A stretch of DNA of 64,000 bases from a virus. Under the pieces are notes generated by a model. That model ran no database searches and had not been told where the DNA came from. It saw only the letters and a program-made list of their open reading frames with translations. Numbering within the stretch: the stretch's first letter is position 1; each line of letters starts with the position of its first letter. The stretch covers positions 1-64,000 of the IMG/VR virus record IMGVR_UViG_3300021171_000005; one strand, 5' to 3'. Both the position numbers and the translations under genes were made by a program. Of the stretch, positions 1-64,000 are shown piece after piece.

Positions 1-359
1 TGGTAGCCAGTGTTGGTTTCTTTGGCGTTTGTAAAATCCACCTTATCAAGAATGAATTTCACACCCGCCCCGCAAAGAGCAGATAACGACAATTCAGCAG
101 AGATAGTAAGCTTCTTGGCTACTCGCTTAGAATCGCTATCAGTTTGCGTGGAAACTTCATCGGCTTCGACAGTGGCGAAACGGCTGTCCGATGGAGGATA
201 ATAGCCAAATACGTCTAATGGTGCTTCGCAGAAATGGAAACCATTTTCACACAATTTCGTATCACCATTGTGTGTGTATGTCTCGCCGACTTTATATTGA
301 TGATCTCGACATTTTAAGTCAGGTCCGAAGCCTTTGAATCCCGTTACTTTGTCTGACAC
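1..359 (-). CDS. Conserved phage protein, DUF7666-like (C-terminus outside window)
   Basis: Partial minus-strand gene whose 3' end runs off the left edge. The GTG start at 359-357 is supported by a GGAGG ribosome site about 8 nt upstream. About 119 residues are visible. The N-terminus reads GFKGFGPDLKCRDHQYKVG, followed by LCENGFHFCEAPLDVFGYY and later SKRVAKKLTISAELSLSAL. This pattern is typical of a phage family of unknown function (DUF7666-like, by memory). No enzymatic motif is seen. It is the first gene of a minus-strand run that also holds small zinc-binding-like proteins. Confidence 0.7.
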   Translation of the reverse strand, partial: MSDKVTGFKGFGPDLKCRDHQYKVGETYTHNGDTKLCENGFHFCEAPLDVFGYYPPSDSRFATVEADEVSTQTDSDSKRVAKKLTISAELSLSALCGAGVKFILDKVDFTNAKETNTGY

Positions 360-420
360 ATTATCCTCCAATGTCGCTGAACTTGTTAGATGATGCCCAA
401 CAACACATGTTTTAATGTCG

Positions 421-447
421 CTGGCGATCTTATGTCGATGTCGCCAG
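421..447 (-). terminator. Hairpin between two minus-strand genes
   Basis: Perfect 7-bp stem CTGGCGA / TCGCCAG around a 13-nt loop, just downstream of the minus-strand gene 458-640. There is no clear U-tract, so it could be a weak terminator or an mRNA-end structure. Confidence 0.35.
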
Positions 448-457
448 AGTTGCTCGA

Positions 458-640
458 TTAAACTAGTTTTAGTTCCCCGCCACAGATGACGCATTTCCTC
501 TCATGCGGTCGGTAGGTCCAACTGTCGGCGCAATCTTCGCAGCGTTTCTCAACAGCCTTGAGTGACCGCCTGATATCGTCGTATGGCTTTTGCTTTGTCT
601 TTTTCGGGGTAGCCTGCTTGGTAGTATTCGCCTTCGGCAT
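458..640 (-). CDS. Small Lys-rich zinc-ribbon-like protein
   Basis: A 60-residue protein with a basic N-terminus (MPKANTTKQATPKKTKQK) and two Cys pairs, CEDC and CVICGG, spaced like a rubredoxin-type zinc ribbon. Its role is unknown; small zinc proteins in early phage regions often bind nucleic acid or host enzymes (inference). It overlaps the upstream gene by 92 nt in another frame, which is unusual, yet both frames look coding. Its last three codons and stop are formed by a repeated sequence, AAACTAGTTTAA, which reads KLV-stop. Confidence 0.6.
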   Translation of the reverse strand: MPKANTTKQATPKKTKQKPYDDIRRSLKAVEKRCEDCADSWTYRPHERKCVICGGELKLV

Positions 641-830
641 CCTTGCACTCCTGTATCATCGCGTCCCACTCGGCGCGGAATTGTCGGTCCTCAACTAGCC
701 CTTGCCCAATTTCCAACAGAGTCAAGCATTCATCGCAGAGTTGGATTGCTTCCCAGTCTGCGCCGTGCATTGGCAACCGACTGAACCAATCGTCGCTAAC
801 GGCTCGTTTACACTGCTGGCATCGCTCCAT
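549..830 (-). CDS. Small CxxC-CxxC protein
   Basis: A 93-residue protein with the pairs CQQC near the N-terminus and CDEC near residue 34, followed by an acidic helical C-terminal half. This suggests one zinc site plus a helical region. The ATG at 830 is preferred over an in-frame TTG at 842 because GAGG lies 7 nt upstream of it. Function unrecognised. Its 3' end overlaps the next minus-strand gene by 92 nt. Confidence 0.6.
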   Translation of the reverse strand: MERCQQCKRAVSDDWFSRLPMHGADWEAIQLCDECLTLLEIGQGLVEDRQFRAEWDAMIQECKDAEGEYYQAGYPEKDKAKAIRRYQAVTQGC

Positions 831-854
831 AGAAAACCTCAATCGAATCGTGCC

Positions 855-1055
855 CTACTTTCGTGTCCGCATCTGGACATATTCGGTCATCGACGCCTTA
901 TCAAAATGGCCGAAGCAATAGCCAATTTTGGTGGCCGGGCGCTTGCATCGAATCAAGCCAATTTTGGAATCTTCAACGTACTTGCAGCGGGATACTCCGC
1001 AGTTCTCGCATCGGTCTTCTAGTGCTTCCCAATCATGTACCCGGCATCGTTTCAT
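855..1055 (-). CDS. Cys/His-rich small protein
   Basis: A 66-residue protein with many metal-ligand residues: C4, H7, the pair CENCG, then C-K-Y, RCKRP and YCFGHF. The spacing suggests two zinc sites. Function unrecognised. A copy of the palindrome TGTCC-N6-GGACA (864-879) lies inside the C-terminal codons. Same strand and style as its neighbours, so probably co-expressed with them. Confidence 0.6.
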   Translation of the reverse strand: MKRCRVHDWEALEDRCENCGVSRCKYVEDSKIGLIRCKRPATKIGYCFGHFDKASMTEYVQMRTRK

Positions 1056-1089
1056 GGCATTAAATTATGTGTTAATCTCGCTCATTAAA

Positions 1090-1203
1090 CTAGTTCTCGA
1101 CGCGAGAACCGTGGCAGTCTACACCGAATATCTTGTGTGCTCGAACCTTACCATTGCGTTTCAGTTTGACCCACTTTCCGCAAACGGGGCATTTCCCGCG
1201 CAT
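1090..1203 (-). CDS. 37-residue zinc-knuckle-like peptide
   Basis: Short gene starting MRGKCPVCGKWVKLKRNGKV and ending KIFGVDCHGSRVEN. CPVCG with a later C-x-H looks like a mini zinc ribbon. Its ATG overlaps the stop of the upstream gene by one base (TGATG), which implies translational coupling and supports it as a real gene. The stop codon sits inside the AAACTAGTTTAAT-type repeat. Function unknown. Confidence 0.6.
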   Translation of the reverse strand: MRGKCPVCGKWVKLKRNGKVRAHKIFGVDCHGSRVEN

Positions 1204-1391
1204 CACTGCACCTCCTCGAAGTGCTCCAAGGCTTCAATCTTCTCGCGGATTTTGTACGGCAAGGAAGCAAAGTCACGATAGGAATATTCTTCAGCCACGG
1301 CGCGTTTGCATCCACACTCGATGAGGAAATCATCGCGGTCTTCGGTGCTGTAGCTTTTCCAAAGCATCGGTTCGTATATTCTCTTCTCCAT
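1203..1391 (-). CDS. Hypothetical small acidic protein
   Basis: A 62-residue protein beginning MEKRIYEPMLWKSYSTED, rich in acidic and aromatic residues, with a central ECGCKRA. The ATG at 1391 has a GGGAG ribosome site about 7 nt upstream and is preferred over a TTG at 1403. No family recognised. It is the first gene after the minus-strand promoter near 1473-1501. Confidence 0.55.
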   Translation of the reverse strand: MEKRIYEPMLWKSYSTEDRDDFLIECGCKRAVAEEYSYRDFASLPYKIREKIEALEHFEEVQ

Positions 1392-1472
1392 ATCCACTCC
1401 CAACGTACTTAAATCATCTATTGATTCGATTGCTCTTTACATGTCTTAATTACGTTCTTAATCATTGCAAGC

Positions 1473-1501
1473 AGTCTACCAAGTTGCGGGGCGTCTGTCA
1501 A
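1473..1501 (-). promoter_or_regulatory. Sigma70-like promoter, minus strand
   Basis: On the minus strand: TTGACA (1501-1496), a 17-nt spacer, then TAGACT (1478-1473). The spacer holds GCCCCGCAA, a sequence repeated often in this genome. It would drive the minus-strand small genes 1391-458. Confidence 0.5.
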
Positions 1502-1595
1502 CAATTATATTTCGTTTAATATCAATACGATACAAAGGACGATTATCCCGGCATTCTGTATAAATGATTGGATTCGTCATCTCATTGCCCTAGAT

Positions 1596-1611
1596 TGTCC
1601 ACATCTGGACA
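1596..1611. promoter_or_regulatory. Palindromic site TGTCC-ACATCT-GGACA
   Basis: Intergenic member of a dispersed 16-18 bp palindrome family. It lies between two divergent promoters, about 55 bp upstream of the rightward -35. An operator role is inferred from position. Confidence 0.5.
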
Positions 1612-1666
1612 AGAATTGTCAAGGTTTCCCCGCAATTTATTGATATACGAATGGCGATATTTTTGC

Positions 1667-1695
1667 TTGACAATCAATCGTAGTTCAAATACGCT
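1667..1695 (+). promoter_or_regulatory. Sigma70-like promoter, plus strand
   Basis: TTGACA, a 17-nt spacer, then TACGCT. The predicted start site near 1702 gives a short leader carrying AAGGA before the ATG at 1713. The -10 is weak. Confidence 0.5.
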
Positions 1696-1712
1696 ACCTA
1701 AGGATTAAGCCA

Positions 1713-1871
1713 ATGTTTGAGACATGGTTGAATGAATGGATAGCCAAGATAAATGCGGGGCGGCTCATCGAAGCGACCGCGCAAAACACCTACGAATCAG
1801 TGATTGACCGTGCTATGCGGGTTTGTGACAAATACGAGACGATTGCTCTATTTGAAGAAGGAAGGTATTGA
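1713..1871 (+). CDS. Hypothetical 52-residue protein
   Basis: Starts MFETWLNEWIAKINAGRL and ends ETIALFEEGRY. Predicted mostly helical. AAGGA lies about 8 nt upstream of the ATG and a promoter precedes it. First gene of the rightward early run; the next gene starts one base after its stop. No family recognised. Confidence 0.5.
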   Translation: MFETWLNEWIAKINAGRLIEATAQNTYESVIDRAMRVCDKYETIALFEEGRY

Positions 1872-1872
1872 T

Positions 1873-2043
1873 ATGAAACTCCTCGACATGCAAGGCAAAG
1901 TTTACGCGGCAGATGAAGCTATTGACGTTGCGCGGACCTTACAAGAGTCTGATCCGGATTGGAAGTATGTTGCCGAAACGCGGGGCGACCTAGGCCGCGT
2001 AATGGTTTACAACGAAAACGATCAGTTTGTGGGGATATTCTAA
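1873..2043 (+). CDS. Hypothetical 56-residue protein
   Basis: Starts MKLLDMQGKVYAADEAID. The ATG at 1873 follows GAAGGAAGG and is preferred over an upstream in-frame ATG at 1804 that lies inside the preceding gene. Small alpha/beta-looking protein ending NENDQFVGIF; no family recognised. Its stop overlaps the next start (TAATG), so the genes are translationally coupled. Confidence 0.55.
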   Translation: MKLLDMQGKVYAADEAIDVARTLQESDPDWKYVAETRGDLGRVMVYNENDQFVGIF

Positions 2044-2243
2044 TGCATGACGGACTGTGCCCTAAATGCTATAAGGAAATGATGGATGGAGAAGTAGTAA
2101 TCACGGATTGGGCGGGCAATGCGACACAACATGTCACCTGTCCAGTTCCGGACAACACTTTCAGCGACACAGAAGAATTGTGCGCATTCGACCGCGCAAT
2201 TGAGTTTGAGGAAGCGCTAGAAATTTTGAAGGGACAAGGATAA
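2043..2243 (+). CDS. Small Cys-containing acidic protein
   Basis: A 66-residue protein with an N-terminal CPKC pair, a later Cys, and an acidic helical tail. Likely a small metal-binding protein of unknown role. It starts at the TAATG overlap with the previous gene and ends in a TAATG overlap with the next. A palindrome copy (2139-2154) lies inside, encoding CPVPDN. Confidence 0.55.
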   Translation: MHDGLCPKCYKEMMDGEVVITDWAGNATQHVTCPVPDNTFSDTEELCAFDRAIEFEEALEILKGQG

Positions 2244-2431
2244 TGTCAGACAAATATCTACGACTGGCGTTGTCGGAATACTGGCAGGAAAACCCCGCAG
2301 ATGTGGGAATACCCTTTATCGGTTTGTCCACATCTGGACAGTATAGCGTCCGCGCCAAAGCTGTACTAATGCAGCTAGAGGAAGAAAGAGAATCCCTGCG
2401 ACAAGTAGTAGATTATCAACCAGTGAAATAG
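2243..2431 (+). CDS. Hypothetical 62-residue protein
   Basis: Starts MSDKYLRLALSEYWQ, coupled to the preceding gene through TAATG. Helical C-terminus. A palindrome copy (2325-2340) is read as LSTSGQ. No family recognised. Last gene of a four-gene run; a fresh promoter begins 4 nt after its stop. Confidence 0.5.
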   Translation: MSDKYLRLALSEYWQENPADVGIPFIGLSTSGQYSVRAKAVLMQLEEERESLRQVVDYQPVK

Positions 2432-2434
2432 TGC

Positions 2435-2464
2435 TTGACAAATTGCGGGGCGACCTGATATTAT
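2435..2464 (+). promoter_or_regulatory. Sigma70-like promoter
   Basis: TTGACA (2435-2440), an 18-nt spacer and TATTAT (2459-2464). The spacer contains AATTGCGGGGCGAC, which also occurs at 2986-2999. It drives the gene at 2496. Confidence 0.7.
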
Positions 2465-2495
2465 GTGTATAAATCGTAGCGACATTGGAGAAGCT

Positions 2496-2945
2496 ATGAC
2501 AAGCGTTTTGACGAAATCGCAGACTAAAACATTCGGACCCCGTGCAATCGCTGGATGGGGCAACCACGCAACTTTGACCGCAGAAGTTCGCTATGATGAC
2601 GAATGTGGAAACGGTCATAACAGTTTTGCCATCACGGGCGAGATTCGAGCAGGTCGCCGCGACATCGAAGCAGGCGGAATGCTGCATGATGAGATTCGGG
2701 TGATCTTTCCCGAACTTGCCCCGTTCCTCAAGTGGCATCTGACTTCCAGCGATGGGCCGATGCACTATATCGCCAATACGACATATTGGGCGAATCAGGG
2801 CAATCTGGAAAATGCACGTTCTTGCGCCGTTTGGCCGGATGCGACATTGGAAGACCTTAAAGACGTTCAGAAGCTCAAGAATCGCTTGCCTGCGCTATTG
2901 GCTGATTTCCAGAAAGCGGTTGAAGCTTTGGGCTTTACGTTTTAA
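2496..2945 (+). CDS. Conserved hypothetical protein
   Basis: 149 residues starting MTSVLTKSQTKTFGPR. The ATG at 2496 has GGAG 5 nt upstream. An earlier ATG at 2463 overlaps the promoter -10 and cannot be in the mRNA. Segments such as KWHLTSSDGPMHYIANT and RSCAVWPDATLEDL look like a conserved family found in phages and soil bacteria, function unknown to me. It has its own promoter and is the longest protein of the early region, so it may be expressed strongly. Confidence 0.65.
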   Translation: MTSVLTKSQTKTFGPRAIAGWGNHATLTAEVRYDDECGNGHNSFAITGEIRAGRRDIEAGGMLHDEIRVIFPELAPFLKWHLTSSDGPMHYIANTTYWANQGNLENARSCAVWPDATLEDLKDVQKLKNRLPALLADFQKAVEALGFTF

Positions 2946-3019
2946 GTGTAGGTTGCGCGGATACTCCCCCAGCCGCGCATTTTGAGAATTGCGGGGCGAC
3001 ATTACAAATTGGAGGATAT

Positions 3020-3196
3020 ATGAAAACATTTGAATTGAGAATAACAGGCGCAAATCCGCCTAAAGATGAAATAGGCGGAGAAACGCCTAATTTCAAGCTA
3101 CCTCGGAAATGTAAACTTGATGGTAACAAAATTCCGTGCCGTGAGCACGGAGAGGAATACGCGGAATGGCCGCACTGGAAGCCACAGTCAGAGTGA
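3020..3196 (+). CDS. Hypothetical 58-residue protein
   Basis: Starts MKTFELRITGANPPKDEIGG and ends AEWPHWKPQSE; two Cys are ten residues apart. GGAGG lies 5 nt before the ATG. A promoter-like TTGAGA sits at 2983 with the same GCGGGGCGAC spacer motif as the 2435 promoter. The stop is followed directly by the AAACTAGTTTAAT repeat. Confidence 0.55.
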   Translation: MKTFELRITGANPPKDEIGGETPNFKLPRKCKLDGNKIPCREHGEEYAEWPHWKPQSE

Positions 3197-3215
3197 AACT
3201 AGTTTAATCGAGCAA
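3196..3215 (+). repeat. 20-bp repeat, copy in inverted orientation to 450-469
   Basis: AAACTAGTTTAATCGAGCAA is present here on the plus strand and at 450-469 on the minus strand. Shorter copies lie at 1084-1095 (minus), 3879-3891 (plus) and 5338-5347 (plus). Four of the five copies sit at or just after the 3' end of a small gene, oriented with that gene; the fifth (5338) is about 70 nt past the nearest stop. Confidence 0.6.
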
Positions 3216-3238
3216 GTTAATAAAGAATTGGAGGCAGT

Positions 3239-3394
3239 ATGGAATGCAAGCATTGTGACAAAAATGCTGAATGGCAATGGAAAGCTGTCGATGGTAACGA
3301 GTCTGCCAATATTTGCGAGCGTTGCATGGAAACGCTTGAACCATACCGCGACAGTTCGTTGTGGCAGTTCGAACTGATACCGAGTCTTTCATGA
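3239..3394 (+). CDS. Small CxxC-CxxC protein
   Basis: 51 residues: MECKHCDKNAEW, then NICERCMETLEPY. Two Cys pairs about 23 residues apart form a likely zinc ribbon. GGAGG lies 6 nt upstream of the ATG. Its stop overlaps an ATG (ATGA). Function unknown. Confidence 0.6.
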   Translation: MECKHCDKNAEWQWKAVDGNESANICERCMETLEPYRDSSLWQFELIPSLS

Positions 3395-3423
3395 AACCCC
3401 GCATTGCCAATTTGGAGAGGAAT

Positions 3424-3696
3424 ATGCAAAACACAATCGAACTATCGGACGGCTATGTCGGGAACAAAGTCCGATTCTTTACTGAGCCTATTGAGGTTGA
3501 CGGGGACTTGGTTAAACTCCAATGTGCCGAGCCGGGTAAAGAGTACATGATCGCGTGGAAACGTAAGTCTGACTTGGCGAAAGCGATAGGGCCGCTATGT
3601 GGAAGCCGTATCGTGAAATACGTGGGCCGCTGTAATCTGCCCTTAAATCATATCGGTCCGTGTGAAGAGGAGAAGAAATGCCAACATCAAAAGTAG
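3424..3696 (+). CDS. Hypothetical protein with Cys-rich tail
   Basis: 90 residues. The ATG at 3424 is preferred over one at 3391 because GGAGAGG lies just upstream. A beta-rich first half is followed by a Cys/His-rich tail (LCGSRIVKY, GRCNLPLNHIGPC, KKCQHQK) that could bind one zinc. Overlaps the next gene by 19 nt. No family recognised. Confidence 0.55.
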   Translation: MQNTIELSDGYVGNKVRFFTEPIEVDGDLVKLQCAEPGKEYMIAWKRKSDLAKAIGPLCGSRIVKYVGRCNLPLNHIGPCEEEKKCQHQK

Positions 3697-3890
3697 TTAC
3701 GGCGAAGTCACTGAAAACCGCGTGGGACAAGTACATCAGCTTATTTGAAACTGCTCCACACGGCACCGAAAAGCAACTGGCCGCATTGCTTGAACTAATC
3801 CCAGAAGATGAATGCGACGGTGGATCGTGGGAAGAATACGAACACATCAAGCGAATGTGGAATGCGACCCTAGGCCAGAAACTAGTTTAA
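3678..3890 (+). CDS. Hypothetical helical protein
   Basis: 70 residues, starting MPTSKVVTAKSLKTAWDKY and ending LGQKLV, where KLV-stop is written by the AAACTAGTTTAA repeat. GGAGAAG lies 4 nt upstream. Predicted helical and acidic. No family recognised. Confidence 0.55.
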   Translation: MPTSKVVTAKSLKTAWDKYISLFETAPHGTEKQLAALLELIPEDECDGGSWEEYEHIKRMWNATLGQKLV

Positions 3891-3924
3891 TGTACTCAGA
3901 CAATTGATGTATTAATTACACAGT

Positions 3925-3940
3925 TGTCCGGATGTGGACA
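3925..3940. promoter_or_regulatory. Palindromic site TGTCC-GGATGT-GGACA
   Basis: Intergenic member of the dispersed palindrome family, ending 1 nt before the ATG at 3942. Binding here would cover the ribosome or start region of that gene. Confidence 0.5.
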
Positions 3941-3941
3941 A

Positions 3942-4100
3942 ATGACAGATCAAACCCAACCCGCCCCGCAAATCAGCAAGTGCTTTGGCTCATTACCTAA
4001 GTGTGAGTGTAGGGAGATATACGAGGCGTTGGCAGCCGCGCCAGTGAGAGAATTGCTAGAGCGTATCGCTGATGAATACGGGCGCGAACCCCGCAAATAG
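3942..4100 (+). CDS. Hypothetical 52-residue protein
   Basis: Starts MTDQTQPAPQISKCFG and has CECREIYEAL, with a basic C-terminus (REPRK). No ribosome site is visible, because the palindromic site at 3925-3940 occupies the upstream region. Codons are regular. Function unknown. Confidence 0.45.
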   Translation: MTDQTQPAPQISKCFGSLPKCECREIYEALAAAPVRELLERIADEYGREPRK

Positions 4101-4114
4101 AGAATGACAAATAG

Positions 4115-4130
4115 TGTCCACATGTGGACA
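4115..4130. promoter_or_regulatory. Palindromic site TGTCC-ACATGT-GGACA
   Basis: Perfectly symmetric 16-bp member of the palindrome family, about 70 bp upstream of the -35 of the promoter at 4202. Confidence 0.5.
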
Positions 4131-4201
4131 AATAAGCGTATTATTAATGCGCGGCACCCCGCATATCTTGTAAGTTGTTGAAAACGCCCCGCATATTTAT
4201 A

Positions 4202-4230
4202 TTGACAAATGGCCGTATTAATGCAATACT
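4202..4230 (+). promoter_or_regulatory. Promoter-like sequence
   Basis: TTGACA (4202-4207), a 17-nt spacer and AATACT (4225-4230). The next gene starts at 4238, so the leader would be almost absent. Confidence 0.45.
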
Positions 4231-4237
4231 CTAGGAC

Positions 4238-4660
4238 ATGGAAAACACAATCACAATCCACTCAGACAATACGGGAACGTACTTCGGAGCACTGGCAAGC
4301 AAGTATAGCTATACTCCTGAATTGCGGGCGAAACTGGATGAATTGTATACAGTTGCCGGACGAAGCACAAACCGTGCCTTTGTTCTGGAAGGTACGATTG
4401 TCCGCGCCGCGCAATCCACGAAGGAATCAGCCATCCAATACATGACGGACAAGACGGTATTGGTTGAGGTTGAGATACTAGAGCCAACACCTGAACAACT
4501 AGCCCAAGCCGCGCAAGCTTGGGCTTTTCTGCCCTTCCGCAAGTGCTTTATTGCGCTCAAGCAGGGCGAGGAAATGCAGATTATCCTCAAGCCGACCGCG
4601 CATTACGCTGGGAAGCTCGCCCGCAATGGCTGGACTGTCCGCGAACTGCATCGAAGCTAA
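4238..4660 (+). CDS. Hypothetical 140-residue protein
   Basis: Starts MENTITIHSDNTGTYFGAL. Looks like a mixed alpha/beta small protein with a Pro- and Ala-rich middle (EPTPEQLAQAAQAW). The promoter at 4202-4230 places the predicted mRNA start at or within a few nt of its ATG. Ends in a TAATG overlap with the next gene. No family recognised. Confidence 0.55.
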   Translation: MENTITIHSDNTGTYFGALASKYSYTPELRAKLDELYTVAGRSTNRAFVLEGTIVRAAQSTKESAIQYMTDKTVLVEVEILEPTPEQLAQAAQAWAFLPFRKCFIALKQGEEMQIILKPTAHYAGKLARNGWTVRELHRS

Positions 4661-5037
4661 TGAAACCTTACACATTCCCCCACACTCCCGCGAATCAATG
4701 CCCAAGTTGCCGCGCAACGGACAATAACGCCTATGTAGACGCGAACGGCGTTAATATGCGGGCTTGTGGACGCTGTATGATCCAATGGCGCGACGTGTCC
4801 ACATCCGGACAACCCCCGCAATTCGCCCCGCAATCTGTAAAAGACACCTGGAATGAGGAAATGGTATTCAAGATGACAAGAGGAACATGGGCTGATCTAA
4901 TCGACGGTTTGCCTATTGGCCGTTGTTACGTCTTGGACGATGGATCAATCCGAGTAGAGCGCAAGCAAACCACACGCGAACTAGGCATAGAGCCAGATGT
5001 GACGTTCAAACACTGCCCGCCAGACGAGATGATCTAA
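4660..5037 (+). CDS. Zinc-ribbon-containing hypothetical protein
   Basis: 125 residues, starting MKPYTFPHTPANQCPSCRA. CPSC near residue 14 and CGRC near residue 38 make a classic zinc ribbon; the rest is unrecognised. The start at the TAATG overlap is preferred over an upstream in-frame ATG. A palindrome copy (4796-4811) is read as VSTSGQ. Confidence 0.55.
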   Translation: MKPYTFPHTPANQCPSCRATDNNAYVDANGVNMRACGRCMIQWRDVSTSGQPPQFAPQSVKDTWNEEMVFKMTRGTWADLIDGLPIGRCYVLDDGSIRVERKQTTRELGIEPDVTFKHCPPDEMI

Positions 5038-5046
5038 CCGCGCGCC

Positions 5047-5265
5047 GTGAAATACACAATAACAGAGCTAGAAGGATTCAAGAGCTACGACAATACACTT
5101 GTCCGCGTGTTTCGGGTAGTCAAGGACGAGAAGCAATGGCCAGAGCCAATGGTATGGGTTGCACATAACGACATCCCAAGATGCACGCAATGCAACGGTC
5201 CATTGGTTGCCATGTCCGCGACGTGCAAACACGCAAGAGCCGTCAAGCGATGGCTGAAAACCTAA
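5047..5265 (+). CDS. Small Cys/His protein
   Basis: 72 residues, GTG start, MKYTITELEGFKSYDNTLVR. The C-terminal part has CTQCNGP and a C-x-H (ATCKHARAVKRWL), spaced like one zinc site. Last small gene before a 396-base noncoding stretch. Function unknown. Confidence 0.5.
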   Translation: MKYTITELEGFKSYDNTLVRVFRVVKDEKQWPEPMVWVAHNDIPRCTQCNGPLVAMSATCKHARAVKRWLKT

Positions 5266-5661
5266 CTACGCGCAAACTCTCCGCGCAATTCCTGCCCGCA
5301 CTCACTCGGATTCCGAGCTAAATTAATCTCACCACTCAAACTAGTTTCAATGGAATCAGCGAGTTAGGTCTATCTCGCTATGTTGTTGAGGATTGGTGTA
5401 TGTTGTTGTAAAGGCACTACTTTCTTGGGTTTAGGCCGGGGCGACCTACCCCACGGAGGGGACCACCTTGCGGCGAAAGCTTGGGTAGCTAAAACATCCC
5501 TAACGGGTCCCCTTTTCCTAGACATACCCCCGGTGGTTTTTCCCCGCCAGATGGTACCTTATCCTCCCAGCAGCTCCCCGGTATTTGCATTTATCCGGCA
5601 TTTATATGTATTTCCTATTGACATTGATACTGGAATGTGAGACTATATCTGTGGAGGATTT
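5266..5661. other. Noncoding, hairpin-rich stretch
   Basis: About 396 bases without a convincing gene. It holds a copy of the AAACTAGTTT repeat (5338-5347), an AGCGAG / CTCGCT hairpin, and a 7-bp stem GGGGACC (5458-5464) / GGTCCCC (5506-5512) followed by TTTT, which may be a terminator or part of a structured RNA. A consensus -35 TTGACA lies at 5618-5623 with a weak -10 near 5641, just before the gene at 5662. Confidence 0.4.
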
Positions 5662-5853
5662 ATGAAGACATTTATTGCTGTACTGCTGATCACCATTCCC
5701 GCACTGGCCAAGGACAAGCCGTTCACTAAACCCACGATCTCGATGGTTCGGCCATACGTTAAGTCGTCTGGCTCGTCAACCTCTGGATATTTCCGAAGTT
5801 CATCTTCGCCGTATACGGGTACGATTAAAACTGGAAAACATCCTAAATTCTAA
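5662..5853 (+). CDS. Small exported protein
   Basis: 63 residues. The N-terminus MKTFIAVLLITIPALA is a classic Sec signal peptide with a likely cut after ALA. The mature part is about 47 residues, Ser/Tyr/Lys-rich and low in complexity. GGAGG lies 5 nt before the ATG. It probably acts in the periplasm or cell envelope; its role, perhaps host surface change or exclusion, is a guess. Confidence 0.6.
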   Translation: MKTFIAVLLITIPALAKDKPFTKPTISMVRPYVKSSGSSTSGYFRSSSSPYTGTIKTGKHPKF

Positions 5854-5865
5854 GGCAAGCGAATA

Positions 5866-6282
5866 GTGAGCCGCAAATACAATAAACTTTACCAAGAGGC
5901 TTTGGAGAAGTATCAAGCCAAAGAAGCCGGAGAATGGGTTAAGTGGACCCCGACCGGGTATATTTATCTTCTCGGTAATAAATCACTTTGTTTCTATAAG
6001 ATAGGGTTGACGCAATCTTTAGAGACCCCCGATACCCGGTTCAAACAAGTCGAGCAGGGAGTGCCATTCGAATTCGATCTTGTGCGATACTGGTATGTTA
6101 AATACGTTCATGCCTTCGAGAAACTTACACATTATGTGTATGAATCTAAAAGAATTAAAGGAGAATGGTTTAAATTCTTGCCAGAAGAAATCGAAGATGT
6201 GATAACTCAAATAGGCGCAACAGTTAAGGAATGTACCGATAAGCAAAAAGAGTGGGTTCCGTACGATAAACGGCAAGAGTAA
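5866..6282 (+). CDS. T5orf172/MUG113-type (GIY-YIG superfamily) protein
   Basis: 138 residues, GTG start. GYIYLLGN near residue 31 and FYKIGLT near residue 43 are the two halves of the GIY-YIG-like motif. RFKQVEQG and a later GEWFKF complete the usual T5orf172-like pattern. Family members are predicted nucleases, common as stand-alone phage genes. The activity and target here are inferred. Confidence 0.6.
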   Translation: MSRKYNKLYQEALEKYQAKEAGEWVKWTPTGYIYLLGNKSLCFYKIGLTQSLETPDTRFKQVEQGVPFEFDLVRYWYVKYVHAFEKLTHYVYESKRIKGEWFKFLPEEIEDVITQIGATVKECTDKQKEWVPYDKRQE

Positions 6283-6331
6283 TTACGTATTTTCAATAGT
6301 TTACCGCCCCGATATCTAAGAGTGGAGAGAC

Positions 6332-6526
6332 ATGGCCGGTAAACCAACAAAAAGAGTTCAGGAGTATTGGGACACGGTTCTTCGCGGATATGGTCTTGGC
6401 CTTGGACGAGGCAAGGGAGCGAAGGTGGATTATGTCGGAGACGCGAAAGATATCGGCGTTTTCGAAACTAAGATTGTCTCCAAAAAAACTGGTAGGGTCC
6501 GGCCCAAAGGAAAGGGTCCGGAATAA
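6332..6526 (+). CDS. Hypothetical basic protein
   Basis: 64 residues, Gly/Lys-rich, with GYGLGLGRGKGAK and a basic C-terminus (KKTGRVRPKGKGPE). GGAG lies about 8 nt upstream of the ATG. It ends in a TAATG overlap with the next gene. Could bind nucleic acid, but no family is recognised. Confidence 0.5.
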   Translation: MAGKPTKRVQEYWDTVLRGYGLGLGRGKGAKVDYVGDAKDIGVFETKIVSKKTGRVRPKGKGPE

Positions 6527-6720
6527 TGGACTGCTCCTACGAAGAGTGCTATAAGAAATACCAGTGGTACTGTGATCTTATCCAGCAACCGGCGAGATCG
6601 TTTGAGGACTGGATGCGCCTTCGGGAGAATGTTCAGAAAAAGGACAAGGCAAAAGAGTTTATTAAAAGTTCGGGCTCGGAGGAGCCCCTTGGTTTGGATG
6701 TAGATCGAACTCAAGTTTAA
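6526..6720 (+). CDS. Hypothetical helical protein
   Basis: 64 residues, MDCSYEECYKKYQWYCDL, with three Cys in the first helix and a charged second helix. Translationally coupled to 6332-6526. It ends about 20 nt before a strong hairpin. Function unknown. Confidence 0.5.
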   Translation: MDCSYEECYKKYQWYCDLIQQPARSFEDWMRLRENVQKKDKAKEFIKSSGSEEPLGLDVDRTQV

Positions 6721-6741
6721 GAAGTCCTCCTAATTTAATAT

Positions 6742-6802
6742 CCGGGGCGTGCGCAGCGGAGGGATTTCATACCCGCCAAAAATCTACCCCTCCGCGCCCC
6801 GG
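6742..6802 (+). terminator. Long two-part hairpin
   Basis: The outer stem CCGGGGC / GCCCCGG (6742-6748, 6796-6802) stacks on an inner stem GCGGAGGG / CCCTCCGC (6756-6763, 6788-6795), with a bulge on the 5' side. It is very stable but has no run of U, so it may be a transcription end, an RNase block or a structured leader for 6949. Confidence 0.5.
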
Positions 6803-6948
6803 TTCTAAGATGCGCTACGAGACTAGACAACTTGATCTTTTAAAGCCGGAGCTGGACACTCTGGCTATCGGTGTTTCCCGATAATGGTTTTTCGATCTCC
6901 CCTAAGCAGTAGTTAACCATAAACCCCTAACCAACAATTAGGAGATAA

Positions 6949-7260
6949 ATGGCTAATAAAGTCACGACCACAATCAATGTTGTTCTCTATTCAGATGGCG
7001 CGTCTACGACGTTTTCTTTTGATTTATTGAAAGATACGTATATGGTGAATAGCGGAGACGGCAGCAATGGCAGCGGTCGGCAGGTAAATTGGTTTTCACA
7101 AGACCCGAAATCAAGCATACCAACGGGAGTTCAGTCTCTTACTCAGTCCATCGGAGGCATAACATACACGGCTTCTCTTTCTGGAACCGTCGTTACTGTC
7201 ACATTGAGCGCGGCGCTGGCAGCCGGTGGTTGGGGTATTGCGGTTTACCCAACATTCTAG
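6949..7260 (+). CDS. Putative small virion (decoration-like) protein
   Basis: 103 residues starting MANKVTTTINVVLYSDGAS. Beta-strand and Ser/Thr/Gly-rich, with SLTQSIGGITYTASLSG. AGGAG precedes the ATG. It is isolated between a strong hairpin and a rho-independent terminator, which fits a highly expressed structural protein. The family is not recognised; virion role inferred from composition and setting. Confidence 0.5.
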   Translation: MANKVTTTINVVLYSDGASTTFSFDLLKDTYMVNSGDGSNGSGRQVNWFSQDPKSSIPTGVQSLTQSIGGITYTASLSGTVVTVTLSAALAAGGWGIAVYPTF

Positions 7261-7266
7261 TTCTGC

Positions 7267-7296
7267 GGCCCCGTTCCGGACGGGCGGGGCCTTTTT
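7267..7296 (+). terminator. Rho-independent terminator
   Basis: GGCCCC / GGGGCC stem (7267-7272, 7286-7291) followed directly by TTTTT (7292-7296). The ATG of the next gene is the next base, so the glycan cassette lies immediately downstream of a terminator. Confidence 0.8.
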
Positions 7297-7983
7297 ATGA
7301 AAATTCTAATCGCCATTCTTAGTTGTGTCCGGGATTCGGACAATGGATTTAATCAGGCCATCAGGGATACTTGGCTCAGAAATCTACAGGGTGCCGAATA
7401 TCGTTTTTTCCTCGGGCGCGGGGCGAAGGCACGACCGGATGATTGCGCGGACGAATTCATTCTAGATTGTCCGGATGGATATTTCAATCTGCCGGAGAAA
7501 TCGAAAGCACTCTTCAAATTGGCCGCAGATCACGAATATGATTTTATATTCAAGTGCGACACCGATACATACGTAAGGCCGGACAGACTTTTATCTTCAA
7601 AGTTCTACGAGCAAGATTATACGGGATATTTTAACGGACCCATAGGTCAGCCCAACGCCGTGTATCAAAGATGTTACTCGTGGGCTAGTGGTGGAAGCGG
7701 ATATTGGCTATCTGGGCGGGCGGCGAAATATTTATCTGAACAAGATACCCATCCAGCCTGTGTGTGCCCCGAGACCAAAATACCTTGCGAGGATTTATGG
7801 GTAGGACAGGTTTTAGGTCCTAGAATCGCAACCGGGTTTTTCTCCGCGAAGCACGATCCCCGATATGGACGAAGCTACCGAGACGACTGCGCAGTTGATA
7901 TCAGCTCCCATTATTGTTCGGAAGGCGCGGGGCGTAAATTTAATACTGATTGGATGTACCGGCATCACGGAGTTAATCAGTGA
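7297..7983 (+). CDS. GT31-like glycosyltransferase
   Basis: 228 residues. Matches the beta-1,3-galactosyltransferase-type pattern: IRDTWL near residue 22, the metal/nucleotide-sugar DTD at 88-90 within FKCDTDTYV, a GGSGYWLSG acceptor loop near 132-140, and CEDLWVG at 164-170. The family transfers a hexose or N-acetylhexosamine from a UDP-sugar; donor and acceptor here are unknown. No ribosome site is seen before its ATG, which abuts the U-tract of a terminator. First gene of a tight five-gene cassette. Confidence 0.7.
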   Translation: MKILIAILSCVRDSDNGFNQAIRDTWLRNLQGAEYRFFLGRGAKARPDDCADEFILDCPDGYFNLPEKSKALFKLAADHEYDFIFKCDTDTYVRPDRLLSSKFYEQDYTGYFNGPIGQPNAVYQRCYSWASGGSGYWLSGRAAKYLSEQDTHPACVCPETKIPCEDLWVGQVLGPRIATGFFSAKHDPRYGRSYRDDCAVDISSHYCSEGAGRKFNTDWMYRHHGVNQ

Positions 7984-8789
7984 TTACCGCGTATCTTCAA
8001 GGCGGAATGTCGAACCAGATGTTTATCTACGCTGCCGCGAAAGCAGCCGCGACTCGTCTGGATACTGATCTCTCCTTGAATGTTTCGAGTTTCGACAAAG
8101 ATTCCATGCGGCAATATTCTTTGGGGTTATGGGCCGGAGTAACCGCTCCGCTCACCAAAGAGCTGCACGGAGAGATCATCCGTGAAGAGGGTCTTCCATA
8201 TAGCCCTGTGATGGTCTCTAGAATTTCCAAAAATTGTACACTCTGGGGGTATTTCCAGTGTGAACAATATTTCAGCGATATCCGCGAAGCGCTGGAAAAG
8301 GACTTCACCCCCCGACCATTGAATGATTGGGGTCGGGAAATCGAACAGCAAATTAAGGCCGCCGGGCAAGATAGTATTTTTCTGACCATCCGACGAACCG
8401 ACTATACGAAATCGGATTTTCATGGCGTTTTGCCTTATGAGTATTATCGCAATGCTCTGAATATTCTGGCACGAGAAACCAACCCGCACGTCTTTGTTTT
8501 CTCGGATGAGCCGGATTGGTGCAAAGAAAATCTTCGCCTGCCGTATAAAATGACCGTAGCAGGGAACTACGACCGCACCACTAAAAATCATCTGGGTAGG
8601 GAAGATCAAGAGCTTTATTTAATGAGTCTTTGCCAGCACGCGGTTATGGCGAATAGTTCGTATAGCTGGTGGGGCGCGTACCTCGGAGCGGATCGCAGGG
8701 GCGGTAAGGTAATTGCTCCAAAACGCTGGTTTCTGAACGCAAATGAAGACCCGAAAGATATTGTACCTTCAAGATGGCTGTCGATCTAA
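7980..8789 (+). CDS. GT11-like alpha-1,2-fucosyltransferase
   Basis: 269 residues, GTG start overlapping the previous stop (GTGA). Shows the GT11 hallmarks: GGMSNQMF at 8-15, the IRRTDY donor-binding motif near 137-142 and NSSYSWWGAYLG near 225-236. GT11 enzymes move fucose from GDP-fucose to a galactose hydroxyl. No GDP-fucose synthesis genes are in the window, so the donor would come from the host. It likely works with its neighbours on a surface glycan. Confidence 0.8.
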   Translation: MITAYLQGGMSNQMFIYAAAKAAATRLDTDLSLNVSSFDKDSMRQYSLGLWAGVTAPLTKELHGEIIREEGLPYSPVMVSRISKNCTLWGYFQCEQYFSDIREALEKDFTPRPLNDWGREIEQQIKAAGQDSIFLTIRRTDYTKSDFHGVLPYEYYRNALNILARETNPHVFVFSDEPDWCKENLRLPYKMTVAGNYDRTTKNHLGREDQELYLMSLCQHAVMANSSYSWWGAYLGADRRGGKVIAPKRWFLNANEDPKDIVPSRWLSI

Positions 8790-9334
8790 ATAAGGCTTCA
8801 TTCGTGGGCGAATGGTCCCCTTCCGCAGAGTGGAAGCAGGCGCTATTAATTGAGTTGGGAAGGCGCTTCAACCTCCCGACCTTCATTGAAACCGGAACTT
8901 GCTGGGGTGCAACAATCGAGGCGGTGCTTCCTTATTTCTCTGAAATTTATTCCGTGGAACTTTGCAAGCCGCTTTACGAAAGTTGTATCGATAGATTTAA
9001 AGAATACTCCAAGGTCAATCTCTTTTATGGCAACAGTGCGGATCGACTGTCCGAAATATTAAAAATTTCTAAAGACTCGAAGCCTCTAATTTGGTTAGAT
9101 GCTCACCCCGCCGGGCCGGGAACCGCTGACGAAGGCGACCCGCTGCCGTCAGAATTACAAATTCTCTTTGAGCATCGTCCGGAAGCGCTGATCTTGATAG
9201 ATGATATTAAGCCGGAATATCGCTTCTGGCAAAACATGAACATTTTGGTTCAACGCACCGATTGGACGCATAAGTTCTTTAATGGCATTTTGATACTGCA
9301 TCGCGGCCAGTACAGTATTCCAGAACGATTCTAA
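8774..9334 (+). CDS. Class I SAM-dependent methyltransferase (glycan-associated type)
   Basis: 186 residues. TFIETGTCWGAT near 36-47 is the SAM-binding motif I; YSVELCKPLY is motif II; PLIWLDAHPAGPG and ALILIDDI follow as later core strands. This form is common in polysaccharide clusters, where it probably methylates a sugar. Overlaps the fucosyltransferase by 16 nt and the next gene by one (TAATG). Confidence 0.65.
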   Translation: MAVDLNKASFVGEWSPSAEWKQALLIELGRRFNLPTFIETGTCWGATIEAVLPYFSEIYSVELCKPLYESCIDRFKEYSKVNLFYGNSADRLSEILKISKDSKPLIWLDAHPAGPGTADEGDPLPSELQILFEHRPEALILIDDIKPEYRFWQNMNILVQRTDWTHKFFNGILILHRGQYSIPERF

Positions 9335-10941
9335 TGAAGATTCTTGTTACAGGTTCCTCGGGGTTAATTGGCGGCGAGGTTGTAGAATATTTCGGCAATC
9401 AGGGACATACGATTGTTGGAATTGATAATAACATGCGGAGAGAGTTTTTCGGCGAGGCCGGAGATACTCTTTGGAATCTGCACAGAGTTGTGCACAGCGT
9501 TCCTAATTATAAGCACCACCAATCGGATATTCGGGATCGCCATACGATTGATTGGATTTTTAGAGACCTCGATGGCCCGTTTGATGTTGTAATTCATTGC
9601 GCGGCGCAGCCTTCACATGACAAGTCCCGCGAGATTCCTGTCACCGATTTTGATGTCAATGCGGTAGGAACTCTAAATCTTCTGGAAGCAACCCGGAAGT
9701 ACGCACCCCAAGCGGTATTCATTTTCATGAGTACCAATAAAGTTTACGGGGATGCGCCGAACGAAAAATTGTTGATAGAGCTGCCGAATAGATTCGATTT
9801 TGCCAAAGACGAAGATAAGCGCGGAATCGACGAAACATGCCGAATTGATCAGAGCACACATTCAATCTTCGGGGCCTCGAAAGTTGCTGCCGATATTTTG
9901 GTTCAAGAGTATGGACGATATTTCGGTCTTAAGACCGCAGTTCTTCGCGGCGGATGCCTGACTGGGCCGGGACATTCGGGAGTAGAGCTTCACGGGTTTC
10001 TTTCCTACCTAGTTAAGTGTGCCATTGAAAGCAAGACATATAAGATTTACGGTTATAAAGGAAAGCAAGTCCGGGACAATATCCATAGCTACGATGTTGT
10101 TCGCGCTATGGACGAGATAATCAAGAATCCGAAATGCGGAGCCGTCTACAACATGGGCGGGGGTCGAGAAAATAGTATTTCTATTCTTGAAGCCATCGAT
10201 AAAATAGAATCGCTGATTGGCAAGAAGATTAATTATGAGTACGTTGACACCCCGCGAGTTGGTGACCATGTTTGTTATATTAGCGATCTGGCTAAGTTTA
10301 AATCTGACTTTCCCCATTGGCAAATAACAAAAGGTATTGACCAGACTCTTTCGGAAATGATACACACGCTGTATTGGGGCAAATACAGCGACCACGAAGA
10401 TACTAAAGTATATCCAGATGCGGACAATGCCGTAATTTGGGATGTAGGAGGTTTCCGAGGTTCGTGGACGGCGAGCATATTGGAGCACTATAGTCCGTCC
10501 AAAGTATATATCTTTGAACCAATAAAAGAATTTTACGACGATTGCCAACGAAGATTCAAAACCGATCCACGAGTGCACATTATTAATGCCGGGCTTTCCA
10601 ACCGCAATGGTACCGCGTCTCTTAGCAAAGATACGATACATAGCAGCGAATTTAAATCTAGTACAGCAGTAGAAAATGTTCCTCTGCGAGATATTGCTGA
10701 ATTGTGCTTCGAAGAAGAAATAGCTGTTATAAGCATTAACGCGGAAGGCGCGGAATTTGAAATACTTCGCCGATTAATAGATACGGGAAATATTTCAAAA
10801 TTTAAAAACGTACAAGTTCAATTCCACAATTTTCATCCAAACGCCGAGAACCTCCGCAGCCAAATACGAGCTGATCTGGCAAAGACACACATCGAATCGT
10901 TTAATTATCCGTTCGTGTGGGAATCGTGGAAACGTAAATGA
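9334..10941 (+). CDS. Fusion: NAD-dependent sugar epimerase + FkbM-type methyltransferase
   Basis: 535 residues. Residues 1 to about 345 form an extended SDR with TGSSGLIGG at 6-14 and FMSTNKVYGD. Segments like RGGCLTGPGHSGVELHGF resemble CDP-paratose 2-epimerase relatives. The usual YxxxK catalytic pair reads F179-GAS-K183 here. Residues about 367-535 are an FkbM-like methyltransferase (IWDVGGFRGSWTA, then VYIFEPI, ending near FVWESWKRK). The joint near residue 360 is encoded by a degenerate palindrome copy (10411-10426). It likely makes and caps a modified sugar; substrate unknown. Confidence 0.7.
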   Translation: MKILVTGSSGLIGGEVVEYFGNQGHTIVGIDNNMRREFFGEAGDTLWNLHRVVHSVPNYKHHQSDIRDRHTIDWIFRDLDGPFDVVIHCAAQPSHDKSREIPVTDFDVNAVGTLNLLEATRKYAPQAVFIFMSTNKVYGDAPNEKLLIELPNRFDFAKDEDKRGIDETCRIDQSTHSIFGASKVAADILVQEYGRYFGLKTAVLRGGCLTGPGHSGVELHGFLSYLVKCAIESKTYKIYGYKGKQVRDNIHSYDVVRAMDEIIKNPKCGAVYNMGGGRENSISILEAIDKIESLIGKKINYEYVDTPRVGDHVCYISDLAKFKSDFPHWQITKGIDQTLSEMIHTLYWGKYSDHEDTKVYPDADNAVIWDVGGFRGSWTASILEHYSPSKVYIFEPIKEFYDDCQRRFKTDPRVHIINAGLSNRNGTASLSKDTIHSSEFKSSTAVENVPLRDIAELCFEEEIAVISINAEGAEFEILRRLIDTGNISKFKNVQVQFHNFHPNAENLRSQIRADLAKTHIESFNYPFVWESWKRK

Positions 10942-11594
10942 GGCGACTCATTGCCATTCCTACTTGCCATCAGTATGTTTACCACGATGCGGGGGCCGCG
11001 CATAGCAACGGCGTTAATGATCTTCGATCTAGTGCGATTCGCCAAACATGGTACAAGACGTGGCAAAGATACAAAGACGAGATTGATTTAAAGTTTTTCT
11101 TCGGACATTTCCCCTCCGAAGCGACTCGTTGCCCAAATCTGGATGAAATATTTCTTGATGTTCCTGACAACTATACCAATCTGCCCGCCAAAGTACAAAA
11201 GATTTTTCACTGGGCTCTAGACTGCGGATACGATTACGTTCTTAAGATAGATGATGATGTTTTCGTCCATGTTGACCGTCTTCTTAGAGAATTCGAAGCC
11301 ACAGATTATAAAGGATTCTCTTGCGGAGATTTTATTAGTGGTGCGGCTTACTGGGTGAGTCGCAAATCAATGCAGTTTATTGTTGACACTCCTTGGCCAA
11401 AAGAGGAATGGGCCGAGGACCGCTGGGTGGGCAAAATCCTCTCTGCCAATGGAATCTACCCGGCAATGGATGAACGCTTTCAAGTCTGTCATTGTGATGT
11501 GTGTATAAAGAAGTTTTCGGAAGAATCGCGAATTACGCTTCATACAAATGGGCCAAAGTTGATGTATGAGCTAGGAAAACAATATGGCGGATGA
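10938..11594 (+). CDS. GT31-like glycosyltransferase (second copy)
   Basis: 218 residues, ATGA overlap with the fusion gene. IRQTWYKTW near 34, KIDDDVFVHVD with the DDD at 105-107, a GAAYWVSR acceptor loop and AEDRWVGK near 159-166 give the full GT31 signature. More complete than the first gene of the cassette and clearly related to it. Probably adds a hexose in the same surface-glycan pathway. Confidence 0.7.
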   Translation: MRRLIAIPTCHQYVYHDAGAAHSNGVNDLRSSAIRQTWYKTWQRYKDEIDLKFFFGHFPSEATRCPNLDEIFLDVPDNYTNLPAKVQKIFHWALDCGYDYVLKIDDDVFVHVDRLLREFEATDYKGFSCGDFISGAAYWVSRKSMQFIVDTPWPKEEWAEDRWVGKILSANGIYPAMDERFQVCHCDVCIKKFSEESRITLHTNGPKLMYELGKQYGG

Positions 11595-11847
11595 TGTTGT
11601 TATCGGCGCAAAGCAGTTTCCGAATCCAAAAGGTGTAAAGCCGCAATCCGACGAGGAATTGCCTACTCGATCTCGGAACATGGATACCAGCAATGCAACG
11701 GGCTCCATGATGACCGATATGAGAAATCCCGCCAAGGCGGATGTTGAAATTGAGAAACATCACCACGACCATCCATTGATGGAACATTTTAATCGCCAAC
11801 CAACTGCCCGAAGACATTTTGGAGCAGGTATAGTATCAGAAAATTAG
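11584..11847 (+). CDS. Hypothetical His-rich protein
   Basis: 87 residues starting MADDVVIGAKQFPNPKGVKP. Near the C-terminus a His cluster (KHHHDHPLMEHFN) could bind metal. Overlaps the preceding gene by 11 nt. Disordered-looking, and it resembles the His-rich protein at 15291-16178 in style. Possibly a minor virion protein; function unknown. Confidence 0.5.
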   Translation: MADDVVIGAKQFPNPKGVKPQSDEELPTRSRNMDTSNATGSMMTDMRNPAKADVEIEKHHHDHPLMEHFNRQPTARRHFGAGIVSEN

Positions 11848-11851
11848 GCCC

Positions 11852-11944
11852 ATGCTGGAACGCATACGAACCTTTGCTGCAGTGATATCCATTCTTATTC
11901 AATTGACTGGATTATATCTGTTGGTGCATTTCCGACCTCGATGA
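11852..11944 (+). CDS. 30-residue single-pass membrane peptide
   Basis: MLERIRTFAAVISILIQLTG followed by LYLLVHFRPR: a basic end, one hydrophobic segment, a basic end. Its stop overlaps the next start (ATGA), which supports translation. Function unknown. Confidence 0.5.
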   Translation: MLERIRTFAAVISILIQLTGLYLLVHFRPR

Positions 11945-12318
11945 CGAATCTATACGAATTATTTTTTGACGGTGCTTTCAAAGACGGGCAATCTTCGTTC
12001 GGCTTTGTCTTATATTTAAATGGCGTACCGATAGATTATGGATATGGATTAACGGATGATACAAAAGAATCCGTAGAATTGCGCGGCCTGTCCGAAGGGC
12101 TTGATTGTTTCATACGTCGCCTCGATTGTGCTGGTGCAGACTTAAGTATATTTGGTGATTCCGTAATTGCAGTTAATTCGGCCCACAGAGACCCGTTCAT
12201 TAAAAGTAAATTGGATCAGATCAGAAAATTAGTATCAAGTTTAGAAATTGCGTGGATTCCCCGCAAACAAAACAAGATTGCTGATGATTTAGCCAAACGG
12301 CTGAGATCATTTGCATAA
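11941..12318 (+). CDS. Ribonuclease HI-like protein
   Basis: 125 residues. FFDGAF (D10), ELRGLSEGLD (E46), FGDSVIAV (D73) and a final RKQNKIADDLAKR (D115/116) reproduce the four-acidic RNase H active site, in a slightly short form lacking the basic handle. It would cut RNA in RNA-DNA hybrids, for example primers. ATGA overlap with the small membrane peptide. A terminator follows. Confidence 0.75.
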   Translation: MTNLYELFFDGAFKDGQSSFGFVLYLNGVPIDYGYGLTDDTKESVELRGLSEGLDCFIRRLDCAGADLSIFGDSVIAVNSAHRDPFIKSKLDQIRKLVSSLEIAWIPRKQNKIADDLAKRLRSFA

Positions 12319-12322
12319 ATCA

Positions 12323-12362
12323 AGGCTCCGCAAAATGCTAATACCATACTTGCGGACCTTTT
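12323..12362 (+). terminator. Rho-independent terminator
   Basis: Stem AGG-c-TCCGCAA / TTGCGGACCT with one bulged C and a 16-nt loop, then TTTT. It lies between the RNase H gene and the structural-type gene at 12376. Confidence 0.65.
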
Positions 12363-12375
12363 AAAAGGAAACACA

Positions 12376-13002
12376 ATGGCTCAAGTAGTTGCACAAGCTC
12401 CTGTAGCTTTTAGCGCGATGACATCTGCGACCGGCACATCTGCTCAGTTGTGGCAGGTTAGCGCGGCGGGCGTTACCGCAGGTCTTACGGCAGGCAATTT
12501 TTACCTTGATTCTCCTTCTTCGAATCTTTTGAATGGTAGACGATTCGAAGTTACCTACGGCGGGTGGATCAAGGCACACGGCGCAACACAGGGCGTTTAC
12601 ATGGGTATGCAGATTTTCCCGTGGAATACGACTGTTTCAGGCGCACGTACTGCCAGCGGCACCAATACCTATACTCCGCTTAGCTCGATCTCTCTGACTG
12701 CTGGTACTTTCTATGACTTTGTTGTTACTCAGCAGTTTTTCGGAGAGTCAAATGCTAATACTCTGACGTTCTTTGCTCCGGTAGTCTACGTCGCCGGAAG
12801 TCAAGTTACGATTGCGTCGTCCTCGTCTCTGACGGGCGGCGTTACCGTTGCTTTCGCCTCCGCTTCGCAGACAGAACCTATTACTGGTGTAAATACCACT
12901 ACGGATTATCCTCTGGCTTCGTTTGTTCCGACAATCCAGAATGGTGTTAGTGATACCACGCAGACTATGCAGTTGACTACGTTCAATTTGCAGGTTGTCT
13001 AA
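12376..13002 (+). CDS. Putative virion structural protein
   Basis: 208 residues starting MAQVVAQAPVAFSAM, rich in Ala, Ser, Thr and Gly with long predicted beta strands; no Cys. AAAAGG precedes the ATG and a terminator separates it from the preceding genes, as for 6949-7260. The composition fits a head decoration or fibre protein. No family recognised. Confidence 0.5.
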   Translation: MAQVVAQAPVAFSAMTSATGTSAQLWQVSAAGVTAGLTAGNFYLDSPSSNLLNGRRFEVTYGGWIKAHGATQGVYMGMQIFPWNTTVSGARTASGTNTYTPLSSISLTAGTFYDFVVTQQFFGESNANTLTFFAPVVYVAGSQVTIASSSSLTGGVTVAFASASQTEPITGVNTTTDYPLASFVPTIQNGVSDTTQTMQLTTFNLQVV

Positions 13003-13016
13003 TTAGAAGGCACGTA

Positions 13017-13403
13017 ATGACTCTAGAAGAGAAACAGCTCGAATTACTTGAAAAGAACAAGCAAAGACGAGCAAAGCAGAACAGAAAGAACGCATCGGGG
13101 CCGCGCAAGAAAGAAGAACGCGGCCCTCGTATGCGCCTCCGGATTCTCTCATTAGAGCAGGTATTGCTCAATAAATTGTTGTACGTTGAAGACCCCCGGC
13201 AAATCGGATACATCGCTCACATCATTGATTGTGAACGTCGCAAACAACCGATTCCCAGCTTTCAAGAATTCTATTATCGACTTGGTGTGCAAGATGAATC
13301 CGAATCCCAAACGTCAGAGCAATTCCAGATTCGAGAAACACACTCCGAATACTTGTCCAGTTCCGGACAAACCAACCGGGAAACAGTATCCGTGGACGGA
13401 TGA
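13017..13403 (+). CDS. Hypothetical basic N-terminus, helical protein
   Basis: 128 residues, MTLEEKQLELLEKNKQRRA, with a Lys/Arg-rich coiled region over the first 45 residues, a helical middle and a Ser/Gln-rich tail. A palindrome copy (13354-13369) is read as LSSSGQ near the C-terminus. It overlaps the next start by ATGA. A nucleic-acid-binding role is possible but unproven. Confidence 0.5.
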   Translation: MTLEEKQLELLEKNKQRRAKQNRKNASGPRKKEERGPRMRLRILSLEQVLLNKLLYVEDPRQIGYIAHIIDCERRKQPIPSFQEFYYRLGVQDESESQTSEQFQIRETHSEYLSSSGQTNRETVSVDG

Positions 13404-13702
13404 GGGTCCGGGACAAGACTCTTTTAATACCAAATATGACTCTATTCGCCAAACTAACCGTCCTTGAATTCATCTCCACTTTTCTGATTGTTGCCTGCAC
13501 GAGAGCTTATGTCAAAGCTGACTATGGCTGGACTTTCGTAACCGAAGCACTGTGGTTGACGCAATGGTTCGCGATGCAAAAATTGATGATTGAAGACCCT
13601 CGGTCTCGTAGTTGGAAATACGGTTATTGGGCCTTTCAGATAGGAACCTTGTCCGGAGCTATGGTTGCCATATGGCTGACTAAACGTCTATATGGGGGCT
13701 AA
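13400..13702 (+). CDS. Two-pass membrane protein
   Basis: 100 residues with hydrophobic segments near residues 16-35 (LTVLEFISTFLIVACTRAYV) and 77-95. The start at 13400 gives an ATGA overlap; an internal ATG at 13436 is also possible. Likely inner membrane. Function unknown; no holin feature beyond size and topology. Confidence 0.5.
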   Translation: MRVRDKTLLIPNMTLFAKLTVLEFISTFLIVACTRAYVKADYGWTFVTEALWLTQWFAMQKLMIEDPRSRSWKYGYWAFQIGTLSGAMVAIWLTKRLYGG

Positions 13703-13704
13703 GA

Positions 13705-14082
13705 ATGCGTTCGGACAAGACCTTAAAAACTTGGTACAACAAAATAAACCGTAGATTCTTCCACGGAACGCTACCCTCTAATATTTGCGTGCGATGGATT
13801 AGCGAAGAAGATTTAGAAGAAGATGAACAACTAGAAGAAGACAATAGTGGATTGGCGTGGAAAGACGATATAGAGTCCCGGCATTACGGAACTATTGTTA
13901 TTAGTAATGATTTGAGAAATGACTGGCGACTAGCTATCGCAATTCTTGTTCATGAAATGTGCCATGTGGCAACTGATTTCCGAGATGAGCACGGCCCCGC
14001 ATTTGAGGAATGGAGACGAATTATAGGAGAGCGCGGTATATTTAGAAAAAGCGCGATTTATAAGGGCTTGACCATTTTTTAG
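13705..14082 (+). CDS. SprT-like zinc metallopeptidase
   Basis: 125 residues. HEMCH at 83-87 is the HExxH zinc motif, with a further His at 96 in DEHGPAFEEW, matching SprT-like domains. The N-terminus TWYNKINRRFFHGTLP is also typical. SprT-like proteins act on DNA-protein crosslinks in other systems; the target in phage infection is unknown. An acidic insert (EEDLEEDEQLEED) is notable. Confidence 0.7.
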   Translation: MRSDKTLKTWYNKINRRFFHGTLPSNICVRWISEEDLEEDEQLEEDNSGLAWKDDIESRHYGTIVISNDLRNDWRLAIAILVHEMCHVATDFRDEHGPAFEEWRRIIGERGIFRKSAIYKGLTIF

Positions 14083-14097
14083 AATATGTGGTGGGTT

Positions 14098-14388
14098 ATG
14101 AAAGAGAAACCCAAACCCGACAGTACCGACATTGGCGCTATAGAGCCGTGGCGATGCACCGGATGTGGCTTGTTTGTATACAATCTTGCCGAAATTGACG
14201 GTGGGATTTATCCAATCGGTGGTGCGAGTCCGCCCCGCTATATAAGCACTGTTTATAATAAAGTTTGTTCTGTGTGTTTCGATATGTTTCACTCCCTCCT
14301 GTCACGAGACTATTGGAAAATAATCCAAGACTCTGAACAAAGTAAGATAAGAAAACTGAGATCGGGTAGCGACTACTTAACGTCTTAA
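14098..14388 (+). CDS. Zinc-ribbon-like hypothetical protein
   Basis: 96 residues starting MKEKPKPDSTDIGAIEPW. CTGCG and CSVC pairs about 43 residues apart suggest one zinc site. The ATG at 14098 is chosen over 14086 because GGTGGG lies just upstream. No family recognised. Confidence 0.5.
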   Translation: MKEKPKPDSTDIGAIEPWRCTGCGLFVYNLAEIDGGIYPIGGASPPRYISTVYNKVCSVCFDMFHSLLSRDYWKIIQDSEQSKIRKLRSGSDYLTS

Positions 14389-14395
14389 TCAGTCG

Positions 14396-14442
14396 AACAG
14401 AGGGAGCCCTCGCAGGGCTGCGACTTTAATTGATGCTCTGTT
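14396..14442 (+). other. Nested hairpin between genes
   Basis: Outer stem AACAGAG / CTCTGTT (14396-14402, 14436-14442) encloses a 6-bp hairpin AGCCCT-CGC-AGGGCT (14405-14419). It precedes the gene at 14453 by 10 nt and could control its translation or mark a processing site. Confidence 0.4.
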
Positions 14443-14452
14443 GTTGGGGCCT

Positions 14453-14809
14453 ATGAAGAATTTCCTGACTACTTTCCGCGCCGCGTCTTTATGGATACTG
14501 CTGCTTCCGTACGCCGTTGGTCTCACGGGTGCCGCATCGAACCAGTTGGTTTTGATTGCCAATCACGATACTTTTCCGGTCATGATGAACAGTTACGCGG
14601 CGGCTCACGTTATGCCCGAAGGAATTGACGAGGAAGGCCATGTATTGATGACCTCTCAGACACATTTAAATTTTCTTGCGGATGTATTTGATTTTCATGA
14701 CGGCTGGATGAGTATCGGTGATTTGCTTTTGATGCTGGGATCGTGGCTATCAACATTCTGTCCATTTGTTTGGGCGTACGTTGTTATTTCGGAAGTGACG
14801 AGAACTTGA
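14453..14809 (+). CDS. Membrane protein, DUF5317-like
   Basis: 118 residues with hydrophobic segments near residues 10-28 and near the C-terminus, and the conserved-looking stretch GAASNQLVLIANHDTFPVMMN. This resembles DUF5317 membrane proteins (by memory). Role unknown. Its stop overlaps the TTG start of the next gene. Confidence 0.5.
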   Translation: MKNFLTTFRAASLWILLLPYAVGLTGAASNQLVLIANHDTFPVMMNSYAAAHVMPEGIDEEGHVLMTSQTHLNFLADVFDFHDGWMSIGDLLLMLGSWLSTFCPFVWAYVVISEVTRT

Positions 14810-15288
14810 AGGAAGTATACAAAGGGCTTTACGTTGGCGGGGACGGGTCGGTGCCCGAAGCAAGAAAAAGAGGCATGAGTGTAATTCACGCCTGCAAAGA
14901 TGGTGATTTCTCGCACCGAGCGCTTTTGAAGTATGAATCTATGGGCGCTCCAAAGGGTCATGAATATCTCGTCGCTAAACGGCCCGGCAATCTTTATTTG
15001 AATTTGATTGACGCGGACGAACCTGATTTCGTACCTGATGCTGTAGTAAACGAAGCATTGAACTTTATTAAAGACAGTCTCGGAAAAGACAAATCAGTAC
15101 TCATTCATTGCAACCATGGATTAAGCCGCTCCCCGACAATAGCTTTCCTGTATTTGTATTCGGCGGGGAAACTGCCATCTGAATATCATCGGGCCGTTCG
15201 AGCTTTCCGGCAATTATATCCGCAATACGATCCTAGCACTGGACTTGAATTATACGCCAAGCGGCGCATTCGTGATTGGAAAAGGTAA
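14806..15288 (+). CDS. Dual-specificity protein phosphatase-like
   Basis: 160 residues from a TTG that overlaps the previous stop (TTGA); an ATG at 14743 is also in frame but adds residues outside the domain. YKGLYVGGDGS opens the fold, the general-acid region is LIDADEPDF near 67-75, and HCNHGLSRSP at 101-110 is the HCxxGxxRS catalytic loop. It should remove phosphate from Tyr/Ser/Thr or small substrates. A second phosphatase, of the histidine type, lies at 22260. Confidence 0.75.
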   Translation: MKEVYKGLYVGGDGSVPEARKRGMSVIHACKDGDFSHRALLKYESMGAPKGHEYLVAKRPGNLYLNLIDADEPDFVPDAVVNEALNFIKDSLGKDKSVLIHCNHGLSRSPTIAFLYLYSAGKLPSEYHRAVRAFRQLYPQYDPSTGLELYAKRRIRDWKR

Positions 15289-15290
15289 TT

Positions 15291-16178
15291 ATGCAAAATC
15301 CGTTAAGTGACATGGTTGGGAATGTTAAATCCGTTGCAGATGAAGCCAAGAGTCTTGGCGGAGAATTCAAAGCCAAGAGCGAAATGGTCAACAACGCAAA
15401 GCAGGCTTTGTCTTCCCCTCCGGTTCCGACTGCTGCCCCCCAGCCTAAAGGGACGATGGTGTATTCCAAGGACAAAGTTAATCCCGGCGGCAAATATGGA
15501 GAAAAGGGCGGGGAAAAAAGACTGCCCGTAGATAAATGGCTGAAAGGCCAGATGCACGACGGCGGTACGGTACCGGAAGACGGGGCTTACAAGATGAAGA
15601 AAGGCGAACATGTGCTCACGCCCGAGCACAAGAACCACATCAAGGCCGCGTTGAGCATGGCGGAGGGTGCTCTTTCTCACGAGAAAGATGAGTCGGATAT
15701 GCCCAAGAAAGAAGTCGCTGAAATGCGAATCCGTAAAGGCGCTTCTGGCGGGCACATCGTCAAGCATGTCCATGTTCATATGCATCTTCATCCGGACGAG
15801 GAACACGTTACTCACGATACCGATGGGCTTATGGATCATGTCATGCAGCATATGACTGAACCAAACGAGGGTGAAAAAGAAGCCGACGCGGGTGACCCCG
15901 GCATTGAAGAAATGGAAAACGCTGTGGGATTGGCGCATCCATCCAGTTACGAGGATGGCGGAGTTGTTCAGAAAACAGGAATGGCAAAAGTTCACGCGGG
16001 TGAGACGATTATTCCTGCGAAAAGAACGCCAGATTTCAACCCAATGGCCAAAAGCGGCCCCAAAGAATCAGATTTTTCTGTTAAATCAAATCCAGTAACG
16101 GATGCAGTAAAATCAACTAAGACTCCTGATTTCAATCCGATGTATAGAAAACCATATCCGAAAGAGTCTGATTTTTAA
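15291..16178 (+). CDS. His-rich protein with repeated motifs, probably virion-associated
   Basis: 295 residues. Two copies of a pattern GG-V-x3-G-x2-x-V/K-GE-x-(I/L)-(I/T)-P occur: GGTVPEDGAYKMKKGEHVLT and GGVVQKTGMAKVHAGETIIP. Between them is a His-rich stretch (KHVHVHMHLHPDEEH) able to bind metal. The C-terminus repeats TPDFNPM...PKESDF twice. The GE-V-P pattern is seen in phage tail-related proteins. Function unknown; no enzymatic motif. Confidence 0.5.
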   Translation: MQNPLSDMVGNVKSVADEAKSLGGEFKAKSEMVNNAKQALSSPPVPTAAPQPKGTMVYSKDKVNPGGKYGEKGGEKRLPVDKWLKGQMHDGGTVPEDGAYKMKKGEHVLTPEHKNHIKAALSMAEGALSHEKDESDMPKKEVAEMRIRKGASGGHIVKHVHVHMHLHPDEEHVTHDTDGLMDHVMQHMTEPNEGEKEADAGDPGIEEMENAVGLAHPSSYEDGGVVQKTGMAKVHAGETIIPAKRTPDFNPMAKSGPKESDFSVKSNPVTDAVKSTKTPDFNPMYRKPYPKESDF

Positions 16179-16184
16179 TATCAA

Positions 16185-16472
16185 TTAGTTCGCACTTTCA
16201 CATCGATCTTTCCAACATGTAGGGCAACGAGCAGAACCTTTGTCCGGTTTGGTTTCAACTCCGCAGTCTATACAGATAGAACGCGGTTCATTACAATATG
16301 GGCAATGAGCGAGGTCACGCTTAATTAAAGACAAAAACATGATCTCCCAGCAATCCGGACAATAATCAAGATATTGTGGATTATTCAACGAATCTTTGCT
16401 CCAACATTCGACACGTATCCATCCTTCGTCAACTTGGAACTTGCTTGGTTTGTCACATCCAGCACAATTCAT
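16185..16472 (-). CDS. Multi-CxxC zinc protein
   Basis: 95 residues on the minus strand with CAGC, CPDC, CPYC, CIDC and CPTC pairs, so at least two zinc sites. The start at 16472 overlaps the upstream stop (ATGA). It converges with the plus-strand gene ending at 16178. Probably binds nucleic acid or protein; not assigned. Confidence 0.6.
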   Translation of the reverse strand: MNCAGCDKPSKFQVDEGWIRVECWSKDSLNNPQYLDYCPDCWEIMFLSLIKRDLAHCPYCNEPRSICIDCGVETKPDKGSARCPTCWKDRCESAN

Positions 16473-16597
16473 AGCCAATATTTCTTTGCGTAGAGCCAGA
16501 ATTCACGCTCAAATCGTCTTACTTGCATTTGCGCGTCCACAACGTAGTAACTAGCCGAGCATATTATTAAAGTCAAAAATATCATTACGATACCCAT
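16469..16597 (-). CDS. Small single-pass membrane protein
   Basis: 42 residues, MGIVMIFLTLIICSASYYVV followed by a charged C-terminus (QVRRFEREFWLYAKKYW). The ATG at 16597 is chosen because an upstream TTG at 16669 would lie inside the promoter. Coupled to the zinc-protein gene by ATGA. Confidence 0.5.
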   Translation of the reverse strand: MGIVMIFLTLIICSASYYVVDAQMQVRRFEREFWLYAKKYWL

Positions 16598-16659
16598 TTC
16601 TTTGGCGACCACCCCTCGGGCGAATAGCGCTTTGAGACATCGAACAAGATTTCTAAATA

Positions 16660-16688
16660 AGAATAGCAAAGCATCAGTTTATTGTCAA
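16660..16688 (-). promoter_or_regulatory. Sigma70-like promoter, minus strand
   Basis: On the minus strand TTGACA (16688-16683), a 17-nt spacer and TATTCT (16665-16660). It drives the two-gene minus-strand unit 16597-16185. Confidence 0.65.
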
Positions 16689-16731
16689 CTACAAATTGAT
16701 ATTATTCATAGAATCAATAGGATACAAAGCA

Positions 16732-16926
16732 ATGGCTAAACCAAGAAATGTCAGTCTTTATCGCAGTCTTCACCACCTTAACAAAGGTGGACTTCATAGA
16801 GCACTCGGCGTAGCAGAAGGAACCAAGATTCCGGACGAAAAGCTTCAGGCAGCTCGTGGTTCCAAAAACGAGCACGTTCGTAAAATGGCCGAATTCGCGC
16901 ATACAATGAAGGGTTGGCATCATTAA
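16732..16926 (+). CDS. Hypothetical small basic protein
   Basis: 64 residues, MAKPRNVSLYRSLHHLNKGG, basic and helical, with a C-terminal MKGWHH. A weak AGGA lies upstream. It starts the rightward run that leads into the packaging genes. It may pair with the HNH gene directly downstream. Function unknown. Confidence 0.5.
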   Translation: MAKPRNVSLYRSLHHLNKGGLHRALGVAEGTKIPDEKLQAARGSKNEHVRKMAEFAHTMKGWHH

Positions 16927-16928
16927 AC

Positions 16929-17435
16929 ATGCCAGCTAAAAGCCAGATTAACAAAGCAATACGCGATGAATTTGGAAATATTATTCCTTGGAAGAAAAGG
17001 AATCGTGCAGTATCGAACGCCACGGAACGGGCACGTCGAGCAAGAAATCCAGAAAAGGTGCGATCTGAGAATCGCAAATATCGAGAAAATAATCCTTTCA
17101 ATGTAGCCGTAATTGTGGCTCGACGAAGGGCGAAATTGCTAGGAGTCGAGTCCGCCCTGACCGTTGCAGAATGGGAGCAGATTGTACACGAGTCTGGATT
17201 TCAATGTCATCTTTGCAAAGAACCGATTATTGTAAAGTTGGACGATCCCTTAACATTGAGTCTAGATCACATCATTCCGATGTCAGTCGGCGGACCCAAT
17301 ACAAAAGAAAATGTAGCACCAGCACATCGTAGATGCAATCAAGCACGCCTCGATATGTCTGTAGAAGAATTTTTAATCTGGATTCGAAAAGTAGCAGCAA
17401 ACAACAAACCAAAATTTATCATTACCGCTGCTTAA
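16929..17435 (+). CDS. HNH endonuclease
   Basis: 168 residues. After a basic N-terminus, FQCHLCKEP gives the first Cys pair, SLDHIIPMSVGG the His and Asp-His core, and HRRCNQAR the last ligands: a classical C-C-DH-N-H-C HNH fold. HNH genes just upstream of a large terminase often assist DNA packaging, so this may be the packaging-associated nuclease and not a homing enzyme (inference). It has no promoter of its own. Confidence 0.8.
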   Translation: MPAKSQINKAIRDEFGNIIPWKKRNRAVSNATERARRARNPEKVRSENRKYRENNPFNVAVIVARRRAKLLGVESALTVAEWEQIVHESGFQCHLCKEPIIVKLDDPLTLSLDHIIPMSVGGPNTKENVAPAHRRCNQARLDMSVEEFLIWIRKVAANNKPKFIITAA

Positions 17436-17445
17436 AGGAGAAATA

Positions 17446-17568
17446 ATGGTTTTACATCTTGTGTACGCAGGTTTGGGTTGGGTCGTGGGAGCTTTCACTC
17501 CTTCCGTTCTTCGTAAAGTCAAAGCTCTGTTTGTCAAAGAAGCGAACGTCGTTAAAAGCAAACTGTAA
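17446..17568 (+). CDS. 40-residue membrane-associated peptide
   Basis: MVLHLVYAGLGWVVGAFTPS followed by a basic helix (VLRKVKALFVKEANVVKSKL). A strong AAGGAG lies 5 nt upstream. It ends one base before the terminase ATG. Its place where a small terminase subunit might be is noted, but its size and hydrophobicity argue against that role. Confidence 0.6.
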   Translation: MVLHLVYAGLGWVVGAFTPSVLRKVKALFVKEANVVKSKL

Positions 17569-19350
17569 ATGGGATACGAGCGGTTAACAAAAGACTTTAA
17601 AGAAAAGTTATTGGCTCCGTGGTGGGGCCGATGCGCCGCTCAAATAAAAGAGCAGTATGGATACGATCTGTCCAAGGAAGGTCTTGAACTTCGTCACCGC
17701 GCCCAGACTGACGGGTTTTGGCTTGCTAAAGAAGTTCTAGGCTACCAATATTTCTCGGATTGTCATAAGGAAATCTTCACGGATTTCTTTGTTAAGAAAG
17801 ACCCCGCCGCTATAGATTTCAAAGCATTCGCGGAAGCAGACGAGGGTCTTCATGATCGTCTGTTGATGCTTTGTCGAGGCGGATTTAAGTCAACCGCCGA
17901 CATCGTGGACTGTATCCAGTGGTTCTCGTGTTTCCCCGATATCCGAATCAACATCATGACCGGAACTTCGCCATTGGCAGAAGAATTTACCGGCCTGATA
18001 AAAGGGCATATTGCTCTTAATTCGGACGGTTCGATTAAAACAAGGGATGACGGAAAACTTAAACTATATCAAGTTTTGTTCCCGGAGCACTGCGAAATCG
18101 ATCCCGGATTGAAACCTGAATGGGTAACTCCAGCTCGTCGTAGAGAAGTTGCGGGGCCTACGATCCGCGCCACGTCTCTGGATAAAAACACAACTGGTAC
18201 GCACTGCGATATTCTGAAAATCGACGACGGTACAAACGCTGAAAATACTCGTACTACCGAGCGTATTAAGAGCGTCAATACCCAGATCAGCATGGCCCGG
18301 CGATTGTGCGAACCATACGGGTATAAGGATCGTATCGGTACTCCGTACCATGTAAATGATAATTTGATGTCCACGATTAAGGACGAAGAAGAAAGAGATA
18401 AAAAAGGACTTCCGCCACAAGTAAAGATTCTTCTACATCCAGCATACACGGCCAAACCGGGCTTCGAGAATCACATGCCCGATCAGCTAACAGAAGATAA
18501 TATAGTACTCTGGTTTCCGGAAAGAATAACGCTCAAGTATCTGCAAAATGAGTATGCGGACGCGCTGAAGACTGATCCGGCCAGCTTCTTCTCTCAATTC
18601 CTTCTTGATTTAAATAAAGCTTATTCGACTAAGTTTCGCCGCGACGTTATGATTGCGGCCACAGTTGATACTTTGCCTACAACCGGAATTGTCTTTCAGG
18701 CATGGGATTTGGCTTATTCGGAAAAACAGACCGCCAAATATACTGTAGGCATGTGCGGGCTGTTCACGACGCAGGGTGTTTACATTGTTGACATGGTGCG
18801 CGGTCGGTTCGGGGAGCACGAGCTTCCTGAAATAATGGCCAATTTCGCCCACAAATGGAAGCCCCGCCGGGTCGCCGTTGAAGATTCAATGGGCGCTCGC
18901 TGGCTCAAACGAGGAATTGACGATACTCTCGCCAAACTCCGAACAAACGTTTCCTTCGAGTTCATATCGCTCGGTAAGGGAACCAAAGCTAATAGCAAAG
19001 AAATCAAGGCGATGGGTCCGGCAAATCTTTTGGGTTCTCGCCAACTATTCTTCTGGAAAGCAATCGATACGCTTCAAGATATCTACAACGAATTGGAAGC
19101 ATTTCCTAAGGGTCAGTTTAAAGATATTGTGTGTTCTTTGTCTCTGCTAGTTAATCATTTCTCGAATTTTGCTTACGTCGCCCCGCAAGAACCCATTTAT
19201 ATAAACGAGCGGATGGAACGAATCCAACGAGATATGGTATACGGACTCGGGGCATTCGCTCCTAAGGTCCAAGATCAGACGATGATCTCAGCACAGGGCG
19301 GCGAACAAGATTTGGATTACGACCCTCTTGCCCAATCAGGGCTTTTTTGA
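17569..19350 (+). CDS. terL: Terminase large subunit
   Basis: 593 residues. CRGGFKST at 102-109 is a Walker-A-like loop, NIMTGTSPLAEEF follows, and DILKIDDG at 214-221 is Walker B. The nuclease domain has FQAWDLAYSEK (D380) and VAVEDSMGARW (437-446). The protein packs DNA into the prohead using ATP and cuts concatemers. The length is usual. Portal and capsid genes follow in the standard order. No clear small subunit is seen. Confidence 0.85.
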   Translation: MGYERLTKDFKEKLLAPWWGRCAAQIKEQYGYDLSKEGLELRHRAQTDGFWLAKEVLGYQYFSDCHKEIFTDFFVKKDPAAIDFKAFAEADEGLHDRLLMLCRGGFKSTADIVDCIQWFSCFPDIRINIMTGTSPLAEEFTGLIKGHIALNSDGSIKTRDDGKLKLYQVLFPEHCEIDPGLKPEWVTPARRREVAGPTIRATSLDKNTTGTHCDILKIDDGTNAENTRTTERIKSVNTQISMARRLCEPYGYKDRIGTPYHVNDNLMSTIKDEEERDKKGLPPQVKILLHPAYTAKPGFENHMPDQLTEDNIVLWFPERITLKYLQNEYADALKTDPASFFSQFLLDLNKAYSTKFRRDVMIAATVDTLPTTGIVFQAWDLAYSEKQTAKYTVGMCGLFTTQGVYIVDMVRGRFGEHELPEIMANFAHKWKPRRVAVEDSMGARWLKRGIDDTLAKLRTNVSFEFISLGKGTKANSKEIKAMGPANLLGSRQLFFWKAIDTLQDIYNELEAFPKGQFKDIVCSLSLLVNHFSNFAYVAPQEPIYINERMERIQRDMVYGLGAFAPKVQDQTMISAQGGEQDLDYDPLAQSGLF

Positions 19351-19355
19351 GGAAC

Positions 19356-19655
19356 ATGGATTATATTGATTATTCCGAAAAGACTAGTGGTCCCCCGCAA
19401 TTTTCGGTAACGGCTAGTCCAGCAAGCCCCAAGACTTTGTATCACGTCCATACCGATCTTATTTATATCAATGTTGGCAGTGGTTGGGTGCCGATGGCGC
19501 AGTATTCTTCTAATTCAGTATATTCTGGCTTTACGGCTCTACCTGCCAGCACACAAACCAGCGTTCTAAACAATTTATCTACAACTTCTGCAACTCCCGC
19601 GAGCGTGGCGAATACCAGCAAGCACATTGTCGATGTTGTAATTCGCGGTCATTAA
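19356..19655 (+). CDS. Hypothetical structural-type protein
   Basis: 99 residues, MDYIDYSEKTSGPPQFSVTA, low in charge and rich in Ser/Thr/Ala. AGGA lies just before the ATG at 19356. Sits between terminase and portal. The C-terminus TPASVANTSKHIVDVVIRG resembles short phage proteins of unknown role. Confidence 0.5.
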   Translation: MDYIDYSEKTSGPPQFSVTASPASPKTLYHVHTDLIYINVGSGWVPMAQYSSNSVYSGFTALPASTQTSVLNNLSTTSATPASVANTSKHIVDVVIRGH

Positions 19656-19656
19656 T

Positions 19657-19672
19657 TGTCCACATCTGGACA
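19657..19672. promoter_or_regulatory. Palindromic site TGTCC-ACATCT-GGACA
   Basis: Intergenic palindrome copy, starting 2 nt after a stop and 9 nt before the ATG at 19682; with flanks it reads TTGTCC...GGACAG. It overlaps the ribosome-site region of 19682. Confidence 0.5.
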
Positions 19673-19681
19673 GGAGATTTT

Positions 19682-19975
19682 ATGGCTAATGTTTCAACTG
19701 TTACTCCCGCTAATCTAATTCCCACGGCTCGGACTGCGGCGGGTCCTGCGGCTTCTTCGACCGCGAATCCTTACGATAGCGGCAACATCACCACTTGGAC
19801 GCTGCCGGGTTTCCCGACCCAGAAGTTGGTTAACGGAACTCAAAGTTTCTCGACTCAGCAAGGTCAAGTGTTCACGGATTTTGCATCTGGACAGATCGTC
19901 GCAGCTCCCGGAACTATTTCCGGAGCCCCGCAAAGCTACAGCCTTCAGGCGGGCAATCCTCCGCAGAACGACTAA
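19682..19975 (+). CDS. Hypothetical structural-type protein
   Basis: 97 residues, MANVSTVTPANLIPTARTAA, rich in Ala/Ser/Thr/Gln, no Cys. GGAG lies 7 nt upstream. Likely a minor head component by location; no family recognised. Confidence 0.5.
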   Translation: MANVSTVTPANLIPTARTAAGPAASSTANPYDSGNITTWTLPGFPTQKLVNGTQSFSTQQGQVFTDFASGQIVAAPGTISGAPQSYSLQAGNPPQND

Positions 19976-20166
19976 TGAAACAATCCGCCGCATACACAAT
20001 CACTGAGAATGGCGAGGAGCAATTCTACACCATTCTCGATTGTGGATGCGAACTTCACGTCACGGTAAATCAACTATTTGAAGATGATTTGCCGTGCCCT
20101 CTTCACGAGGAATCTAGATATTTCTACGATTTTAATGACGGCAGATCGCCGCGCAAAGAGAAATAA
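19975..20166 (+). CDS. Small Cys-containing protein
   Basis: 63 residues, MKQSAAYTITENGEEQFYTI, with CGC and a later CPLH, together a possible C-x-C-x20-C-x2-H zinc site. Adjacent to the portal gene; its start overlaps the previous stop (TAATG). Confidence 0.5.
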   Translation: MKQSAAYTITENGEEQFYTILDCGCELHVTVNQLFEDDLPCPLHEESRYFYDFNDGRSPRKEK

Positions 20167-22260
20167 ATGGCTCTTTTAGAAAAAGACGGCAATCCACAAG
20201 CGGTATTGTACGCCGATAATTTCACCCCGCAAGGTGAAACTAAGACTATTGCCGACGATTTGGCCCTAGTTGTCGGCTGTGCAGAAAAATCAGAATCGTG
20301 GATTGCTAATAAACAATGGAATTTGCTTTGGAGAGACGCGGACCTTTTATTTCAGGCCCCGCGCCCGATGTCCGTTTACGAAAACACATACGTACTCGAA
20401 CCAAATGTCCAGCGTTTTACCGTCGCAAAAGTCGTTAATTCGGTTGTTCCGCAATTGTATAAAGGACTATTTTTTGAAGACCCGCCGATGGTTCTTCGCC
20501 CTCGACCGGGAACTTCGCAAACAGTTGTAGATGAAAAAACAGTCATTATGTCCTATCTCTTGGACGCCTGCCAGTTCAAGAGGGAAGTGAAGTGGGGGCT
20601 GGAATCTCTTGCCCACCTTGGAACTGGTATCTGGAAGTGGGGAATTGAAAGAGTCTCGAAAGATGTTCCTCGTAGAATTAGTACCCAAGTCAGCATTGAT
20701 ACTGGAACCGGCGAAACCGAGAAGATTAGTACCGACGAAGCTCCGAAGATTGAGATTACTAAAAAGTATGAGAACAGACCATTCTTCGAGTTCCGGAGGC
20801 TCGGAAGTGTTCTTGTCGATTCAAGTCTTAAAGTAGCGGATATTCGTGAAGCCGGAAATGTAATTGATGTTCGATTCATGGATTTCTATGCACTGAAAGA
20901 CTTAAAGGATTCTAGCCTTGACGAAAATGGCAAACAAATGCCGGGCTGGACGTGGGGTGAGTATACTAGTGACGAGAAATTAAAGGAACTTTGGAACCCG
21001 CCGGTTGAAGGATTTGAAACACCGGGTCCTCTCCGAAGTGAAGTTCAATCACAAGTCGTAGGTATTGTCCACCACGCGGAAGAAGAGACTGCTGTAGTTA
21101 GCGCCGACCCTCTGGCTAAGAAATTAGAAGTACTTGAATATTGGGATAAGAAACGAAAAATACTCGTTCTAAATCGCAAGAAAACCATCTATAGCGATAA
21201 AAATCAGTTCGGGAAAATCCCCTTCTTGTCCGCCAATTGGTGGAATCGTCCCAAGGCTTTTTATGGGATGGGAATTGGTCTGACTGTAGGTCAGAACCAG
21301 CGCGTGGATCAGGGAACAATCAATGCCATTCTCAAGATGTTGAGCTTCGGCGTTAATCCTATCTACACACGTACTCGCGATTCCAACGCCCCGACACAGA
21401 TGATCCGAACGGGAATCGGCAAGATTCTCACCGTTGACGGCCCCGCTAGCGAAGCATTTCACCTTCTGGAAACCCCCAAGGTACCGGCGGAAACTTGGGC
21501 TGCGCTTCAGAATTCTGAATCGGCCACGGAATCTACTACGGGCGCGGATCAGGCGCTTGTTCAAGGCTCGACCGCAGGTCCCCGCGCAGGTATAGGTCGT
21601 TCCGGAACCGGTGCGAATCTTCTAGGACAGGCTTCTGCCACGCGATTGGACGGTCCTCTCGATAATTTCATTGATCAAGTCTTTACGCCGTTCTTGTATA
21701 TCCTTGACGAACTAATATTTTATTACATGTCCGATCAGGAAATTCAGGACATTTTGGGCGAAGAAAAAGGCAAAGATTATAAAGTCGATCTTCAGAAGTA
21801 TCACGACGGAAAAATAGAATTCGAAGTATTAGCCAGTTCCAGCCTCGCCGCCAAGCGGACAATGGCGCAGAGTCTTACCTTGATCACGCAGTTTATGCAG
21901 AATCCGGGGTTCAACGAATATTTGGCCGATATGGGCATGTATATCGATTGGAAGACTGTATTCGATATGTGGCTCATGGCCAGCGAGTGGAAAGACAGCC
22001 AAGACATTATCAAGCCGCTTACACCCGAAATGGAACAGCGTCGTCAGGCCAAGATTCAGCAGCAACAACAAGGTCCGATGCAGACTCAGATGACGCTCAA
22101 CAATCAAAAAGCCCAGCAGAAAATGGACCTCGAAAATCAGCGGTCGGATAATCGCGTCAAAAATGACCTTATCCGATACGCAACCGAAAAGTCTGCTGAA
22201 TCTGAGGTTGCTGAGGGTATACCGGGCGGTACGGGTTTCGGCGATATTGAAGGAATGTAA
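20167..22260 (+). CDS. Portal protein
   Basis: 697 residues, the largest protein of the head module. Segments such as PNVQRFTVAKVVNSVVPQLY, GIGLTVGQNQRVDQGTINAI and a Gln-rich C-terminal tail (QAKIQQQQQGPMQTQM) are typical of podoviral portals. It forms the dodecameric ring at the packaging vertex, through which DNA passes. Position after terminase and before scaffold and capsid supports the call. Confidence 0.75.
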   Translation: MALLEKDGNPQAVLYADNFTPQGETKTIADDLALVVGCAEKSESWIANKQWNLLWRDADLLFQAPRPMSVYENTYVLEPNVQRFTVAKVVNSVVPQLYKGLFFEDPPMVLRPRPGTSQTVVDEKTVIMSYLLDACQFKREVKWGLESLAHLGTGIWKWGIERVSKDVPRRISTQVSIDTGTGETEKISTDEAPKIEITKKYENRPFFEFRRLGSVLVDSSLKVADIREAGNVIDVRFMDFYALKDLKDSSLDENGKQMPGWTWGEYTSDEKLKELWNPPVEGFETPGPLRSEVQSQVVGIVHHAEEETAVVSADPLAKKLEVLEYWDKKRKILVLNRKKTIYSDKNQFGKIPFLSANWWNRPKAFYGMGIGLTVGQNQRVDQGTINAILKMLSFGVNPIYTRTRDSNAPTQMIRTGIGKILTVDGPASEAFHLLETPKVPAETWAALQNSESATESTTGADQALVQGSTAGPRAGIGRSGTGANLLGQASATRLDGPLDNFIDQVFTPFLYILDELIFYYMSDQEIQDILGEEKGKDYKVDLQKYHDGKIEFEVLASSSLAAKRTMAQSLTLITQFMQNPGFNEYLADMGMYIDWKTVFDMWLMASEWKDSQDIIKPLTPEMEQRRQAKIQQQQQGPMQTQMTLNNQKAQQKMDLENQRSDNRVKNDLIRYATEKSAESEVAEGIPGGTGFGDIEGM

Positions 22261-23126
22261 TGGAAGACATTTCACACTATAGCGAAACCGGTACGCCGAT
22301 CTCTGGCTATTCAGAAGATGGTCCTTTTCACTGCGAGGACTGTATTCATCGTCTTGATCCTAAATCCAGTCTTTGCATTCATCCTGTAGTTGTTGCGGAC
22401 CCGGCACTTAAAAGCAAACTCGTTCAAATATCTGATGGTGAGACGTTTAAACTGACCATTCAGATCAATCTGGAAAAAGGATGTTGCCGATATGTCAATC
22501 AAGAAAAAGAACCTATCGTTTTGGTATTACGGCACGGTCAGACACTTTTAAATAAGGATAAAAAATTCAGATCATGGCGAAATGTACCGCTCGATGAAGT
22601 CGGTATTCAGCAAGCCCAAGACGCCTCCGAATTTCTTGAGAAATATCCTATCAAAAAGATTTTTACCTCGCCGCTGGATCGGGCGGTTCACACGGCGATG
22701 CTCACTCAAGAAGTAAAAGACTGCCCGATTATAAAAGACGAGAGTCTTCTCCCGTGGAACCTCGGAGAGTTGACCGGCAAATCCCGTGAAGAATACGCCG
22801 ATGTCTTGAATCATTATGTCGATAATCCCAAAGAGACAATTCCGGGCGGAGAATCGCTTGAAGAATTTCGAGACCGGATGTTCGCGGTTTTCGATAAAAT
22901 CGTTGACGAGGCTTCGGGAGATAATCTTGTTCTTATCGTAGCGCATACCTCTACGATAACAACTCTAAATCAATGGGTCGATGAAAACTATACGGGGCGT
23001 CCGGAATCGGACGATGAGAGTGTTCAACCGGGTGGTGTTTGCGCTCTTTATTCGGACGAAGACAAAGATAATTTTAAGCTAGAACCAATCTGGGGAATAG
23101 AAAAGAAATCAGATTACGGGAGCTAA
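22260..23126 (+). CDS. Histidine phosphatase (phosphoglycerate-mutase-like) with Cys-rich N-domain
   Basis: 288 residues. Residues 1-80 are Cys-rich (C25, C28, C39, H41, CC at 75-76) and may bind zinc. From residue 86, LVLRHGQTLLN carries the RHG catalytic His (92), then TSPLDRAVHTA, PWNLGELTGK and LIVAHTSTI with the second His. The enzyme would remove phosphate through a phospho-His step; substrate unknown. Its place inside the head operon is odd. Start overlaps the portal stop (TAATG). Confidence 0.75.
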   Translation: MEDISHYSETGTPISGYSEDGPFHCEDCIHRLDPKSSLCIHPVVVADPALKSKLVQISDGETFKLTIQINLEKGCCRYVNQEKEPIVLVLRHGQTLLNKDKKFRSWRNVPLDEVGIQQAQDASEFLEKYPIKKIFTSPLDRAVHTAMLTQEVKDCPIIKDESLLPWNLGELTGKSREEYADVLNHYVDNPKETIPGGESLEEFRDRMFAVFDKIVDEASGDNLVLIVAHTSTITTLNQWVDENYTGRPESDDESVQPGGVCALYSDEDKDNFKLEPIWGIEKKSDYGS

Positions 23127-23133
23127 CGAATCT

Positions 23134-23439
23134 ATGGTAGGACCGGAATATAAATTAAGCAACGTTGAACGAGGACATTTGATCGCCCTCGGACAAATGC
23201 CCGGATTCCAAGTAATGGTCAACATCTTTGAATCTGAAGTTGAGCAGTTCAAGGTCGATATGTTGAATGCCAATCCTAAAGATATCGAGGATATCCGCGC
23301 AAAGCACAATTTGGCTCTGGCAGCAGCAATATTTTGGAAACGGGTGGCGAACAGGATTAATAAAGAACAAGAAATATTTAGTGCTCAAGGTCCCGTACCT
23401 GTCCAGCCCGATCTAACCGAAGCTCTTTTGCAAGATTAA
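23134..23439 (+). CDS. Hypothetical helical protein of head module
   Basis: 101 residues, MVGPEYKLSNVERGHLIALG; largely helical with NPKDIEDIRAKHNLALAAAI. It lies between portal-associated genes and the scaffold, a place where podoviruses often carry a small helical protein of unknown role. Confidence 0.5.
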   Translation: MVGPEYKLSNVERGHLIALGQMPGFQVMVNIFESEVEQFKVDMLNANPKDIEDIRAKHNLALAAAIFWKRVANRINKEQEIFSAQGPVPVQPDLTEALLQD

Positions 23440-23468
23440 GACCCTAACAAAACCTTATAAGGATAATT

Positions 23469-24371
23469 ATGTCTGATGAGAATATTGTTACACCGGAACC
23501 CGCAGCAGAAGTCGTGCCGGTTCCCGAAGCGCCCAAGGAATTCAGATTCACGTACCAGCCGAAAGATGAGAACGGAAACAACCTCGGAGGGCAGCAAGTT
23601 ATCGTAGCCGCCAATCCAGAGGAAGCGCTTGAGAAGATGGCCGCGCAGAATTCCGAACTGGTGCGTCTGAACCGCAAGCTCAATAAAGATATCCGTCTCG
23701 GATCGATTGTTCAAGATCAGATTCCAGACGACGCGCCCCGCGTTAGGGAGGGTCAATACGAGGTTGTTCCTCGACCCTTAACGGCGGAAGAACGATTGCA
23801 ACTTCCACAGGATTTGAATGATCCTGAGAAGTGTGACGCGGCTTACGACCGGTTGCTCGAAGCTCGCATCGGCAGTCCAGAGGCAATCCGCCAAGCTCTG
23901 ACAGTTACGAAACAGCGTATCGCGCAGATGGACGCGCAGGCTCAGGCCGAGGCTTTTGTCCGCAGCACCCCAGATTATTTCGTTTGCCCGGAAAATTTCG
24001 AAACAATGGCAAACTGGATGATCAAGAACGATCTCGAACCGGTCAAAGCTAATTTCAAGCTAGCGTATAAGACTTTGGGTCCTGATGGCGCGAATCTACT
24101 TCGCGAGAAGCCGGTTGTCGAAGCTCCGAAGGTCGAAGCTAAGTCCGAGCCAGTTGTGGAACCAGCGCCCAAGCCGACCCCCCGCCCTGTCGCTTCTGGA
24201 TTGACCCGTAACAATTCTTCCGAAGGTGGGACGCCTCGCAGTACTTCTGCTTACACAATCGCGGACATTGAGAAACTGTCCAGCGAAGAATACAAGAAGA
24301 AATTGCGCACAGAAAAAGGCTTCAAAGAAGCAGTAGATAAGCTCTATTCTCCTAAACCAGCAGTGCAGTGA
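23469..24371 (+). CDS. Putative scaffolding protein
   Basis: 300 residues. Acidic, Pro/Glu/Ala-rich ends and a helical middle (EEALEKMAAQNSELVRLNRK), with a basic Lys-rich C-terminal helix (EEYKKKLRTEKGFKEAVDK). This layout and the site between portal and major capsid fit a scaffold. SD AAGGAT lies before the ATG. The sequence family was not identified. Confidence 0.6.
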   Translation: MSDENIVTPEPAAEVVPVPEAPKEFRFTYQPKDENGNNLGGQQVIVAANPEEALEKMAAQNSELVRLNRKLNKDIRLGSIVQDQIPDDAPRVREGQYEVVPRPLTAEERLQLPQDLNDPEKCDAAYDRLLEARIGSPEAIRQALTVTKQRIAQMDAQAQAEAFVRSTPDYFVCPENFETMANWMIKNDLEPVKANFKLAYKTLGPDGANLLREKPVVEAPKVEAKSEPVVEPAPKPTPRPVASGLTRNNSSEGGTPRSTSAYTIADIEKLSSEEYKKKLRTEKGFKEAVDKLYSPKPAVQ

Positions 24372-24778
24372 TCATCCGACGCTACCAAGACACAGATTTT
24401 GAAGACGCAGATTATCTTCAAAAGGATTTCTATCTTGTCCCCGCATCTCAAGAAGAATTGCGCGACAAGTTAAACAGTCCTTCTTGGGTTGCGGAAGAAG
24501 ACGGTGTTCTGGGCTGCATCATTACTTGTCCAGATGCGGACAAAACATTGATTTGGAGCGTAATCGTCGCTCCCAGCTATCGTGGTATGGGTGTCGGAAC
24601 CCTGCTGATGGGTGCGGCAGAATCGTTCTATCGCGGCAATAAATTGACATTGCACGTCGAACCCGCGAACCCCGCAAGACGATTGTATTTCCGAAGAGGA
24701 TACCGCGCCTCGCGATATATAAAAGACTTCTTCGGACAAGGTTACGACGCAATAGAGATGTACAAATATTGCGATTGA
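24368..24778 (+). CDS. GNAT-family acetyltransferase
   Basis: 136 residues, GTG start overlapping the scaffold stop (GTGA). VAPSYRGMGVGTLLMGAAE contains the R-G-x-G-x-G acetyl-CoA loop; ARRLYFRRGYRA is the usual C-terminal GNAT motif. It may acetylate a virion or host protein. A palindrome copy (24527-24542) is read as CPDADK. A structured RNA starts 2 nt after its stop. Confidence 0.7.
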   Translation: MIIRRYQDTDFEDADYLQKDFYLVPASQEELRDKLNSPSWVAEEDGVLGCIITCPDADKTLIWSVIVAPSYRGMGVGTLLMGAAESFYRGNKLTLHVEPANPARRLYFRRGYRASRYIKDFFGQGYDAIEMYKYCD

Positions 24779-24779
24779 G

Positions 24780-24871
24780 TTGCGCGGCAGGTTTCACCCG
24801 TTTCTGGAGAATAAAAGGGAACTAACCAGAGACACCTTGCCGCCTATAAGAGCGTGGAATAAGCCGCGCAA
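24780..24871 (+). ncRNA. Structured RNA element, copy A
   Basis: A 9-bp closing stem TTGCGCGGC (24780-24788) / GCCGCGCAA (24863-24871) surrounds AGGTTTCACC, an inner hairpin TTTCTGG / CCAGAGA and the segment CGCCTATAAGAGCGTGG. A second element at 26862-26970 has the same conserved segments and a differently sequenced closing stem. It lies in the 373-base gap upstream of the capsid gene. Confidence 0.6.
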
Positions 24872-25151
24872 AGTTTGCAGAAAGTTTGTGGGGGTGGATG
24901 TCAATCCGGACCGTTCAGGGCATGGGTCTGAACTATACCTCAGCTTGATAACGCCTCCACGCGGCGAAGTAGCTGATCCGGCATCCGCCCCGCAATTCAT
25001 AAAGTTTGCCTAGTCTGTCGGATTACAGACAAAGCCCCAACGCCCGCGTGAGGGATTCACCTTGGTCAACTCTTGACTGAGGACGGAACACTGGATCGGA
25101 TTATCCAGCATAGGCCGCCGCGCATAAGAGTAATCCAATTACAGGTGAAAT
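24872..25151 (+). other. Hairpin-rich leader before the capsid gene
   Basis: No gene is seen. Hairpins include GTTCAG / CTGAAC, GTCTGT-CGGATT-ACAGAC (25013-25030) and CTGGAT-CGGATT-ATCCAG (25091-25108); the last two share the loop CGGATT on different stems. This is probably part of one long structured leader or a separate noncoding RNA. Confidence 0.45.
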
Positions 25152-26198
25152 ATGGCATTTTCTCCGGCTGGCAATAACCAGTCAAATCTTCCGCAAAGTA
25201 CTGTGCGGTATTACGACAAAAAGTTCCGCGAGAACTTGAAAGCACAGACACCCTTCGTCGCTTGCTCGGAACGTCTCGACCTCCCGATGAAGAGTGGTAA
25301 TCAGTACAACATGTATATGTACGTTCCGCTGGCTGCGAATACCGCGCAGACCACGGAAGGTACGGTTGGCAGCTCCATCAGCGTCTCGGTTCTGAACACT
25401 TCCGCGACGATTGGTGAGTACGCGGATTACGCAAACTTCTCCAGCCTGAGCCTCGCAACCGCTATCGACAACACTGTCGAGAACGTTGCCCGCGAAATGG
25501 CGTATCGGCTGGGTGAATCGCTTTCCGCTCTCGTCCGCGCAACTGCGGATGGCGCGAACAGCGTTGATTCGTCCGTTCTGACGAAGCTCTCGGCGACCTC
25601 GACCACGAGCTTTACCACTCTGTCCCTGACCTATATCCGTAACGCCGTCCAGTCCTTGGCCGGTCGTTCGGTGCGGCCTTTCGACGAAGCGAGCAAGAAC
25701 TTCGCAGGTGTCATCCATCCCTTCGCTCTTGGCGACGTGCTGGCGGACAACTCGAACGACTCGCCAATCGATATCTTGAAGCGCACCCCGCAGGGTTATT
25801 CACGGTTGGATGAGATTATCTCGACCGATCTGACGGAAGTCATTGAGATTCCGACCTCCGGCGTGAGCTTCTTCCAGTCGAACCTCGTCACTACGACCTC
25901 GAACTATAACGACGGAACGCACGGCGCAGTTACCGGCCTGACCGCTCTCCGCACGTATATTTTTGGTCGGGATGGCATTTTTTCGATCAATTTGGGCGCG
26001 ATGGGCGACACCGGTTACGGCGATGGCGAATGGCGCAATATTAAATGCAACATTGTGCAAAATGCCGAGCCGTCAGTGGCGGATCCCTCGGGGTTAATTC
26101 CGGGGTGGACGAGCTACAGAGTTCACTTCACAACCAGCCTTGGGCCAGACACCACAATTAGGATACGCGAGATTGACGCAGCCAGCGCGATCTCCTAG
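25152..26198 (+). CDS. Major capsid protein, N4-gp56-like
   Basis: 348 residues. RYYDKKFRENLKAQTPF near the N-terminus, LPMKSGNQYNMYMYVPL and ATIGEYADYANFSSLSL match the pattern of the N4 gp56 family of capsid proteins (HK97 fold). Codons are regular and GC is slightly higher than in neighbouring genes, as expected for a highly expressed protein. Preceded by a long structured leader, which may control its level. Confidence 0.8.
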   Translation: MAFSPAGNNQSNLPQSTVRYYDKKFRENLKAQTPFVACSERLDLPMKSGNQYNMYMYVPLAANTAQTTEGTVGSSISVSVLNTSATIGEYADYANFSSLSLATAIDNTVENVAREMAYRLGESLSALVRATADGANSVDSSVLTKLSATSTTSFTTLSLTYIRNAVQSLAGRSVRPFDEASKNFAGVIHPFALGDVLADNSNDSPIDILKRTPQGYSRLDEIISTDLTEVIEIPTSGVSFFQSNLVTTTSNYNDGTHGAVTGLTALRTYIFGRDGIFSINLGAMGDTGYGDGEWRNIKCNIVQNAEPSVADPSGLIPGWTSYRVHFTTSLGPDTTIRIREIDAASAIS

Positions 26199-26295
26199 TA
26201 AATAAAGGATTTATAAATCCTGTATTTTACTATTACTAATTGAAACCTTTTCGTGTATAGTGGCATCCAATCGTAATGAAAGGATGCTACTATAC

Positions 26296-26826
26296 ATGAA
26301 ATTTCAAGATTTAACCGGCCAACGATTTAACATGCTGACGATTGAGAAATACGTTGGCAAAAACAAAACGGGACAATCTCTTTGGCAGTGTAAATGTGAT
26401 TGCGGGCAAGAGAAAATCGTAGCCGCTCATCACATGAAATCTAATAATGTTACAAGTTGCGGAAAGTGCGCTCGCGTCAAAAGCCACACCCGCCACGGAA
26501 TGTCCTATACAGTCGAATGGAATTCATTTCACGCAGCGAAGAAGCGCTGTAAGCCGGAACAAGCGGATCGATACCCAGATCATGCAGGTAAAGGCATAGA
26601 GTTTAGATTCAACAGTTTTGAGGAGTTTTACGAGGAAGTCGGGCCGCGCCCCGAGCCTAAATTTGCGTACTCTCTGGATCGCTGGCCGAATCCATACGGT
26701 CACTACGAAAAGGGCAATATTCGCTGGGCTACGAAAGAGCAACAAGCGTTAAATCGTGCTTGCGAATGGTGTTTGGCTCGTAATAATGTGCTAGAATTGT
26801 CAAAGGGATTAGCAAATATATCTTGA
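26296..26826 (+). CDS. HNH/AP2-type mobile-element-like protein
   Basis: 176 residues. FQDLTGQRFNMLTIEKYVGK, WQCKCDCGQEKIV with TSCGKC, then GPRPEPKFAYSLDRWPNPYG and NIRWATKEQQALNRA match a common phage family with a zinc N-domain and an HNH-like C-domain, seen as inserted genes. The ATG at 26296 has AAAGG about 12 nt upstream. It lies between the capsid gene and a strong promoter whose TTGACA overlaps its stop codon. Confidence 0.65.
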   Translation: MKFQDLTGQRFNMLTIEKYVGKNKTGQSLWQCKCDCGQEKIVAAHHMKSNNVTSCGKCARVKSHTRHGMSYTVEWNSFHAAKKRCKPEQADRYPDHAGKGIEFRFNSFEEFYEEVGPRPEPKFAYSLDRWPNPYGHYEKGNIRWATKEQQALNRACEWCLARNNVLELSKGLANIS

Positions 26827-26851
26827 CAAATGCTGTACGATAGCGTATAAT
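26823..26851 (+). promoter_or_regulatory. Near-perfect sigma70 promoter
   Basis: TTGACA (26823-26828), exactly 17 nt, TATAAT (26846-26851): both hexamers are consensus. The predicted start near 26858 is about 4 nt before the closing stem of the structured RNA, so the transcript begins with that element. Confidence 0.85.
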
Positions 26852-26861
26852 GTTTATATAA

Positions 26862-26970
26862 ATGCGGGGCGGGTTTCACCGGACCACCCGAGTAATTAGC
26901 GAACATGGGATGGGCGGCGACCGCCCGAGGTTCGTAGTACCGCCTGAAGAGCGTGGAATAGGCCCCGTAT
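26862..26970 (+). ncRNA. Structured RNA element, copy B
   Basis: Closing stem ATGCGGGGC (26862-26870) / GCCCCGTAT (26962-26970), 9 pairs with one G-U. Inside are GGGTTTCACC, a CGAAC / GTTCG stem, a GGGCGG-CGA-CCGCCC hairpin (26912-26926) and CGCCTGAAGAGCGTGG. Compared with copy A, the core is kept while stem bases change in pairs. It forms the 5' leader of the cytochrome mRNA, or a separate small RNA. A short CTCCC / GGGAG hairpin follows. Confidence 0.65.
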
Positions 26971-27062
26971 AAGCTCTCCCCTAGGGAGGTTGCGCGTCAC
27001 TCGTCTCTAAATTGCGGGGCGTCCGGAAACGGACAAATGAATCTGGCCAGAAAATGAGGAAT

Positions 27063-28163
27063 ATGAAGAAACTATTGTTATTCGTTCTCTTGATTCCGGG
27101 CCTAGGTTGCTATCATAAAGTTGCGCGGCCCGTTGTCAATGTCCCTCCGGGTCTTATCGAAGCACCGCAAGGATTTGATACCCTAACCAACGGTTTTGTC
27201 AGCCAGCAGCGGCATGATGACGACCGTGATCAGTTCGAAGAAGATGCTGTTCTTCCCCAGCTCGGCCCCGCTTACAATGCCCGAGCCTGCGCGGATTGCC
27301 ACGATACCCCGATTAGCGGGGCGGGCAGCCAAGTTTTCGAACACAGAATTGCCCCCGACGATAAGGATGATCCTATTGCGGCGGCTACACTTGTCCATGA
27401 CCGGACAACTGACCCCGAAGCCCAGCAGAAATCCGTATTTGATGCAATTAATGCTCTCCGGCCTTCTCTGAGTTTGATGGGTGATGGATTCGTCGAAGCT
27501 GTTCCGGATGCTGAGTTAATCGCAATTGCGGGGCAAAATGGCGGGCAATTCATTATGGTGCCCGTTCTTGAATCACCCGGAACGGTTCATGTGGGCCGAT
27601 TTGGAGTTAAAGATCAGCACGCGAGTCTTCTTAGTTTTGCGGGGGACGCGGATTTCAACGAAAAGGGCGTGGAAAATCGCCTCGTGAAAGCCACCACAAA
27701 TAGCAACGGAATCGAAGATCAGGAACCGACTTGCGGGGACGGCGGGGAAGATATCGATTGCTACGCCCGATTCATGCGGGCGTTGAAGGCCCCTTCGCGG
27801 GGACCATTGACCGCGCAAACCGCGCTTGGCGAGAAGATATTCGATGGCATTGGCTGCGTTAATTGCCATGTCGATACATTGTTTACTCCGAAGTATGTAT
27901 TTCATCCCTTTGGAGATTATCTCTTGCACGATGTCGGTACGGGCGATGGAATTCAACAGGGTGATGCTCCTGCCAACAAAGTTCGCACGGCTCCTTTGTG
28001 GGGATTGCGGGCTCGGGCAAGATTCCTTCATGATGGCCGGGCGTTTGACTTGCAGACCGCAATCGCCGCGCACGGTAACGAAGCCTCTTCGGCAAGTAGC
28101 AATTTTAAACAGCTTGACCCCACCGGAAAGCAGGCTCTGCTGGCGTTTCTGAATTCTTTGTAG
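27063..28163 (+). CDS. Di-haem oxidoreductase (DHOR/DUF1111-like) lipoprotein
   Basis: 366 residues. Signal segment KKLLLFVLLIPGLGC with a Cys at 16 suggests a lipoprotein, although the lipobox is not canonical. Two c-type haem motifs, CADCH (76-80) and CVNCH (265-269), and a FLHDGRA motif (321-327) mark the di-haem oxidoreductase family, relatives of MauG and bacterial di-haem peroxidases. It should be anchored in the envelope and matured by host cytochrome c machinery. The ATG at 27063 has GAGGA upstream. Its own promoter and structured leader precede it. I know of no such phage gene. Confidence 0.8.
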   Translation: MKKLLLFVLLIPGLGCYHKVARPVVNVPPGLIEAPQGFDTLTNGFVSQQRHDDDRDQFEEDAVLPQLGPAYNARACADCHDTPISGAGSQVFEHRIAPDDKDDPIAAATLVHDRTTDPEAQQKSVFDAINALRPSLSLMGDGFVEAVPDAELIAIAGQNGGQFIMVPVLESPGTVHVGRFGVKDQHASLLSFAGDADFNEKGVENRLVKATTNSNGIEDQEPTCGDGGEDIDCYARFMRALKAPSRGPLTAQTALGEKIFDGIGCVNCHVDTLFTPKYVFHPFGDYLLHDVGTGDGIQQGDAPANKVRTAPLWGLRARARFLHDGRAFDLQTAIAAHGNEASSASSNFKQLDPTGKQALLAFLNSL

Positions 28164-28182
28164 ATTGCGTGCTACTTCGTCT

Positions 28183-28359
28183 ATGATTTTGGATGTTGTT
28201 CTGGCTAAGATATTTACGGGGCTGGCGATATTATCTGTCCTATTTTGCGTGGCGTCGGCCTTCGAAGGAAATATCGATCATTTCTTTTATGGCATGTGTG
28301 GTATTGTAGTATTCGCGAATATCGCAACTGTGTATATTAAGAAACTATTGAAGGAATAA
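28183..28359 (+). CDS. Small two-pass membrane protein
   Basis: 58 residues starting MILDVVLAKIFTGLAIL, with two hydrophobic segments and a basic end (YIKKLLKE). It lies 19 nt after the cytochrome gene and may be co-transcribed with it, possibly as a membrane partner (inference). Function unknown. Confidence 0.5.
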   Translation: MILDVVLAKIFTGLAILSVLFCVASAFEGNIDHFFYGMCGIVVFANIATVYIKKLLKE

Positions 28360-28629
28360 ATGGCGCGGCCTAAAGGATCAAAGAACAAGCCCCGTCCGGA
28401 AGTGGACAAACTGACCCGTCCATTTTCTGAAACAATAAACAATCGATTAACTCGTGACTCAGAATTTGCCCGAGAATACCTTTTAGAACTCGGATGGCGT
28501 GAAAGAAATATTTCCTCGCCGTGGCGTTGGTATCAGAAAAATCTTCCCGCAGCGCACTATACCTTAAAAGATGCGGTTAGTTTAGAGAATTCTCGTGGCC
28601 GAACTCATAGAGTTTTACGTTCCGCGTAG
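28360..28629 (+). CDS. Hypothetical protein with AT-hook-like N-terminus
   Basis: 89 residues, MARPKGSKNKPRPEVDK: the RPKGSKNKPR stretch resembles an AT-hook. The rest is helical and basic. It follows the membrane protein without a gap and overlaps a GTG-started gene at its 3' end. DNA binding is plausible but not shown. A palindrome copy (28393-28408) is read RPEVDK. Confidence 0.5.
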   Translation: MARPKGSKNKPRPEVDKLTRPFSETINNRLTRDSEFAREYLLELGWRERNISSPWRWYQKNLPAAHYTLKDAVSLENSRGRTHRVLRSA

Positions 28630-28771
28630 GCATAAACCGTTACGTAAGTATGTTCCCGAAGCTATGCGGGGAAAAATCCTAGAATTCAAAAAGCCCACAC
28701 CAACTATTGCCGGAATCTTCCACGGTATTCTTGCACCAGATAGGCGACGATTCTCTGATGATAAAATTTGA
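28595..28771 (+). CDS. Hypothetical 58-residue basic protein
   Basis: GTG start, MAELIEFYVPRRHKPLRKY, with 35 nt overlap of the previous gene. Basic, with repeated Pro-Arg. A 7-bp AGTCGCA / TGCGACT hairpin starts at its last base. No family recognised. Confidence 0.5.
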   Translation: MAELIEFYVPRRHKPLRKYVPEAMRGKILEFKKPTPTIAGIFHGILAPDRRRFSDDKI

Positions 28772-28798
28772 GTCGCAATTTGCGACTTCAAAGGTATT

Positions 28799-29053
28799 AT
28801 GGCTCTTTTAACAGTTAACTCGAATGTTCCAATGAGCTACGACGACCCCTTGATTAGTTTTAGGGTGCGCGGCGATGAAGTAGCTGCGTTGTATCCTGAC
28901 GGAACTATCATTACTCAGGGAGACAACGTATCTGACCGTTCGATTGCAACACAATATTTGACTCAAGCCTACGTGCCTACAACCCCCGGCGGAGCCCCAA
29001 GCACGCCTGTAGGTAGCGGTCTGGGCGGCCCCGTAGACGGCGGCTCTTTTTAG
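28799..29053 (+). CDS. Hypothetical virion-type protein
   Basis: 84 residues, MALLTVNSNVPMSYDDPLIS, beta-rich with a Gly/Pro/Ser-rich tail (TTPGGAPSTPVGSGLGG). Opens the tail/fibre-like block. No family recognised. Confidence 0.5.
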   Translation: MALLTVNSNVPMSYDDPLISFRVRGDEVAALYPDGTIITQGDNVSDRSIATQYLTQAYVPTTPGGAPSTPVGSGLGGPVDGGSF

Positions 29054-29071
29054 CTTTCCTAAGGATTAGTA

Positions 29072-29863
29072 ATGCCAACAATTCAAGTAAAACGCGGCCT
29101 TGCCGCGAACTTGCCCGCTTCTGGCGCGGCAGGTGAACCAATATTCACTACAGACGACCAGATTCTTCATTTTGGAACTGGCGCGGCTGTCGTTCCTCTC
29201 AAAATCGCAGCGGCCAATGTCTCCGGGCTCGTAAATGGCGGTACTGAGCCGGTAAATGCGCAGGTAGGCACTTCTTATACGGTTGTAGCTGGCGATGCTG
29301 GAAAACTCGTCACCCTGAGTAATGCTTCGGCTGTTGCCGTTACCGTTCCATCGGGAGTATTCACTTCTGGACAATTCGTTGATTTCCAGAATAAAGGCGT
29401 AGGCGATGTAACAATTACGCCGACGAGTGCCACTATTAATGGCACGGCGAATTTCGTTATCCACACCAATCAGGGTGTGCGGGCAGTATTTGACGGGTCG
29501 AATTTTCAGGTTGCGCTTGATCGGGGACCGGTAGCTTCCAACGCTCCCGCCAATCAATTCGCCGTCTCAATGGGTGCGGACGGAGTAGTTGGGTACGCGC
29601 AGCCAGCCTTTAGCAATTTGTCTGGGGCCGCGACCGTAGGACAGATTCCCAATCTCCCGGCAACTCAAATTACCTCAGGTACTTTGGCTGTTGGCGTGGG
29701 CGGCACGGGTGCGAGTCTTTCCGCAACTGGCGGGGCCTCGCAAGTTCTTAAACAGACCTCCGTTGGTGGAGCAATAACTGTCGCCCAGCTAGCTTTTACT
29801 GATATCTCCGGAACTCTAGGAACCGCGCAACTCCCCGCAACAATAGATGGGGGTACGTTCTAA
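29072..29863 (+). CDS. Tail fibre-like protein
   Basis: 263 residues. The N-terminus IQVKRGLAANLPASGAAGEP then FTTDDQILHFGTG is the common fibre N-terminal module (major tropism determinant type). The middle is a beta domain (YTVVAGDAGKLVTLSNASAV). The C-terminal part has LNVGVGGTGA-like spacing repeats (TLAVGVGGTGASLSATGG). Likely part of a fibre or head appendage. Confidence 0.6.
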   Translation: MPTIQVKRGLAANLPASGAAGEPIFTTDDQILHFGTGAAVVPLKIAAANVSGLVNGGTEPVNAQVGTSYTVVAGDAGKLVTLSNASAVAVTVPSGVFTSGQFVDFQNKGVGDVTITPTSATINGTANFVIHTNQGVRAVFDGSNFQVALDRGPVASNAPANQFAVSMGADGVVGYAQPAFSNLSGAATVGQIPNLPATQITSGTLAVGVGGTGASLSATGGASQVLKQTSVGGAITVAQLAFTDISGTLGTAQLPATIDGGTF

Positions 29864-29865
29864 GT

Positions 29866-30387
29866 GTGGCGATTCAAATATTAGTAAAACGCGGTGTAGA
29901 CGCAAATCGCCCGGTTTTATCAGATGGCGAATTCTATTTCGCGACGAACACCAAGAGACTGTTCACGGGATCGGTTCCAAACAAAATTCCGGTAGTTGCG
30001 GCGGAAGTAGATTTAACCGCGCAAGCAGCCGCGATCACGGCAACTACGATTTTAACACCGTCAGCGACGGGTCGATTCCGTATTAATGTTTATCTAAAAG
30101 TCACGCGAGCCGCTACAACTTCAAGCACATTGGGCGGTGCGACTGGCGTGGTAATTACCTACACAGATGGTACTGATTCTGTTGCGCAAAGTCTTACATG
30201 TGCTTTGGCGACACAAGCCGGAGCAATTGCAACCACCAACGCGGGAAACACAACCGCCTCAAAACTGGTTGGATCGGTGGTTATCTACGCTTTAACCGGT
30301 GTAGCAATTCAATACGCGATAGGTTATACATCTTCCGGAACCACCACAATGCAATTTGAAGCACATTTGTCTTGCGAGGCAATGTAA
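29866..30387 (+). CDS. Fibre-like protein with repeated C-terminal domain
   Basis: 173 residues, GTG start. Residues 1-40 repeat the KRGVDANRPVLSDGEFYF fibre N-module. From about residue 45, AEVDLTAQAAAITATTILTP begins a beta domain of about 115 residues also found at the C-termini of 33951-34424, 54365-55684 and 55684-57162. Ends TTTMQFEAHLSCEAM. Probably a virion decoration or fibre subunit. Confidence 0.55.
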   Translation: MAIQILVKRGVDANRPVLSDGEFYFATNTKRLFTGSVPNKIPVVAAEVDLTAQAAAITATTILTPSATGRFRINVYLKVTRAATTSSTLGGATGVVITYTDGTDSVAQSLTCALATQAGAIATTNAGNTTASKLVGSVVIYALTGVAIQYAIGYTSSGTTTMQFEAHLSCEAM

Positions 30388-30423
30388 ACGAGTCTACTGG
30401 CCAATCCCTCAGACTAGGAGATC

Positions 30424-31137
30424 GTGTTGATTAATATAGATTGTGTGAACGCAAGTACAGAAGCCAGCGATCAGATGATTAAATGGCTGACCGCCGCACT
30501 TCAGATTCAGGTAAATAGAGATTTTGCCCCCATTTGGGGATTTGGAGCGAATTTGTTTTTCGTTCCAAAAGGCGGGGCGACGAATCCCGCACATTGGCAG
30601 CTAGTATATCTGGACAATGCTGATGTTTCCGGAGCGCTCGGATATCACGATTTGACCGCATCGGGTTTGCCGCTAGGAAAAGTATTCATCCGCACCACGG
30701 AACTAGCCGGGGATGCGTGGTCAGTAACGGCCTCGCATGAATTGCTGGAAATGCTTGTCGATCCTTGGATAGATACAGCGGTCATTCTTTTGAATAACGA
30801 TGGGTCCGGCACGGCTTACGGATACGAAGTCGGCGATCCGGTTGAAACAGATTCTCTTGGCTACGTCATCAACGATTTCAAGATGTCCGATTTCATTACT
30901 CCTGATTGGTTCAACCCTCCGACACTGATTCCGGGTGGCAAATTTGATTTCATGGGGCATGTTACGGCTCCGCTTCAAATTTTGCCGGGCGGATACGCTG
31001 GAGTATTAAACATCGGTAGTAGCGGCGGATGGACCCAAATATTCGGGGACGGGACCACTACCACCAATGTTCCTAAGGGCTCCCGACGAGAACTTCGTAC
31101 TAAACCTCACGCACAACGAGTTCGCAGCAAAGTTTAA
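30424..31137 (+). CDS. Putative metallopeptidase-like protein
   Basis: 237 residues, GTG start with AGGAG 5 nt upstream. VTASHELLEMLVDPWID holds a HExxx motif like that in some zinc proteases (SHELxEMxxDP), but the second His of HExxH is absent. The C-terminus is Gly-rich then basic (SRRELRTKPHAQRVRSKV). It lies in the virion block, so it may be an injected or virion-bound protease; activity unproven. Confidence 0.5.
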   Translation: MLINIDCVNASTEASDQMIKWLTAALQIQVNRDFAPIWGFGANLFFVPKGGATNPAHWQLVYLDNADVSGALGYHDLTASGLPLGKVFIRTTELAGDAWSVTASHELLEMLVDPWIDTAVILLNNDGSGTAYGYEVGDPVETDSLGYVINDFKMSDFITPDWFNPPTLIPGGKFDFMGHVTAPLQILPGGYAGVLNIGSSGGWTQIFGDGTTTTNVPKGSRRELRTKPHAQRVRSKV

Positions 31138-31387
31138 GGTTTGATGTTCCAAGGAACGATAAGAGGTTCGGATTAACTTCTTGTCCGGAACTGGACATCG
31201 CAGTCGGGTCGCTCCCGGCAAACCCCGCGTTCTGGGGGTTTACAGAACAAAGAATCGTCTTAGCGGATGATTCTGCGTGCTGGTGGATGACTGGCCGTCG
31301 GATATCAGCATCGGATTTCGGCTCTGTCCAAGCCGCGTCCGAGAAGCCTGATCAATCTTCTCGGACTCCGAGTTTTAGGTGAATCAA
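31138..31387 (+). ncRNA. Hairpin-rich noncoding element
   Basis: About 250 bases without a gene. Two mutually exclusive hairpins overlap: AAACCCC (31220-31226) with GGGGTTT (31235-31241), or GTTCTG (31229-31234) with CAGAAC (31243-31248). Downstream are AGAATC / GATTCT (31251-31274) and a perfect 10-bp stem GTCCGAGAAG / CTTCTCGGAC (31337-31366). A palindrome copy lies at 31182-31197. It may act as a leader or attenuator. Confidence 0.4.
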
Positions 31388-31489
31388 ATGTGGGTTCGTG
31401 CCTGCCCGATTTGCCGTGTAATTTTATGCAAGAAAACCCTTCAGGAAATCCTCTACTGCATATGCGGAAAATTCGTGTGGGGCCGGTAG
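31388..31489 (+). CDS. 33-residue zinc-knuckle peptide
   Basis: MWVRACPICRVILCKKTLQE then ILYCICGKFVWGR. CPIC and CIC pairs suggest one zinc site. Short but regular; the ATG follows the structured element. Function unknown. Confidence 0.45.
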   Translation: MWVRACPICRVILCKKTLQEILYCICGKFVWGR

Positions 31490-31614
31490 AGGAAATTATC
31501 GCTGAATTGCCCGCCATTCCTCCAATCACATTGGAGTTTTGCATATTTTTACAATCCAATTTTGACGAAATCATAAAAGACTTACATGACGACAAAGACC
31601 TGCACACATCCTAA
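31477..31614 (+). CDS. Small hypothetical protein
   Basis: 45 residues from a GTG that overlaps the previous gene: MGPVEEIIAELPAIPPITLE, then an acidic helix (FDEIIKDLHDDKDLHTS). Its 3' end overlaps the next HNH gene by 29 nt. Modest support. Confidence 0.4.
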   Translation: MGPVEEIIAELPAIPPITLEFCIFLQSNFDEIIKDLHDDKDLHTS

Positions 31615-32146
31615 TTGCAACCGACCGTTCTATGCTAAGAATTCTTGTAAATATCACTATTACGCCAGCCGCAAAACGGATGATGTAAAATTAAAACAAC
31701 AAGAATACCAAGCACAATATTACCAAGATAATAAGGAAAGGATTCGAGACCGGAATCTTGAACATAGAGACCAACGCCTTCAGTATCTAAAGGAGTGGAG
31801 GCTGGCTAATCCCGATATGTACCGACATTATCGTATGACCAATCCTGAACGGTTTATTGAAACTAGTCGTAAACAGAATTATGCCAAGTATGGCATTACA
31901 TATGAAGAAAAACTTCAAAGAATAGAACTTCAAGGAAGCAAATGCGCCATTTGTGGGGTAAGCGAACCCGGCGGCAAGCACGGACAGTGGGTTACTGATC
32001 ACGACCACGCTACAAATTGTCTAAGAGCTGAATTATGCAATAGTTGCAACTTAATGCTAGGATTAAGTAAAGATAATCCAGAAATCCTAAAACAGGCAGC
32101 TAAATATTTAGAATCTTGGTCGCAATCTAAAAAGGGTGCGGCATGA
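31586..32146 (+). CDS. Endonuclease VII-type HNH protein
   Basis: 186 residues. An N-terminal CTHPNCNRPFY / CKYHYY zinc motif, a long Arg/Gln helix, then YGITYEEKLQRIELQGSKCA, ICG, VTDHDHATN, LRAELCNSCNLMLGL: the DHDH and CxxC of the endonuclease VII fold. Stand-alone members are usually mobile nucleases. A promoter-like TTTACA-N18-CATAAA ends 8 nt before the ATG, which would give a nearly leaderless mRNA. Its stop overlaps the next ATG. Confidence 0.75.
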   Translation: MTTKTCTHPNCNRPFYAKNSCKYHYYASRKTDDVKLKQQEYQAQYYQDNKERIRDRNLEHRDQRLQYLKEWRLANPDMYRHYRMTNPERFIETSRKQNYAKYGITYEEKLQRIELQGSKCAICGVSEPGGKHGQWVTDHDHATNCLRAELCNSCNLMLGLSKDNPEILKQAAKYLESWSQSKKGAA

Positions 32147-32727
32147 CCAAAGCCCGCTGGGAAACGTATAACGACGAGATTCTGGGCAAGGACACGCCAG
32201 AGATGGAAGCGGCGATGGCCGCATATGCCCGGAATCGGCATGAAACCAGCAGTGAGCAAAATAAAGAAGAATTAGCTCGCTGGAAAGAGGGCAATGCCGC
32301 AATCGCTTCGCAGTATCAGTGGGTTAAACCCGAAGAATACGCCGATATGGGACCGCGCGTCGGGCGCATTCTAACCTATGACCAGTTCATTAACATTCTG
32401 CGCGAGAAGTGCAAGTTGACATGTTTTTATCGAGAGATGGGGCACCCCCAGAAACTCGCCCTGTGGGTCCAGAAGAATGGAATGACCGAACCACAAGTTG
32501 CTTGCTGGGTGCAAAGACCCTACATGATCGAGTTCGAAGTAATGCGCTTTGATGATAAGGGTGTTCCGCTGGATAGCCGGTATAGGGGGTGGCGCACTTG
32601 TTTGTTGCAAATGAGAATGAAAGAAATGTTGACCGAACAACAAATTAACAAGGCATTCGGCTCTGCCACCGGCCCCGCATCTGAACGATATAACATGACA
32701 ATGAAAAGCTTACGGAACAATTTCTAA
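32143..32727 (+). CDS. Hypothetical helical protein
   Basis: 194 residues, MTKARWETYNDEILGKDTPE, ATGA overlap with the HNH gene. Charged helices in the first third; later segments GPRVGRILTYDQFINILREK and SRYRGWRTCLLQMRMK look globular. No family recognised. Confidence 0.5.
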   Translation: MTKARWETYNDEILGKDTPEMEAAMAAYARNRHETSSEQNKEELARWKEGNAAIASQYQWVKPEEYADMGPRVGRILTYDQFINILREKCKLTCFYREMGHPQKLALWVQKNGMTEPQVACWVQRPYMIEFEVMRFDDKGVPLDSRYRGWRTCLLQMRMKEMLTEQQINKAFGSATGPASERYNMTMKSLRNNF

Positions 32728-32993
32728 TGCAATACCAAACTCAAGATTCGCGGTTGGCTGCCTTTTTCCTGACAAATGGTATTCCATTCTCGGGGACAGA
32801 ACTCCGTTATCAGGATGAAGATGATCGCGTGTTGTTGAATTTTACCATCACTGATCAGGACAAATTCGCGCAGCTTAAGCGAGATTTCTTCGAGAATGGC
32901 ACGGTTCCGGCATTGCTGTTCGCCAACAATCTTAAGTTTATTATGCACGCAATCCGCGAGGCCCGCGAATTGGCAAGACTTTCTGTTCGATAA
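32727..32993 (+). CDS. Small protein, possibly DUF5659-like
   Basis: 88 residues, MQYQTQDSRLAAFFLTNGIP with VLLNFTITDQDKFAQLKRDF and a helical end. The layout (LAAFL, then a beta segment, then a helix) recalls DUF5659 domains (weak, by memory). Starts in the overlap with the previous stop. Confidence 0.45.
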   Translation: MQYQTQDSRLAAFFLTNGIPFSGTELRYQDEDDRVLLNFTITDQDKFAQLKRDFFENGTVPALLFANNLKFIMHAIREARELARLSVR

Positions 32994-33024
32994 AGAACCT
33001 TACCTCAAACCTTAATAGGATTAT

Positions 33025-33624
33025 ATGACTGACGAAGTGAAAGCAAAACAAAAGACTAAAGCACAGTTATTGGCAGCAGATGTTGATTCGTTGACCACAG
33101 AAGAACTCGAACGACGTAAATTGTTCATTACGTTGGATAAAGAAGAAGCCGACTCGCAGGATATTCGCGAACGCCTCGCAGAGCGCGACAATAAACGCAC
33201 GATGCGTTTTGAAGGGTATAAATCCAAAGGCCGCGAGCTGAAGAAAATGGTCGCGGACCAGACAGTTCAGCAGGCCAATTGCAGCCATCGTAAGGGCGGT
33301 CGTGGTCTAGAAGCCCTGCAACGCGGGGGCACTGATAGCGATTACGCGGTTATCCGCCATCTGCTTCCTACCAATGAGATTTGGCAGCGCTGTCAGCGGT
33401 GCGGAAAGACATGGCGTCCCCCAAATCAACTCGATTATGCAATGGATGCATCGGAAGGTCGCTTGGCATTTGAATCCGATATGCGAGCCTACAAAGAGGC
33501 CATTGGCTGGCCGACCGACAATATTATGAGTACTGGTATCACCTTCCAGCACCACAGCGAGGACAACGATGTTCGGGCGAAGCAATTTGTTCACGATGTC
33601 ATGAAAGATACCAATCTTCGTTAA
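33025..33624 (+). CDS. Hypothetical protein with zinc-ribbon segment
   Basis: 199 residues. Charged helical first half (TEELERRKLFITLDKEEADS), then NCSHRKGGRG and RCQRCGKTWRPP, giving a C-x2-H and CxxC zinc-like site, then a mixed C-terminus. Conserved look but no family named. In the block of head-tail accessory genes. Confidence 0.5.
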   Translation: MTDEVKAKQKTKAQLLAADVDSLTTEELERRKLFITLDKEEADSQDIRERLAERDNKRTMRFEGYKSKGRELKKMVADQTVQQANCSHRKGGRGLEALQRGGTDSDYAVIRHLLPTNEIWQRCQRCGKTWRPPNQLDYAMDASEGRLAFESDMRAYKEAIGWPTDNIMSTGITFQHHSEDNDVRAKQFVHDVMKDTNLR

Positions 33625-33950
33625 TGCCTAATCAGCAACTCTATCCTCAAACCACATATCCCCTCACTGGAGATATTCAGAGTACGCCCGGTCTGCCGAC
33701 GGTAACGGTTACGGGGATTCAAACAATCCCCGTTTCCCCTACAACTCCAACTGATCAGCAAGTTCTTATATTCCAGCAAGCGTTACTGCAATACGTCCCC
33801 AGTAATATATTTACTAATAAAAGCATTCAAATAAACGGCGCTCCGGTGAGCGACGATTACGATTTCTATGTGAATTTCTATGATACTAGGATTCAAGTTA
33901 ATTCAACAAATCCACCCAATGGAAAACCAGTATTGGTCAACGGAGCGTAA
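33624..33950 (+). CDS. Hypothetical virion-type protein
   Basis: 108 residues, Pro/Thr-rich N-terminus (PQTTYPLTGDIQSTPGLPTV), then a small beta domain. TAATG overlap with the preceding gene and a start of the next gene right after its stop. Probably a virion component; role unknown. Confidence 0.5.
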   Translation: MPNQQLYPQTTYPLTGDIQSTPGLPTVTVTGIQTIPVSPTTPTDQQVLIFQQALLQYVPSNIFTNKSIQINGAPVSDDYDFYVNFYDTRIQVNSTNPPNGKPVLVNGA

Positions 33951-34424
33951 ATGAGCGTCAATCTTAATAATACTACGCCAGCAGCTCCGGGTGGTGGTAC
34001 TAATGTATCGTGGCAAGTTGACGGCTCAGGCAATATTAGTGCTTATACCTCGACGGCGGCTTCAGTTGCAACAGAGGTTGATTTAACCGCACAGACTGCG
34101 AATATTTCTGCAACAACTCTGGTAACTCCCGGTTCTGCGGGATTCTATCGTGTATCGGTATACAGCATCGTAACTACGGCTGATGGCGCGTCCTCGACTC
34201 TTCCTAAAACCACTATTACATGGACAGACGCGCATAATACAACTGCGCAGACTTTCGATGTGACTCCAACTAATGCTGGAAATACTCTTACTACTTTTCA
34301 GCAAGGTTCGATGCAATTAAATTCTGTATCTGGCACAGCGATTAAATACGCAACTTCTGGGTATGCCTCCGGAACTCCGGCGACGATGCAATACGCATTG
34401 CGCATCACCTTGGAGAAAATCTGA
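33951..34424 (+). CDS. Virion protein with the repeated C-terminal domain
   Basis: 157 residues. After a 40-residue Gly/Ser-rich part, TEVDLTAQTANISATTLVTP starts the roughly 115-residue repeated beta domain; it ends MQYALRITLEKI. One of four such proteins. TGATG overlap with the following adaptor-like gene. Confidence 0.55.
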   Translation: MSVNLNNTTPAAPGGGTNVSWQVDGSGNISAYTSTAASVATEVDLTAQTANISATTLVTPGSAGFYRVSVYSIVTTADGASSTLPKTTITWTDAHNTTAQTFDVTPTNAGNTLTTFQQGSMQLNSVSGTAIKYATSGYASGTPATMQYALRITLEKI

Positions 34425-35524
34425 TGGCGTTAATTAACAACGGCAGTACAGTTTCTCTTCAGCAGGTCGTCGATAATGCCTTGGCTAACGGCGATACCGC
34501 ACCTGCATTGGCCACGGGTGGTTACTCAGATCAACCAGCCCTGCAAATTGCAAACACCGTGTTGTCTGAAATGATCAACGGAGGTCCCGGAACCCAGCCA
34601 TATAATTGGAAATGGAATAGAGTTAATATCACTCCGTTTTTCACCAATAGCTGGCAGCAGGATTATTTCATTCCGGGTTTGGTAGGAATCTCGTGGCTTG
34701 AGAGCTGTTACGCGAACGAATTTAATCTCACTTCTCAACCAAAACCTAAGATTCCGATGGAAGCCCGCAAGGATTTGATTGCCACGTACGTTCAATACGG
34801 ATGGCCTTCGAAGATTGCGGCACTTCCAAATAAATTATTGTTTACAGGAACATGGGGGGCGACGGAACTGGCAACTCCGACTGGACAAAATAATCCCGGC
34901 CCCGGCGTTGTCATTACAAATCCGGCGGGGCAGCCCGCAATGCCACTTAATCCTATTACTCAAGTACAGGATTCCTTCGGCAATTTGTGGGTAGTTACCA
35001 CGTACGGCACTTGCGGAAATACTAATCCATTTCTGACAAATCAGAACCCAAGCAATCAGTATCCGACGCTCCAAAATCCCACAACTTCCGCCGTAACAGT
35101 AAATGATGGAAGTGTGGTTTGGACCGCTATTAATCCCAATGGACAGGGATTTCGCTTGAGTCCAATTCCTCCGCAGCAAGGACAGGTTTGGCAAATAAAC
35201 CCCCTTGCTCAGATGAGTTTTCAGAGATTTACTGCTTTAACGCAAACCATTGATCCCATCCCCGATGCCTATAGCCAATATTTCATGGATGGGTTTCTTG
35301 CCCAATGCTATCGGCGTCATCCCGATGCCAAGGTGCGAGCAAGATTCAATGACGAATACAAATTGTGGCTGACCAGCCTCGACGCCGCCGTGAAACAGGC
35401 CGATAGAGAATTGGATGATTACGGTTTCTATCCCGGAAGTAGCTGTATGGACGGCGGAGGACTAGGGGGCTGGTTCGGACCGAGCTGGCCGTTCTCGGGT
35501 CCACCATTTGGTAGTGCTTATTAA
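34424..35524 (+). CDS. Putative tail adaptor / tail tubular A-like protein
   Basis: 366 residues. PYNWKWNRVNITPFFTNSWQ and DPIPDAYSQYFMDGFLAQCY recur in a related form in 37699-38418, so the two are paralogues. A central Asn/Pro-rich insert (about residues 140-250) is absent from the second copy. A Gly/Pro-rich tail (GLGGWFGPSWPFSGPP) closes it. Context after capsid and before the large tail protein suggests a head-tail connector. Confidence 0.5.
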   Translation: MALINNGSTVSLQQVVDNALANGDTAPALATGGYSDQPALQIANTVLSEMINGGPGTQPYNWKWNRVNITPFFTNSWQQDYFIPGLVGISWLESCYANEFNLTSQPKPKIPMEARKDLIATYVQYGWPSKIAALPNKLLFTGTWGATELATPTGQNNPGPGVVITNPAGQPAMPLNPITQVQDSFGNLWVVTTYGTCGNTNPFLTNQNPSNQYPTLQNPTTSAVTVNDGSVVWTAINPNGQGFRLSPIPPQQGQVWQINPLAQMSFQRFTALTQTIDPIPDAYSQYFMDGFLAQCYRRHPDAKVRARFNDEYKLWLTSLDAAVKQADRELDDYGFYPGSSCMDGGGLGGWFGPSWPFSGPPFGSAY

Positions 35525-35544
35525 TTGACCACAATATATTGTTG

Positions 35545-35573
35545 TTGTTAAGAACATATAAATGGTGTATAAT
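35545..35573 (+). promoter_or_regulatory. Promoter of a mobile HNH gene
   Basis: TTGTTA (35545-35550), 17 nt, TATAAT (35568-35573). The ATG at 35586 is 12 nt after the -10, so the mRNA leader would be only about 5 nt. Confidence 0.65.
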
Positions 35574-35585
35574 ATAGAGTATTAT

Positions 35586-36143
35586 ATGCCTGCTTCAAGA
35601 ACACATTGTAAACGCGGACACGAATTAACCGAAGATAATGTCTATTACGCAATTGAAAATGGTCGCAGGCGCAGACGATGCAAGCAATGTGAATTGAATC
35701 GTCGTCAAACCGACCGAGCCAAAGCAGTAAAGAAAGCGGGTCGCCCACCCTACGATCCAAGTAAATATCAAAAATGGTACGCCGCAAATGCCGAAGTTGC
35801 CAAACAAAGGCAACGCGACGCACGGAAGAACAACCCCGATCAATTTCGTGGGTATGAATATAAAAAGAGATTTGGCATAACGCTCGAAGAATACAATAAA
35901 ATGCTTGCCGATCAGAATAATCGGTGTAAAGCATGTAAAACCGATGAACCGGGTGGCAAATACAATCGATTCATGGTTGATCATGATCATTCCTGTTGTC
36001 CCGGAAGAAAATGCTGCGGAAAATGTATTCGTGGTCTTCTTTGCCATTCGTGCAATTTGACATTAGGAAACGCCCTAGATAATCCAAAGCGTCTAGCTAA
36101 TCTTGCAAAGTATATTAGAGATTTTAGGGCACCTTCTCAATAA
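35586..36143 (+). CDS. Endonuclease VII-type HNH protein
   Basis: 185 residues. CKRGHELTEDN and CKQCELNRRQT form an N-terminal zinc site. KRFGITLEEYNKMLADQNNR then CKAC, VDHDHSCCPGRKCCG and RGLLCHSCNLTLG form the endonuclease VII core. The ATG at 35586 is used, because an earlier ATG at 35562 lies within the promoter. It stands alone between tail genes and has its own promoter: a likely homing-type insertion. Confidence 0.8.
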   Translation: MPASRTHCKRGHELTEDNVYYAIENGRRRRRCKQCELNRRQTDRAKAVKKAGRPPYDPSKYQKWYAANAEVAKQRQRDARKNNPDQFRGYEYKKRFGITLEEYNKMLADQNNRCKACKTDEPGGKYNRFMVDHDHSCCPGRKCCGKCIRGLLCHSCNLTLGNALDNPKRLANLAKYIRDFRAPSQ

Positions 36144-36290
36144 CTTCGTCGCGGCAGTAGACCTTCCAATAAATCCTATGCGGGGCCAGTAGGCGGAATT
36201 CCTTCTACCTACTGCTTGCGATTGGCCCTATTAATCCTTCGTCTGCTCGGCAGGCGTAATCCCCACCCTACTCTGACTTAAAGGATTAAA
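36144..36290 (+). other. Intergenic hairpin region
   Basis: No gene. CAGTAGG (36187-36193) / CCTACTG (36208-36214) forms a perfect 7-bp stem, and GGGC / GCCC just outside it extends the pairing. AAGGA sits before the ATG at 36291. It may be a leader or a remnant of the inserted HNH gene. Confidence 0.35.
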
Positions 36291-37313
36291 ATGAAAGTAT
36301 TATTTCTAGTAAAGCAAAGACACGCCTATCACGATGGATATAGTCAAACGTTTCCTAGCGGACTGTTGAATTCGGCGCAATTTGTCGTAGATATGTTGAA
36401 CGCCATAGGAATCGAAGCAAAATTGGTCGATGTTGTGGACAACAATTCAATTGACAAAGAAGTTCATGATTTTAATCCGGACGTAGTAATTATCGAAGCC
36501 TTGTGGGTAGTGCCTTCCAAATTCGATGTTTTGAAGCAGCTTCATCCCAATGTTAAATGGGTAGTTCGCATTCATAGCGAAGTTCCGTTCTTGGCGCAAG
36601 AAGGAATGGCTGTCGAGTGGCTGAAAGCATATGTACAGATTCCAGATGTGCTCGTAGCTACTAATTCTACGCGGGGACTGGACGATCTTCAATCTATTGT
36701 TGAGAATGATTCCAAGGTCTTCCTGCTTCCTAATTTTTACCCCAAAGTTCCGCTATTGCACAATCCGGGGTCGGATAACGTTCTGAATGTTGGATGTTTT
36801 GGCGCGATTCGACCCTTTAAGAATCAGCTTATCCAAGCGGTAGCCTCGATGGAATACGGGGAAATGACGGGCACCAAAATCCAGTTTCACGTCAACGTCA
36901 GCCGGGAAGAGACCGGAGGAGACAGTGTTCTCCGAAATCTACGCGCTTTGTTTCTTGGTTCCCGCCATGTTCTTGTTGAGCATCCGTGGCAGGATCATGC
37001 AGACTTCATCAAGACGCTAGCCACGATGGACGTATCCTTGTCCGTATCCTTCAGCGAGACCTTCTGCATCGTCGCGGCAGACGCCGCTTCAGTTGGTGTT
37101 CCCATTGTCGTTTCTGATCAGGTTCCGTGGAGCATTCAATCATCGAGAGCTGACACCACAAATTCAAGCGATATTGTCCAAAAGATTCGGACTGCTATTG
37201 GCTGGAAATCTGCAATATTGAACTATAAGAATCGTACGAGTCTTCAGAAATATTCTGCTAAGAGCCGCCAAACGTGGCTTAAAGAACTGAAAATTATCAG
37301 TCAACAGGGATAA
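36291..37313 (+). CDS. GT-B fold glycosyltransferase-like protein
   Basis: 340 residues. MKVLFLVKQRHAYHDGYSQT begins a GT-B N-domain; VLNVGCFGAIRPFKNQLIQA and VSLSVSFSETFCIVAADAAS with GVPIVVSDQVPW are typical of the C-domain of GT4-like enzymes. Likely uses an NDP-sugar; acceptor unknown, possibly a virion protein or host surface glycan. It lies inside the tail block, apart from the cassette at 7297-11594. Confidence 0.65.
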   Translation: MKVLFLVKQRHAYHDGYSQTFPSGLLNSAQFVVDMLNAIGIEAKLVDVVDNNSIDKEVHDFNPDVVIIEALWVVPSKFDVLKQLHPNVKWVVRIHSEVPFLAQEGMAVEWLKAYVQIPDVLVATNSTRGLDDLQSIVENDSKVFLLPNFYPKVPLLHNPGSDNVLNVGCFGAIRPFKNQLIQAVASMEYGEMTGTKIQFHVNVSREETGGDSVLRNLRALFLGSRHVLVEHPWQDHADFIKTLATMDVSLSVSFSETFCIVAADAASVGVPIVVSDQVPWSIQSSRADTTNSSDIVQKIRTAIGWKSAILNYKNRTSLQKYSAKSRQTWLKELKIISQQG

Positions 37314-37315
37314 AC

Positions 37316-37696
37316 ATGGCCATTACCCAAGTAACTGTCGCTTCGCCCGCAAGTGAAATTATATTTCAAGATACCGCAATGGGCGGTACCGCAGATGGGA
37401 TTAAAGCCTCCTCTGCTGTTGTGTATTACGTTCAAGTTGATAATACTTTGAATGGCGCGGCGTCCTATGTGAAGTTGTACAATCTCGCTAGCGGCAGTGT
37501 CACTGTAGGAACGACCGTTCCCGATCAGGTGCTCCTCGTCGCCGCCAACAAAGTACAAACTTACGTGTTTAGTACTGCGGCATCTTCTGGGATGACTTTT
37601 GGAACTGCTTTGTCCGCTGCCTGCACTACGGCGGGCGGCACCGCTGGAAATACTTCGCCTAGTTCGAGTGTAGTCGTAACCGTTGTCTACGTCTAA
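37316..37696 (+). CDS. Putative small virion protein
   Basis: 126 residues, beta-rich and Ala/Ser/Thr/Val-rich, MAITQVTVASPASEIIFQDT with VVVTVVYV at the end. No charge clusters. Looks like a decoration or fibre subunit. No family recognised. Confidence 0.5.
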   Translation: MAITQVTVASPASEIIFQDTAMGGTADGIKASSAVVYYVQVDNTLNGAASYVKLYNLASGSVTVGTTVPDQVLLVAANKVQTYVFSTAASSGMTFGTALSAACTTAGGTAGNTSPSSSVVVTVVYV

Positions 37697-37698
37697 TC

Positions 37699-38418
37699 AT
37701 GCCAGCTTCTTCTACAAATACGCTTCTCTCTAGCATGGAGTGGGCGAAGAAATTCGTGTTTAATCGCCAACTTTCGCTTGGGGATTTTAAGGAACCCGCG
37801 ATTACGTCGGCCAACGTGGTAAAACAAACCATGATGGGGCCGCCATTTAAATGGCGCTGGAATCGGCAAGTAATTACTTTCAATACCATTATTGGGCAGC
37901 AAGATTACGCTCAAGCAAGTAATTTCGGGTGGATTGAAAACGCATCGGTTCAAGATACCGGAGTTAGCCCGAGCAAATGGTATCCATTAACCCCCAAAAT
38001 TGATTTGACGCTCGATACTTCATTGGCGAGGCCCGCCAATATTTCGGCACAATTGGATGATTTGAACGGAACCATCACTTTCAGGCTGCTACCCGTTCCG
38101 GATAAAGTCTATCCCGTGTCCATAACTGTACAAAATAAAGCCGCGTTATTTACGTCTTTGAATCAAACATGGGGGCCGATTCCCGATGAATACTCTTATA
38201 TTTATCAATTGGGATTTCTGTCCTATATGTACGAATTCGCCGACGATTCCCGCTGGATTGGCGCTCGCCAGAGATTTATTTCCTCGTTGCTAGGAGCTTC
38301 ACAGGGCCTTACCGCCACAGAAGTTAATCTTTTCCTTAATAATTGGCAGACTGTTTCGGCTGCAACGACTCAGAAAGAAATGATATTGCAGCAAGGCACG
38401 CAGGCGCGACAAACTTAA
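37699..38418 (+). CDS. Putative tail adaptor / tail tubular A-like protein (second)
   Basis: 239 residues. PPFKWRWNRQVITFNTIIGQ, then QDYAQASNFGWIEN, and GPIPDEYSYIYQLGFLSYMY match the same segments of 34424-35524. It is shorter, without the central insert. The start codon of the large tail protein overlaps its stop (TAATG). The call rests on position and size. Confidence 0.55.
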   Translation: MPASSTNTLLSSMEWAKKFVFNRQLSLGDFKEPAITSANVVKQTMMGPPFKWRWNRQVITFNTIIGQQDYAQASNFGWIENASVQDTGVSPSKWYPLTPKIDLTLDTSLARPANISAQLDDLNGTITFRLLPVPDKVYPVSITVQNKAALFTSLNQTWGPIPDEYSYIYQLGFLSYMYEFADDSRWIGARQRFISSLLGASQGLTATEVNLFLNNWQTVSAATTQKEMILQQGTQARQT

Positions 38419-41400
38419 TGACCGGATCATTACAGCTTGCAGGAGCGCAGAGTCAGAAACCACCGCGCTATGCCCCGCTATACACGTCGAGGTTTTGGAG
38501 CGGTTTAAACACTAATCGCTCTCCTCTTCGAAGTGCGGGGTCTGCATACGAGGAACGTTATCTCGGCACGCGGGGCGACGCACTTATCGATGGCAGTAAT
38601 TGTGAAATTACGCCACGTCTGACGCTTGCTCGTAGGCCGGGCAATCCTGTCTATAATTCCAGCACTTTTGGCCCGGTAGATGCGTTTTATTCCTTCAGGG
38701 AATTTAACGCTACAACCGAGCAAATCCGTGTCATGGTGGACGAAACCACTGCGCTATATGACGGAACTGCCAATTCACGAATTCTAGTATTCACAAAGAG
38801 TTCGGGTGCTGGGCAGTCTTTCATGCAGTCGGTCGGAAACAATCTTTTCTTTGCCAACGGCATTGACCAAAAGAAATGGGTCCAGACGTTGTTTACCCGC
38901 AATGCGAGCGGGGCACTGCCGAACATTGCCAATAGCACAACTCTGAGCACCGTCAGTACACCATTTCTGACGACGTATGTAATCGACAGCAACGGCAATC
39001 TTCAGCAATTGCTGGCAACTTCGCTTACAACGATTTCTAACGTTGCGTATACTGCGCCGACCCTGACCTTGACAGTTGGTTCAACTGCCGGGATTACGGT
39101 CGGACAGAATTACGTTATCTGGAATATGGCAACGGCGGTGTGGTTGGACGGCATGACGATTAACGTCGTCACTGCGAGTGGCACTACCGTAACCGCGACG
39201 TTAGTTAATGCCGCTCACGCCAATTATGCTTCTGCCGCCGATACCGGAAATTTCACGGTTATTGGCGGGACGCCTTCGGCTGTAACTGGGGGCAGTGTTC
39301 CGACTTGGAACACGACAGTACCTGCTGCTGGCAATACTCCTCCGTGGCAGGGCGGATTCACAGTTGACGGTACGGCTATTTGGGTTAATCGCGGAAATCC
39401 CGTAGAAAATTGGGGGATAGCGCAAACTACTTCACCCCCGACGGTAACTGTGGGTTCGGCGTCTGCCGCGTGGCACGCGAACACGTACTATTCCTTGCCG
39501 GGCGTGGTAATTGACACTCGTAGCAGCAATAACAATATTTGGCAGGCGACGACTACTGGAACCACCGGTTCTACGATTTCATTTCCAACGTCTCCTTCTG
39601 TCGGCGATAATTTTACTGAAGGAACAATTGTCTGGCATTGCGTGGCGAACACTGCTTCGGCGGTCTGGGCCTCGCATACTAATTTTGCCTCTGGCGCTCT
39701 CATTGTAGAAACTGCCGGAGGAACGCCATGTCTGTTCCGGCTTTCCATCGCCCAACCTTCCGTTCAACTGTCCACGTTGATGACGGCGAAGTTTGTCGCT
39801 CACAGCGCTTCCGGCGTATTTGATGGTGACTGGGGCGGTTCGGTGGGCGCACCGGTTCTATTTGGCACGGCTACTCCGCTAGTAATTGCCGCGACCGCGA
39901 CCAATATCAATTCGCATCTGTGGAATCGCTACAATACCTCCCTCCAGCCGATTGTGGTCTATACCCTTAACGGCGCGGGCGAGAGCAGCGCGGCTACCTC
40001 CACAACCCCGTGGGCGGGTGCTACAACGAACTGGGAAATGATGCTGTTTGGGACCATGACCGTCAATCAGGCGGGTCCTGTCAGTTTTCTAGTTGGGCAT
40101 AACGATGGGTTTTATCTTGGGATGGACGGCGGGGCGACGTACGTCTCGGGGCCGAATACCGGTTTGTCTACCCGTACTCTTAGCCCTTGGAATGGATATC
40201 CGCTGGTTGGTGGAAACAACGTTCCCGGCGATTTTAGCGCGGGTGAGACATTAACTGTAAACTGCCCAACCGCTGGTACGTACAATTTCGAATGGGCGTT
40301 CGCGCAAAAAGATACGTTCCAAGTATTCACGGTTACTGCGAACGGCGCTCAGATTACGCCCACTCCGCTTGAAACGGGAACGTCAATTCCCAGTTTTCCG
40401 GGATTCAGTAAAGCTTTTGCTCCCAATTACGCAAACATTGTCGAAACTCAAATCGGCAACCCAGCGGTTCCATCTGTTCCGGGGAGCAAGGCATACGAAT
40501 GGGACAATTTAGGACCAGTTACAGATTTTGCGTGGCGGGCTAAAGTTGCCGTTACGTTGGCGAACACCACGATCACCGATCCGAATAATAACACCGAAGC
40601 GCCCTTCGAGGCTGGTGTTAGCGGAACGGTAACGCCGACGTTTGCTACCGGCCTTAATCAGCTTACCAACGATAATCCAAATCTAGTTTGGATCAATAAA
40701 GGTCCAGCGTCCGCGCCAACTCCCGGCACGATTAGCGCTTTCAACGGCGGTTTTCAATACGTCGTAGCGTTAGTCAACACCATGACTAACACGGTTTCGA
40801 ATGCTTCTGGGTTTAGTGTTGCGACAGGCAATTTCATCGGAGCTTCGGGAATCACCATTACCGGCGGGCTGCCCGCAACCGCAAACATCGATCCGCAATC
40901 CGATTGGGTCGCCATATTCAGAACAACGGATGGGCAAACCACGCCGTTCCTCATTCCCGGAACTGGAAATTCGATCTATACCGTTCCTCTTTCTCAATAT
41001 CTTCAGAATGGATACGTAGATAGCACCCCGGATACGGGGCTGAACAATTTAATTGAGGCTCCGATTGCGGGCGAGAACACCCCTCCGGCGAATGGCGCTC
41101 AAAATCTAACCTACCATCTCAGCCGCATCTTCTTCAGCGTCGGAAACACGGTTTATTGGACTTCTGGACCGGATGCGCCCGTAGGAAACGGAATCGAAGG
41201 TGTTGCCCCAGCGAATACCCAAGTATTTCCTTCGTTGGTGCGACGACTTGTTCCGACTACTGCCGGGTTGTTTGTATTTACGGTGTCCGATATATACGTA
41301 ATCATCGGGCAGGGAACCGCCAGCAACCCAATTCAGCCCGCGTATCCGTATTTACAGGGCATTGGTCTATTGAACTACAACGCGCTTGATATTAATGGCG

Positions 41401-42134
41401 CGGATATGGGTTTCTACACGTCTGATAAGCGATTCGTTATTCTGAATCCGTCCTCGGGTCCGTCAGACGTTGGATTTACGATTGGCAATGTAATTACGTC
41501 GATCAGTCCTACTGCTGCGTATGTTACGTGGCATTCTTCTGGGGAAGATTCGGCGTGGTTCATCTCTAATGGTTCGACTGGATGGTACCGAGTCAGCCCA
41601 ACTCCTTCACCGGAGCAGGGAATCACATGGTCACCTTTTGCCTCCATTGTTGGCGGGGCGAAGGCGGTCCAATCAATTGAAACCTCGCCGGGCGTGCATA
41701 ATCTTTTGTTGGGACCAACGACCTCCGGTCCTATTCTGAATCGCAGCATCAGTTCATTTCAGGATAATAGCAGCAACTATTCGTGGTTTGCGACGGTCGG
41801 CAGTCATGTGCTGGCGAATCCCGGACAGCTCGCCGAAGTGATGTTCTTGGCAGTGGATTCAGTGGCAATCGGAACCCCACCGTCGATTAGTGTAGTGTTC
41901 GACGAGGCCGTGCCTTATTACACGGGAGCATTCGAGCCGATTAATAACCCGGTGTACGATCCACCGACAACTCATCCTAGTGCCTCTCTTTATCAACAGA
42001 GATTCTATTTGTCCGAAACTGGACAACCAGCGGTGTGTCGGTCAATGCAGTATAGGATCGATTTCCCGGCGGAAAATGTGCAAAACGAAATCTTAAGCTG
42101 CACCGTCTTTGGCGCGTTGCTCGTGGAGCAATAA
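38418..42134 (+). CDS. Large tail protein (tail tubular B / nozzle-like)
   Basis: 1238 residues. The ATG at 38418 in TAATG with the previous stop is preferred over a start at 38343 inside that gene. PPRYAPLYTSRFWSGLNTNR and GDALIDGSNCEITPRLTLAR near the start are typical for tail-nozzle-type proteins of podoviruses. The remainder is Ser/Thr/Gly/Asn-rich beta structure with several Ig-like stretches. Longer than usual for gp12-like proteins, implying inserted domains. Confidence 0.55.
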   Translation: MTGSLQLAGAQSQKPPRYAPLYTSRFWSGLNTNRSPLRSAGSAYEERYLGTRGDALIDGSNCEITPRLTLARRPGNPVYNSSTFGPVDAFYSFREFNATTEQIRVMVDETTALYDGTANSRILVFTKSSGAGQSFMQSVGNNLFFANGIDQKKWVQTLFTRNASGALPNIANSTTLSTVSTPFLTTYVIDSNGNLQQLLATSLTTISNVAYTAPTLTLTVGSTAGITVGQNYVIWNMATAVWLDGMTINVVTASGTTVTATLVNAAHANYASAADTGNFTVIGGTPSAVTGGSVPTWNTTVPAAGNTPPWQGGFTVDGTAIWVNRGNPVENWGIAQTTSPPTVTVGSASAAWHANTYYSLPGVVIDTRSSNNNIWQATTTGTTGSTISFPTSPSVGDNFTEGTIVWHCVANTASAVWASHTNFASGALIVETAGGTPCLFRLSIAQPSVQLSTLMTAKFVAHSASGVFDGDWGGSVGAPVLFGTATPLVIAATATNINSHLWNRYNTSLQPIVVYTLNGAGESSAATSTTPWAGATTNWEMMLFGTMTVNQAGPVSFLVGHNDGFYLGMDGGATYVSGPNTGLSTRTLSPWNGYPLVGGNNVPGDFSAGETLTVNCPTAGTYNFEWAFAQKDTFQVFTVTANGAQITPTPLETGTSIPSFPGFSKAFAPNYANIVETQIGNPAVPSVPGSKAYEWDNLGPVTDFAWRAKVAVTLANTTITDPNNNTEAPFEAGVSGTVTPTFATGLNQLTNDNPNLVWINKGPASAPTPGTISAFNGGFQYVVALVNTMTNTVSNASGFSVATGNFIGASGITITGGLPATANIDPQSDWVAIFRTTDGQTTPFLIPGTGNSIYTVPLSQYLQNGYVDSTPDTGLNNLIEAPIAGENTPPANGAQNLTYHLSRIFFSVGNTVYWTSGPDAPVGNGIEGVAPANTQVFPSLVRRLVPTTAGLFVFTVSDIYVIIGQGTASNPIQPAYPYLQGIGLLNYNALDINGADMGFYTSDKRFVILNPSSGPSDVGFTIGNVITSISPTAAYVTWHSSGEDSAWFISNGSTGWYRVSPTPSPEQGITWSPFASIVGGAKAVQSIETSPGVHNLLLGPTTSGPILNRSISSFQDNSSNYSWFATVGSHVLANPGQLAEVMFLAVDSVAIGTPPSISVVFDEAVPYYTGAFEPINNPVYDPPTTHPSASLYQQRFYLSETGQPAVCRSMQYRIDFPAENVQNEILSCTVFGALLVEQ

Positions 42135-42829
42135 TGGCAACGATCCAAGAAGCAATTAACAGAGATACATCTGGATATACGCGGCAGGATAACCCTTCTA
42201 CTCCGGCTCACCAGATAGAAGAATACATGCTCCCGCCTCGCAATGTAATCCAGATTTGTTCTCTGCCTAATTTGCCGGGCATTTTTCCTTCGACCAACAA
42301 CATCATCGATTTCCACGTTGGCGGCAAGGTTCCTCAATTTCGCGCACCACTGGCCGCGCCGGTTACTTCGCAAGGATCGTCTACAACTACAACCGCCGTC
42401 ATTACTGCAACTAGTTCAGGCGGCTCTACGACGCCCGGCAATCCTCCGACTTCAAAGACAGCCTCGATAACAACTCCCATTATCATTTCAGGGAATACGT
42501 TTCAAGGCACGATTCTGTTAGCGAAGTCATTTTTATTGTATACCTTGGCCGTCAATAATGCTTGCCGGGTCCGGCTGTATTCTACGTCTTCCGCGCAATC
42601 TACAGATTTATCACGCGGTTTAGGAATTCCGGTAGGGCTAGGAACGGGGCAGGGAATTATCTCGGATGTTGAAATCGACTCAGCTCCTACGATATTCCAA
42701 TATACGAATACCGATGGATCGAATGGTGACAATCCACAAGGCAATGTCGTGTATGTAACTATTACTAATTTAAGTTTATCGAACGTCGCTATAACAGCGA
42801 CCATTACGTATATCCCCTTACAATCCTAA
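42134..42829 (+). CDS. Hypothetical virion-type protein
   Basis: 231 residues, MATIQEAINRDTSGYTRQDN, with a Ser/Thr-rich middle (SSTTTTAVITATSSGGSTTP) and a beta-rich C-terminal half. TAATG overlaps at both ends place it in the tail operon. No family recognised. Confidence 0.5.
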   Translation: MATIQEAINRDTSGYTRQDNPSTPAHQIEEYMLPPRNVIQICSLPNLPGIFPSTNNIIDFHVGGKVPQFRAPLAAPVTSQGSSTTTTAVITATSSGGSTTPGNPPTSKTASITTPIIISGNTFQGTILLAKSFLLYTLAVNNACRVRLYSTSSAQSTDLSRGLGIPVGLGTGQGIISDVEIDSAPTIFQYTNTDGSNGDNPQGNVVYVTITNLSLSNVAITATITYIPLQS

Positions 42830-43203
42830 TGATATTAAGAACCTTAGACGAGAACGATAAAGCATTATTGGCCGAATGGATCGCGGCGGAGCCCGATCAC
42901 AGCAATAGTACACCTGATTTTTACTATACGCCGGGTACGAAAACTATTCTTTATTCTGATGAACAAGGTCCGGTCTGCGTGGTTCGATATTCATCGTCCC
43001 TTCGCCTCGATATCGATTTTTCACCCACTGCTGGGAAAGATAGAATTAAGAAAATGCTTTCGGCCAATTTACCGGAAGTTGTGAATCAAGCAAAAGCACA
43101 AGGTTTTAGTGAATTAGTTTTTGACAGTACGTCAAAAGCGCTGATTCGGTTCTGTGAAAAATTAGGATTTACAGTTTGTCCTGATTATCGGAAAACCTTT
43201 TAA
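42829..43203 (+). CDS. GNAT-like protein
   Basis: 124 residues. LRTLDENDKALLAEWIAAEP then VVRYSSSLRLDIDFSPTAGK and a final LIRFCEKLGFTVCPDYRK resemble degenerate GNAT proteins found near tail genes of podoviruses. The acetyl-CoA loop is not clear, so it may be inactive. Its stop overlaps the end of a minus-strand homing gene by 4 nt. Confidence 0.5.
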   Translation: MILRTLDENDKALLAEWIAAEPDHSNSTPDFYYTPGTKTILYSDEQGPVCVVRYSSSLRLDIDFSPTAGKDRIKKMLSANLPEVVNQAKAQGFSELVFDSTSKALIRFCEKLGFTVCPDYRKTF

Positions 43204-43700
43204 TCAACGTGTTTCCATATTTGCCGATGGCAAATTGAACTGAGCGTTGATTCGCTAAGTTTAAACATTGAAGACAGTTGGCGAAGTAAATAACCTTCCG
43301 CTCGCAACTGTCGAATCCGCTTCACGTCCTCTTCGGATATCTTTGATTGGCTGTGTGCTGATCCAACAGATGCGAGGCCCGTTTGGTAGGCGTGGGTCTC
43401 GTTTTCCGAACGAGTTGACCATTCTAAATTACATGCTCGATTGTCTGTTTTAATTCCATTGATATGGTTTACCTCTGATTTGTTATCCGGATTAGGAACA
43501 AATGTGACGGCGATCAATCGTGACACATATTTGTTAATTTGTTTTCCATTATCAACATGCATACAAACACGATGATAACCAATATTGTTTGTAGATGGAG
43601 TTAGAACTTGAGATTTTCCTATTCTACGAATATGCCCGTCAGTGGATGCTTCATAAAACTTGTCATATCCGGGAATTGGTTTCCAAACTGGCTTAATCAT
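43200..43700 (-). CDS. NUMOD4-HNH homing endonuclease
   Basis: 166 residues on the minus strand. WKPIPGYDKFYEASTDGHIR is the NUMOD4 motif; SRLIAVTFVPNPDNKSEVNH then ING and NRACNLEWSTRSEN are the HNH_3 core; KISEEDVKRIRQLRAEGYLL with LSSICHRQIW is a helix-turn-helix end. Typical free-standing homing endonuclease, opposite in strand to the tail genes. A promoter ends 6 nt upstream of its ATG. Confidence 0.85.
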   Translation of the reverse strand: MIKPVWKPIPGYDKFYEASTDGHIRRIGKSQVLTPSTNNIGYHRVCMHVDNGKQINKYVSRLIAVTFVPNPDNKSEVNHINGIKTDNRACNLEWSTRSENETHAYQTGLASVGSAHSQSKISEEDVKRIRQLRAEGYLLRQLSSMFKLSESTLSSICHRQIWKHVD

Positions 43701-43706
43701 CCAAAT

Positions 43707-43735
43707 ATGATATCACATAAGGCGCGATAATGCAA
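43707..43735 (-). promoter_or_regulatory. Promoter of a homing endonuclease gene
   Basis: On the minus strand TTGCAT (43735-43730), 17 nt, TATCAT (43712-43707). Only 6 nt separate the -10 from the ATG, so the mRNA should be leaderless. It overlaps the start of the plus-strand gene at 43730. Confidence 0.6.
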
Positions 43736-44524
43736 TATATTTATACAACAATAACCGTCGATATGGTATCAGGCCAAGTCCTTGAGAAAGAAGGATTTTG
43801 GTACGACGGATTGACTGAATTAGCTTGTGGAGCCGGAACCGACCAAAAGCAAATCTATAATCAGCAGCTTGACAATCTAAATAGTCTAAGCAATCGCGCT
43901 CAACAAATATTTGGGGATTCGTCAAATATTTTCAATAGCTTAACCGCTGGTTTTGAACCAATTGCCGCAGCCGGTCCCGGTCAAAACGGATTTACCGCAC
44001 CGGAATTGGCTAATCTTCAATCTCAAGCCATTACGCAGACCGGGCAGGCTTATCGTAATGCTGCACAGGCCGCCGGAGAACGATCTGCCGCAGCGGGTGG
44101 AGGAAATGCTTTACTTCCAAGTGGCACTACTGCTCAGTTGCAAGCAAATATTGCACAAGCTGGAGCTGGCCAAACCGCCAACGAACTGTCAAATATTAAT
44201 CTACAAAATGCCCAAGTCGGCAGACAAAATTGGTTGTCAGCTGCTGGAATTTTATCCGGTGCTCCCAATGTATTTAATCCTGCCATAAGTGCGGGGAATT
44301 CGGTTACTGGAGCAGGATCGGCGACTGCAAATACGGCAAATCAAATTGCTCAGCAAGACAATTCTTGGATGAATGTCGTTGGCGGGGCGCTCGGGGGGAT
44401 CACCAGTGGACTTACTAGCGGCTTGATGAAGGGCAGTAGCGGCGGCTCTGGTGGCGGGGGCGGAGGAGGATTCCTTCCGTCGGATTCAGGTGGTTGGGGC
44501 GACGTAGGTTCATCGACAGGATAA
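43730..44524 (+). CDS. Putative internal virion protein (gp14-like)
   Basis: 264 residues. Gln/Ala/Asn-rich: SLSNRAQQIFGDSSNIFNSL, NGFTAPELANLQSQAITQTG, SWMNVVGGALGGITSGLTSG, ending in a glycine run. Such sequences occupy the place of small internal virion/ejection proteins in podoviruses. An alternative ATG exists at 43763. Confidence 0.5.
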   Translation: MQYIYTTITVDMVSGQVLEKEGFWYDGLTELACGAGTDQKQIYNQQLDNLNSLSNRAQQIFGDSSNIFNSLTAGFEPIAAAGPGQNGFTAPELANLQSQAITQTGQAYRNAAQAAGERSAAAGGGNALLPSGTTAQLQANIAQAGAGQTANELSNINLQNAQVGRQNWLSAAGILSGAPNVFNPAISAGNSVTGAGSATANTANQIAQQDNSWMNVVGGALGGITSGLTSGLMKGSSGGSGGGGGGGFLPSDSGGWGDVGSSTG

Positions 44525-44526
44525 TT

Positions 44527-46713
44527 ATGGCAGATGATGATCAGGTAATAGAAGCACCAGAAGTAGACGAGTCTCCCGAACCGGATCAGTCCAGTTCTGG
44601 ACAACCTCCGGTCGCTGCCGCGCCGATGGCTCCGCCTGCCCAGCCGCAGGGTCCGCCCATTCAGGTCGTAGCCGCGCATCCAAAGGCGAATCTTTTTCAT
44701 AATCTCTTGAACGCTCTGGGGGGCGGGGATCAAACGCAATATTCCGTCGATCCACAAACTGGGGCGATGTCGGTTACCCGTGTTCCTCAAACTTCTGGCC
44801 AATTGGCTAAGGGAATCCTAGCCGGTGCCCTCACGGGAATGTTCGCGGGCGCGGGGGAGCGCGGTCCCGGAAGCGAAGGTCGATCCGCCGCCGCTGGATT
44901 CGCCGCCGCACAACAGCAACGCAATGCTGTTCAGGCACAGAACCAAGCAATGGCTAAGGAAGATTTTGAGCGCCAGCAACAGGCCAAAGTCCGCCAAGCG
45001 CAGATTATGAAGGCGAATTTCGACGCCATGAAATCTGCTTACGCTATCGGCAAGGAAAACGACGAACAGAAAGATAAAATCGTTTCCAATCATGCCGATG
45101 ATTTGGCTCAGTGGGCTAATACTGGAGCGGTTAAAGACAAAGACGTTCCGTCCGATCAATTGATGAAGAAAGGTTACGATCCGTCCAAATATATCGCAGT
45201 GCCGGATGGTAAAGTTGCTGTCTTCAAACCGGATGGCTCGCGGGCGACGGACGAAAATGGCGTTCCGCTTTCTCAACTGACGTACAGCGTTATCGACGGA
45301 ACTACGCAGGCCCCGCTTACGCAAGAAAAATATGACAAGATGGTGAAATACGGCCTTCAGAAGCAGGGATCGTCTACACAAATTCCTGAAGGTGCAACCG
45401 TTTCTTCCGCAGTTCTGGCCCAAATGAATCATCGTATGGACCTCGTTGATCAGACGCAGAATGAGATTGATAAGGCCATTGGACCGGGCAAAGTTAATGT
45501 AGTGGACAAGATCAAAGAGAATCCGGGATTATTGCCCGCCATTGAAGCCTACCACAACGATGGTTCCTCTACAGAAATCGACAATCAGATTAATAACCTT
45601 CAGGCAAAGAATCCTCAAGCTGCGGGGCTTATGCGTAGTTTGGTGGGTAAAGACGAACTCGAAGGTCTCAAGGAAAAACGCGAGGATCGTATCGCTGCTG
45701 GAAAAGCCGCAGCTACGGAAACCGCACGAATCAACGCCGAAGAAGGCACTCCAACTGGAAAAGCAAAAGCTAAGAAAGAATCTCAGCAACTAACTAACGA
45801 ACAACTCGAAGGCCAAATTAAGCAACTAGATTTGGCTAAGAAAAAAGCCGAAGCCGCGCCCGCAAATACTCAACACGGCCCACTTGAGAACGGTATCGAT
45901 AATACGTATATAAATAGCTTACCTTCGGAAAAACAAAACGCAGTGCGTTTGATTGGCAAAGGAACCATTCCATATACTGCTCAAGCCCTGCGTACTTCGG
46001 TAGGTCAGAATTATTTAGAAATCCTCGCCAATGCTTTCCCCGGAGATGCTACTCATCCGGGATTCGATGCTTCTCGTTTTCCAATATACGAGAAAACTCG
46101 TATGGGATTTACTTCGGGCAAAGAAGCTCAAGGTACCCGAGCATTTAGCACAGCAATGGAACACTTGAAGGAGGCAAATGACAATATCAGTGCCCTTTCT
46201 ACCATTGGCGGATTAAAGGATTTAACTCAAATCGGAGCGTTCGGTTCTTCTGCTCGTCAACAAGCGAATCGTCTAAACGTGGCAAAAGATGCGGTCGGAG
46301 AAGAACTAGCAAAAGCGTATAAAGCGGGTGTAGCCGATAAAAATGAAGTTGAAGGTTGGAAAGATAAGTTGAATACCAATGTTCCTAGTAAATTGAAAGA
46401 TAATATTCAAGAAGTTGCCCGACTACTCAAAGGTCAATTCGATTCTTTGCAGTCTCAATGGGATAATGGCTCTCCTCCGGGGATGGTTTCTCCATTGAAT
46501 AATTTGATTTCGCCGCAAGCACAAAAAGCCTATAAAGGCATCATTGGGCAAGATATCGGATATGGCACGTCGGCAGGGAGCGCACAGAATCCGCCAGCAG
46601 CCCCGCAATCTCATACATTTAGTCTCAGCGCGTGGCAGAAAGCCAATCCTACCGGCGATGCGAATGCTGCTAAAGCCGCCGCGCAAGCTCAAGGATATCA
46701 GGTCACAAATTAA
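44527..46713 (+). CDS. Putative internal virion protein (gp15-like)
   Basis: 728 residues from the ATG at 44527 (an upstream in-frame ATG at 44494 lies in the preceding gene). Acidic/Pro-rich N-terminus, then long Ala/Gln/Lys helices (ERQQQAKVRQAQIMKANFDA) and coiled-coil-like regions. No enzymatic motif seen. Position and size match ejection proteins that form part of the trans-envelope conduit. A palindrome copy is at 44588-44603. Confidence 0.5.
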   Translation: MADDDQVIEAPEVDESPEPDQSSSGQPPVAAAPMAPPAQPQGPPIQVVAAHPKANLFHNLLNALGGGDQTQYSVDPQTGAMSVTRVPQTSGQLAKGILAGALTGMFAGAGERGPGSEGRSAAAGFAAAQQQRNAVQAQNQAMAKEDFERQQQAKVRQAQIMKANFDAMKSAYAIGKENDEQKDKIVSNHADDLAQWANTGAVKDKDVPSDQLMKKGYDPSKYIAVPDGKVAVFKPDGSRATDENGVPLSQLTYSVIDGTTQAPLTQEKYDKMVKYGLQKQGSSTQIPEGATVSSAVLAQMNHRMDLVDQTQNEIDKAIGPGKVNVVDKIKENPGLLPAIEAYHNDGSSTEIDNQINNLQAKNPQAAGLMRSLVGKDELEGLKEKREDRIAAGKAAATETARINAEEGTPTGKAKAKKESQQLTNEQLEGQIKQLDLAKKKAEAAPANTQHGPLENGIDNTYINSLPSEKQNAVRLIGKGTIPYTAQALRTSVGQNYLEILANAFPGDATHPGFDASRFPIYEKTRMGFTSGKEAQGTRAFSTAMEHLKEANDNISALSTIGGLKDLTQIGAFGSSARQQANRLNVAKDAVGEELAKAYKAGVADKNEVEGWKDKLNTNVPSKLKDNIQEVARLLKGQFDSLQSQWDNGSPPGMVSPLNNLISPQAQKAYKGIIGQDIGYGTSAGSAQNPPAAPQSHTFSLSAWQKANPTGDANAAKAAAQAQGYQVTN

Positions 46714-48644
46714 TGGCTACTCCGACACCACAGCCAATTGATATTTCGGCGGGTTTGGTTCCCAAACAAGATGCGGGGTCCGGTATAGATTTATCTGCCG
46801 GTCTTGATCAGTCCACATCCGGACAACCCGCCGCCCCGCAAGCACCATTCTTAGAACGAATGGGGCAGGGAATTGCTTCTGGTGCTGCTGAAACAGTTGC
46901 GGGGCTGGGCAAGATCGGCAGCCACATTCCCGGTACAAGTTACGTTTCCGAGAAATTAGGTGATGCTCTCGGTCTTCCTAAACTAGGACCCGATCAGAAT
47001 CCCTATGACACCGTAGAGAAATCCGTCCAGCACAATAAAGAGCAAGCCACTAATAATACTGCGGGGCGGATTGGATACGGAGGGGAAACGCTGACTGAAT
47101 TTCTCTTGGGCGACGAGGCTCTAAAAGGTTTGTCGTTGGCGGATAAACTTAAGGCCGCCTCTGGCGTTGCTCAAATGTTTGAGAAATCCCCGAAATTGAT
47201 GAAAGCTGTTCAGATTGGCGCGGATGCCATGAAGAACTATCCAAAGGCTACTGAAATTGTCGGCGAGGCTATGCGGCAAGGAGCGGTACAAGGAACGCAG
47301 ACTCTTGCCAAGACTGGCGGGGATGTTGACGAGGCCGCCAAAGAAGGCGCAACGATGGCCGGGACTTCCGGTGTTCTTGGCGCAGTCGGGGCAGGTGCCG
47401 GAAGCCTTCTTGAAAAAGGCGGCAAAGCCGCACAAACCGTAGAAACACTCGGCAAGGTTGCCGAAGCTGCACCATCCAAGGAAGAAGTAACCGAAGGTGC
47501 TAAAAACGCCGTAGATGCCGCCAAGCAATCCATGCACACGAAGTTCGAGGCGGGCATTCAAGATTTGACCGAACGTTTGGGCGATAAAGAAGTTCCTCAT
47601 GCGGACAGTCCTATCGCCGCTACTGCAAAAGAATTGATTAAGGCTCCCGAACCAGCCGAGCACGGGTTGGTGGCTGCTGCGAAAGAAGCCGCTGGCGAAA
47701 GAATGGACAAACCAGTGAAGGCTTTGCTTGATAAGGCCGCTGCGCAAGAAGGGCAGGCGTGGAAAGTAAATGATTTAGTTGATTTCCGGCAAGCCGTTAG
47801 AAAATTGGCGGATTCTTACCCGCCCGGCGACCCTAATGCCCGAACGCTTTATAAATTGCTACCTTCCGTGGACGATACTTTGGGAAAGTTGGCAGATCAA
47901 TCTGGGGATACTGCTGCTAAATCCGATTACGCGGCACTTCGAAAAGACTACAAAAACAAAATCAAATATTTCACTCCGTCTGGAAAACCAGAGGATCGCA
48001 TTGCTTATGCGACAGCCAATGTTTTACGCACAGGGACCAAAGAAGACATTGGCAAGTATCTCATGAGTGGTGATGCCCGAGCCAAGGTTAAAGCCTTGAC
48101 TGGACTGTTGGGCGATGACGGGGCTAAAGATATTGGTAAAAATGTTTTCAGTACGATGCTAGAAGATGCTTCTCCAAATGGAAGATTGAATCCGACAGCT
48201 CTTGTCCAGAAGTGGGCAAAGTTACCAAATGAAGCCAAGAACAGTCTCTTTGATTCTAAGATTGGCGACACCGCTATCCAACAGCTAATGCAGGATACCA
48301 AAAGCGCCGCTCAAGTTCAGAGATTGATGCGTTTAGGTGTGTTGTCTGCCATCTCTGGACCCATCGCTCATCCTATAGGCGCAGGAGTTGGAACTTTATT
48401 AGGATTGACAATCGAAGGCGGAGGATTTGAGGGCGGACGGAAAATGCTAGATTACGTTGCCAATCACCCCGCAGTTTGGAAAAGTCTTGGATTGGCGGGA
48501 AAAGTTGCAAAAGCCGCCGAGTCCGGAACTGGACAAGCTCTCGGCACCGTAATCAAACAGCAGGCCGGACGCGGACTTAGCAGTGTAATGCAAGGGGCCT
48601 CGCAACCTTTGAGCGAACCCGCACCAATAGGAGAAGAACAATGA
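46713..48644 (+). CDS. Putative internal virion / ejection protein
   Basis: 643 residues. Gly/Ala-rich amphipathic stretches (GVLGAVGAGAGSLLEKGGKA, SAISGPIAHPIGAGVGTLLG) alternate with charged helices, as expected for a protein that enters or crosses the host membrane with DNA. Palindrome copies at 46810-46825 and 48520-48535, and a near copy at 48203-48218. Coupled to genes on both sides (TAATG, ATGA). Confidence 0.5.
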   Translation: MATPTPQPIDISAGLVPKQDAGSGIDLSAGLDQSTSGQPAAPQAPFLERMGQGIASGAAETVAGLGKIGSHIPGTSYVSEKLGDALGLPKLGPDQNPYDTVEKSVQHNKEQATNNTAGRIGYGGETLTEFLLGDEALKGLSLADKLKAASGVAQMFEKSPKLMKAVQIGADAMKNYPKATEIVGEAMRQGAVQGTQTLAKTGGDVDEAAKEGATMAGTSGVLGAVGAGAGSLLEKGGKAAQTVETLGKVAEAAPSKEEVTEGAKNAVDAAKQSMHTKFEAGIQDLTERLGDKEVPHADSPIAATAKELIKAPEPAEHGLVAAAKEAAGERMDKPVKALLDKAAAQEGQAWKVNDLVDFRQAVRKLADSYPPGDPNARTLYKLLPSVDDTLGKLADQSGDTAAKSDYAALRKDYKNKIKYFTPSGKPEDRIAYATANVLRTGTKEDIGKYLMSGDARAKVKALTGLLGDDGAKDIGKNVFSTMLEDASPNGRLNPTALVQKWAKLPNEAKNSLFDSKIGDTAIQQLMQDTKSAAQVQRLMRLGVLSAISGPIAHPIGAGVGTLLGLTIEGGGFEGGRKMLDYVANHPAVWKSLGLAGKVAKAAESGTGQALGTVIKQQAGRGLSSVMQGASQPLSEPAPIGEEQ

Positions 48645-48952
48645 AATGCAGCGATCCCAATTGTGTATACGATCAATGTGCCGGGCATACTGAAGTAAAG
48701 CCCTTGGATTATACACACGAACATCAGAAAGTTAAGTCTCGTCTCACCGGTAAAAACGTCGAGATCGCACAAGGGCCGATGCCCGCTGCCGCCGACCCGT
48801 CGAAAGGTGGATTGGTGCCCAGCAATCCGTTTGTTTCGCAGGCTCAAGCTGGCTATCTTCACAGTCATCCATCCGTACTCGGGGCCTCGCGATTGAAAGA
48901 ATGGGATAACGCAACTCGTGGCAAGCACCTGCCAAAGCATGTGAAGAAATAA
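48641..48952 (+). CDS. Hypothetical Cys/His N-terminal protein
   Basis: 103 residues, MKCSDPNCVYDQCAGHTEVK: four possible metal ligands in the first 16 residues. The rest is basic and Pro/Ala-rich, ending HLPKHVKK. ATGA overlap upstream and TAATG downstream. Perhaps an accessory of the hydrolase that follows. Confidence 0.5.
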   Translation: MKCSDPNCVYDQCAGHTEVKPLDYTHEHQKVKSRLTGKNVEIAQGPMPAAADPSKGGLVPSNPFVSQAQAGYLHSHPSVLGASRLKEWDNATRGKHLPKHVKK

Positions 48953-49413
48953 TGGGATATTCGTTGGGAAATTACGGTATCAGTACCGCCCCGCAACAAA
49001 CGGTAGGCAGCAGTCGCTACGCAGACCTAATCAAAGGTCAGCTAGCATTGACAGCTTGGCGACACGGCAGGACCTACGGTGGCCACGCCGCAAGTCTCTT
49101 GATCGCGCAGGTGATCGCTACGAGAGTTAAAAAGGGCTGGGGTAATTGGTTCGACGTTATTCAGAACATCTATAAATGCTCCGCAACTTTGGAACAACCC
49201 ATTGGCTTTCCGAATGCTTGGGACCGGGATTTTTTGAGAGTACTCGCAGAAATCGATGGCGTGTTCGATGGCACTGCCAAAGACAATACGAATGCGGCAC
49301 TGTTTTGGGCAGACCTTAATAATATAACCTCCGAGTGGTTCCTAGAAAATGTGGCGCGGTCACCTAATCATACCCGTGTAGCAGATATGAATTCATTGAC
49401 GTTCTGGAGCTAA
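48952..49413 (+). CDS. Possible cell-wall hydrolase (SleB/Hydrolase_2-like)
   Basis: 153 residues. LTAWRHGRTYGGHAASLLIA then QVIATRVKKGWGNWFD resembles the start of Hydrolase_2-type proteins, which cut peptidoglycan. The expected catalytic Glu of that region is not obvious (R/H/G/R where E is usual). It may be an inactive or divergent form, or a virion-bound lysin. Modest confidence. Confidence 0.4.
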   Translation: MGYSLGNYGISTAPQQTVGSSRYADLIKGQLALTAWRHGRTYGGHAASLLIAQVIATRVKKGWGNWFDVIQNIYKCSATLEQPIGFPNAWDRDFLRVLAEIDGVFDGTAKDNTNAALFWADLNNITSEWFLENVARSPNHTRVADMNSLTFWS

Positions 49414-50151
49414 ATGGCGACACCTACGGGCATGGCGCAGATTAAGGGTGGATTGTTTCAGGACCTAGAAGGCTCCCCGCTTTCTAATGGCACCCTGCTT
49501 ATTGAACTCAGCCATGACTGCAATTTAGGCAGTGTTCCTGAGCAAGTGGTTGCGGGGCTCAAGCGAATTGTCACGCTGGATACTAACGGAAATATTCCAA
49601 GTAATCCGCCAACGTATTTGTTTATTAATTCGTTGCTTACACCCGCAGGTAGTTACTATATTGTTCGGGGCTTTAAGAGCGACGGCACCAACGCTTTTGG
49701 ACCGCAGTTTTGGGTGATATCCACCGATCCAACCGACGTAGGCACTTTGATTCCTACTAATCCGCCGGGCGGTATTCCGATTGTAGCGGCGGCGACACGA
49801 GTTGCATCGTTCAATTTTCAAGTTGATGGCGGCGGTTCTGCGATTACAACCGGCGCAAAAGGACAGTGGTCAGTTCCGACCGCTTGTACGGTGACCGGGT
49901 GGGTTTTAACAGCGGATCAATCTGGCTCCTGTGTAATAGACGTTTTGCGCTCGACGTATGCGGGGTTTCCTACGACTGTCAGTATTGCCTCGACCGACAA
50001 GCCAACTTTAAGTTCGGCGCAGAAAAATGAGAACCTTGCGTTAAGTGTTTGGACGACGGCTCTCGCACAGGGTGACGAACTCCAAATAAATGTCAATTCG
50101 GCCTCTACGGTGACCCGCGTAAATCTTAGTATTTTGGTTTCGATTCCGTGA
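49414..50151 (+). CDS. Tail fibre-like protein, type I N-domain
   Basis: 245 residues. The N-terminal 120 residues (GGLFQDLEGSPLSNGTLLIE, NGNIPSNPPTYLFINS, VGTLIPTNPPGG) are shared with 50879-52072. The C-terminal half (SVPTACTVTGWVLTADQSGS, then CVIDVLRSTYAGFP) is a beta domain common in phage appendages. Likely a fibre or baseplate-like attachment protein. Confidence 0.55.
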   Translation: MATPTGMAQIKGGLFQDLEGSPLSNGTLLIELSHDCNLGSVPEQVVAGLKRIVTLDTNGNIPSNPPTYLFINSLLTPAGSYYIVRGFKSDGTNAFGPQFWVISTDPTDVGTLIPTNPPGGIPIVAAATRVASFNFQVDGGGSAITTGAKGQWSVPTACTVTGWVLTADQSGSCVIDVLRSTYAGFPTTVSIASTDKPTLSSAQKNENLALSVWTTALAQGDELQINVNSASTVTRVNLSILVSIP

Positions 50152-50876
50152 GTATCGCCCTAGTACAATCTACGCTCGGCGGCCATACCACATCCTCAAG
50201 TAACGGCAGCATATCTTGTACTGGAAATTTTTCTTCAAATACAACAAGCGGCAATTTTCTTATGGCCGCGTGCTGGTTCACTAGCAGTAATGCAACTCAA
50301 CCGGGACCACCCACTTTATCCACATCTGGACAAGGTGCGGGATTTTGGACACAGCTCGGCGGCTCCGCAGGCGCGGATGGCGGCACTCTTTGGAAGGGAA
50401 AAACGCTTATTGGAATAGTTCCTAATGCCCCTGCCATCTCTTCTGGAACCGCGACAACTTTTAGCTATGCTTCCGGCGGCAATGGTGGAACTAAAACAGT
50501 AGAATTTGCATTATTTGAATTCTCCGGAGTGTCTCAAACTGCGGGGGCAGGCGGTGTGGATAATAGCGGTAACACGTCCGGGGCGGCGAGTACTCCCAAT
50601 CCCGGCAATCTTACCACTACAGCTTCAGATTTATTAGTGGCTATTTATGCTGGGGAAACTGGTTTGATCTCTGCGGGGTCGGGATACGCTCTAGGACCAA
50701 ATCCCGTCGCAGTTCAGTTCGGACAAGTGCAGTATGCTTTAAACGTAACCGCAGGAACAATAGCTACTGCTTTCTCTGGAGGAACCGAAACGCAGTGGGG
50801 CGCGGCAGCTATTGCGTTTTTACCCAGCGTACCGAGCAGTAGTGGCAATAATTCATATGGATTCTATTTCGGATAA
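50148..50876 (+). CDS. Putative virion surface protein
   Basis: 242 residues, GTG start overlapping the previous stop. Ser/Thr/Gly/Asn-rich beta protein (SSTLSTSGQ-like composition, SFSYASGGNGGTKTVEF-like stretches), ending SSSGNNSYGFYFG. A lectin-like jelly-roll is possible. A palindrome copy (50317-50332) is read LSTSGQ. Confidence 0.5.
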   Translation: MSIALVQSTLGGHTTSSSNGSISCTGNFSSNTTSGNFLMAACWFTSSNATQPGPPTLSTSGQGAGFWTQLGGSAGADGGTLWKGKTLIGIVPNAPAISSGTATTFSYASGGNGGTKTVEFALFEFSGVSQTAGAGGVDNSGNTSGAASTPNPGNLTTTASDLLVAIYAGETGLISAGSGYALGPNPVAVQFGQVQYALNVTAGTIATAFSGGTETQWGAAAIAFLPSVPSSSGNNSYGFYFG

Positions 50877-50878
50877 AT

Positions 50879-52072
50879 ATGCCCGTACCTAATCTCCAGC
50901 TCACCGGCGGACACTTTCAGGACGAGTTTGGCTCGCCACTGAGTTTTGGATATATTTTACTGGAATTGAGCCACGATGCTAAGGAAACTACTGATCCGGG
51001 AACTGTTTCCGGAGCGCTTAAGAAAACAATCAATCTTGATATAAATGGCAGTATCCCCAGCAATCCACCGGTTTTGCTATGGGATAATGCCGATCTTCTA
51101 CCCAGCGGCACCTTCTACATCGTTCGCTGGTTCAAGCAAGACGGCACGGAAGCCTCTAAATACCCGCAGTACTGGCAGTTAACGGCCTCCCCGAACCCCT
51201 TAGACGTAGGAACGATCATTCCCGTCAATCCGCCCGGTGGATTAATTGGTGGGGGCGGTAGTGGCACAGTAACCAGCGTCGGCCTCGTCATGCCCGCCGA
51301 ATTTACGGTTTCCGGAAGCCCTGTTACGAGTTCCGGAACTATAACAGTTACAAAGGCTAATGAGACGGCCAATACATTATTTGCGGGGCCGGGTAGTGGC
51401 GCAGCCGCCGCGCCAACATTCAGAACACTCGTAGTCAATGATTTCAATTCTGGAACAGGCGCAACGTCTTCTACCTTTTGGCGGGGCGACGGCACTTGGG
51501 CTGCCACCGGAGTCTCGCTAGCTACTGCGGGACAAGGCGGATTTTTCGGACCCGGACTATTCATAGACGGGTCACAGATGGATCAAATTGGCGTTACCTC
51601 CGCTACAGTTGTGAACGCCAATAACCAAGTTCGCGTCACGCAATTCGTTCTCGCGTACTCTATCACGATTCGAAATATCAGCACTGCGGTTTCGAACAAC
51701 GTAGCGGCGAATTCGATCACATTCGGTATTTATAATATGTCCGGAAACAAGTTACTGGATTCCGGCACATTTGCTATAGCTACTTCTCCGACCATACAGA
51801 CAAATACTCTTGGTAGCCCCGTGACACTGAGCCCCGGAGTATATTGGCTTGCTCAATCCTCGACTACGAACTCCGGTTGCACGGTGTTAGGTATCCAGCC
51901 GTCTGATGATACGAAACACGGCGAGATCATGTATAACACGAACTCAGTTCGATACGGGACGGCGGCGAACGCTGCATCCTTCGGAGTGCTCCCGGCAACT
52001 CTCGGAACCGTGACCTCACACTTGCCGAATACCGACGGTGTGGGTATTTCTTGTCCGTTCTTCGAACCATAA
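50879..52072 (+). CDS. Tail fibre-like protein, type I N-domain
   Basis: 397 residues. N-domain GGHFQDEFGSPLSFGYILLE to VGTIIPVNPPGG, paralogous to that of 49414-50151. Middle: a SGTVTSVGLVMPAEFTVSG linker typical of fibres and SSTFWRGDGTWAAT. C-terminal: a beta domain with GVYWLAQSSTTNSGCTVLG. Probably a host-contact fibre. Confidence 0.6.
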   Translation: MPVPNLQLTGGHFQDEFGSPLSFGYILLELSHDAKETTDPGTVSGALKKTINLDINGSIPSNPPVLLWDNADLLPSGTFYIVRWFKQDGTEASKYPQYWQLTASPNPLDVGTIIPVNPPGGLIGGGGSGTVTSVGLVMPAEFTVSGSPVTSSGTITVTKANETANTLFAGPGSGAAAAPTFRTLVVNDFNSGTGATSSTFWRGDGTWAATGVSLATAGQGGFFGPGLFIDGSQMDQIGVTSATVVNANNQVRVTQFVLAYSITIRNISTAVSNNVAANSITFGIYNMSGNKLLDSGTFAIATSPTIQTNTLGSPVTLSPGVYWLAQSSTTNSGCTVLGIQPSDDTKHGEIMYNTNSVRYGTAANAASFGVLPATLGTVTSHLPNTDGVGISCPFFEP

Positions 52073-52131
52073 GACTCTACGGCCCAAATCCCCTGCGAGG
52101 CCGATAAATCAATCCTAAGGATATTCTGGCC

Positions 52132-52407
52132 ATGCAAGATTCCACCCCTTTTGCGTGGGCAGTCGATCATATTCAGTTGATTGGCTGGCCCGCAGTGTGT
52201 ATTGCTGTTTATAAATTTGCGCGATTTTTGGATCAAATGCAACATCGCGCAGCCGTTGTAGAAGATAACGTAAATTCAATGGCGTCAAATCACTTCCCGC
52301 ATATGGAAGCCTCATTAAATTCCATCGATGAAACATTACAACGGCAAGAAACTAGATGGGAAGCTTGGCTGACCGCGCAAGCCGCACACAATCGTAAAGA
52401 TTCTTAA
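52132..52407 (+). CDS. Membrane-anchored helical protein (holin- or spanin-like)
   Basis: 91 residues. One hydrophobic segment near residues 15-28 (IQLIGWPAVCIAVYKFA), then a long amphipathic helix with Glu/Gln/His. Its topology fits a small lysis or membrane-tethering protein; no defined family. Confidence 0.45.
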   Translation: MQDSTPFAWAVDHIQLIGWPAVCIAVYKFARFLDQMQHRAAVVEDNVNSMASNHFPHMEASLNSIDETLQRQETRWEAWLTAQAAHNRKDS

Positions 52408-52408
52408 T

Positions 52409-52424
52409 TGTCCACATCTGGACA
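52409..52424. promoter_or_regulatory. Palindromic site TGTCC-ACATCT-GGACA
   Basis: Intergenic palindrome copy between the convergent ends of 52132-52407 and the minus-strand homing gene 52427-52921. Flanks read AATTGTCC...GGACAA. Confidence 0.5.
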
Positions 52425-52426
52425 AA

Positions 52427-52921
52427 CTATAGTTTATTGAGGCAGGCAAACTCCCCGAAATATTTAATTGCAGCTTCGTTATAGGCGCGGGCGGCGTCAA
52501 CCTCATTATCAAAATATCCAAGATGCAGATTCTTTTTACTTCCATCGTTTAACCAAATAACGGAACGCCATCTGCCCTTCTGTTGCGTAACGCCTTTAAA
52601 TTTGGAGTGGGTATTTGATCTAGTTTTCCGTTTATTTCTAGAATTCTCGTGCGCTTTGGAGAGCCGCATATTCTCTTTTCGACAGTCCAGCGCATTATGA
52701 TTGATATGATCAACATAAATACGAGAATCAGTTACGTTCATAATAAATCTGTGTAGTCGAATTTCCTTCTTCTTGCCGGGACTGATGTATTGCCCGCGAT
52801 GAGCATAAATCATTCTGCTGTGCGGAGCGATTAGCACAGACCAGTGGTATTGTGACACTCGTTCATAATCTTCATCATCAACAATTGCTTCGTAGCCTTG
52901 CGTTAACGGTATTCTTTTCAT
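52427..52921 (-). CDS. HNH-AP2 homing endonuclease
   Basis: 164 residues on the minus strand. The DDEDYERVSQYHWSVL segment and EIRLHRFIMN then YVDHINHNALDCRKENMRL form the HNH core. KFKGVTQQKGRWRSVIW and YFDNEVDAARAYNEAAIKYF form an AP2 DNA-binding domain. A free-standing homing gene among tail genes. The ATG at 52921 is used because an upstream ATG at 52942 precedes the predicted transcription start. Confidence 0.85.
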   Translation of the reverse strand: MKRIPLTQGYEAIVDDEDYERVSQYHWSVLIAPHSRMIYAHRGQYISPGKKKEIRLHRFIMNVTDSRIYVDHINHNALDCRKENMRLSKAHENSRNKRKTRSNTHSKFKGVTQQKGRWRSVIWLNDGSKKNLHLGYFDNEVDAARAYNEAAIKYFGEFACLNKL

Positions 52922-52928
52922 ACCGCTA

Positions 52929-52957
52929 ATTATACCACACAAAACTCATTCTTTCAA
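52929..52957 (-). promoter_or_regulatory. Promoter of a homing endonuclease gene
   Basis: On the minus strand TTGAAA (52957-52952), 17 nt, TATAAT (52934-52929). Seven nt separate the -10 from the ATG, so transcription should start at or next to the start codon. Confidence 0.75.
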
Positions 52958-52978
52958 CTATTAAAAAGGACCAATTTT

Positions 52979-53251
52979 ATGGGCTATCAGTTTTATCCGT
53001 TTAAATGTACGCAAGTTACTGTTACCGGAACCGCCACGCAATTAGTGGCAGCAAATGCCTCGCGATCTGGATTTCAAGTTGTAAATACCAGCACCACGGA
53101 CGTTTATCTAGGCGAGTCGAATGTCACTACATCGACAGGGCATCTTCTGACTGGTACGAAGGGCGCAAGTATTGGGTTCGCAACCACACAGGCTGTTTAC
53201 GGAATCACTAGCGGTGCTTCCGAAGTAGTCACGATTCTGGAGACGTTCTAG
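52979..53251 (+). CDS. Putative small virion protein
   Basis: 90 residues, MGYQFYPFKCTQVTVTGTAT, beta-rich, with a strong AAGGA before the ATG. RSGFQVVNTSTTDVYLGESN is like decoration-type beta-sandwich proteins. Role unknown. Confidence 0.5.
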   Translation: MGYQFYPFKCTQVTVTGTATQLVAANASRSGFQVVNTSTTDVYLGESNVTTSTGHLLTGTKGASIGFATTQAVYGITSGASEVVTILETF

Positions 53252-53253
53252 AT

Positions 53254-54363
53254 ATGAACAAACAATATACTGTTCCTACTGGAAATACTCCGGGTTCTGG
53301 CGGCGGGGGCGGAGGAAGCGGCACCGTAACGTCCGTGTCCATGACCGGGGACGGAACCGTACTTAATTCTGTAGTTCCCGGTTCTCCGGTAACGACTTCC
53401 GGTACTTTGGCCCCTACTCTCGCAAACGCGGGGGGCGGCACAGTATTAGGAAATAATACTACGTCGTCTGCAGCTCCTGCTTATACGACCGCGCCTGTGT
53501 TGGGAATCCCCGGTACGTCCACTGGTTCCATAGCTTTGGCGTCTTCCACTGCTTCGGGTAAATATACAATTACCGCTCCCGCAAATGCGGCGACCCCGAC
53601 GCTAACGTTGCCAACGGGAACGGGAACATTTGCTGTTACCGCATCTGCGCCAATTGTCCTGAATGCGACCACTGGGGCATTGACCGCTCCGACCGCAGTT
53701 ACATCTGCTGCATCGTTGACTTCGAATGCAGTGGTTCTTGGCGGGGGTGGGCAAGCAACTTCTACTCAGACTTTTTTAACCACAGATGGTGCGGCCAAGC
53801 TCACTGTCGGTGTGATTGGCGGTGGAAATGGTGTGTTGGCGCTGGCGGGTAATACTAGCGGAACCGCGACATTCACTGCTCCGGCAGTCGCGGGTACTTC
53901 TAACAATCCCGTAGCAGTAAGCAATATTTTAACCGGACCCGATGGAGGGCTGACCACTCCGACTTACGGGTTCACGAATTCAACGAGCATAGGCATGTCG
54001 CAGAGCGGCGGCTCGATGAACCTCAATTCCGCCAGCAACATCAATCTTGCCTCCGGTGGCTCGATCCTGTGGCAGTTTCAGGGCGGCGGCGATTTCCTAT
54101 TTAACAAAGGGAAAGGAGCACACATCCGTACCCAAGCGGCTAACAATGATATGGCCGGTACCCTCACTTCCGGTTCAGGCACAACGGTATCTGCCACGTT
54201 TACCACCAATTATACATCTACTCCTGCCATCGTGATCACTCCTACTACTGCTGGAATCACGTCTGCCATCATTACCTCTCAATCGAATTCAGGATTTACG
54301 ATAACTTACGCTCCTAGCGGAGCCGCTACGTTTAACTATCTCGTTATTGGTAATCCTAATTAG
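53254..54363 (+). CDS. Tail fibre protein
   Basis: 369 residues. An N-terminal Gly-rich linker and GTVTSVSMTGDGTVLNSVVP, typical of fibre shafts; Ala/Thr/Gly repeats; and an end domain TSGSGTTVSATFTTNYTSTP to FNYLVIGNPN, found at fibre tips. Likely a receptor-contact fibre or its assembly domain. Confidence 0.6.
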   Translation: MNKQYTVPTGNTPGSGGGGGGSGTVTSVSMTGDGTVLNSVVPGSPVTTSGTLAPTLANAGGGTVLGNNTTSSAAPAYTTAPVLGIPGTSTGSIALASSTASGKYTITAPANAATPTLTLPTGTGTFAVTASAPIVLNATTGALTAPTAVTSAASLTSNAVVLGGGGQATSTQTFLTTDGAAKLTVGVIGGGNGVLALAGNTSGTATFTAPAVAGTSNNPVAVSNILTGPDGGLTTPTYGFTNSTSIGMSQSGGSMNLNSASNINLASGGSILWQFQGGGDFLFNKGKGAHIRTQAANNDMAGTLTSGSGTTVSATFTTNYTSTPAIVITPTTAGITSAIITSQSNSGFTITYAPSGAATFNYLVIGNPN

Positions 54364-54364
54364 T

Positions 54365-55684
54365 ATGGCAACCCCAAAACCATTCACAAAGCAATCGATA
54401 GTAACAACTTCTGACCAAGATGCCCTTCAAATTAAGGACATTAAAGGAGATGTTGTTGGCTGGATTGATTCGTCCGGAACTGGACAGGGTAATTTGGCGA
54501 GTGGAGGCGGCGGTGGAACTCCCAGTGGATCAAATACTCAAATACAATTCAACGATTCGGGTTCGTTCGGCGGCAATGCAAATTTTGCTTTCAACAAAAG
54601 TGTGAACACAGTTGGAGGCGTAGGAATTGGGCCGGGTAATACTCCGGGTCAAATTGATCCTATTTCTGGCGAAACTTCAGGCCCGACCGGTACATCAATC
54701 CTCGATGTTACTCAAAGTATATCATCGTCTTCGTTGCCCAATAATACAAGTGCAACATTAGTTAGTGGCATCGAGGCAAATCCATCGGCTGATAGTAGTA
54801 ATACATATTTCGCCTTATGGAACATCGCCTCTTCGAAATCCACTAATACTCACGCAATTAGTCAAATTGTCGCGCAGCTAGTTGAAGCTGATCATCTTGG
54901 TAGTGGGGCTGTTACAAATATTATTGGCGTAACTGGAGGCGCGTTCAACGACAGTTCAGGTAGCGTCGCCTCTATAGCGGGATTACTTTATTCAGCCCAA
55001 AATACGGGTAGCGGCCCTGCCACAAGCGTAACAGGAATATTAATTGAGAGTACCGGAGCGGCGGGTTCCGGAACTGTTACAAATAATTATGGAATTCGTG
55101 TTGCCAGTCCCTCAACCGCTGCGGTAGTTTCTCACAACTACGGTCTTCGGATAGAAGATCAAACAGGCGGAGGGGGCAATAACCCAGATACTTGGGCAAT
55201 TTTCGTCGCTGCAGCAGCGGATAAGAGTCAACTTGGCATCGTTCAGATGCAGGGTGCTCTTACCAAATATAATAATATTTCAACAGTTGCAAACGGCATT
55301 CCATCCATATACGGACAAGCGAATCTTACTGCGCAAGGGGCGAATGTAGCGGCAACGACATTATACGCGGTCCCCGCTTCCGGAACCGGTATTTACGAAA
55401 TAACTGTTTATATTGTTGTATCGCAGCCGGGAACAAATTCATCCACTTTGCCGGATTCTCGCCTTATCTATACTGATCAAGATTCCTCGGCCACAATTAC
55501 AGTAAATGCGACGGCGTCAAGTACAGGCAATACCACATCAACCTTCCAACAGTTTACATTTGTGGTAAATGCAAAAGCCTCAACTAATATTCAATACGAC
55601 ATTGGCCAAGTTACCCCCTACGCCACATCCGGAGCAACCTCAATGCAATTTGCGTATAGAGCACGAGCGAAATATCTAGGCTAA
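54365..55684 (+). CDS. Tail fibre protein with the repeated C-terminal domain
   Basis: 439 residues. Start ATG 54365, one base after the previous stop. A fibre-type middle (GTPSGSNTQIQFNDSGSFGG) is followed by GIRVASPSTAAVVSHNYGLR beta repeats. From about residue 318 comes the four-times-repeated domain (QANLTAQGANVAATTLYAVP to FAYRARAKYLG). A degenerate palindrome copy lies at 54471-54486. Confidence 0.6.
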   Translation: MATPKPFTKQSIVTTSDQDALQIKDIKGDVVGWIDSSGTGQGNLASGGGGGTPSGSNTQIQFNDSGSFGGNANFAFNKSVNTVGGVGIGPGNTPGQIDPISGETSGPTGTSILDVTQSISSSSLPNNTSATLVSGIEANPSADSSNTYFALWNIASSKSTNTHAISQIVAQLVEADHLGSGAVTNIIGVTGGAFNDSSGSVASIAGLLYSAQNTGSGPATSVTGILIESTGAAGSGTVTNNYGIRVASPSTAAVVSHNYGLRIEDQTGGGGNNPDTWAIFVAAAADKSQLGIVQMQGALTKYNNISTVANGIPSIYGQANLTAQGANVAATTLYAVPASGTGIYEITVYIVVSQPGTNSSTLPDSRLIYTDQDSSATITVNATASSTGNTTSTFQQFTFVVNAKASTNIQYDIGQVTPYATSGATSMQFAYRARAKYLG

Positions 55685-57162
55685 TGACGATACAAATTCC
55701 TATTACTGGTTCGGGACTTCTCTCATCAACATCCGGTCTACAACTGTCTACGGGTTCGATTCCGGCGAATTCCGCCACTTCTGTTAATGGATTTGGGTCG
55801 TCGATCACTGTTGGTTTTGGTCTATCAAGTCCTTCAACACAAAATTATTTCGCGTTAACGTGCGCCAAAAATGGATGGGTTGGCACCAATAATGCAATTT
55901 CGGGAAGCGGCATCGCCGATCAAATTACAAGTATCAATGGAATTACCCAAGCTGTTGGAAACATAAATGTGGTTGAGACCGGCATAAACGACTCCTTTAC
56001 CGGAGGATCGTCCGTCAGTTATCAGGCGCAATATCAGGCCGGATTGTTGTATGCTCTAGTTAGCGCCGGACTTCCTGATGTAAATAAATTCTGGGCAAAT
56101 AATGCCGCTATTTCTTATGTAAATTGGTCGAGTAGTACTACGGTATTTGGCCAACCTTTTAAATTTACAAGTACTATCGGGGCGACTGCTACCGCAACTG
56201 TTAACGGTTCGGCAGTTTATGTTGGCGGACTGACTCAACAAACGAACGATTCTACATTATCTGTGACCGTTGACGGAATAAATTACGGAAATATTGTCAA
56301 TCAAGGCGCAAATGCCAGCCCTCTCAGCTCATTCAATTGGCCTTATGCTATAAGGATCGGCGGATTGTTTCCGGGGCCGCACACCGTAGTGGTTACATAC
56401 GCTTCCGGAACAAACAACGGCGGGATTAGTTTTATTGCCGGGAATGGCGGCTTGACCGCGAACGCGGGTAACGCTTTCAATCCCTCTGGGCCGTCCACAT
56501 ATGTTGTAAATGCAATTCAGGCGGCAAATAGAACGGGCTCCGGAGAAGCTCCCTATAATAATATTATCAATATTGTTTCCAGTCAGCTAGCAAGAGATGG
56601 TGTTAACGTTGTTGTCGTTGACGCGGCTAGTGCGTTCAATGGAACACTCGCGGCAAATATAAACGCGGGTGCGTCAAATCACCCTAGCGCGGTGGGGCAG
56701 CAAGTTCTTGCAAATTCTCTTCAAGCTGTGTTGAGCCCAGCAGCTACCCCGATGGACCGGCAACGGGTTCCTGTCCTTGCTTCGCCATTTGAAGTTGCCT
56801 CCGTAAATCTTACGGCACAATCTGCCGCTATTTCTGCTACGACGATTGCGACCGCTTCCCAAACGGGCATGTACCGTATTTCTTGGTCGGCAGCGATTAC
56901 TACTGCGGACGGTGTATCGTCTACATTGGGAGGAAGCAGCGGGTTTCAGATTTTATACACGTCTCCCACAGATAGTGTTTCAAAAACAACTGTATCAGGA
57001 AATAGTGTTACTTCGGCGGCGAATACAACTGGAACGGCATTAGGTGGAGAAATTGTCATTTATGCTCAAAACGGCACCGTTATCCAATATCAATACGGGT
57101 ACACATCTAACACTCCGGGTCAGATGATTTATGAGCTGCATATAAAATTGGAAACAATGTGA
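55684..57162 (+). CDS. SGNH/GDSL-type hydrolase receptor-binding protein
   Basis: 492 residues. GFGSSITVGFG near 36-46 replaces the usual GDSIT (Ser in the second S position), VVETGINDSF near 97-105 is the GxND block, and DAASAFNG (D313) with NHPSAVG (H333) give the catalytic Asp-His end. Such esterases remove acyl groups from surface glycans. The C-terminal 115 residues are the repeated domain (VNLTAQSAAISATTIATASQ). Likely an enzymatic tail tip. Confidence 0.65.
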   Translation: MTIQIPITGSGLLSSTSGLQLSTGSIPANSATSVNGFGSSITVGFGLSSPSTQNYFALTCAKNGWVGTNNAISGSGIADQITSINGITQAVGNINVVETGINDSFTGGSSVSYQAQYQAGLLYALVSAGLPDVNKFWANNAAISYVNWSSSTTVFGQPFKFTSTIGATATATVNGSAVYVGGLTQQTNDSTLSVTVDGINYGNIVNQGANASPLSSFNWPYAIRIGGLFPGPHTVVVTYASGTNNGGISFIAGNGGLTANAGNAFNPSGPSTYVVNAIQAANRTGSGEAPYNNIINIVSSQLARDGVNVVVVDAASAFNGTLAANINAGASNHPSAVGQQVLANSLQAVLSPAATPMDRQRVPVLASPFEVASVNLTAQSAAISATTIATASQTGMYRISWSAAITTADGVSSTLGGSSGFQILYTSPTDSVSKTTVSGNSVTSAANTTGTALGGEIVIYAQNGTVIQYQYGYTSNTPGQMIYELHIKLETM

Positions 57163-57440
57163 ACAATAGTGGAATCTCCGCGTTGAGTCAGATCGTTCAT
57201 AACGGGGATCAGACCTTCATTGTCCTATCAACTCCGGTTGACAATGAAGTCTTGTCAGAACTAATTGATGGGATAACAACGAATTTTCCATTAGCTAATA
57301 TACCGTCGATAGGATCAGTTCGAGTTTATTATAATTCAGGCCGTCAAGACCCGTCGCAATATTCGGTTCAGAATAACATCCTTATCTTGAACTTCACTCC
57401 GCAGCAAGGAGACACGCTTGTCATTGACTACCGCTATTAA
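57159..57440 (+). CDS. Small hypothetical tail protein
   Basis: 93 residues, GTG start, overlapping the previous stop. A beta-rich domain (VRVYYNSGRQDPSQYSVQNN then LILNFTPQQGDTLVIDYRY) of a kind often fused to phage fibres as a short assembly domain. Here it is free-standing. Confidence 0.5.
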   Translation: MNNSGISALSQIVHNGDQTFIVLSTPVDNEVLSELIDGITTNFPLANIPSIGSVRVYYNSGRQDPSQYSVQNNILILNFTPQQGDTLVIDYRY

Positions 57441-59148
57441 ATACGGATTAATTCTATTTTTCGCTACGTGTCTCATGGCTCAGACTGCGAACACTGGAGC
57501 CAATGTTATCAATGTACGAAGTTATGGAGCCAAACCGGATGGTCAAGTTGCTACCGACTGTTCAATGGCTGCTTCATCTACAACGCTGACTTGCAAAGCT
57601 TCCCATTTCGTCACAGCGGACGTTAATAAAGTAATTTCTGTGTATGACAGCGGTGCAACGCTAAATGGTTTCATTCAGCCCCTAGCCACGACGATCTTAA
57701 GCGTTCAGAGCGGTACTCAAGTCACTCTCGCGGTCCAAGCTTCGAATTCTTCTTCCCCATCAAGCAGAGTCGTATGGGGAACGAATAACGACGTTCCATT
57801 CACGAATGCAATGAACGCCTGTGCGAGTCGTGGTGGCTGCGTATTCTCGATCCCAAAAGGTTTGTATCTTACGCATGGACTCAGCCTTCCGTGTTCAACA
57901 ATCGGCAATTTCACAAGTCTCGGCCTCGGAGTATGCACGCGGGCGTATAATAATATTGCGATTTGGGGCGACGGAACTGATGTTACGATACTAGAGAATT
58001 GGGAACCGGCAACATCATCTCTTGCGGTGATCTCTTTCGGCAGTCAAGCCGAGTTATCGCCGTATAACGGTACTGTGAATCCGATTACCAATGTATCAGT
58101 ACACGACATAACGCTCCGTCAAGTTAAAAACGCGACGAATCCTATCAAAAATCTTCGAGCCGACAATACCGATGGTCTGATCGTCGATCATGTCAAAGCA
58201 ATTGGAGGATCATATGAGGGATTCTACTTATCGGGGATTAACTACGATGCGAGCCATTTGTACGCGGCGGGGGTTGGGCTTGGGGGGCCAAAGAATTTTA
58301 CTTCAACTTCGGCATTGAATCTAATTGGCGCGTGGGGAAGAGTTAGCGAAAGTTATGTAACCGATTCAGGACAATGTATAGAGGCAGGGGGACCGCACGA
58401 GGAAATATGGCATATTGTGTGCGATGGCCGAGGACCCGACATTACTTCCGGTGTATCCCCTCATCTAGCAGTAAACATCTCATCGAATAGTTACGGAACG
58501 TGGGATGATCATGTTCACGACAATATTTTTGTAGCTTGGGCCGGAGAAGAATTCTTCAATCAATTAGGAAAATTTAAGGACTCTTCGTTCAATAATAATT
58601 TGATCATCGATGATACAGTCGGTTTGACTCTTGGTTCAGGTAAAGAAACGAACAATGTCAATGTTTATCCTGAGCAGACGATTGGTGCGCATGGTACTAG
58701 TTCTTGTTCGAATAATACATTCATCGTTACTTCCGCCGTTCATCCGGTAACATATTTCTTTCGTTTCGGCGACGGACTAAACCCGATGTTGGAAAACTGG
58801 ACGTGCGACGGCAATAAAATTACCTACGCTACGCCCTTTTGTGACACCGCACCATATCAGCCAACATTTAATAGCTCTGATTGCAGCAATGGAGGAGTAA
58901 CAACGATTCCGAATGGAATATTAAACGTGGGATCGATCTCCGGGATAGCTCAAATACGAATGTCCCATACGACAATTCAGGCTCCTTTAACTGCGTCTCC
59001 GTTCGGTACGATTGGTCAAGAAATCAATATTGTATCCGGAGTTCCGCTGAATCAGCTTTGGATAACGGATTGGGAATATAATCTGTCAACTCGTAAAGTA
59101 ATTGTTGGCGGCGGAGCGACAACTATACCCGCTACCATTTCCCAATAA
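57418..59148 (+). CDS. Pectate-lyase-fold (right-handed beta-helix) protein with signal peptide
   Basis: 576 residues, TTG start overlapping the previous gene. A hydrophobic N-terminus (AIKYGLILFFATCLMAQTA) is a good Sec signal peptide, unusual for a tail spike. INVRSYGAKPDG is the hallmark of Pectate_lyase_3-type beta-helices; many Asn-rich turns follow (NNIAIWGDGTDVTILENW). It probably cuts a surface polysaccharide. It may be exported from infected cells instead of, or as well as, being a virion spike. Confidence 0.65.
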   Translation: MSLTTAIKYGLILFFATCLMAQTANTGANVINVRSYGAKPDGQVATDCSMAASSTTLTCKASHFVTADVNKVISVYDSGATLNGFIQPLATTILSVQSGTQVTLAVQASNSSSPSSRVVWGTNNDVPFTNAMNACASRGGCVFSIPKGLYLTHGLSLPCSTIGNFTSLGLGVCTRAYNNIAIWGDGTDVTILENWEPATSSLAVISFGSQAELSPYNGTVNPITNVSVHDITLRQVKNATNPIKNLRADNTDGLIVDHVKAIGGSYEGFYLSGINYDASHLYAAGVGLGGPKNFTSTSALNLIGAWGRVSESYVTDSGQCIEAGGPHEEIWHIVCDGRGPDITSGVSPHLAVNISSNSYGTWDDHVHDNIFVAWAGEEFFNQLGKFKDSSFNNNLIIDDTVGLTLGSGKETNNVNVYPEQTIGAHGTSSCSNNTFIVTSAVHPVTYFFRFGDGLNPMLENWTCDGNKITYATPFCDTAPYQPTFNSSDCSNGGVTTIPNGILNVGSISGIAQIRMSHTTIQAPLTASPFGTIGQEINIVSGVPLNQLWITDWEYNLSTRKVIVGGGATTIPATISQ

Positions 59149-59155
59149 GGAGCTT

Positions 59156-59410
59156 ATGATTAAAGCATACATTCAATCATTTCTGGCGTTCACTAAAAGC
59201 GTGTTTTCAGAAGAAGGGCAGGGCAGCTACAGCCGCGTGGCCGGTGGAGTGTTGATAGGCTTCACCTGCGGATGGATAACATACCTAGTAATAAAAAACC
59301 ACGCCATGCCCGATCTTACGGGGCCTGCGTGGTTTGTAACGGCTGCTTCTGGTGGTCTCTACGGGTTGAATAAAGGCGCTGATTTCATCTCCGCATTCAA
59401 AGGTAAATAG
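59156..59410 (+). CDS. Putative holin
   Basis: 84 residues from the ATG at 59156 with AAGGAG just upstream. Two hydrophobic segments, about 28-45 (VLIGFTCGWITYLVIKN) and 57-70, a short charged N-terminus and a Lys-rich end match small phage holins. It ends the rightward run; the next gene is convergent. Confidence 0.55.
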   Translation: MIKAYIQSFLAFTKSVFSEEGQGSYSRVAGGVLIGFTCGWITYLVIKNHAMPDLTGPAWFVTAASGGLYGLNKGADFISAFKGK

Positions 59411-59653
59411 CTATTTTTTCCGTTTGCGGGGTGGCGGGATAACCTCAATCGCCTCGCCCGGAAGATCGTAGTCAGTCTCTCCGGTCCCCGCGTTCCATGT
59501 CTGAAAATTACTCTGAGTTTCCTTCTGGATTTCCTCAAAGACTCGTTGCTTCTCTACCATGAGTTCTTTGAGTTTAATACCGGCCAATTCTGTTTCAAAA
59601 TATGCGCGGTTCAGGCGCATCAATTGCAGTTCAGTTAGTTTTAATTTAGACAT
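59411..59653 (-). CDS. Hypothetical helical protein
   Basis: 80 residues, MSKLKLTELQLMRLNRAYFE, long amphipathic helix followed by an acidic and then basic tail (PPPRKRKK). It converges with the holin gene. Its start overlaps the end of the MazG-like gene. Function unknown. Confidence 0.5.
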   Translation of the reverse strand: MSKLKLTELQLMRLNRAYFETELAGIKLKELMVEKQRVFEEIQKETQSNFQTWNAGTGETDYDLPGEAIEVIPPPRKRKK

Positions 59654-60000
59654 TAGAATTTCTTCCCTCCGGGCTGCATCCGCGCTTCATGCGTGTGATC
59701 AGCCCTTTTCATGTTATATGACATTTTCTCTTCGAAAGCTCCATCGAGGTCGTACCCGTATGCCCCGCAATAATCAAATATCCGGATCAGGACATCCGCT
59801 AATTCAACTTCAGCCATGCGGCGATGCGGGAGTTTATCGTCCGGCAAGTCCTTGCGCTCGCCTTCCAGAGCTTCCGACAGCTCGGAATGCATAAGAGCAA
59901 TCATTTCTCCCTTGTTACGGGAGATTGTATGCCCGGTTGCGGGGTCTTGCCACCATTTCTTGTTGGCTTCGTGACATCGTTTACTCAAGTCATTAAGCAC
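59653..60000 (-). CDS. MazG-like nucleotide pyrophosphohydrolase
   Basis: 115 residues, GTG start. MALMHSELSEALEGERKDLP-like spacing, with ELSEALEG (two Glu) and MAEVELADVLIRIFDYCGA (E and D), gives the four-acidic MazG site; NMKRADHTHEAR ends the core. It should hydrolyse NTP or dNTP to NMP and pyrophosphate, shaping the nucleotide pool or (p)ppGpp. It sits with other nucleotide genes. Confidence 0.75.
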   Translation of the reverse strand: MLNDLSKRCHEANKKWWQDPATGHTISRNKGEMIALMHSELSEALEGERKDLPDDKLPHRRMAEVELADVLIRIFDYCGAYGYDLDGAFEEKMSYNMKRADHTHEARMQPGGKKF

Positions 60001-60355
60001 TGTACACCCCTGTTCTCGGTTTTCTGGTATTGAAAATACCCCGTACTAAATTCTCTACTAATGCGGGGTCCTCTAGCTTCGCCACCCAATTATCCATGAC
60101 TGTCTGAACTTTGTCCGGAAGTGGATTTTCTTGATACTTCTGCTTCGTACGTTCCCTGATTGCCCTATTCTTCTTTACTCGCGTCAAATTCCTTTTCTTG
60201 TAATAGCACGCCTCGCATAATCCTTTAGCCTTGTGCTTCCTCTCTGGATGGCACTTGGCTATTTTTATTGTCGGCTCGTGAATATTCTTATAGCACGGTC
60301 TGCACAAAGTATAAGCGTAGTGGCGTCGATCTGGATGACACTCCGCGTATTTCAT
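59993..60355 (-). CDS. Duplicated zinc-motif protein
   Basis: 120 residues, starting MKYAECHPDRRHYAYTLCRP. The zinc motif CHP(D/E)R(R/K)Hx5LCxxCY occurs twice (6-22 and 35-51). A charged helical C-terminus follows. The start at 60355 overlaps the upstream stop (ATGA), preferred over 60403. It probably binds nucleic acid; family not named. Confidence 0.55.
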   Translation of the reverse strand: MKYAECHPDRRHYAYTLCRPCYKNIHEPTIKIAKCHPERKHKAKGLCEACYYKKRNLTRVKKNRAIRERTKQKYQENPLPDKVQTVMDNWVAKLEDPALVENLVRGIFNTRKPRTGVYSA

Positions 60356-60732
60356 TTCTTCTCCGCAATTAACGAATTGAGAGTTTTCATCAGCTTGATA
60401 CATCCCTCGCCCTTTGGAGGCCGGTCATCTACAAGATTCCCGGTTTCCAAAGCATCCAAGATAATTGCGAGGCAGGCCATAGCATGTCCTAGATGATGAA
60501 CCCCGCTATCCTCCGCTTGTTCCTCGCCTTCCTTCCAAAGCATTACATGTCGTTCTAAAGCATCTAAATAAATGCTGGCCCGTACTTTCTTTGACCGCCA
60601 GTTGAAACTTGAATATTTCCTCGCACCATCCATCATCGCGTGCGCTAAATGTAAAGTGGCTGTTGTTGGTATAACGAAGGTGGATATCTTCTTAATCCCT
60701 AGTAAATCCTTGGGATTTGTTTCGTCGGACAC
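60352..60732 (-). CDS. DUF5664-like (dATP/dGTP diphosphohydrolase type) protein
   Basis: 126 residues. NPKDLLGIKKISTFVIPTTA, then GARKYSSFNWRSKKV, LDALERHVMLWKEGEE and HHLGHAMACLAIILDALE form the pattern of DUF5664, a MazG-related fold proposed to cleave purine dNTPs. With the MazG-like gene it suggests control of dNTP composition. Activity not proven. Confidence 0.65.
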   Translation of the reverse strand: MSDETNPKDLLGIKKISTFVIPTTATLHLAHAMMDGARKYSSFNWRSKKVRASIYLDALERHVMLWKEGEEQAEDSGVHHLGHAMACLAIILDALETGNLVDDRPPKGEGCIKLMKTLNSLIAEKK

Positions 60733-60740
60733 GTCATCTC

Positions 60741-61223
60741 CTAATTGATAAAGGCAGCACTTCGTTTCGGTGACCCAAAATGATGGGCTATGAATTCAAC
60801 GGCTTCTTCCGTGGTATTGAGATAATGGGATACTGCTTCTTTTACAAAAGGATGGTTGAGCATCAATTTATTTGCGGGGTGGACGACCGCGATAATCGGC
60901 TTCTTCATCTCCCACGCCCATGCCAGCTCGCAGATTGTTCCTAGCAATGGGCGGGGCGAGCCGAAGCTCTCCAAATGCATCAGAATGACGTCGGACGCCA
61001 CGACATCGTGGTAGTCTCGCAGGATGATGTCCTTCGACGTGAGATTAGGATCGGTAATGCCGCCGTCCGGAGATTCGAGGGCAAGATTCTCTTTGCCCCG
61101 CATTGGAGAAAGAACATCAAACTCATGAGCCTCCAGAATGGGAGTTACTTCAATTCTCCACAATAAAGATTCGGGATAATCAGTAGAAATCAATCCTGCC
61201 AAATATATAGTCTTGCGTTTCAT
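60741..61223 (-). CDS. Nucleoside 2-deoxyribosyltransferase-like protein
   Basis: 160 residues. KTIYLAGLISTDYPESLLWR opens the fold; ASDVILMHLESFGSPRPLLG then TICELAWAWEMKKPIIAVVH is the nucleotide-binding and catalytic Glu region. Such enzymes swap or remove bases on deoxyribonucleosides; phage ones may take part in base modification or salvage. Its start overlaps the end of recA by 4 nt. Confidence 0.65.
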   Translation of the reverse strand: MKRKTIYLAGLISTDYPESLLWRIEVTPILEAHEFDVLSPMRGKENLALESPDGGITDPNLTSKDIILRDYHDVVASDVILMHLESFGSPRPLLGTICELAWAWEMKKPIIAVVHPANKLMLNHPFVKEAVSHYLNTTEEAVEFIAHHFGSPKRSAAFIN

Positions 61224-62170
61224 ACCAGTTCCTTTTCAATCTCCTCTAGAATTGCGGGGTTCTCGTCCAAGAACGCTACAGCATTAAATCTTCCTTGCCA
61301 GCGATTTTCCCCGTAAGTCATCCACGCCCCGCTCTTGCTCACAACCCCCGCAGTAACCGCCATATCAAAAATATCTCCAGAGCGGGAGAATCCTCGGTCG
61401 TAGAGCAGATCGAATTCTGCAACTTTGCTAGGGGCCGAAACTTTATTTTTCTGGATTTTAACTTTTGTTCTTGCTCCAATTACTTCTTCGCCGTTCTTGA
61501 TTGCTCCCGCTTTTGAGACTTCCAGACGCATACCCGCGTAGAAGCGTAAGGCTTTTCCTCCCGTGGTTGTGGCCGGGTTTCCGTACATAACACCGATGCG
61601 GTCGCGCATCTGGTTAATCATGATGAAAACGCAATTGGACTTGTGAACAAGTGCAGTCAATTTGCGCATAGCCTGAGACATCATGCGGGCTTGCAGACCC
61701 ATCTGAGCATCACCAAACTCGCCTTCAAGCTCGGCGCGAGGAACCAGTGCTGCTACGGAGTCCACAACAACAACCGCAATATCTCCGGACTCGACCAAAG
61801 CCTTAGCAATTTCTAGAGCCTCTTCCCCGCAGCTTGGCTGGCTGATGAGAAGATCGTCTACGTTTACGCCCAATTTGGCGGCATGGTCCCGATCAATTGC
61901 ATGCTCTGCGTCCACAATTGCACAGAGTTCACCACCCCGTTGGGCTTGCCCGATTACTGACATGGAAATGGAAGTCTTACCGACCGCCTCTTGGCCAAAA
62001 ATCTCGATCACGCGACCGCGAGGAAATCCACCTACCCCGGTAGCCGAATCGAGGCTTGGTATGCCCGTAGAAATGACTTGAACCGGAACGTGCTCGGTAT
62101 CTCCCATACGAATAAGTGCTCCAGCTCCAAATTGTTTGTTAATTCGAGCTGTCGTTTCTTTGATAGTCAT
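61220..62170 (-). CDS. recA: RecA-family recombinase
   Basis: 316 residues. FGQEAVGKTS (58-67) is Walker A, AVVVVDSVAALVPRAELEGE is Walker B, QMGLQARMMSQAMRKL and NQMRDRIGVMYGNPATTTGG are the usual DNA-binding and filament loops. Start chosen at MTIKETTARINKQFG (62170); an earlier in-frame start at 62239 would overlap the upstream exonuclease gene. It drives strand exchange for phage DNA recombination. Slightly shorter than host RecA. Confidence 0.85.
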   Translation of the reverse strand: MTIKETTARINKQFGAGALIRMGDTEHVPVQVISTGIPSLDSATGVGGFPRGRVIEIFGQEAVGKTSISMSVIGQAQRGGELCAIVDAEHAIDRDHAAKLGVNVDDLLISQPSCGEEALEIAKALVESGDIAVVVVDSVAALVPRAELEGEFGDAQMGLQARMMSQAMRKLTALVHKSNCVFIMINQMRDRIGVMYGNPATTTGGKALRFYAGMRLEVSKAGAIKNGEEVIGARTKVKIQKNKVSAPSKVAEFDLLYDRGFSRSGDIFDMAVTAGVVSKSGAWMTYGENRWQGRFNAVAFLDENPAILEEIEKELV

Positions 62171-62178
62171 AATCCTCG

Positions 62179-62934
62179 CTAGCAATTCGTCGTGCGAGCG
62201 CCATCCTCGCACTTCACAGCCCGACCCCAACCTCCGCAATCAAGACATTGAAAGCGACGGTATCGACGAGACTGCGTAATCGTGAATCCACGGTATTGAA
62301 TGTTCTTTGAATTACATTTCGGGCAAAATGCGCGGTTGACTACAGTGAAATTAGGATGATTGCTGATCCAAGGACGCAGCCGGAGATATAGCTTTTCCAG
62401 CAACAGAATATCTTTCTTGTTGTACTTCACCATTAACGCCCATGATTTAGGATCACCTTCAATGCACCCCTGCCACAAATCGAAGTCCGTCTTAATCTTT
62501 TTCTCATTCTCAAGTAGCGCGGACAAATCATCCAATTTATTGCTATTGAATCTTGCTACCTTCTTCGTCGCTTTCTTGGTATCGATGGTCTTAAACGGCT
62601 TCGGAGGTTTCAACCCGTGAAAGATAAATCGCGCTTGGAATACTTTTATATCGAATTGGTCTCCATTGTGCGCAACAATAATATCAGCTTCGTTGACTAA
62701 AGTCCACAGGTCTTTCACCAATTTCTCGTCATTGTACGATCCGGGGCGATAGCCTTTGAAATCCGGCAAAGCCTTTGCGAATACCTCTTTCTCATCTAGC
62801 CATTTGGCTGCGTAAGTTGCGAGGCAGGTCTCCTGTTTGAATCGAATGATATTCTGTTCATACTTGCCCCATGAATATCCAATGTTGGGGAATGTCTCCA
62901 GATCGAGAAAAAGTATTCTAGGTCGTTTTTGCAT
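62179..62934 (-). CDS. DEDD-type 3'-5' exonuclease with zinc ribbon
   Basis: 251 residues from the ATG at 62934 (AAGGA upstream). ILFLDLETFPN has D11 and E13, IIVAHNGDQFDIKV the second Asp, and KYNKKDILLLEKL the last Asp of a DEDD exonuclease. The C-terminus has CPKC and CLDC, a zinc ribbon. It works with RecA in replication, repair or recombination. Confidence 0.75.
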   Translation of the reverse strand: MQKRPRILFLDLETFPNIGYSWGKYEQNIIRFKQETCLATYAAKWLDEKEVFAKALPDFKGYRPGSYNDEKLVKDLWTLVNEADIIVAHNGDQFDIKVFQARFIFHGLKPPKPFKTIDTKKATKKVARFNSNKLDDLSALLENEKKIKTDFDLWQGCIEGDPKSWALMVKYNKKDILLLEKLYLRLRPWISNHPNFTVVNRAFCPKCNSKNIQYRGFTITQSRRYRRFQCLDCGGWGRAVKCEDGARTTNC

Positions 62935-62944
62935 TGGGTCCTTT

Positions 62945-63655
62945 TTAGAATCTATGCCCGAGGGCGAAGCCGATACCAATTCCGATGCCAACCTGCTTTA
63001 ATGCTGTTTTAACTTTTCCAAAGAATGTTGGCTTCGCTACGGCCAATTCTGCTTTACATGCATCATTTGCTTTCTTGATTTGATCATTGAGTCCTTGAAT
63101 TTGCGCGGCCTGCGTTGTATTCACCGCCGCGCAACTCGTTAACTGCTTATTGAGATTATCCTCCACTGTATGCCCAGCCAATACCTCCTGATGCAGCGAG
63201 TCAACCAATTCTAAGTTCTGTACGGTCGTCACCCCGGCTTGTCCAGATACGGACAAATTCTCTCCGGCGGGTTGCACATCTTGGGGATTGGCCGAACTAA
63301 TCAGCGTCCGCCACCTAGCCGCCAGCTCCGCAATTGTAAGAGTTGAATCTACTTTCTGTTGTTGCGCGGTTTTGTCCTTCAGCGCCGCAATTTGCGTAGC
63401 AATTAACGCATTTTGCGTAGACATTTGCGCGGCAAGTTGGGTGTACGCTTGTTGCGAGGCGGCGACTTGCTGGGCGAGCTGCTGGTTCTTGGCTACCTGA
63501 TCATCTAACACTTGCTTCGCAACGGCAGCGGCAGCCACAGCTTCGTCGTGTCTGTGGTTCTCAAACTTATTCAACAAGAATAGAAATACACCGAGCCCCG
63601 CAAGAATCAGGAAAATCCTCTCGTGAGCTTTTATGAATGTAATCCAGCCAATCAT
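62945..63655 (-). CDS. Membrane-anchored coiled-coil protein (spanin-like)
   Basis: 236 residues. Hydrophobic segment about 13-28 (IFLILAGLGVFLFLLNKF), then a long Ala/Gln coiled coil (AVAKQVLDDQVAKNQQLAQQ), and a Gly-rich hydrophobic end (GIGIGIGFALGHRF). The shape resembles an inner-membrane spanin (Rz-like). A palindrome copy (63240-63255) lies inside and is read LSVSGQ on the coding strand. Confidence 0.5.
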   Translation of the reverse strand: MIGWITFIKAHERIFLILAGLGVFLFLLNKFENHRHDEAVAAAAVAKQVLDDQVAKNQQLAQQVAASQQAYTQLAAQMSTQNALIATQIAALKDKTAQQQKVDSTLTIAELAARWRTLISSANPQDVQPAGENLSVSGQAGVTTVQNLELVDSLHQEVLAGHTVEDNLNKQLTSCAAVNTTQAAQIQGLNDQIKKANDACKAELAVAKPTFFGKVKTALKQVGIGIGIGFALGHRF

Positions 63656-64000
63656 TTACGTTTCCTTCCTTCGTAACGCGGATTGGGCGGGCGGTTCTTT
63701 TAAATATTCTAGTACATTTGTTAGCCAGTCAATCTTATCGATTCTGCCCAATTTTCTATTACAACCAGCCCACCGTCCTCCGCATAAAAGCCCACGAACA
63801 GTATCTTTTTTAGGCTTCTTAGTTCCGTGCTCGTGGTCTACTTCTATCCGACATCCGTTACCATATCCGGGTTTGCCCGGTCTATAATCACCTAGAGGTT
63901 TTTTGCACGCCGCACACAAACCCTTTTGAAAATCATATATTACGAAGAATTCTTCTAATGTTATTCCGTAGTGACTTCTTAAATGTTTATCTCTTAAACA
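63656..64000 (-). CDS. Endonuclease VII-type HNH protein (5' part outside window)
   Basis: Minus-strand gene cut by the right edge; the open frame runs through to 64000. HYGITLEEFFVIYDFQKGLC, AACKKPLG, EVDHEHGTKKPKKDTVRGLL and CNRKLGRIDK give the endonuclease VII core with its DHEH. Related to 31586-32146 and 35586-36143. An apparent TTG start at 63919 is rejected, because the conserved YGITLEE segment lies upstream of it. Confidence 0.7.
   Translation of the reverse strand, partial: CLRDKHLRSHYGITLEEFFVIYDFQKGLCAACKKPLGDYRPGKPGYGNGCRIEVDHEHGTKKPKKDTVRGLLCGGRWAGCNRKLGRIDKIDWLTNVLEYLKEPPAQSALRRKET

Follow-up and report, generated by a model that had tools for sequence, protein, structure and literature searches.

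A small RNA of soil phages with a predicted, covariation-supported pseudoknot, found next to tRNA genes more often than expected by chance

Two similar stretches of a soil virus genome are copies of a previously uncatalogued small RNA, about 90-135 nt long, that viruses of bacteria carry, often right beside their tRNA genes. The fold, which includes a pseudoknot, is supported by matching changes across 30 distinct members in 28 virus records, although its role for the virus is still unknown. Our best reading, which we consider somewhat more likely than not, is that this is a stand-alone, phage-borne structured noncoding RNA acting in trans. The window analyzed here is 64,000 nucleotides long and comprises bases 1-64000 of a 93,865-base IMG/VR virus record (IMGVR_UViG_3300021171_000005). 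The initial annotation, made from the sequence alone, proposed a conserved RNA with a covarying closing stem, not recognized as a known riboswitch or phage RNA, and suggested no function. All three parts of that proposal hold. However, it missed the pairing of two shared blocks and the pseudoknot around them, and the local setting of the two copies between capsid-region genes is not general, as most members lie elsewhere.

Copy A (24780-24871, + strand) starts 2 nt after the stop codon of a GNAT acetyltransferase gene and lies 280 nt before the major capsid gene (25152-26198; PHROG major head protein). Copy B (26862-26970, + strand) follows an HNH endonuclease gene and precedes a di-haem oxidoreductase-like gene (27060-28163; DHOR, putative peroxidase domain, PF06537), which has CxxCH motifs and is located in a phage late region. 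GGTTTCACC occurs at 24790-24798 and 26872-26880, and CGCCT-AT-AAGAGCGTGGAATA in copy A and CGCCT-G-AAGAGCGTGGAATA in copy B end at 24861 and 26960. The 9-bp closing stems are TTGCGCGGC/GCCGCGCAA and ATGCGGGGC/GCCCCGTAT, with one G-U pair in copy B. Only these two places in the window match the 13-mer exactly, and looser matches are at chance level. The folding z-score is -3.3 for copy A and -1.95 for copy B.

Chance is excluded by 28 further members with the same layout. A gapped pattern of the two shared blocks found 13 stretches in IMG/VR, and relaxed patterns added more. We built a covariance model, R1, from six members and used it both to filter the pattern hits and to search whole records. 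Complete members score 41-97 bits, while chance hits score below 18. Copy A scores 81.7 bits (E 1.8e-20 in its record) and copy B 50.7 bits (E 1.2e-11 in its record). Whole-record searches added a second copy in a relative, record G010, that no pattern had chosen at the time. This virus and G010 have two copies each. Pattern hits at the loci L016-L018 (including the Serratia and Bryobacter genomes), most of L132-L151 and many of L153-L197 are chance matches, as they lie in ORFs and/or lack the closing stem. Within the window, a possible third copy in the capsid gene leader (25052-25140, GGATTCACC...CATAAGAG) scored only 3.5 bits and was rejected. The stretch directly after copy A (24883-25009), closed by GGGGTGGATG/CATCCGCCCC, is also well folded (z -2.3 to -2.5), but at 6.3 bits it was rejected as a family member, and it has no homologues in isolate phages or, apart from near-identical records, in the loci fetched.

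The structure was evaluated on an alignment of the 30 members with a structure that we specified. Standard pairs make up 97.1% of 683 cells, and there are 193 double-sided changes against 54.6 +/- 5.0 in shuffles. The covariation score is 0.736 against 0.150 +/- 0.015 in shuffles (0 of 500), and sliding the partners by 1-3 columns drops it to 0.06-0.10 (at most 0.102). The outer stem P1 (24780-24788 pairing with 24863-24871 in copy A) has changes on both sides at all nine pairs, with 98.1% of cells paired, and is longer in several members. Helix P2 is formed by the shared GGTTTCAC and GTGGAAT blocks, as UUUCAC/GUGGAA (24792-24797 with 24854-24859 in copy A; 26874-26879 with 26953-26958 in copy B). 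P2 is near-invariant, with 99.4% of cells paired: two one-sided changes in member L158 keep pairing (U.G to C-G), and there is one A.C mismatch in member L152. Most members were found with patterns that fix GGTTTCACC and parts of AAGAGCGTGGAA, so the invariance of these sequences is partly chosen; P1, P3 and the pseudoknot pair N:N' described below were not chosen that way. Hairpin P3 (24801-24832 in copy A, TTTCTGG...CCAGAGA) has core pairs that covary in all members, and an AGNGAA motif recurs on its 3′ side (AGGGAA at 24816-24821 in copy A). P3 may hold an extra hairpin in its loop (members L116, L206, L207 and others). In copy B, P3 (CCACCC/GGGATGG, with AGCGAA at 26898-26903) is followed by an extra GC-rich hairpin near 26913-26926, the two together occupying 26884-26926. 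This part of copy B was read from the sequence, as the model aligns it poorly.

The pseudoknot emerged from a scan of all column pairs that was not tied to the structure of the model. The scan picked out the nucleotide before GG and the one after CCGCC, which together with the near-invariant GG/CC make a 3-bp pseudoknot, N-G-G with C-C-N′, crossing P2. In copy A, A-G-G at 24789-24791 pairs with CCT at 24843-24845, within the conserved segment CCGCC-T-AT-AAGAGC (24840-24853). In copy B, GGG at 26871-26873 pairs with CCT at 26943-26945, with a G-U at the N position. N:N′ pairs in 27 of 30 members as aligned, a value that 0 of 200,000 permutations reach, or in 28 of 30 after correcting the spacer in member L210. 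The pairs occur as G-C, C-G, G-U, A-U and U-A. The pseudoknot was inferred on the first members, and all 13 members found later keep the pair, including one U-A. AAGAGC is present in 30 of 30 members and CCGCC is near-invariant. The nucleotide before the 3′ strand of P1 also correlates with the pseudoknot pair (columns 10, 111 and 128 of an earlier alignment, A6), a weak hint of a base triple.

The RNA is optional cargo that comes and goes between close relatives. Copy A and the unrelated stretch after it are missing at the same place in G010, whose capsid protein is 97% identical and whose own RNA sits after a different HNH gene and a tRNA-His. DNA similarity between copy A and that RNA stops at the ends of P1 (24778-24870, 81%). 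The 5′ leader of the capsid gene (25002-25151) is 82% identical to G010 while the upstream scaffold/acetyltransferase region is 67%; this leader contains paired segments and may be a conserved regulatory leader. Relatives with 78-84% capsid protein identity mostly lack the RNA (0 of 31 further capsid-relative records have it), which argues against a riboswitch for the capsid gene. In several relatives (L083 1934-2496, and L076, L078, L079, L085-L087, L091, L094, L096 and L097) the major capsid gene is interrupted at residues near 23, 31 and 53 by insertions of about 560-660 nt, longer in some. The insertion in L083 encodes an HNH-like protein and has group-I-like ends by eye, but Rfam gives only a weak Intron_gpI match in L096 (15.5 bits, E 0.23) and none in L083.

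Sporadic presence, with DNA similarity between copy A and the G010 RNA confined to the element, could also be explained by a mobile DNA hairpin or recombination site spread between phages. We consider this very unlikely. G-U pairs are kept and a pseudoknot covaries, which DNA would not need, and placement beside tRNAs is on the same strand in six of seven cases. A riboswitch or other leader controlling the gene immediately downstream is likewise unlikely. At L193, L196, L131 and L158 the RNA ends about 17-24 nt before a start codon with a Shine-Dalgarno sequence. However, the downstream features are unrelated (tRNAs, a convergent gene, capsid, SSB-like, peptidase-like and unknown genes), and no protein family recurs among the neighbors compared, except single pairs.

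The RNA shows a preference for tRNA neighborhoods. Twelve of the 28 records hold tRNAs, and 7 of 13 placements in these records lie within 200 nt of a tRNA, 5 of them within 20 nt. Uniform placement would give P = 3e-10 for five within 20 nt, or 3e-5 if the chance is raised ten-fold to mimic placement only between genes. Four of the five records with a single tRNA gene have an RNA copy within 200 nt of it. The RNA is 6-7 nt from a tRNA in records G001, G010, G049 and G454, 4 nt in G459, 103 nt in G014 and 189 nt in G004, where the tRNA is on the other strand. In G001, G010 and G454 the order is tRNA CCA, a few nt, then P1. In G459 the RNA sits between two tRNA-Arg genes of a 32-gene array, and in G049 between a tRNA-like unit and tRNA-Tyr. 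At locus L191 (4155-4249), a tRNA-like unit with a long variable arm and an unusual anticodon loop (ATTTATAA), not called by ARAGORN, ends in CCA directly before the RNA. A 340-nt gap without a called gene between tRNA-Pro and tRNA-Gln of G001 (L119, 5780-6118) looks structured by eye and matches no Rfam family. The link to tRNAs is not obligatory: in G002, G447, G449, G451 and G456, and for the second G010 copy, the RNA is 2-50 kb from any tRNA, and 16 of 28 records show no tRNA at all. Six of the carrier phages (G049, G447, G449, G451, G456 and G459) have 20-32 tRNA genes, and four of these keep the RNA 2 kb or more from any tRNA.

How the RNA is made is inferred; there are no expression data. 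A perfect sigma-70-type promoter (TTGACA-17-TATAAT, 26823-26851, + strand, 12 of 12 consensus bases) ends 10 nt before copy B, with the expected start a few nt before P1. This is a consensus match only and not a mapped start. We infer that copy B is transcribed from this promoter, and that elsewhere the RNA is cut from longer transcripts by the enzymes that free the neighboring tRNAs, with P1 closing and protecting it. A cis-acting transcription antiterminator or transcript-stabilizing element, working in a manner similar to what is understood of the put RNA of phage HK022, is an alternative that we regard as improbable. The two copies in this phage flank the capsid-gene region, and many members lie in long untranslated or tRNA operons, which are prone to Rho termination. 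On the other hand, several members are at the downstream end of a unit, either after the last or only tRNA (G001, G010, G454) or facing a convergent gene (locus L122), and copy B has the promoter match described above.

A near-invariant helix under a pseudoknot, inside stems that are free to change, is what one expects if one conserved partner reads the core. We infer that the core is a docking surface for one conserved cell component, which the RNA binds in trans to favor the phage. Since the RNA travels with tRNA genes, that partner most likely belongs to translation or tRNA metabolism, but no partner is known and this identification is itself a doubtful guess. Binding of the tRNA elbow through interdigitated T-loops was not supported but is not settled: the nucleotide before AAGAG is U, G, A or C, against a T-loop, and no RNase P or T-box model matched copy A or member L006. 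A new self-cleaving ribozyme class that processes phage transcripts, with the pseudoknotted core as active site and cleavage near P1, is the strongest rival, though still an unlikely one. The short, pseudoknotted core inside freely varying stems, the lack of a fixed gene partner and the position tight against tRNA ends, where processing is useful, would all fit, and hammerhead and twister ribozymes appear to occur in phages as well. However, no Rfam ribozyme family matches, no conserved nucleotide outside P1 marks a cleavage site because the flanks differ between members, and a 6-bp helix held nearly invariant is more typical of a binding surface. It is possible, though less likely than not, that the RNA represents a new functional class, either a new self-cleaving ribozyme fold or an RNA excised from tRNA operons that binds ribosomes, a tRNA-processing enzyme or a tRNA-cleaving defense nuclease to protect phage translation.

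No Rfam family matches the RNA at any threshold used. None of the 4227 Rfam 15 covariance models matched the window at gathering score, the elements at E<=5 in 2.4 kb, or copy A and L006 alone at E<=10, and in 14 contexts only tRNAs were found. Neither ARAGORN nor Rfam called a tRNA inside any element. No isolate phage gave a blastn match covering 80% of the query, and no paper in the library searched holds the core sequence. Nothing was found in 396 genomes of the Bryobacter phylum (Acidobacteriota) or 398 of the Serratia phylum (Pseudomonadota), although the filters were strict and this is weak evidence. Structured RNA classes with a pseudoknotted near-invariant core are rare finds and often turn out to be ribozymes, riboswitches or docking RNAs.

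ROOL and GOLLD share the setting of this RNA, and its placement beside phage tRNA genes bears on the open question of why phages carry structured RNAs in their tRNA islands. ROOL RNA is a structured noncoding RNA of unknown function with pseudoknots, encoded in phages and prophages and often near tRNA islands (PMC12286853), but it is very large and nanocage-forming, whereas members of the present family are 89-136 nt and gave no sequence or covariance-model match to it in the loci scanned. GOLLD is a phage RNA of unknown function beside or around tRNAs, in Mycobacterium inside a 32-tRNA cluster with an HNH gene (PMC6582537, PMC12286853); many GOLLD RNAs exceed 800 nt, with a conserved 3′ region, and its model did not match here. 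Stable RNAs 1 and 2 of the phage T4 tRNA cluster are probably also small non-tRNA RNAs of unknown function made within a phage tRNA cluster. The HK022 put RNA and other processive antiterminators are, it seems, short phage RNAs with two copies per genome and a conserved core, but the distribution of the present RNA at 3′ ends of units and inside tRNA clusters does not fit a leader role. We regard this RNA as a new family, comparable in kind to ROOL and GOLLD but unrelated in sequence and far smaller, and do not file it under either.

What the first reader, a model, noticed from the sequence alone, without database searches (positions are those of the whole stretch)
26823..26970. Promoter placed so the transcript begins with the structured RNA
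A TTGACA-N17-TATAAT promoter predicts a start near 26858, four bases before copy B. The next gene is the di-haem oxidoreductase, about 90 nt after the element. The RNA is either a cis-regulatory leader for that gene or a stand-alone small RNA.
Basis: partly seen in the sequence, partly recalled or inferred. Interest (0 to 1): 0.7.

Follow-up and report, generated by a model that had tools for sequence, protein, structure and literature searches.

The report
Unnamed small RNA family in phages
The promoter is real and drives a small folded RNA that belongs to a previously unlisted family carried by many unrelated bacterial viruses, often inside their clusters of transfer-RNA genes, so it is most likely a free-standing RNA and not a switch for the gene next to it.

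Summary
A perfect TTGACA-N17-TATAAT lies at 26823-26851, the only exact match in the window (0.06 expected), 10 nt before the 9-bp closing stem of element B (26862-26970). B and copy A (24780-24871) belong to an RNA family with no Rfam 15 match. I found 29 distinct copies in 27 phage contigs. All share a GGUUUCACC...AAGAGCG core inside a closing stem whose nine pairs all co-vary (covariation score 0.697 against 0.148 shuffled). Neighbouring genes differ from phage to phage. Six of 28 copies lie within 15 nt of a same-strand tRNA gene. In the nearest relative a closely similar promoter drives tRNA-His followed by the RNA, with no di-haem oxidoreductase beside it; an unrelated copy has its own 11/12 promoter followed by tRNA-Leu. 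The 'leader of the oxidoreductase' reading is disfavoured and the 'stand-alone small RNA' reading supported. What the RNA binds or does is not shown; my best guess is a trans-acting RNA of the general kind of GOLLD and ROOL (phage RNAs near tRNA islands), but far smaller and unrelated by every test run here. No transcript has been seen, and no cultured phage was found to carry it.

The parts
26823..26851 (+). sigma70-type promoter, TTGACA-N17-TATAAT (-35 at 26823-26828, -10 at 26846-26851); predicted start about 26858
   Evidence: 12 of 12; only exact match in the window; conserved at the syntenic place in G005
26862..26970 (+). RNA element, copy B (109 nt)
   Evidence: model R1 match 70.1 bits; it was part of the model's seed; identical in records of L003 and L016
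26862..26870 (+). closing stem P1 of B, 5' arm
   Evidence: pairs with 26962-26970; covariation of P1 in the family
26962..26970 (+). closing stem P1 of B, 3' arm
   Evidence: as above
26872..26880 (+). conserved GGTTTCACC, 5' half of P2
   Evidence: invariant in 28 of 28 rows; present in all 5 members found by a pattern that did not ask for it
26912..26926 (+). extra hairpin special to B (GGGCGG/CCGCCC), in the variable part of the element
   Evidence: predicted fold
26940..26960 (+). conserved CCGCC and AAGAGCGTGGAATA, 3' half of the core
   Evidence: alignment; freeing the leading AA brought only chance matches
24780..24871 (+). RNA element, copy A (92 nt): P1 24780-24788 / 24863-24871, GGTTTCACC 24790-24798, AAGAGCGTGGAATA 24848-24861
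   Evidence: fold z -3.5
26260..26826 (+). HNH endonuclease gene upstream of B; its stop codon overlaps the -35 box
   Evidence: PHROG 374, E 1.9e-39
27063..28163 (+). di-haem oxidoreductase gene downstream of B (neighbour, probably not the target)
   Evidence: PF06537, E 2.7e-19; distribution
25152..26198 (+). major head protein gene, downstream of A (neighbour)
   Evidence: PHROG 1357, E 9e-17
24368..24778 (+). GNAT acetyltransferase gene ending 1 nt before A (neighbour)
   Evidence: PF00583

Best explanation
B is a stand-alone structured RNA of phages, 92-109 nt in the two window copies. Host sigma70 RNA polymerase starts about 4 nt before the closing stem P1, so the transcript begins with the RNA; the mature molecule is probably the stretch closed by P1, cut or trimmed from a longer transcript much as phage tRNAs are. 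Copy A, which has no promoter of its own, would be released from the messenger between the acetyltransferase and head-protein genes. The conserved core (GGUUUCACC, CCGCC, AAGAGCGUGGAAUA) held by P1, P2 and the P3 hairpin would then bind one widely conserved host partner in trans during infection, plausibly in translation or tRNA handling, since copies live in tRNA clusters. Shown: promoter sequence, family, P1 and P3 covariation, contexts. Inferred: transcription, trimming, trans action. Guess: the partner (about 0.3 for translation or tRNA handling).
For: Family of 29 distinct copies in 27 records. P1: 8.71 of 9 pairs against 3.98 when arms are swapped between members, 0 of 1000; every P1 pair changed on both sides in 11-18 of 28 sequences, covariation score 0.697 against 0.148. 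P3: 0 of 1000 swaps. Neighbouring genes unrelated. tRNA gene within 15 nt, same strand, in 6 of 28. Relative G005: promoter, tRNA-His, RNA in one row. L063: TTGACA-N17-TATTAT 8 nt before P1, with tRNA-Leu 5 nt after the element. Promoter-like sites of 9 of 12 or more just before P1 in 3 of 28, 0.30 expected, p 0.005. The copy most like A lies after the head gene in G005, and the A site there is about 119 nt shorter: the RNA moves without its neighbours.
Against: No transcript was seen. Most copies (25 of 28) have no clear promoter directly before them, so separate production rests on processing that I infer. P2 never varies apart from one mismatch, so it is not proven as a helix. 21 of 28 copies have no same-strand tRNA gene within about 100 nt. 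B could also be read as a 5' leader of the oxidoreductase in this one lineage. The function is unknown.
Confidence: 0.72

Rival explanations
1. Cis-regulatory leader (riboswitch or protein-binding leader) that controls the di-haem oxidoreductase gene from the same transcript.
For: The promoter starts the transcript just before B and the gene lies 92 nt downstream on the same strand. In many copies the next gene is on the same strand and close.
Against: Downstream genes differ: head protein, SSB, Erf, endolysin, HNH, methyltransferase, unknowns. In 11 of 28 the nearest called gene downstream is on the opposite strand (mechanical ORF calls, at least one doubtful). Only 3 of 28 RNA-bearing records hold an oxidoreductase homologue and only the window lineage has it next to the RNA. 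No terminator-like site was found just after B.
Confidence: 0.1
2. Self-cleaving or otherwise catalytic RNA whose conserved core is the active site; it would process the transcript, for instance tRNA arrays.
For: A very conserved core in variable stems, and its presence inside polycistronic RNA units.
Against: No Rfam ribozyme model matches. A closing stem kept whole in all members suits a retained molecule better than a cleaved one.
Confidence: 0.1
3. A DNA-level hairpin (origin, recombination or packaging site) and not an RNA.
For: Copies move between places in related phages and HNH genes lie beside some of them.
Against: Same strand as the tRNA in all 6 copies within 15 nt; G-U pairs in P1 and two invariant G-U/U-G pairs in P2, which do not pair in DNA; promoters pointing into the element.
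Confidence: 0.04

Closest known systems
GOLLD and ROOL RNAs
   Same: Phage and prophage RNAs, function not established, often near tRNA islands (passages of PMC12286853 read).
   Different: They are large (GOLLD often over 800 nt, same passages) and form cages; this one is about 90-195 nt, and no Rfam model, theirs included, matched it in any scan.
manA and wcaG RNA motifs
   Same: Structured RNAs found in phages (passages of PMC2864571 read).
   Different: Those lie in 5' UTRs of particular gene sets; this family has no constant downstream gene, and no Rfam match.
Phage T4 stable RNAs C and D of the tRNA cluster (recalled from memory, no call)
   Same: Small stable RNAs of unknown role made within a phage tRNA cluster.
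   Different: Sequence not compared; a paper search for them found nothing.

Membership tests
Sigma70-type promoter | TTGACA-like and TATAAT-like boxes 16-18 nt apart | tested here: met
   12 of 12, spacer 17
Sigma70-type promoter | Transcription starts about 7 nt after the -10 box | not testable with these tools
   No transcript data
Any Rfam 15 family | Covariance-model score at or above the family's gathering score | tested here: not met
   Window: 0 matches. Lenient scans of the B region, 10 family loci and two single members gave only chance-level hits apart from the neighbouring tRNAs
GOLLD / ROOL | Match to the Rfam model | tested here: not met
   As above
GOLLD / ROOL | Encoded in phages, often near tRNA islands | tested here: met
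   6 of 28 within 15 nt of a same-strand tRNA gene; tRNAs in 15 of 27 records searched, two of those 15 without the RNA
tRNA | ARAGORN or RF00005 match | tested here: not met
   ARAGORN 0 in window; RF00005 hits only neighbours
5S, 16S or 23S rRNA mimic | Profile similarity to rRNA above shuffles | tested here: not met
   Best -0.4 bits against E. coli rRNA; shuffles reached 4.8
Cis-regulatory leader | Constant class of downstream gene across members | tested here: not met
Cis-regulatory leader | Expression platform (terminator or sequestered start) after the element | tested here: inconclusive
   No terminator-like site just after B; start-site sequestering not tested systematically
Self-cleaving ribozyme | Site-specific cleavage | not testable with these tools
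   No bench data

The most novel reading that the evidence does not exclude
A phage RNA family that travels like a tRNA gene among unrelated phages and acts in trans on a universally conserved part of the host's translation or tRNA-surveillance machinery, for example as a decoy or modulator that protects phage translation from tRNA-cutting defences.
Probability: 0.15. Interest if true: 0.85.

Novelty: new variant of a known kind. Interest (0 to 1): 0.62.

Why it matters
A compact, deeply conserved RNA core in phages of about 40 to 215 kb with unrelated gene content, absent from Rfam, implies a common target worth finding. It is small enough for quick biochemistry, unlike the giant phage RNAs that also live near tRNA genes, so it could make the old question of why phages keep non-tRNA RNAs in tRNA islands testable.

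Tried and rejected
Leader of the oxidoreductase: rejected on gene context. Mimic of 5S or of the 3' end of 16S rRNA: suggested by eye, rejected by profile search and by lenient Rfam scans. Self-cleaving ribozyme classes: no Rfam match. A third copy in the head-gene leader (about 25060-25140): weak resemblance by eye; not returned by the model search of the whole record.

Chance pattern hits dropped before counts, for lack of P1 and low model scores: L026, L027, L028, L033, L034, L060, L064, L065, L067, L069, L083, L084, L085, L086. With model R2 the best of these reached 20.1 bits (L033) and 16.1 (L034); whole members score 55 or more with R1. Dropped as duplicates: L010, L016, L017, L031/L052, L054, L070. 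L071 is cut at the end of its locus and is in no alignment; its whole copy was later seen at 74.8 bits. L063, with a 195-nt element, scored 55.0 bits in one search but only a partial 40.9-bit match with R2 in another. In one search the P3 motif finder mis-set at least three members (L040, L057, L062) and left out L046; they were not repaired by hand.

Named phages: BLAST of four elements or regions and model searches of 8 whole named phage records, Tunturi 1-5 among them, found no copy. The BLAST is a weak test for an RNA with such short conserved stretches. The genome-contig scan used one narrow pattern, so absence from bacterial genomes is provisional. Paper searches for the family, its motifs or its kind; none returned it in the listings.

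Full report
What was checked. The window is the first 64,000 bases of a 93,865-base virus record. It is the only exact TTGACA-N16-18-TATAAT in the window on either strand, against 0.06 expected. In the 14 kb scanned around it, weaker promoter-like sites are no commoner than in shuffles (16 found, 16.4 expected), so the perfect match is the informative one. The predicted start, 26857-26859, is about four bases before the closing stem of element B, 26862-26970. The -35 box overlaps the stop codon of the upstream HNH gene.

The element is real and belongs to a family. A self-comparison of the window gave copy A at 24780-24871. A pattern made from what A and B share (GGTTTCACC, gap, AAGAGCGTGGAATA) hit 21 stretches of IMG/VR; relaxed patterns added more. 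After removing duplicates and chance hits I count 29 distinct elements in 27 records, A and B included; 28 are in alignment A4. The 5' motif was not imposed on all of them: one search searched with the 3' half only, and its five new whole members (L061, L062, L063, L066, L068) all carry GGTTTCACC. Freeing the leading AA of AAGAGCG brought four new stretches, all chance matches. CCGCC is CAGCC in L048 and CCACC in L056.

Structure. The nine pairs of P1 all co-vary: each pair has changed on both sides in 11-18 of 28 sequences, the covariation score over P1, P2 and P3 is 0.697 against 0.148 +/- 0.018 in shuffles (0 of 500) and at most 0.137 with slid partners. Swapping arms between members drops P1 from 8.71 to 3.98 pairs of 9 (0 of 1000). 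The counts come from an alignment fitted to a model that contained P1, which favours it; the swap test used fixed offsets from the motif instead. P3, a short hairpin after GGTTTCACC whose loop carries an AGNGAA-like motif, also passes the swap test (0 of 1000, 27 of 28 members) and has changes on both sides in all four pairs. P2 (GUUUCAC with GUGGAAU) never varies except one mismatch in L058, so it is plausible but untested. By folding energy alone, A stands out (z -3.5) and B does not (z -1.6): the evidence for B is comparative.

Context. The nearest genes differ from copy to copy: head protein, di-haem oxidoreductase, SSB, Erf-like protein, endolysin, HNH endonuclease, DNA methyltransferase and many unknowns. 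In 11 of 28 the nearest called gene downstream is on the other strand (mechanical ORF calls, and the one in L059 is doubtful because small + strand ORFs overlap it). In 6 of 28 a tRNA gene on the same strand lies within 15 nt: tRNA-Arg 3 nt before L046, tRNA-Gln 4 nt before L051, tRNA-His 3 nt before L059, tRNA-Tyr 7 nt after L058, tRNA-Leu 5 nt after L063, and tRNA-Arg genes 12 nt before and 4 nt after L068 (distances to the core as set in that script). My arithmetic from the tRNA numbers puts the chance expectation well under one. Records with at least 20 tRNAs include G002, G010, G013, G017, G023 and G029. The window itself has no tRNA.

The nearest relatives are the most telling. G005 (96 kb; portal 80% identical; head protein 97% identical) has the same order: head gene, an HNH gene, then TTGACA-N17-TATCAT, then tRNA-His, then the RNA, then small ORFs, some of which have counterparts after the oxidoreductase in the window. 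The oxidoreductase gene is not there; a 41% identical one lies elsewhere in G005, about 5 kb from that phage's other RNA copy. The copy in this G005 unit is the closest to A (81% over 94 nt), while the place where A sits in the window is empty in G005: 117 nt against 236 nt between aligned flanks. So the RNA changes place without its neighbours. Tunturiibacter phage Tunturi_3, the nearest named relative (portal 57%; host Tunturiibacter, an acidobacterium, PMC11924767 listing and passages), has the same acetyltransferase and head genes and no RNA. An unrelated member, L063, has an independent 11-of-12 promoter 8 nt before P1 and a tRNA-Leu after it. Over the family, promoter-like sites of 9 of 12 or better just before P1 occur in 3 of 28, with 0.30 expected at random places of the same loci (p 0.005); the random places include coding DNA, which may flatter this.

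Distribution. Portal relatives of the window phage occur in 6 of the 25 other RNA-bearing records searched (25-80% identity; that list also held L004 and Tunturi_3, which have portals but no RNA); 19 show none, though some of these are fragments. A scan of one genome each for 84,980 bacterial and archaeal species with one pattern gave two chance hits. No named phage was found to carry the RNA.

What it most likely is. A stand-alone, trans-acting phage RNA, started at or processed to its closing stem. The family has no match in Rfam 15, and the paper searches I could run did not return it; most subscription papers are not held, so 'not in print' is not claimed. In setting it resembles GOLLD and ROOL (passages of PMC12286853), but it is several times smaller and unrelated by model search. 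Its conservation among unrelated phages suggests one common partner; that this is in translation or tRNA handling is a guess from the tRNA neighbourhood alone.

Limits.

Noticed in passing
window, 44 matches on both strands, e.g. 1595-1612, 3924-3941, 13353-13370, 24526-24543, 27391-27408, 42009-42026, 63239-63256: A palindromic repeat TTGTCC-N5-CGGACAA, 44 matches with up to 2 mismatches (many sites counted on both strands) against 1.5 expected. Scattered over the phage genome, some inside genes, one (27019) between B and the oxidoreductase. Looks like operator-like sites or a phage-wide hairpin; not explained.
   Followed up: partly
window 25002-25151: The leader of the head-protein gene is similar to that of G005 (about 85% over an aligned stretch that includes the gene itself) and carries GGGATTCACC...CATAAGAG, which recalls the RNA core by eye; the model search did not return it. 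It may be a separate leader element.
   Followed up: partly
window 27063-28163: A di-haem oxidoreductase (PF06537) with a lipoprotein-like start in a phage genome; relatives in 4 of 30 phage records searched. Unusual cargo.
   Followed up: partly
L077:4197-4916 and window 26260-26826: An HNH gene in the window and an apparently different one in the relative (not matched to the window's HNH protein) occupy the same place before the same promoter, as if that site were a repeated landing place for such genes.
   Followed up: no
L063:11563-11757 (- strand): The longest member (195 nt) carries large extra hairpins inside the variable part, showing that the core tolerates big insertions.
   Followed up: no
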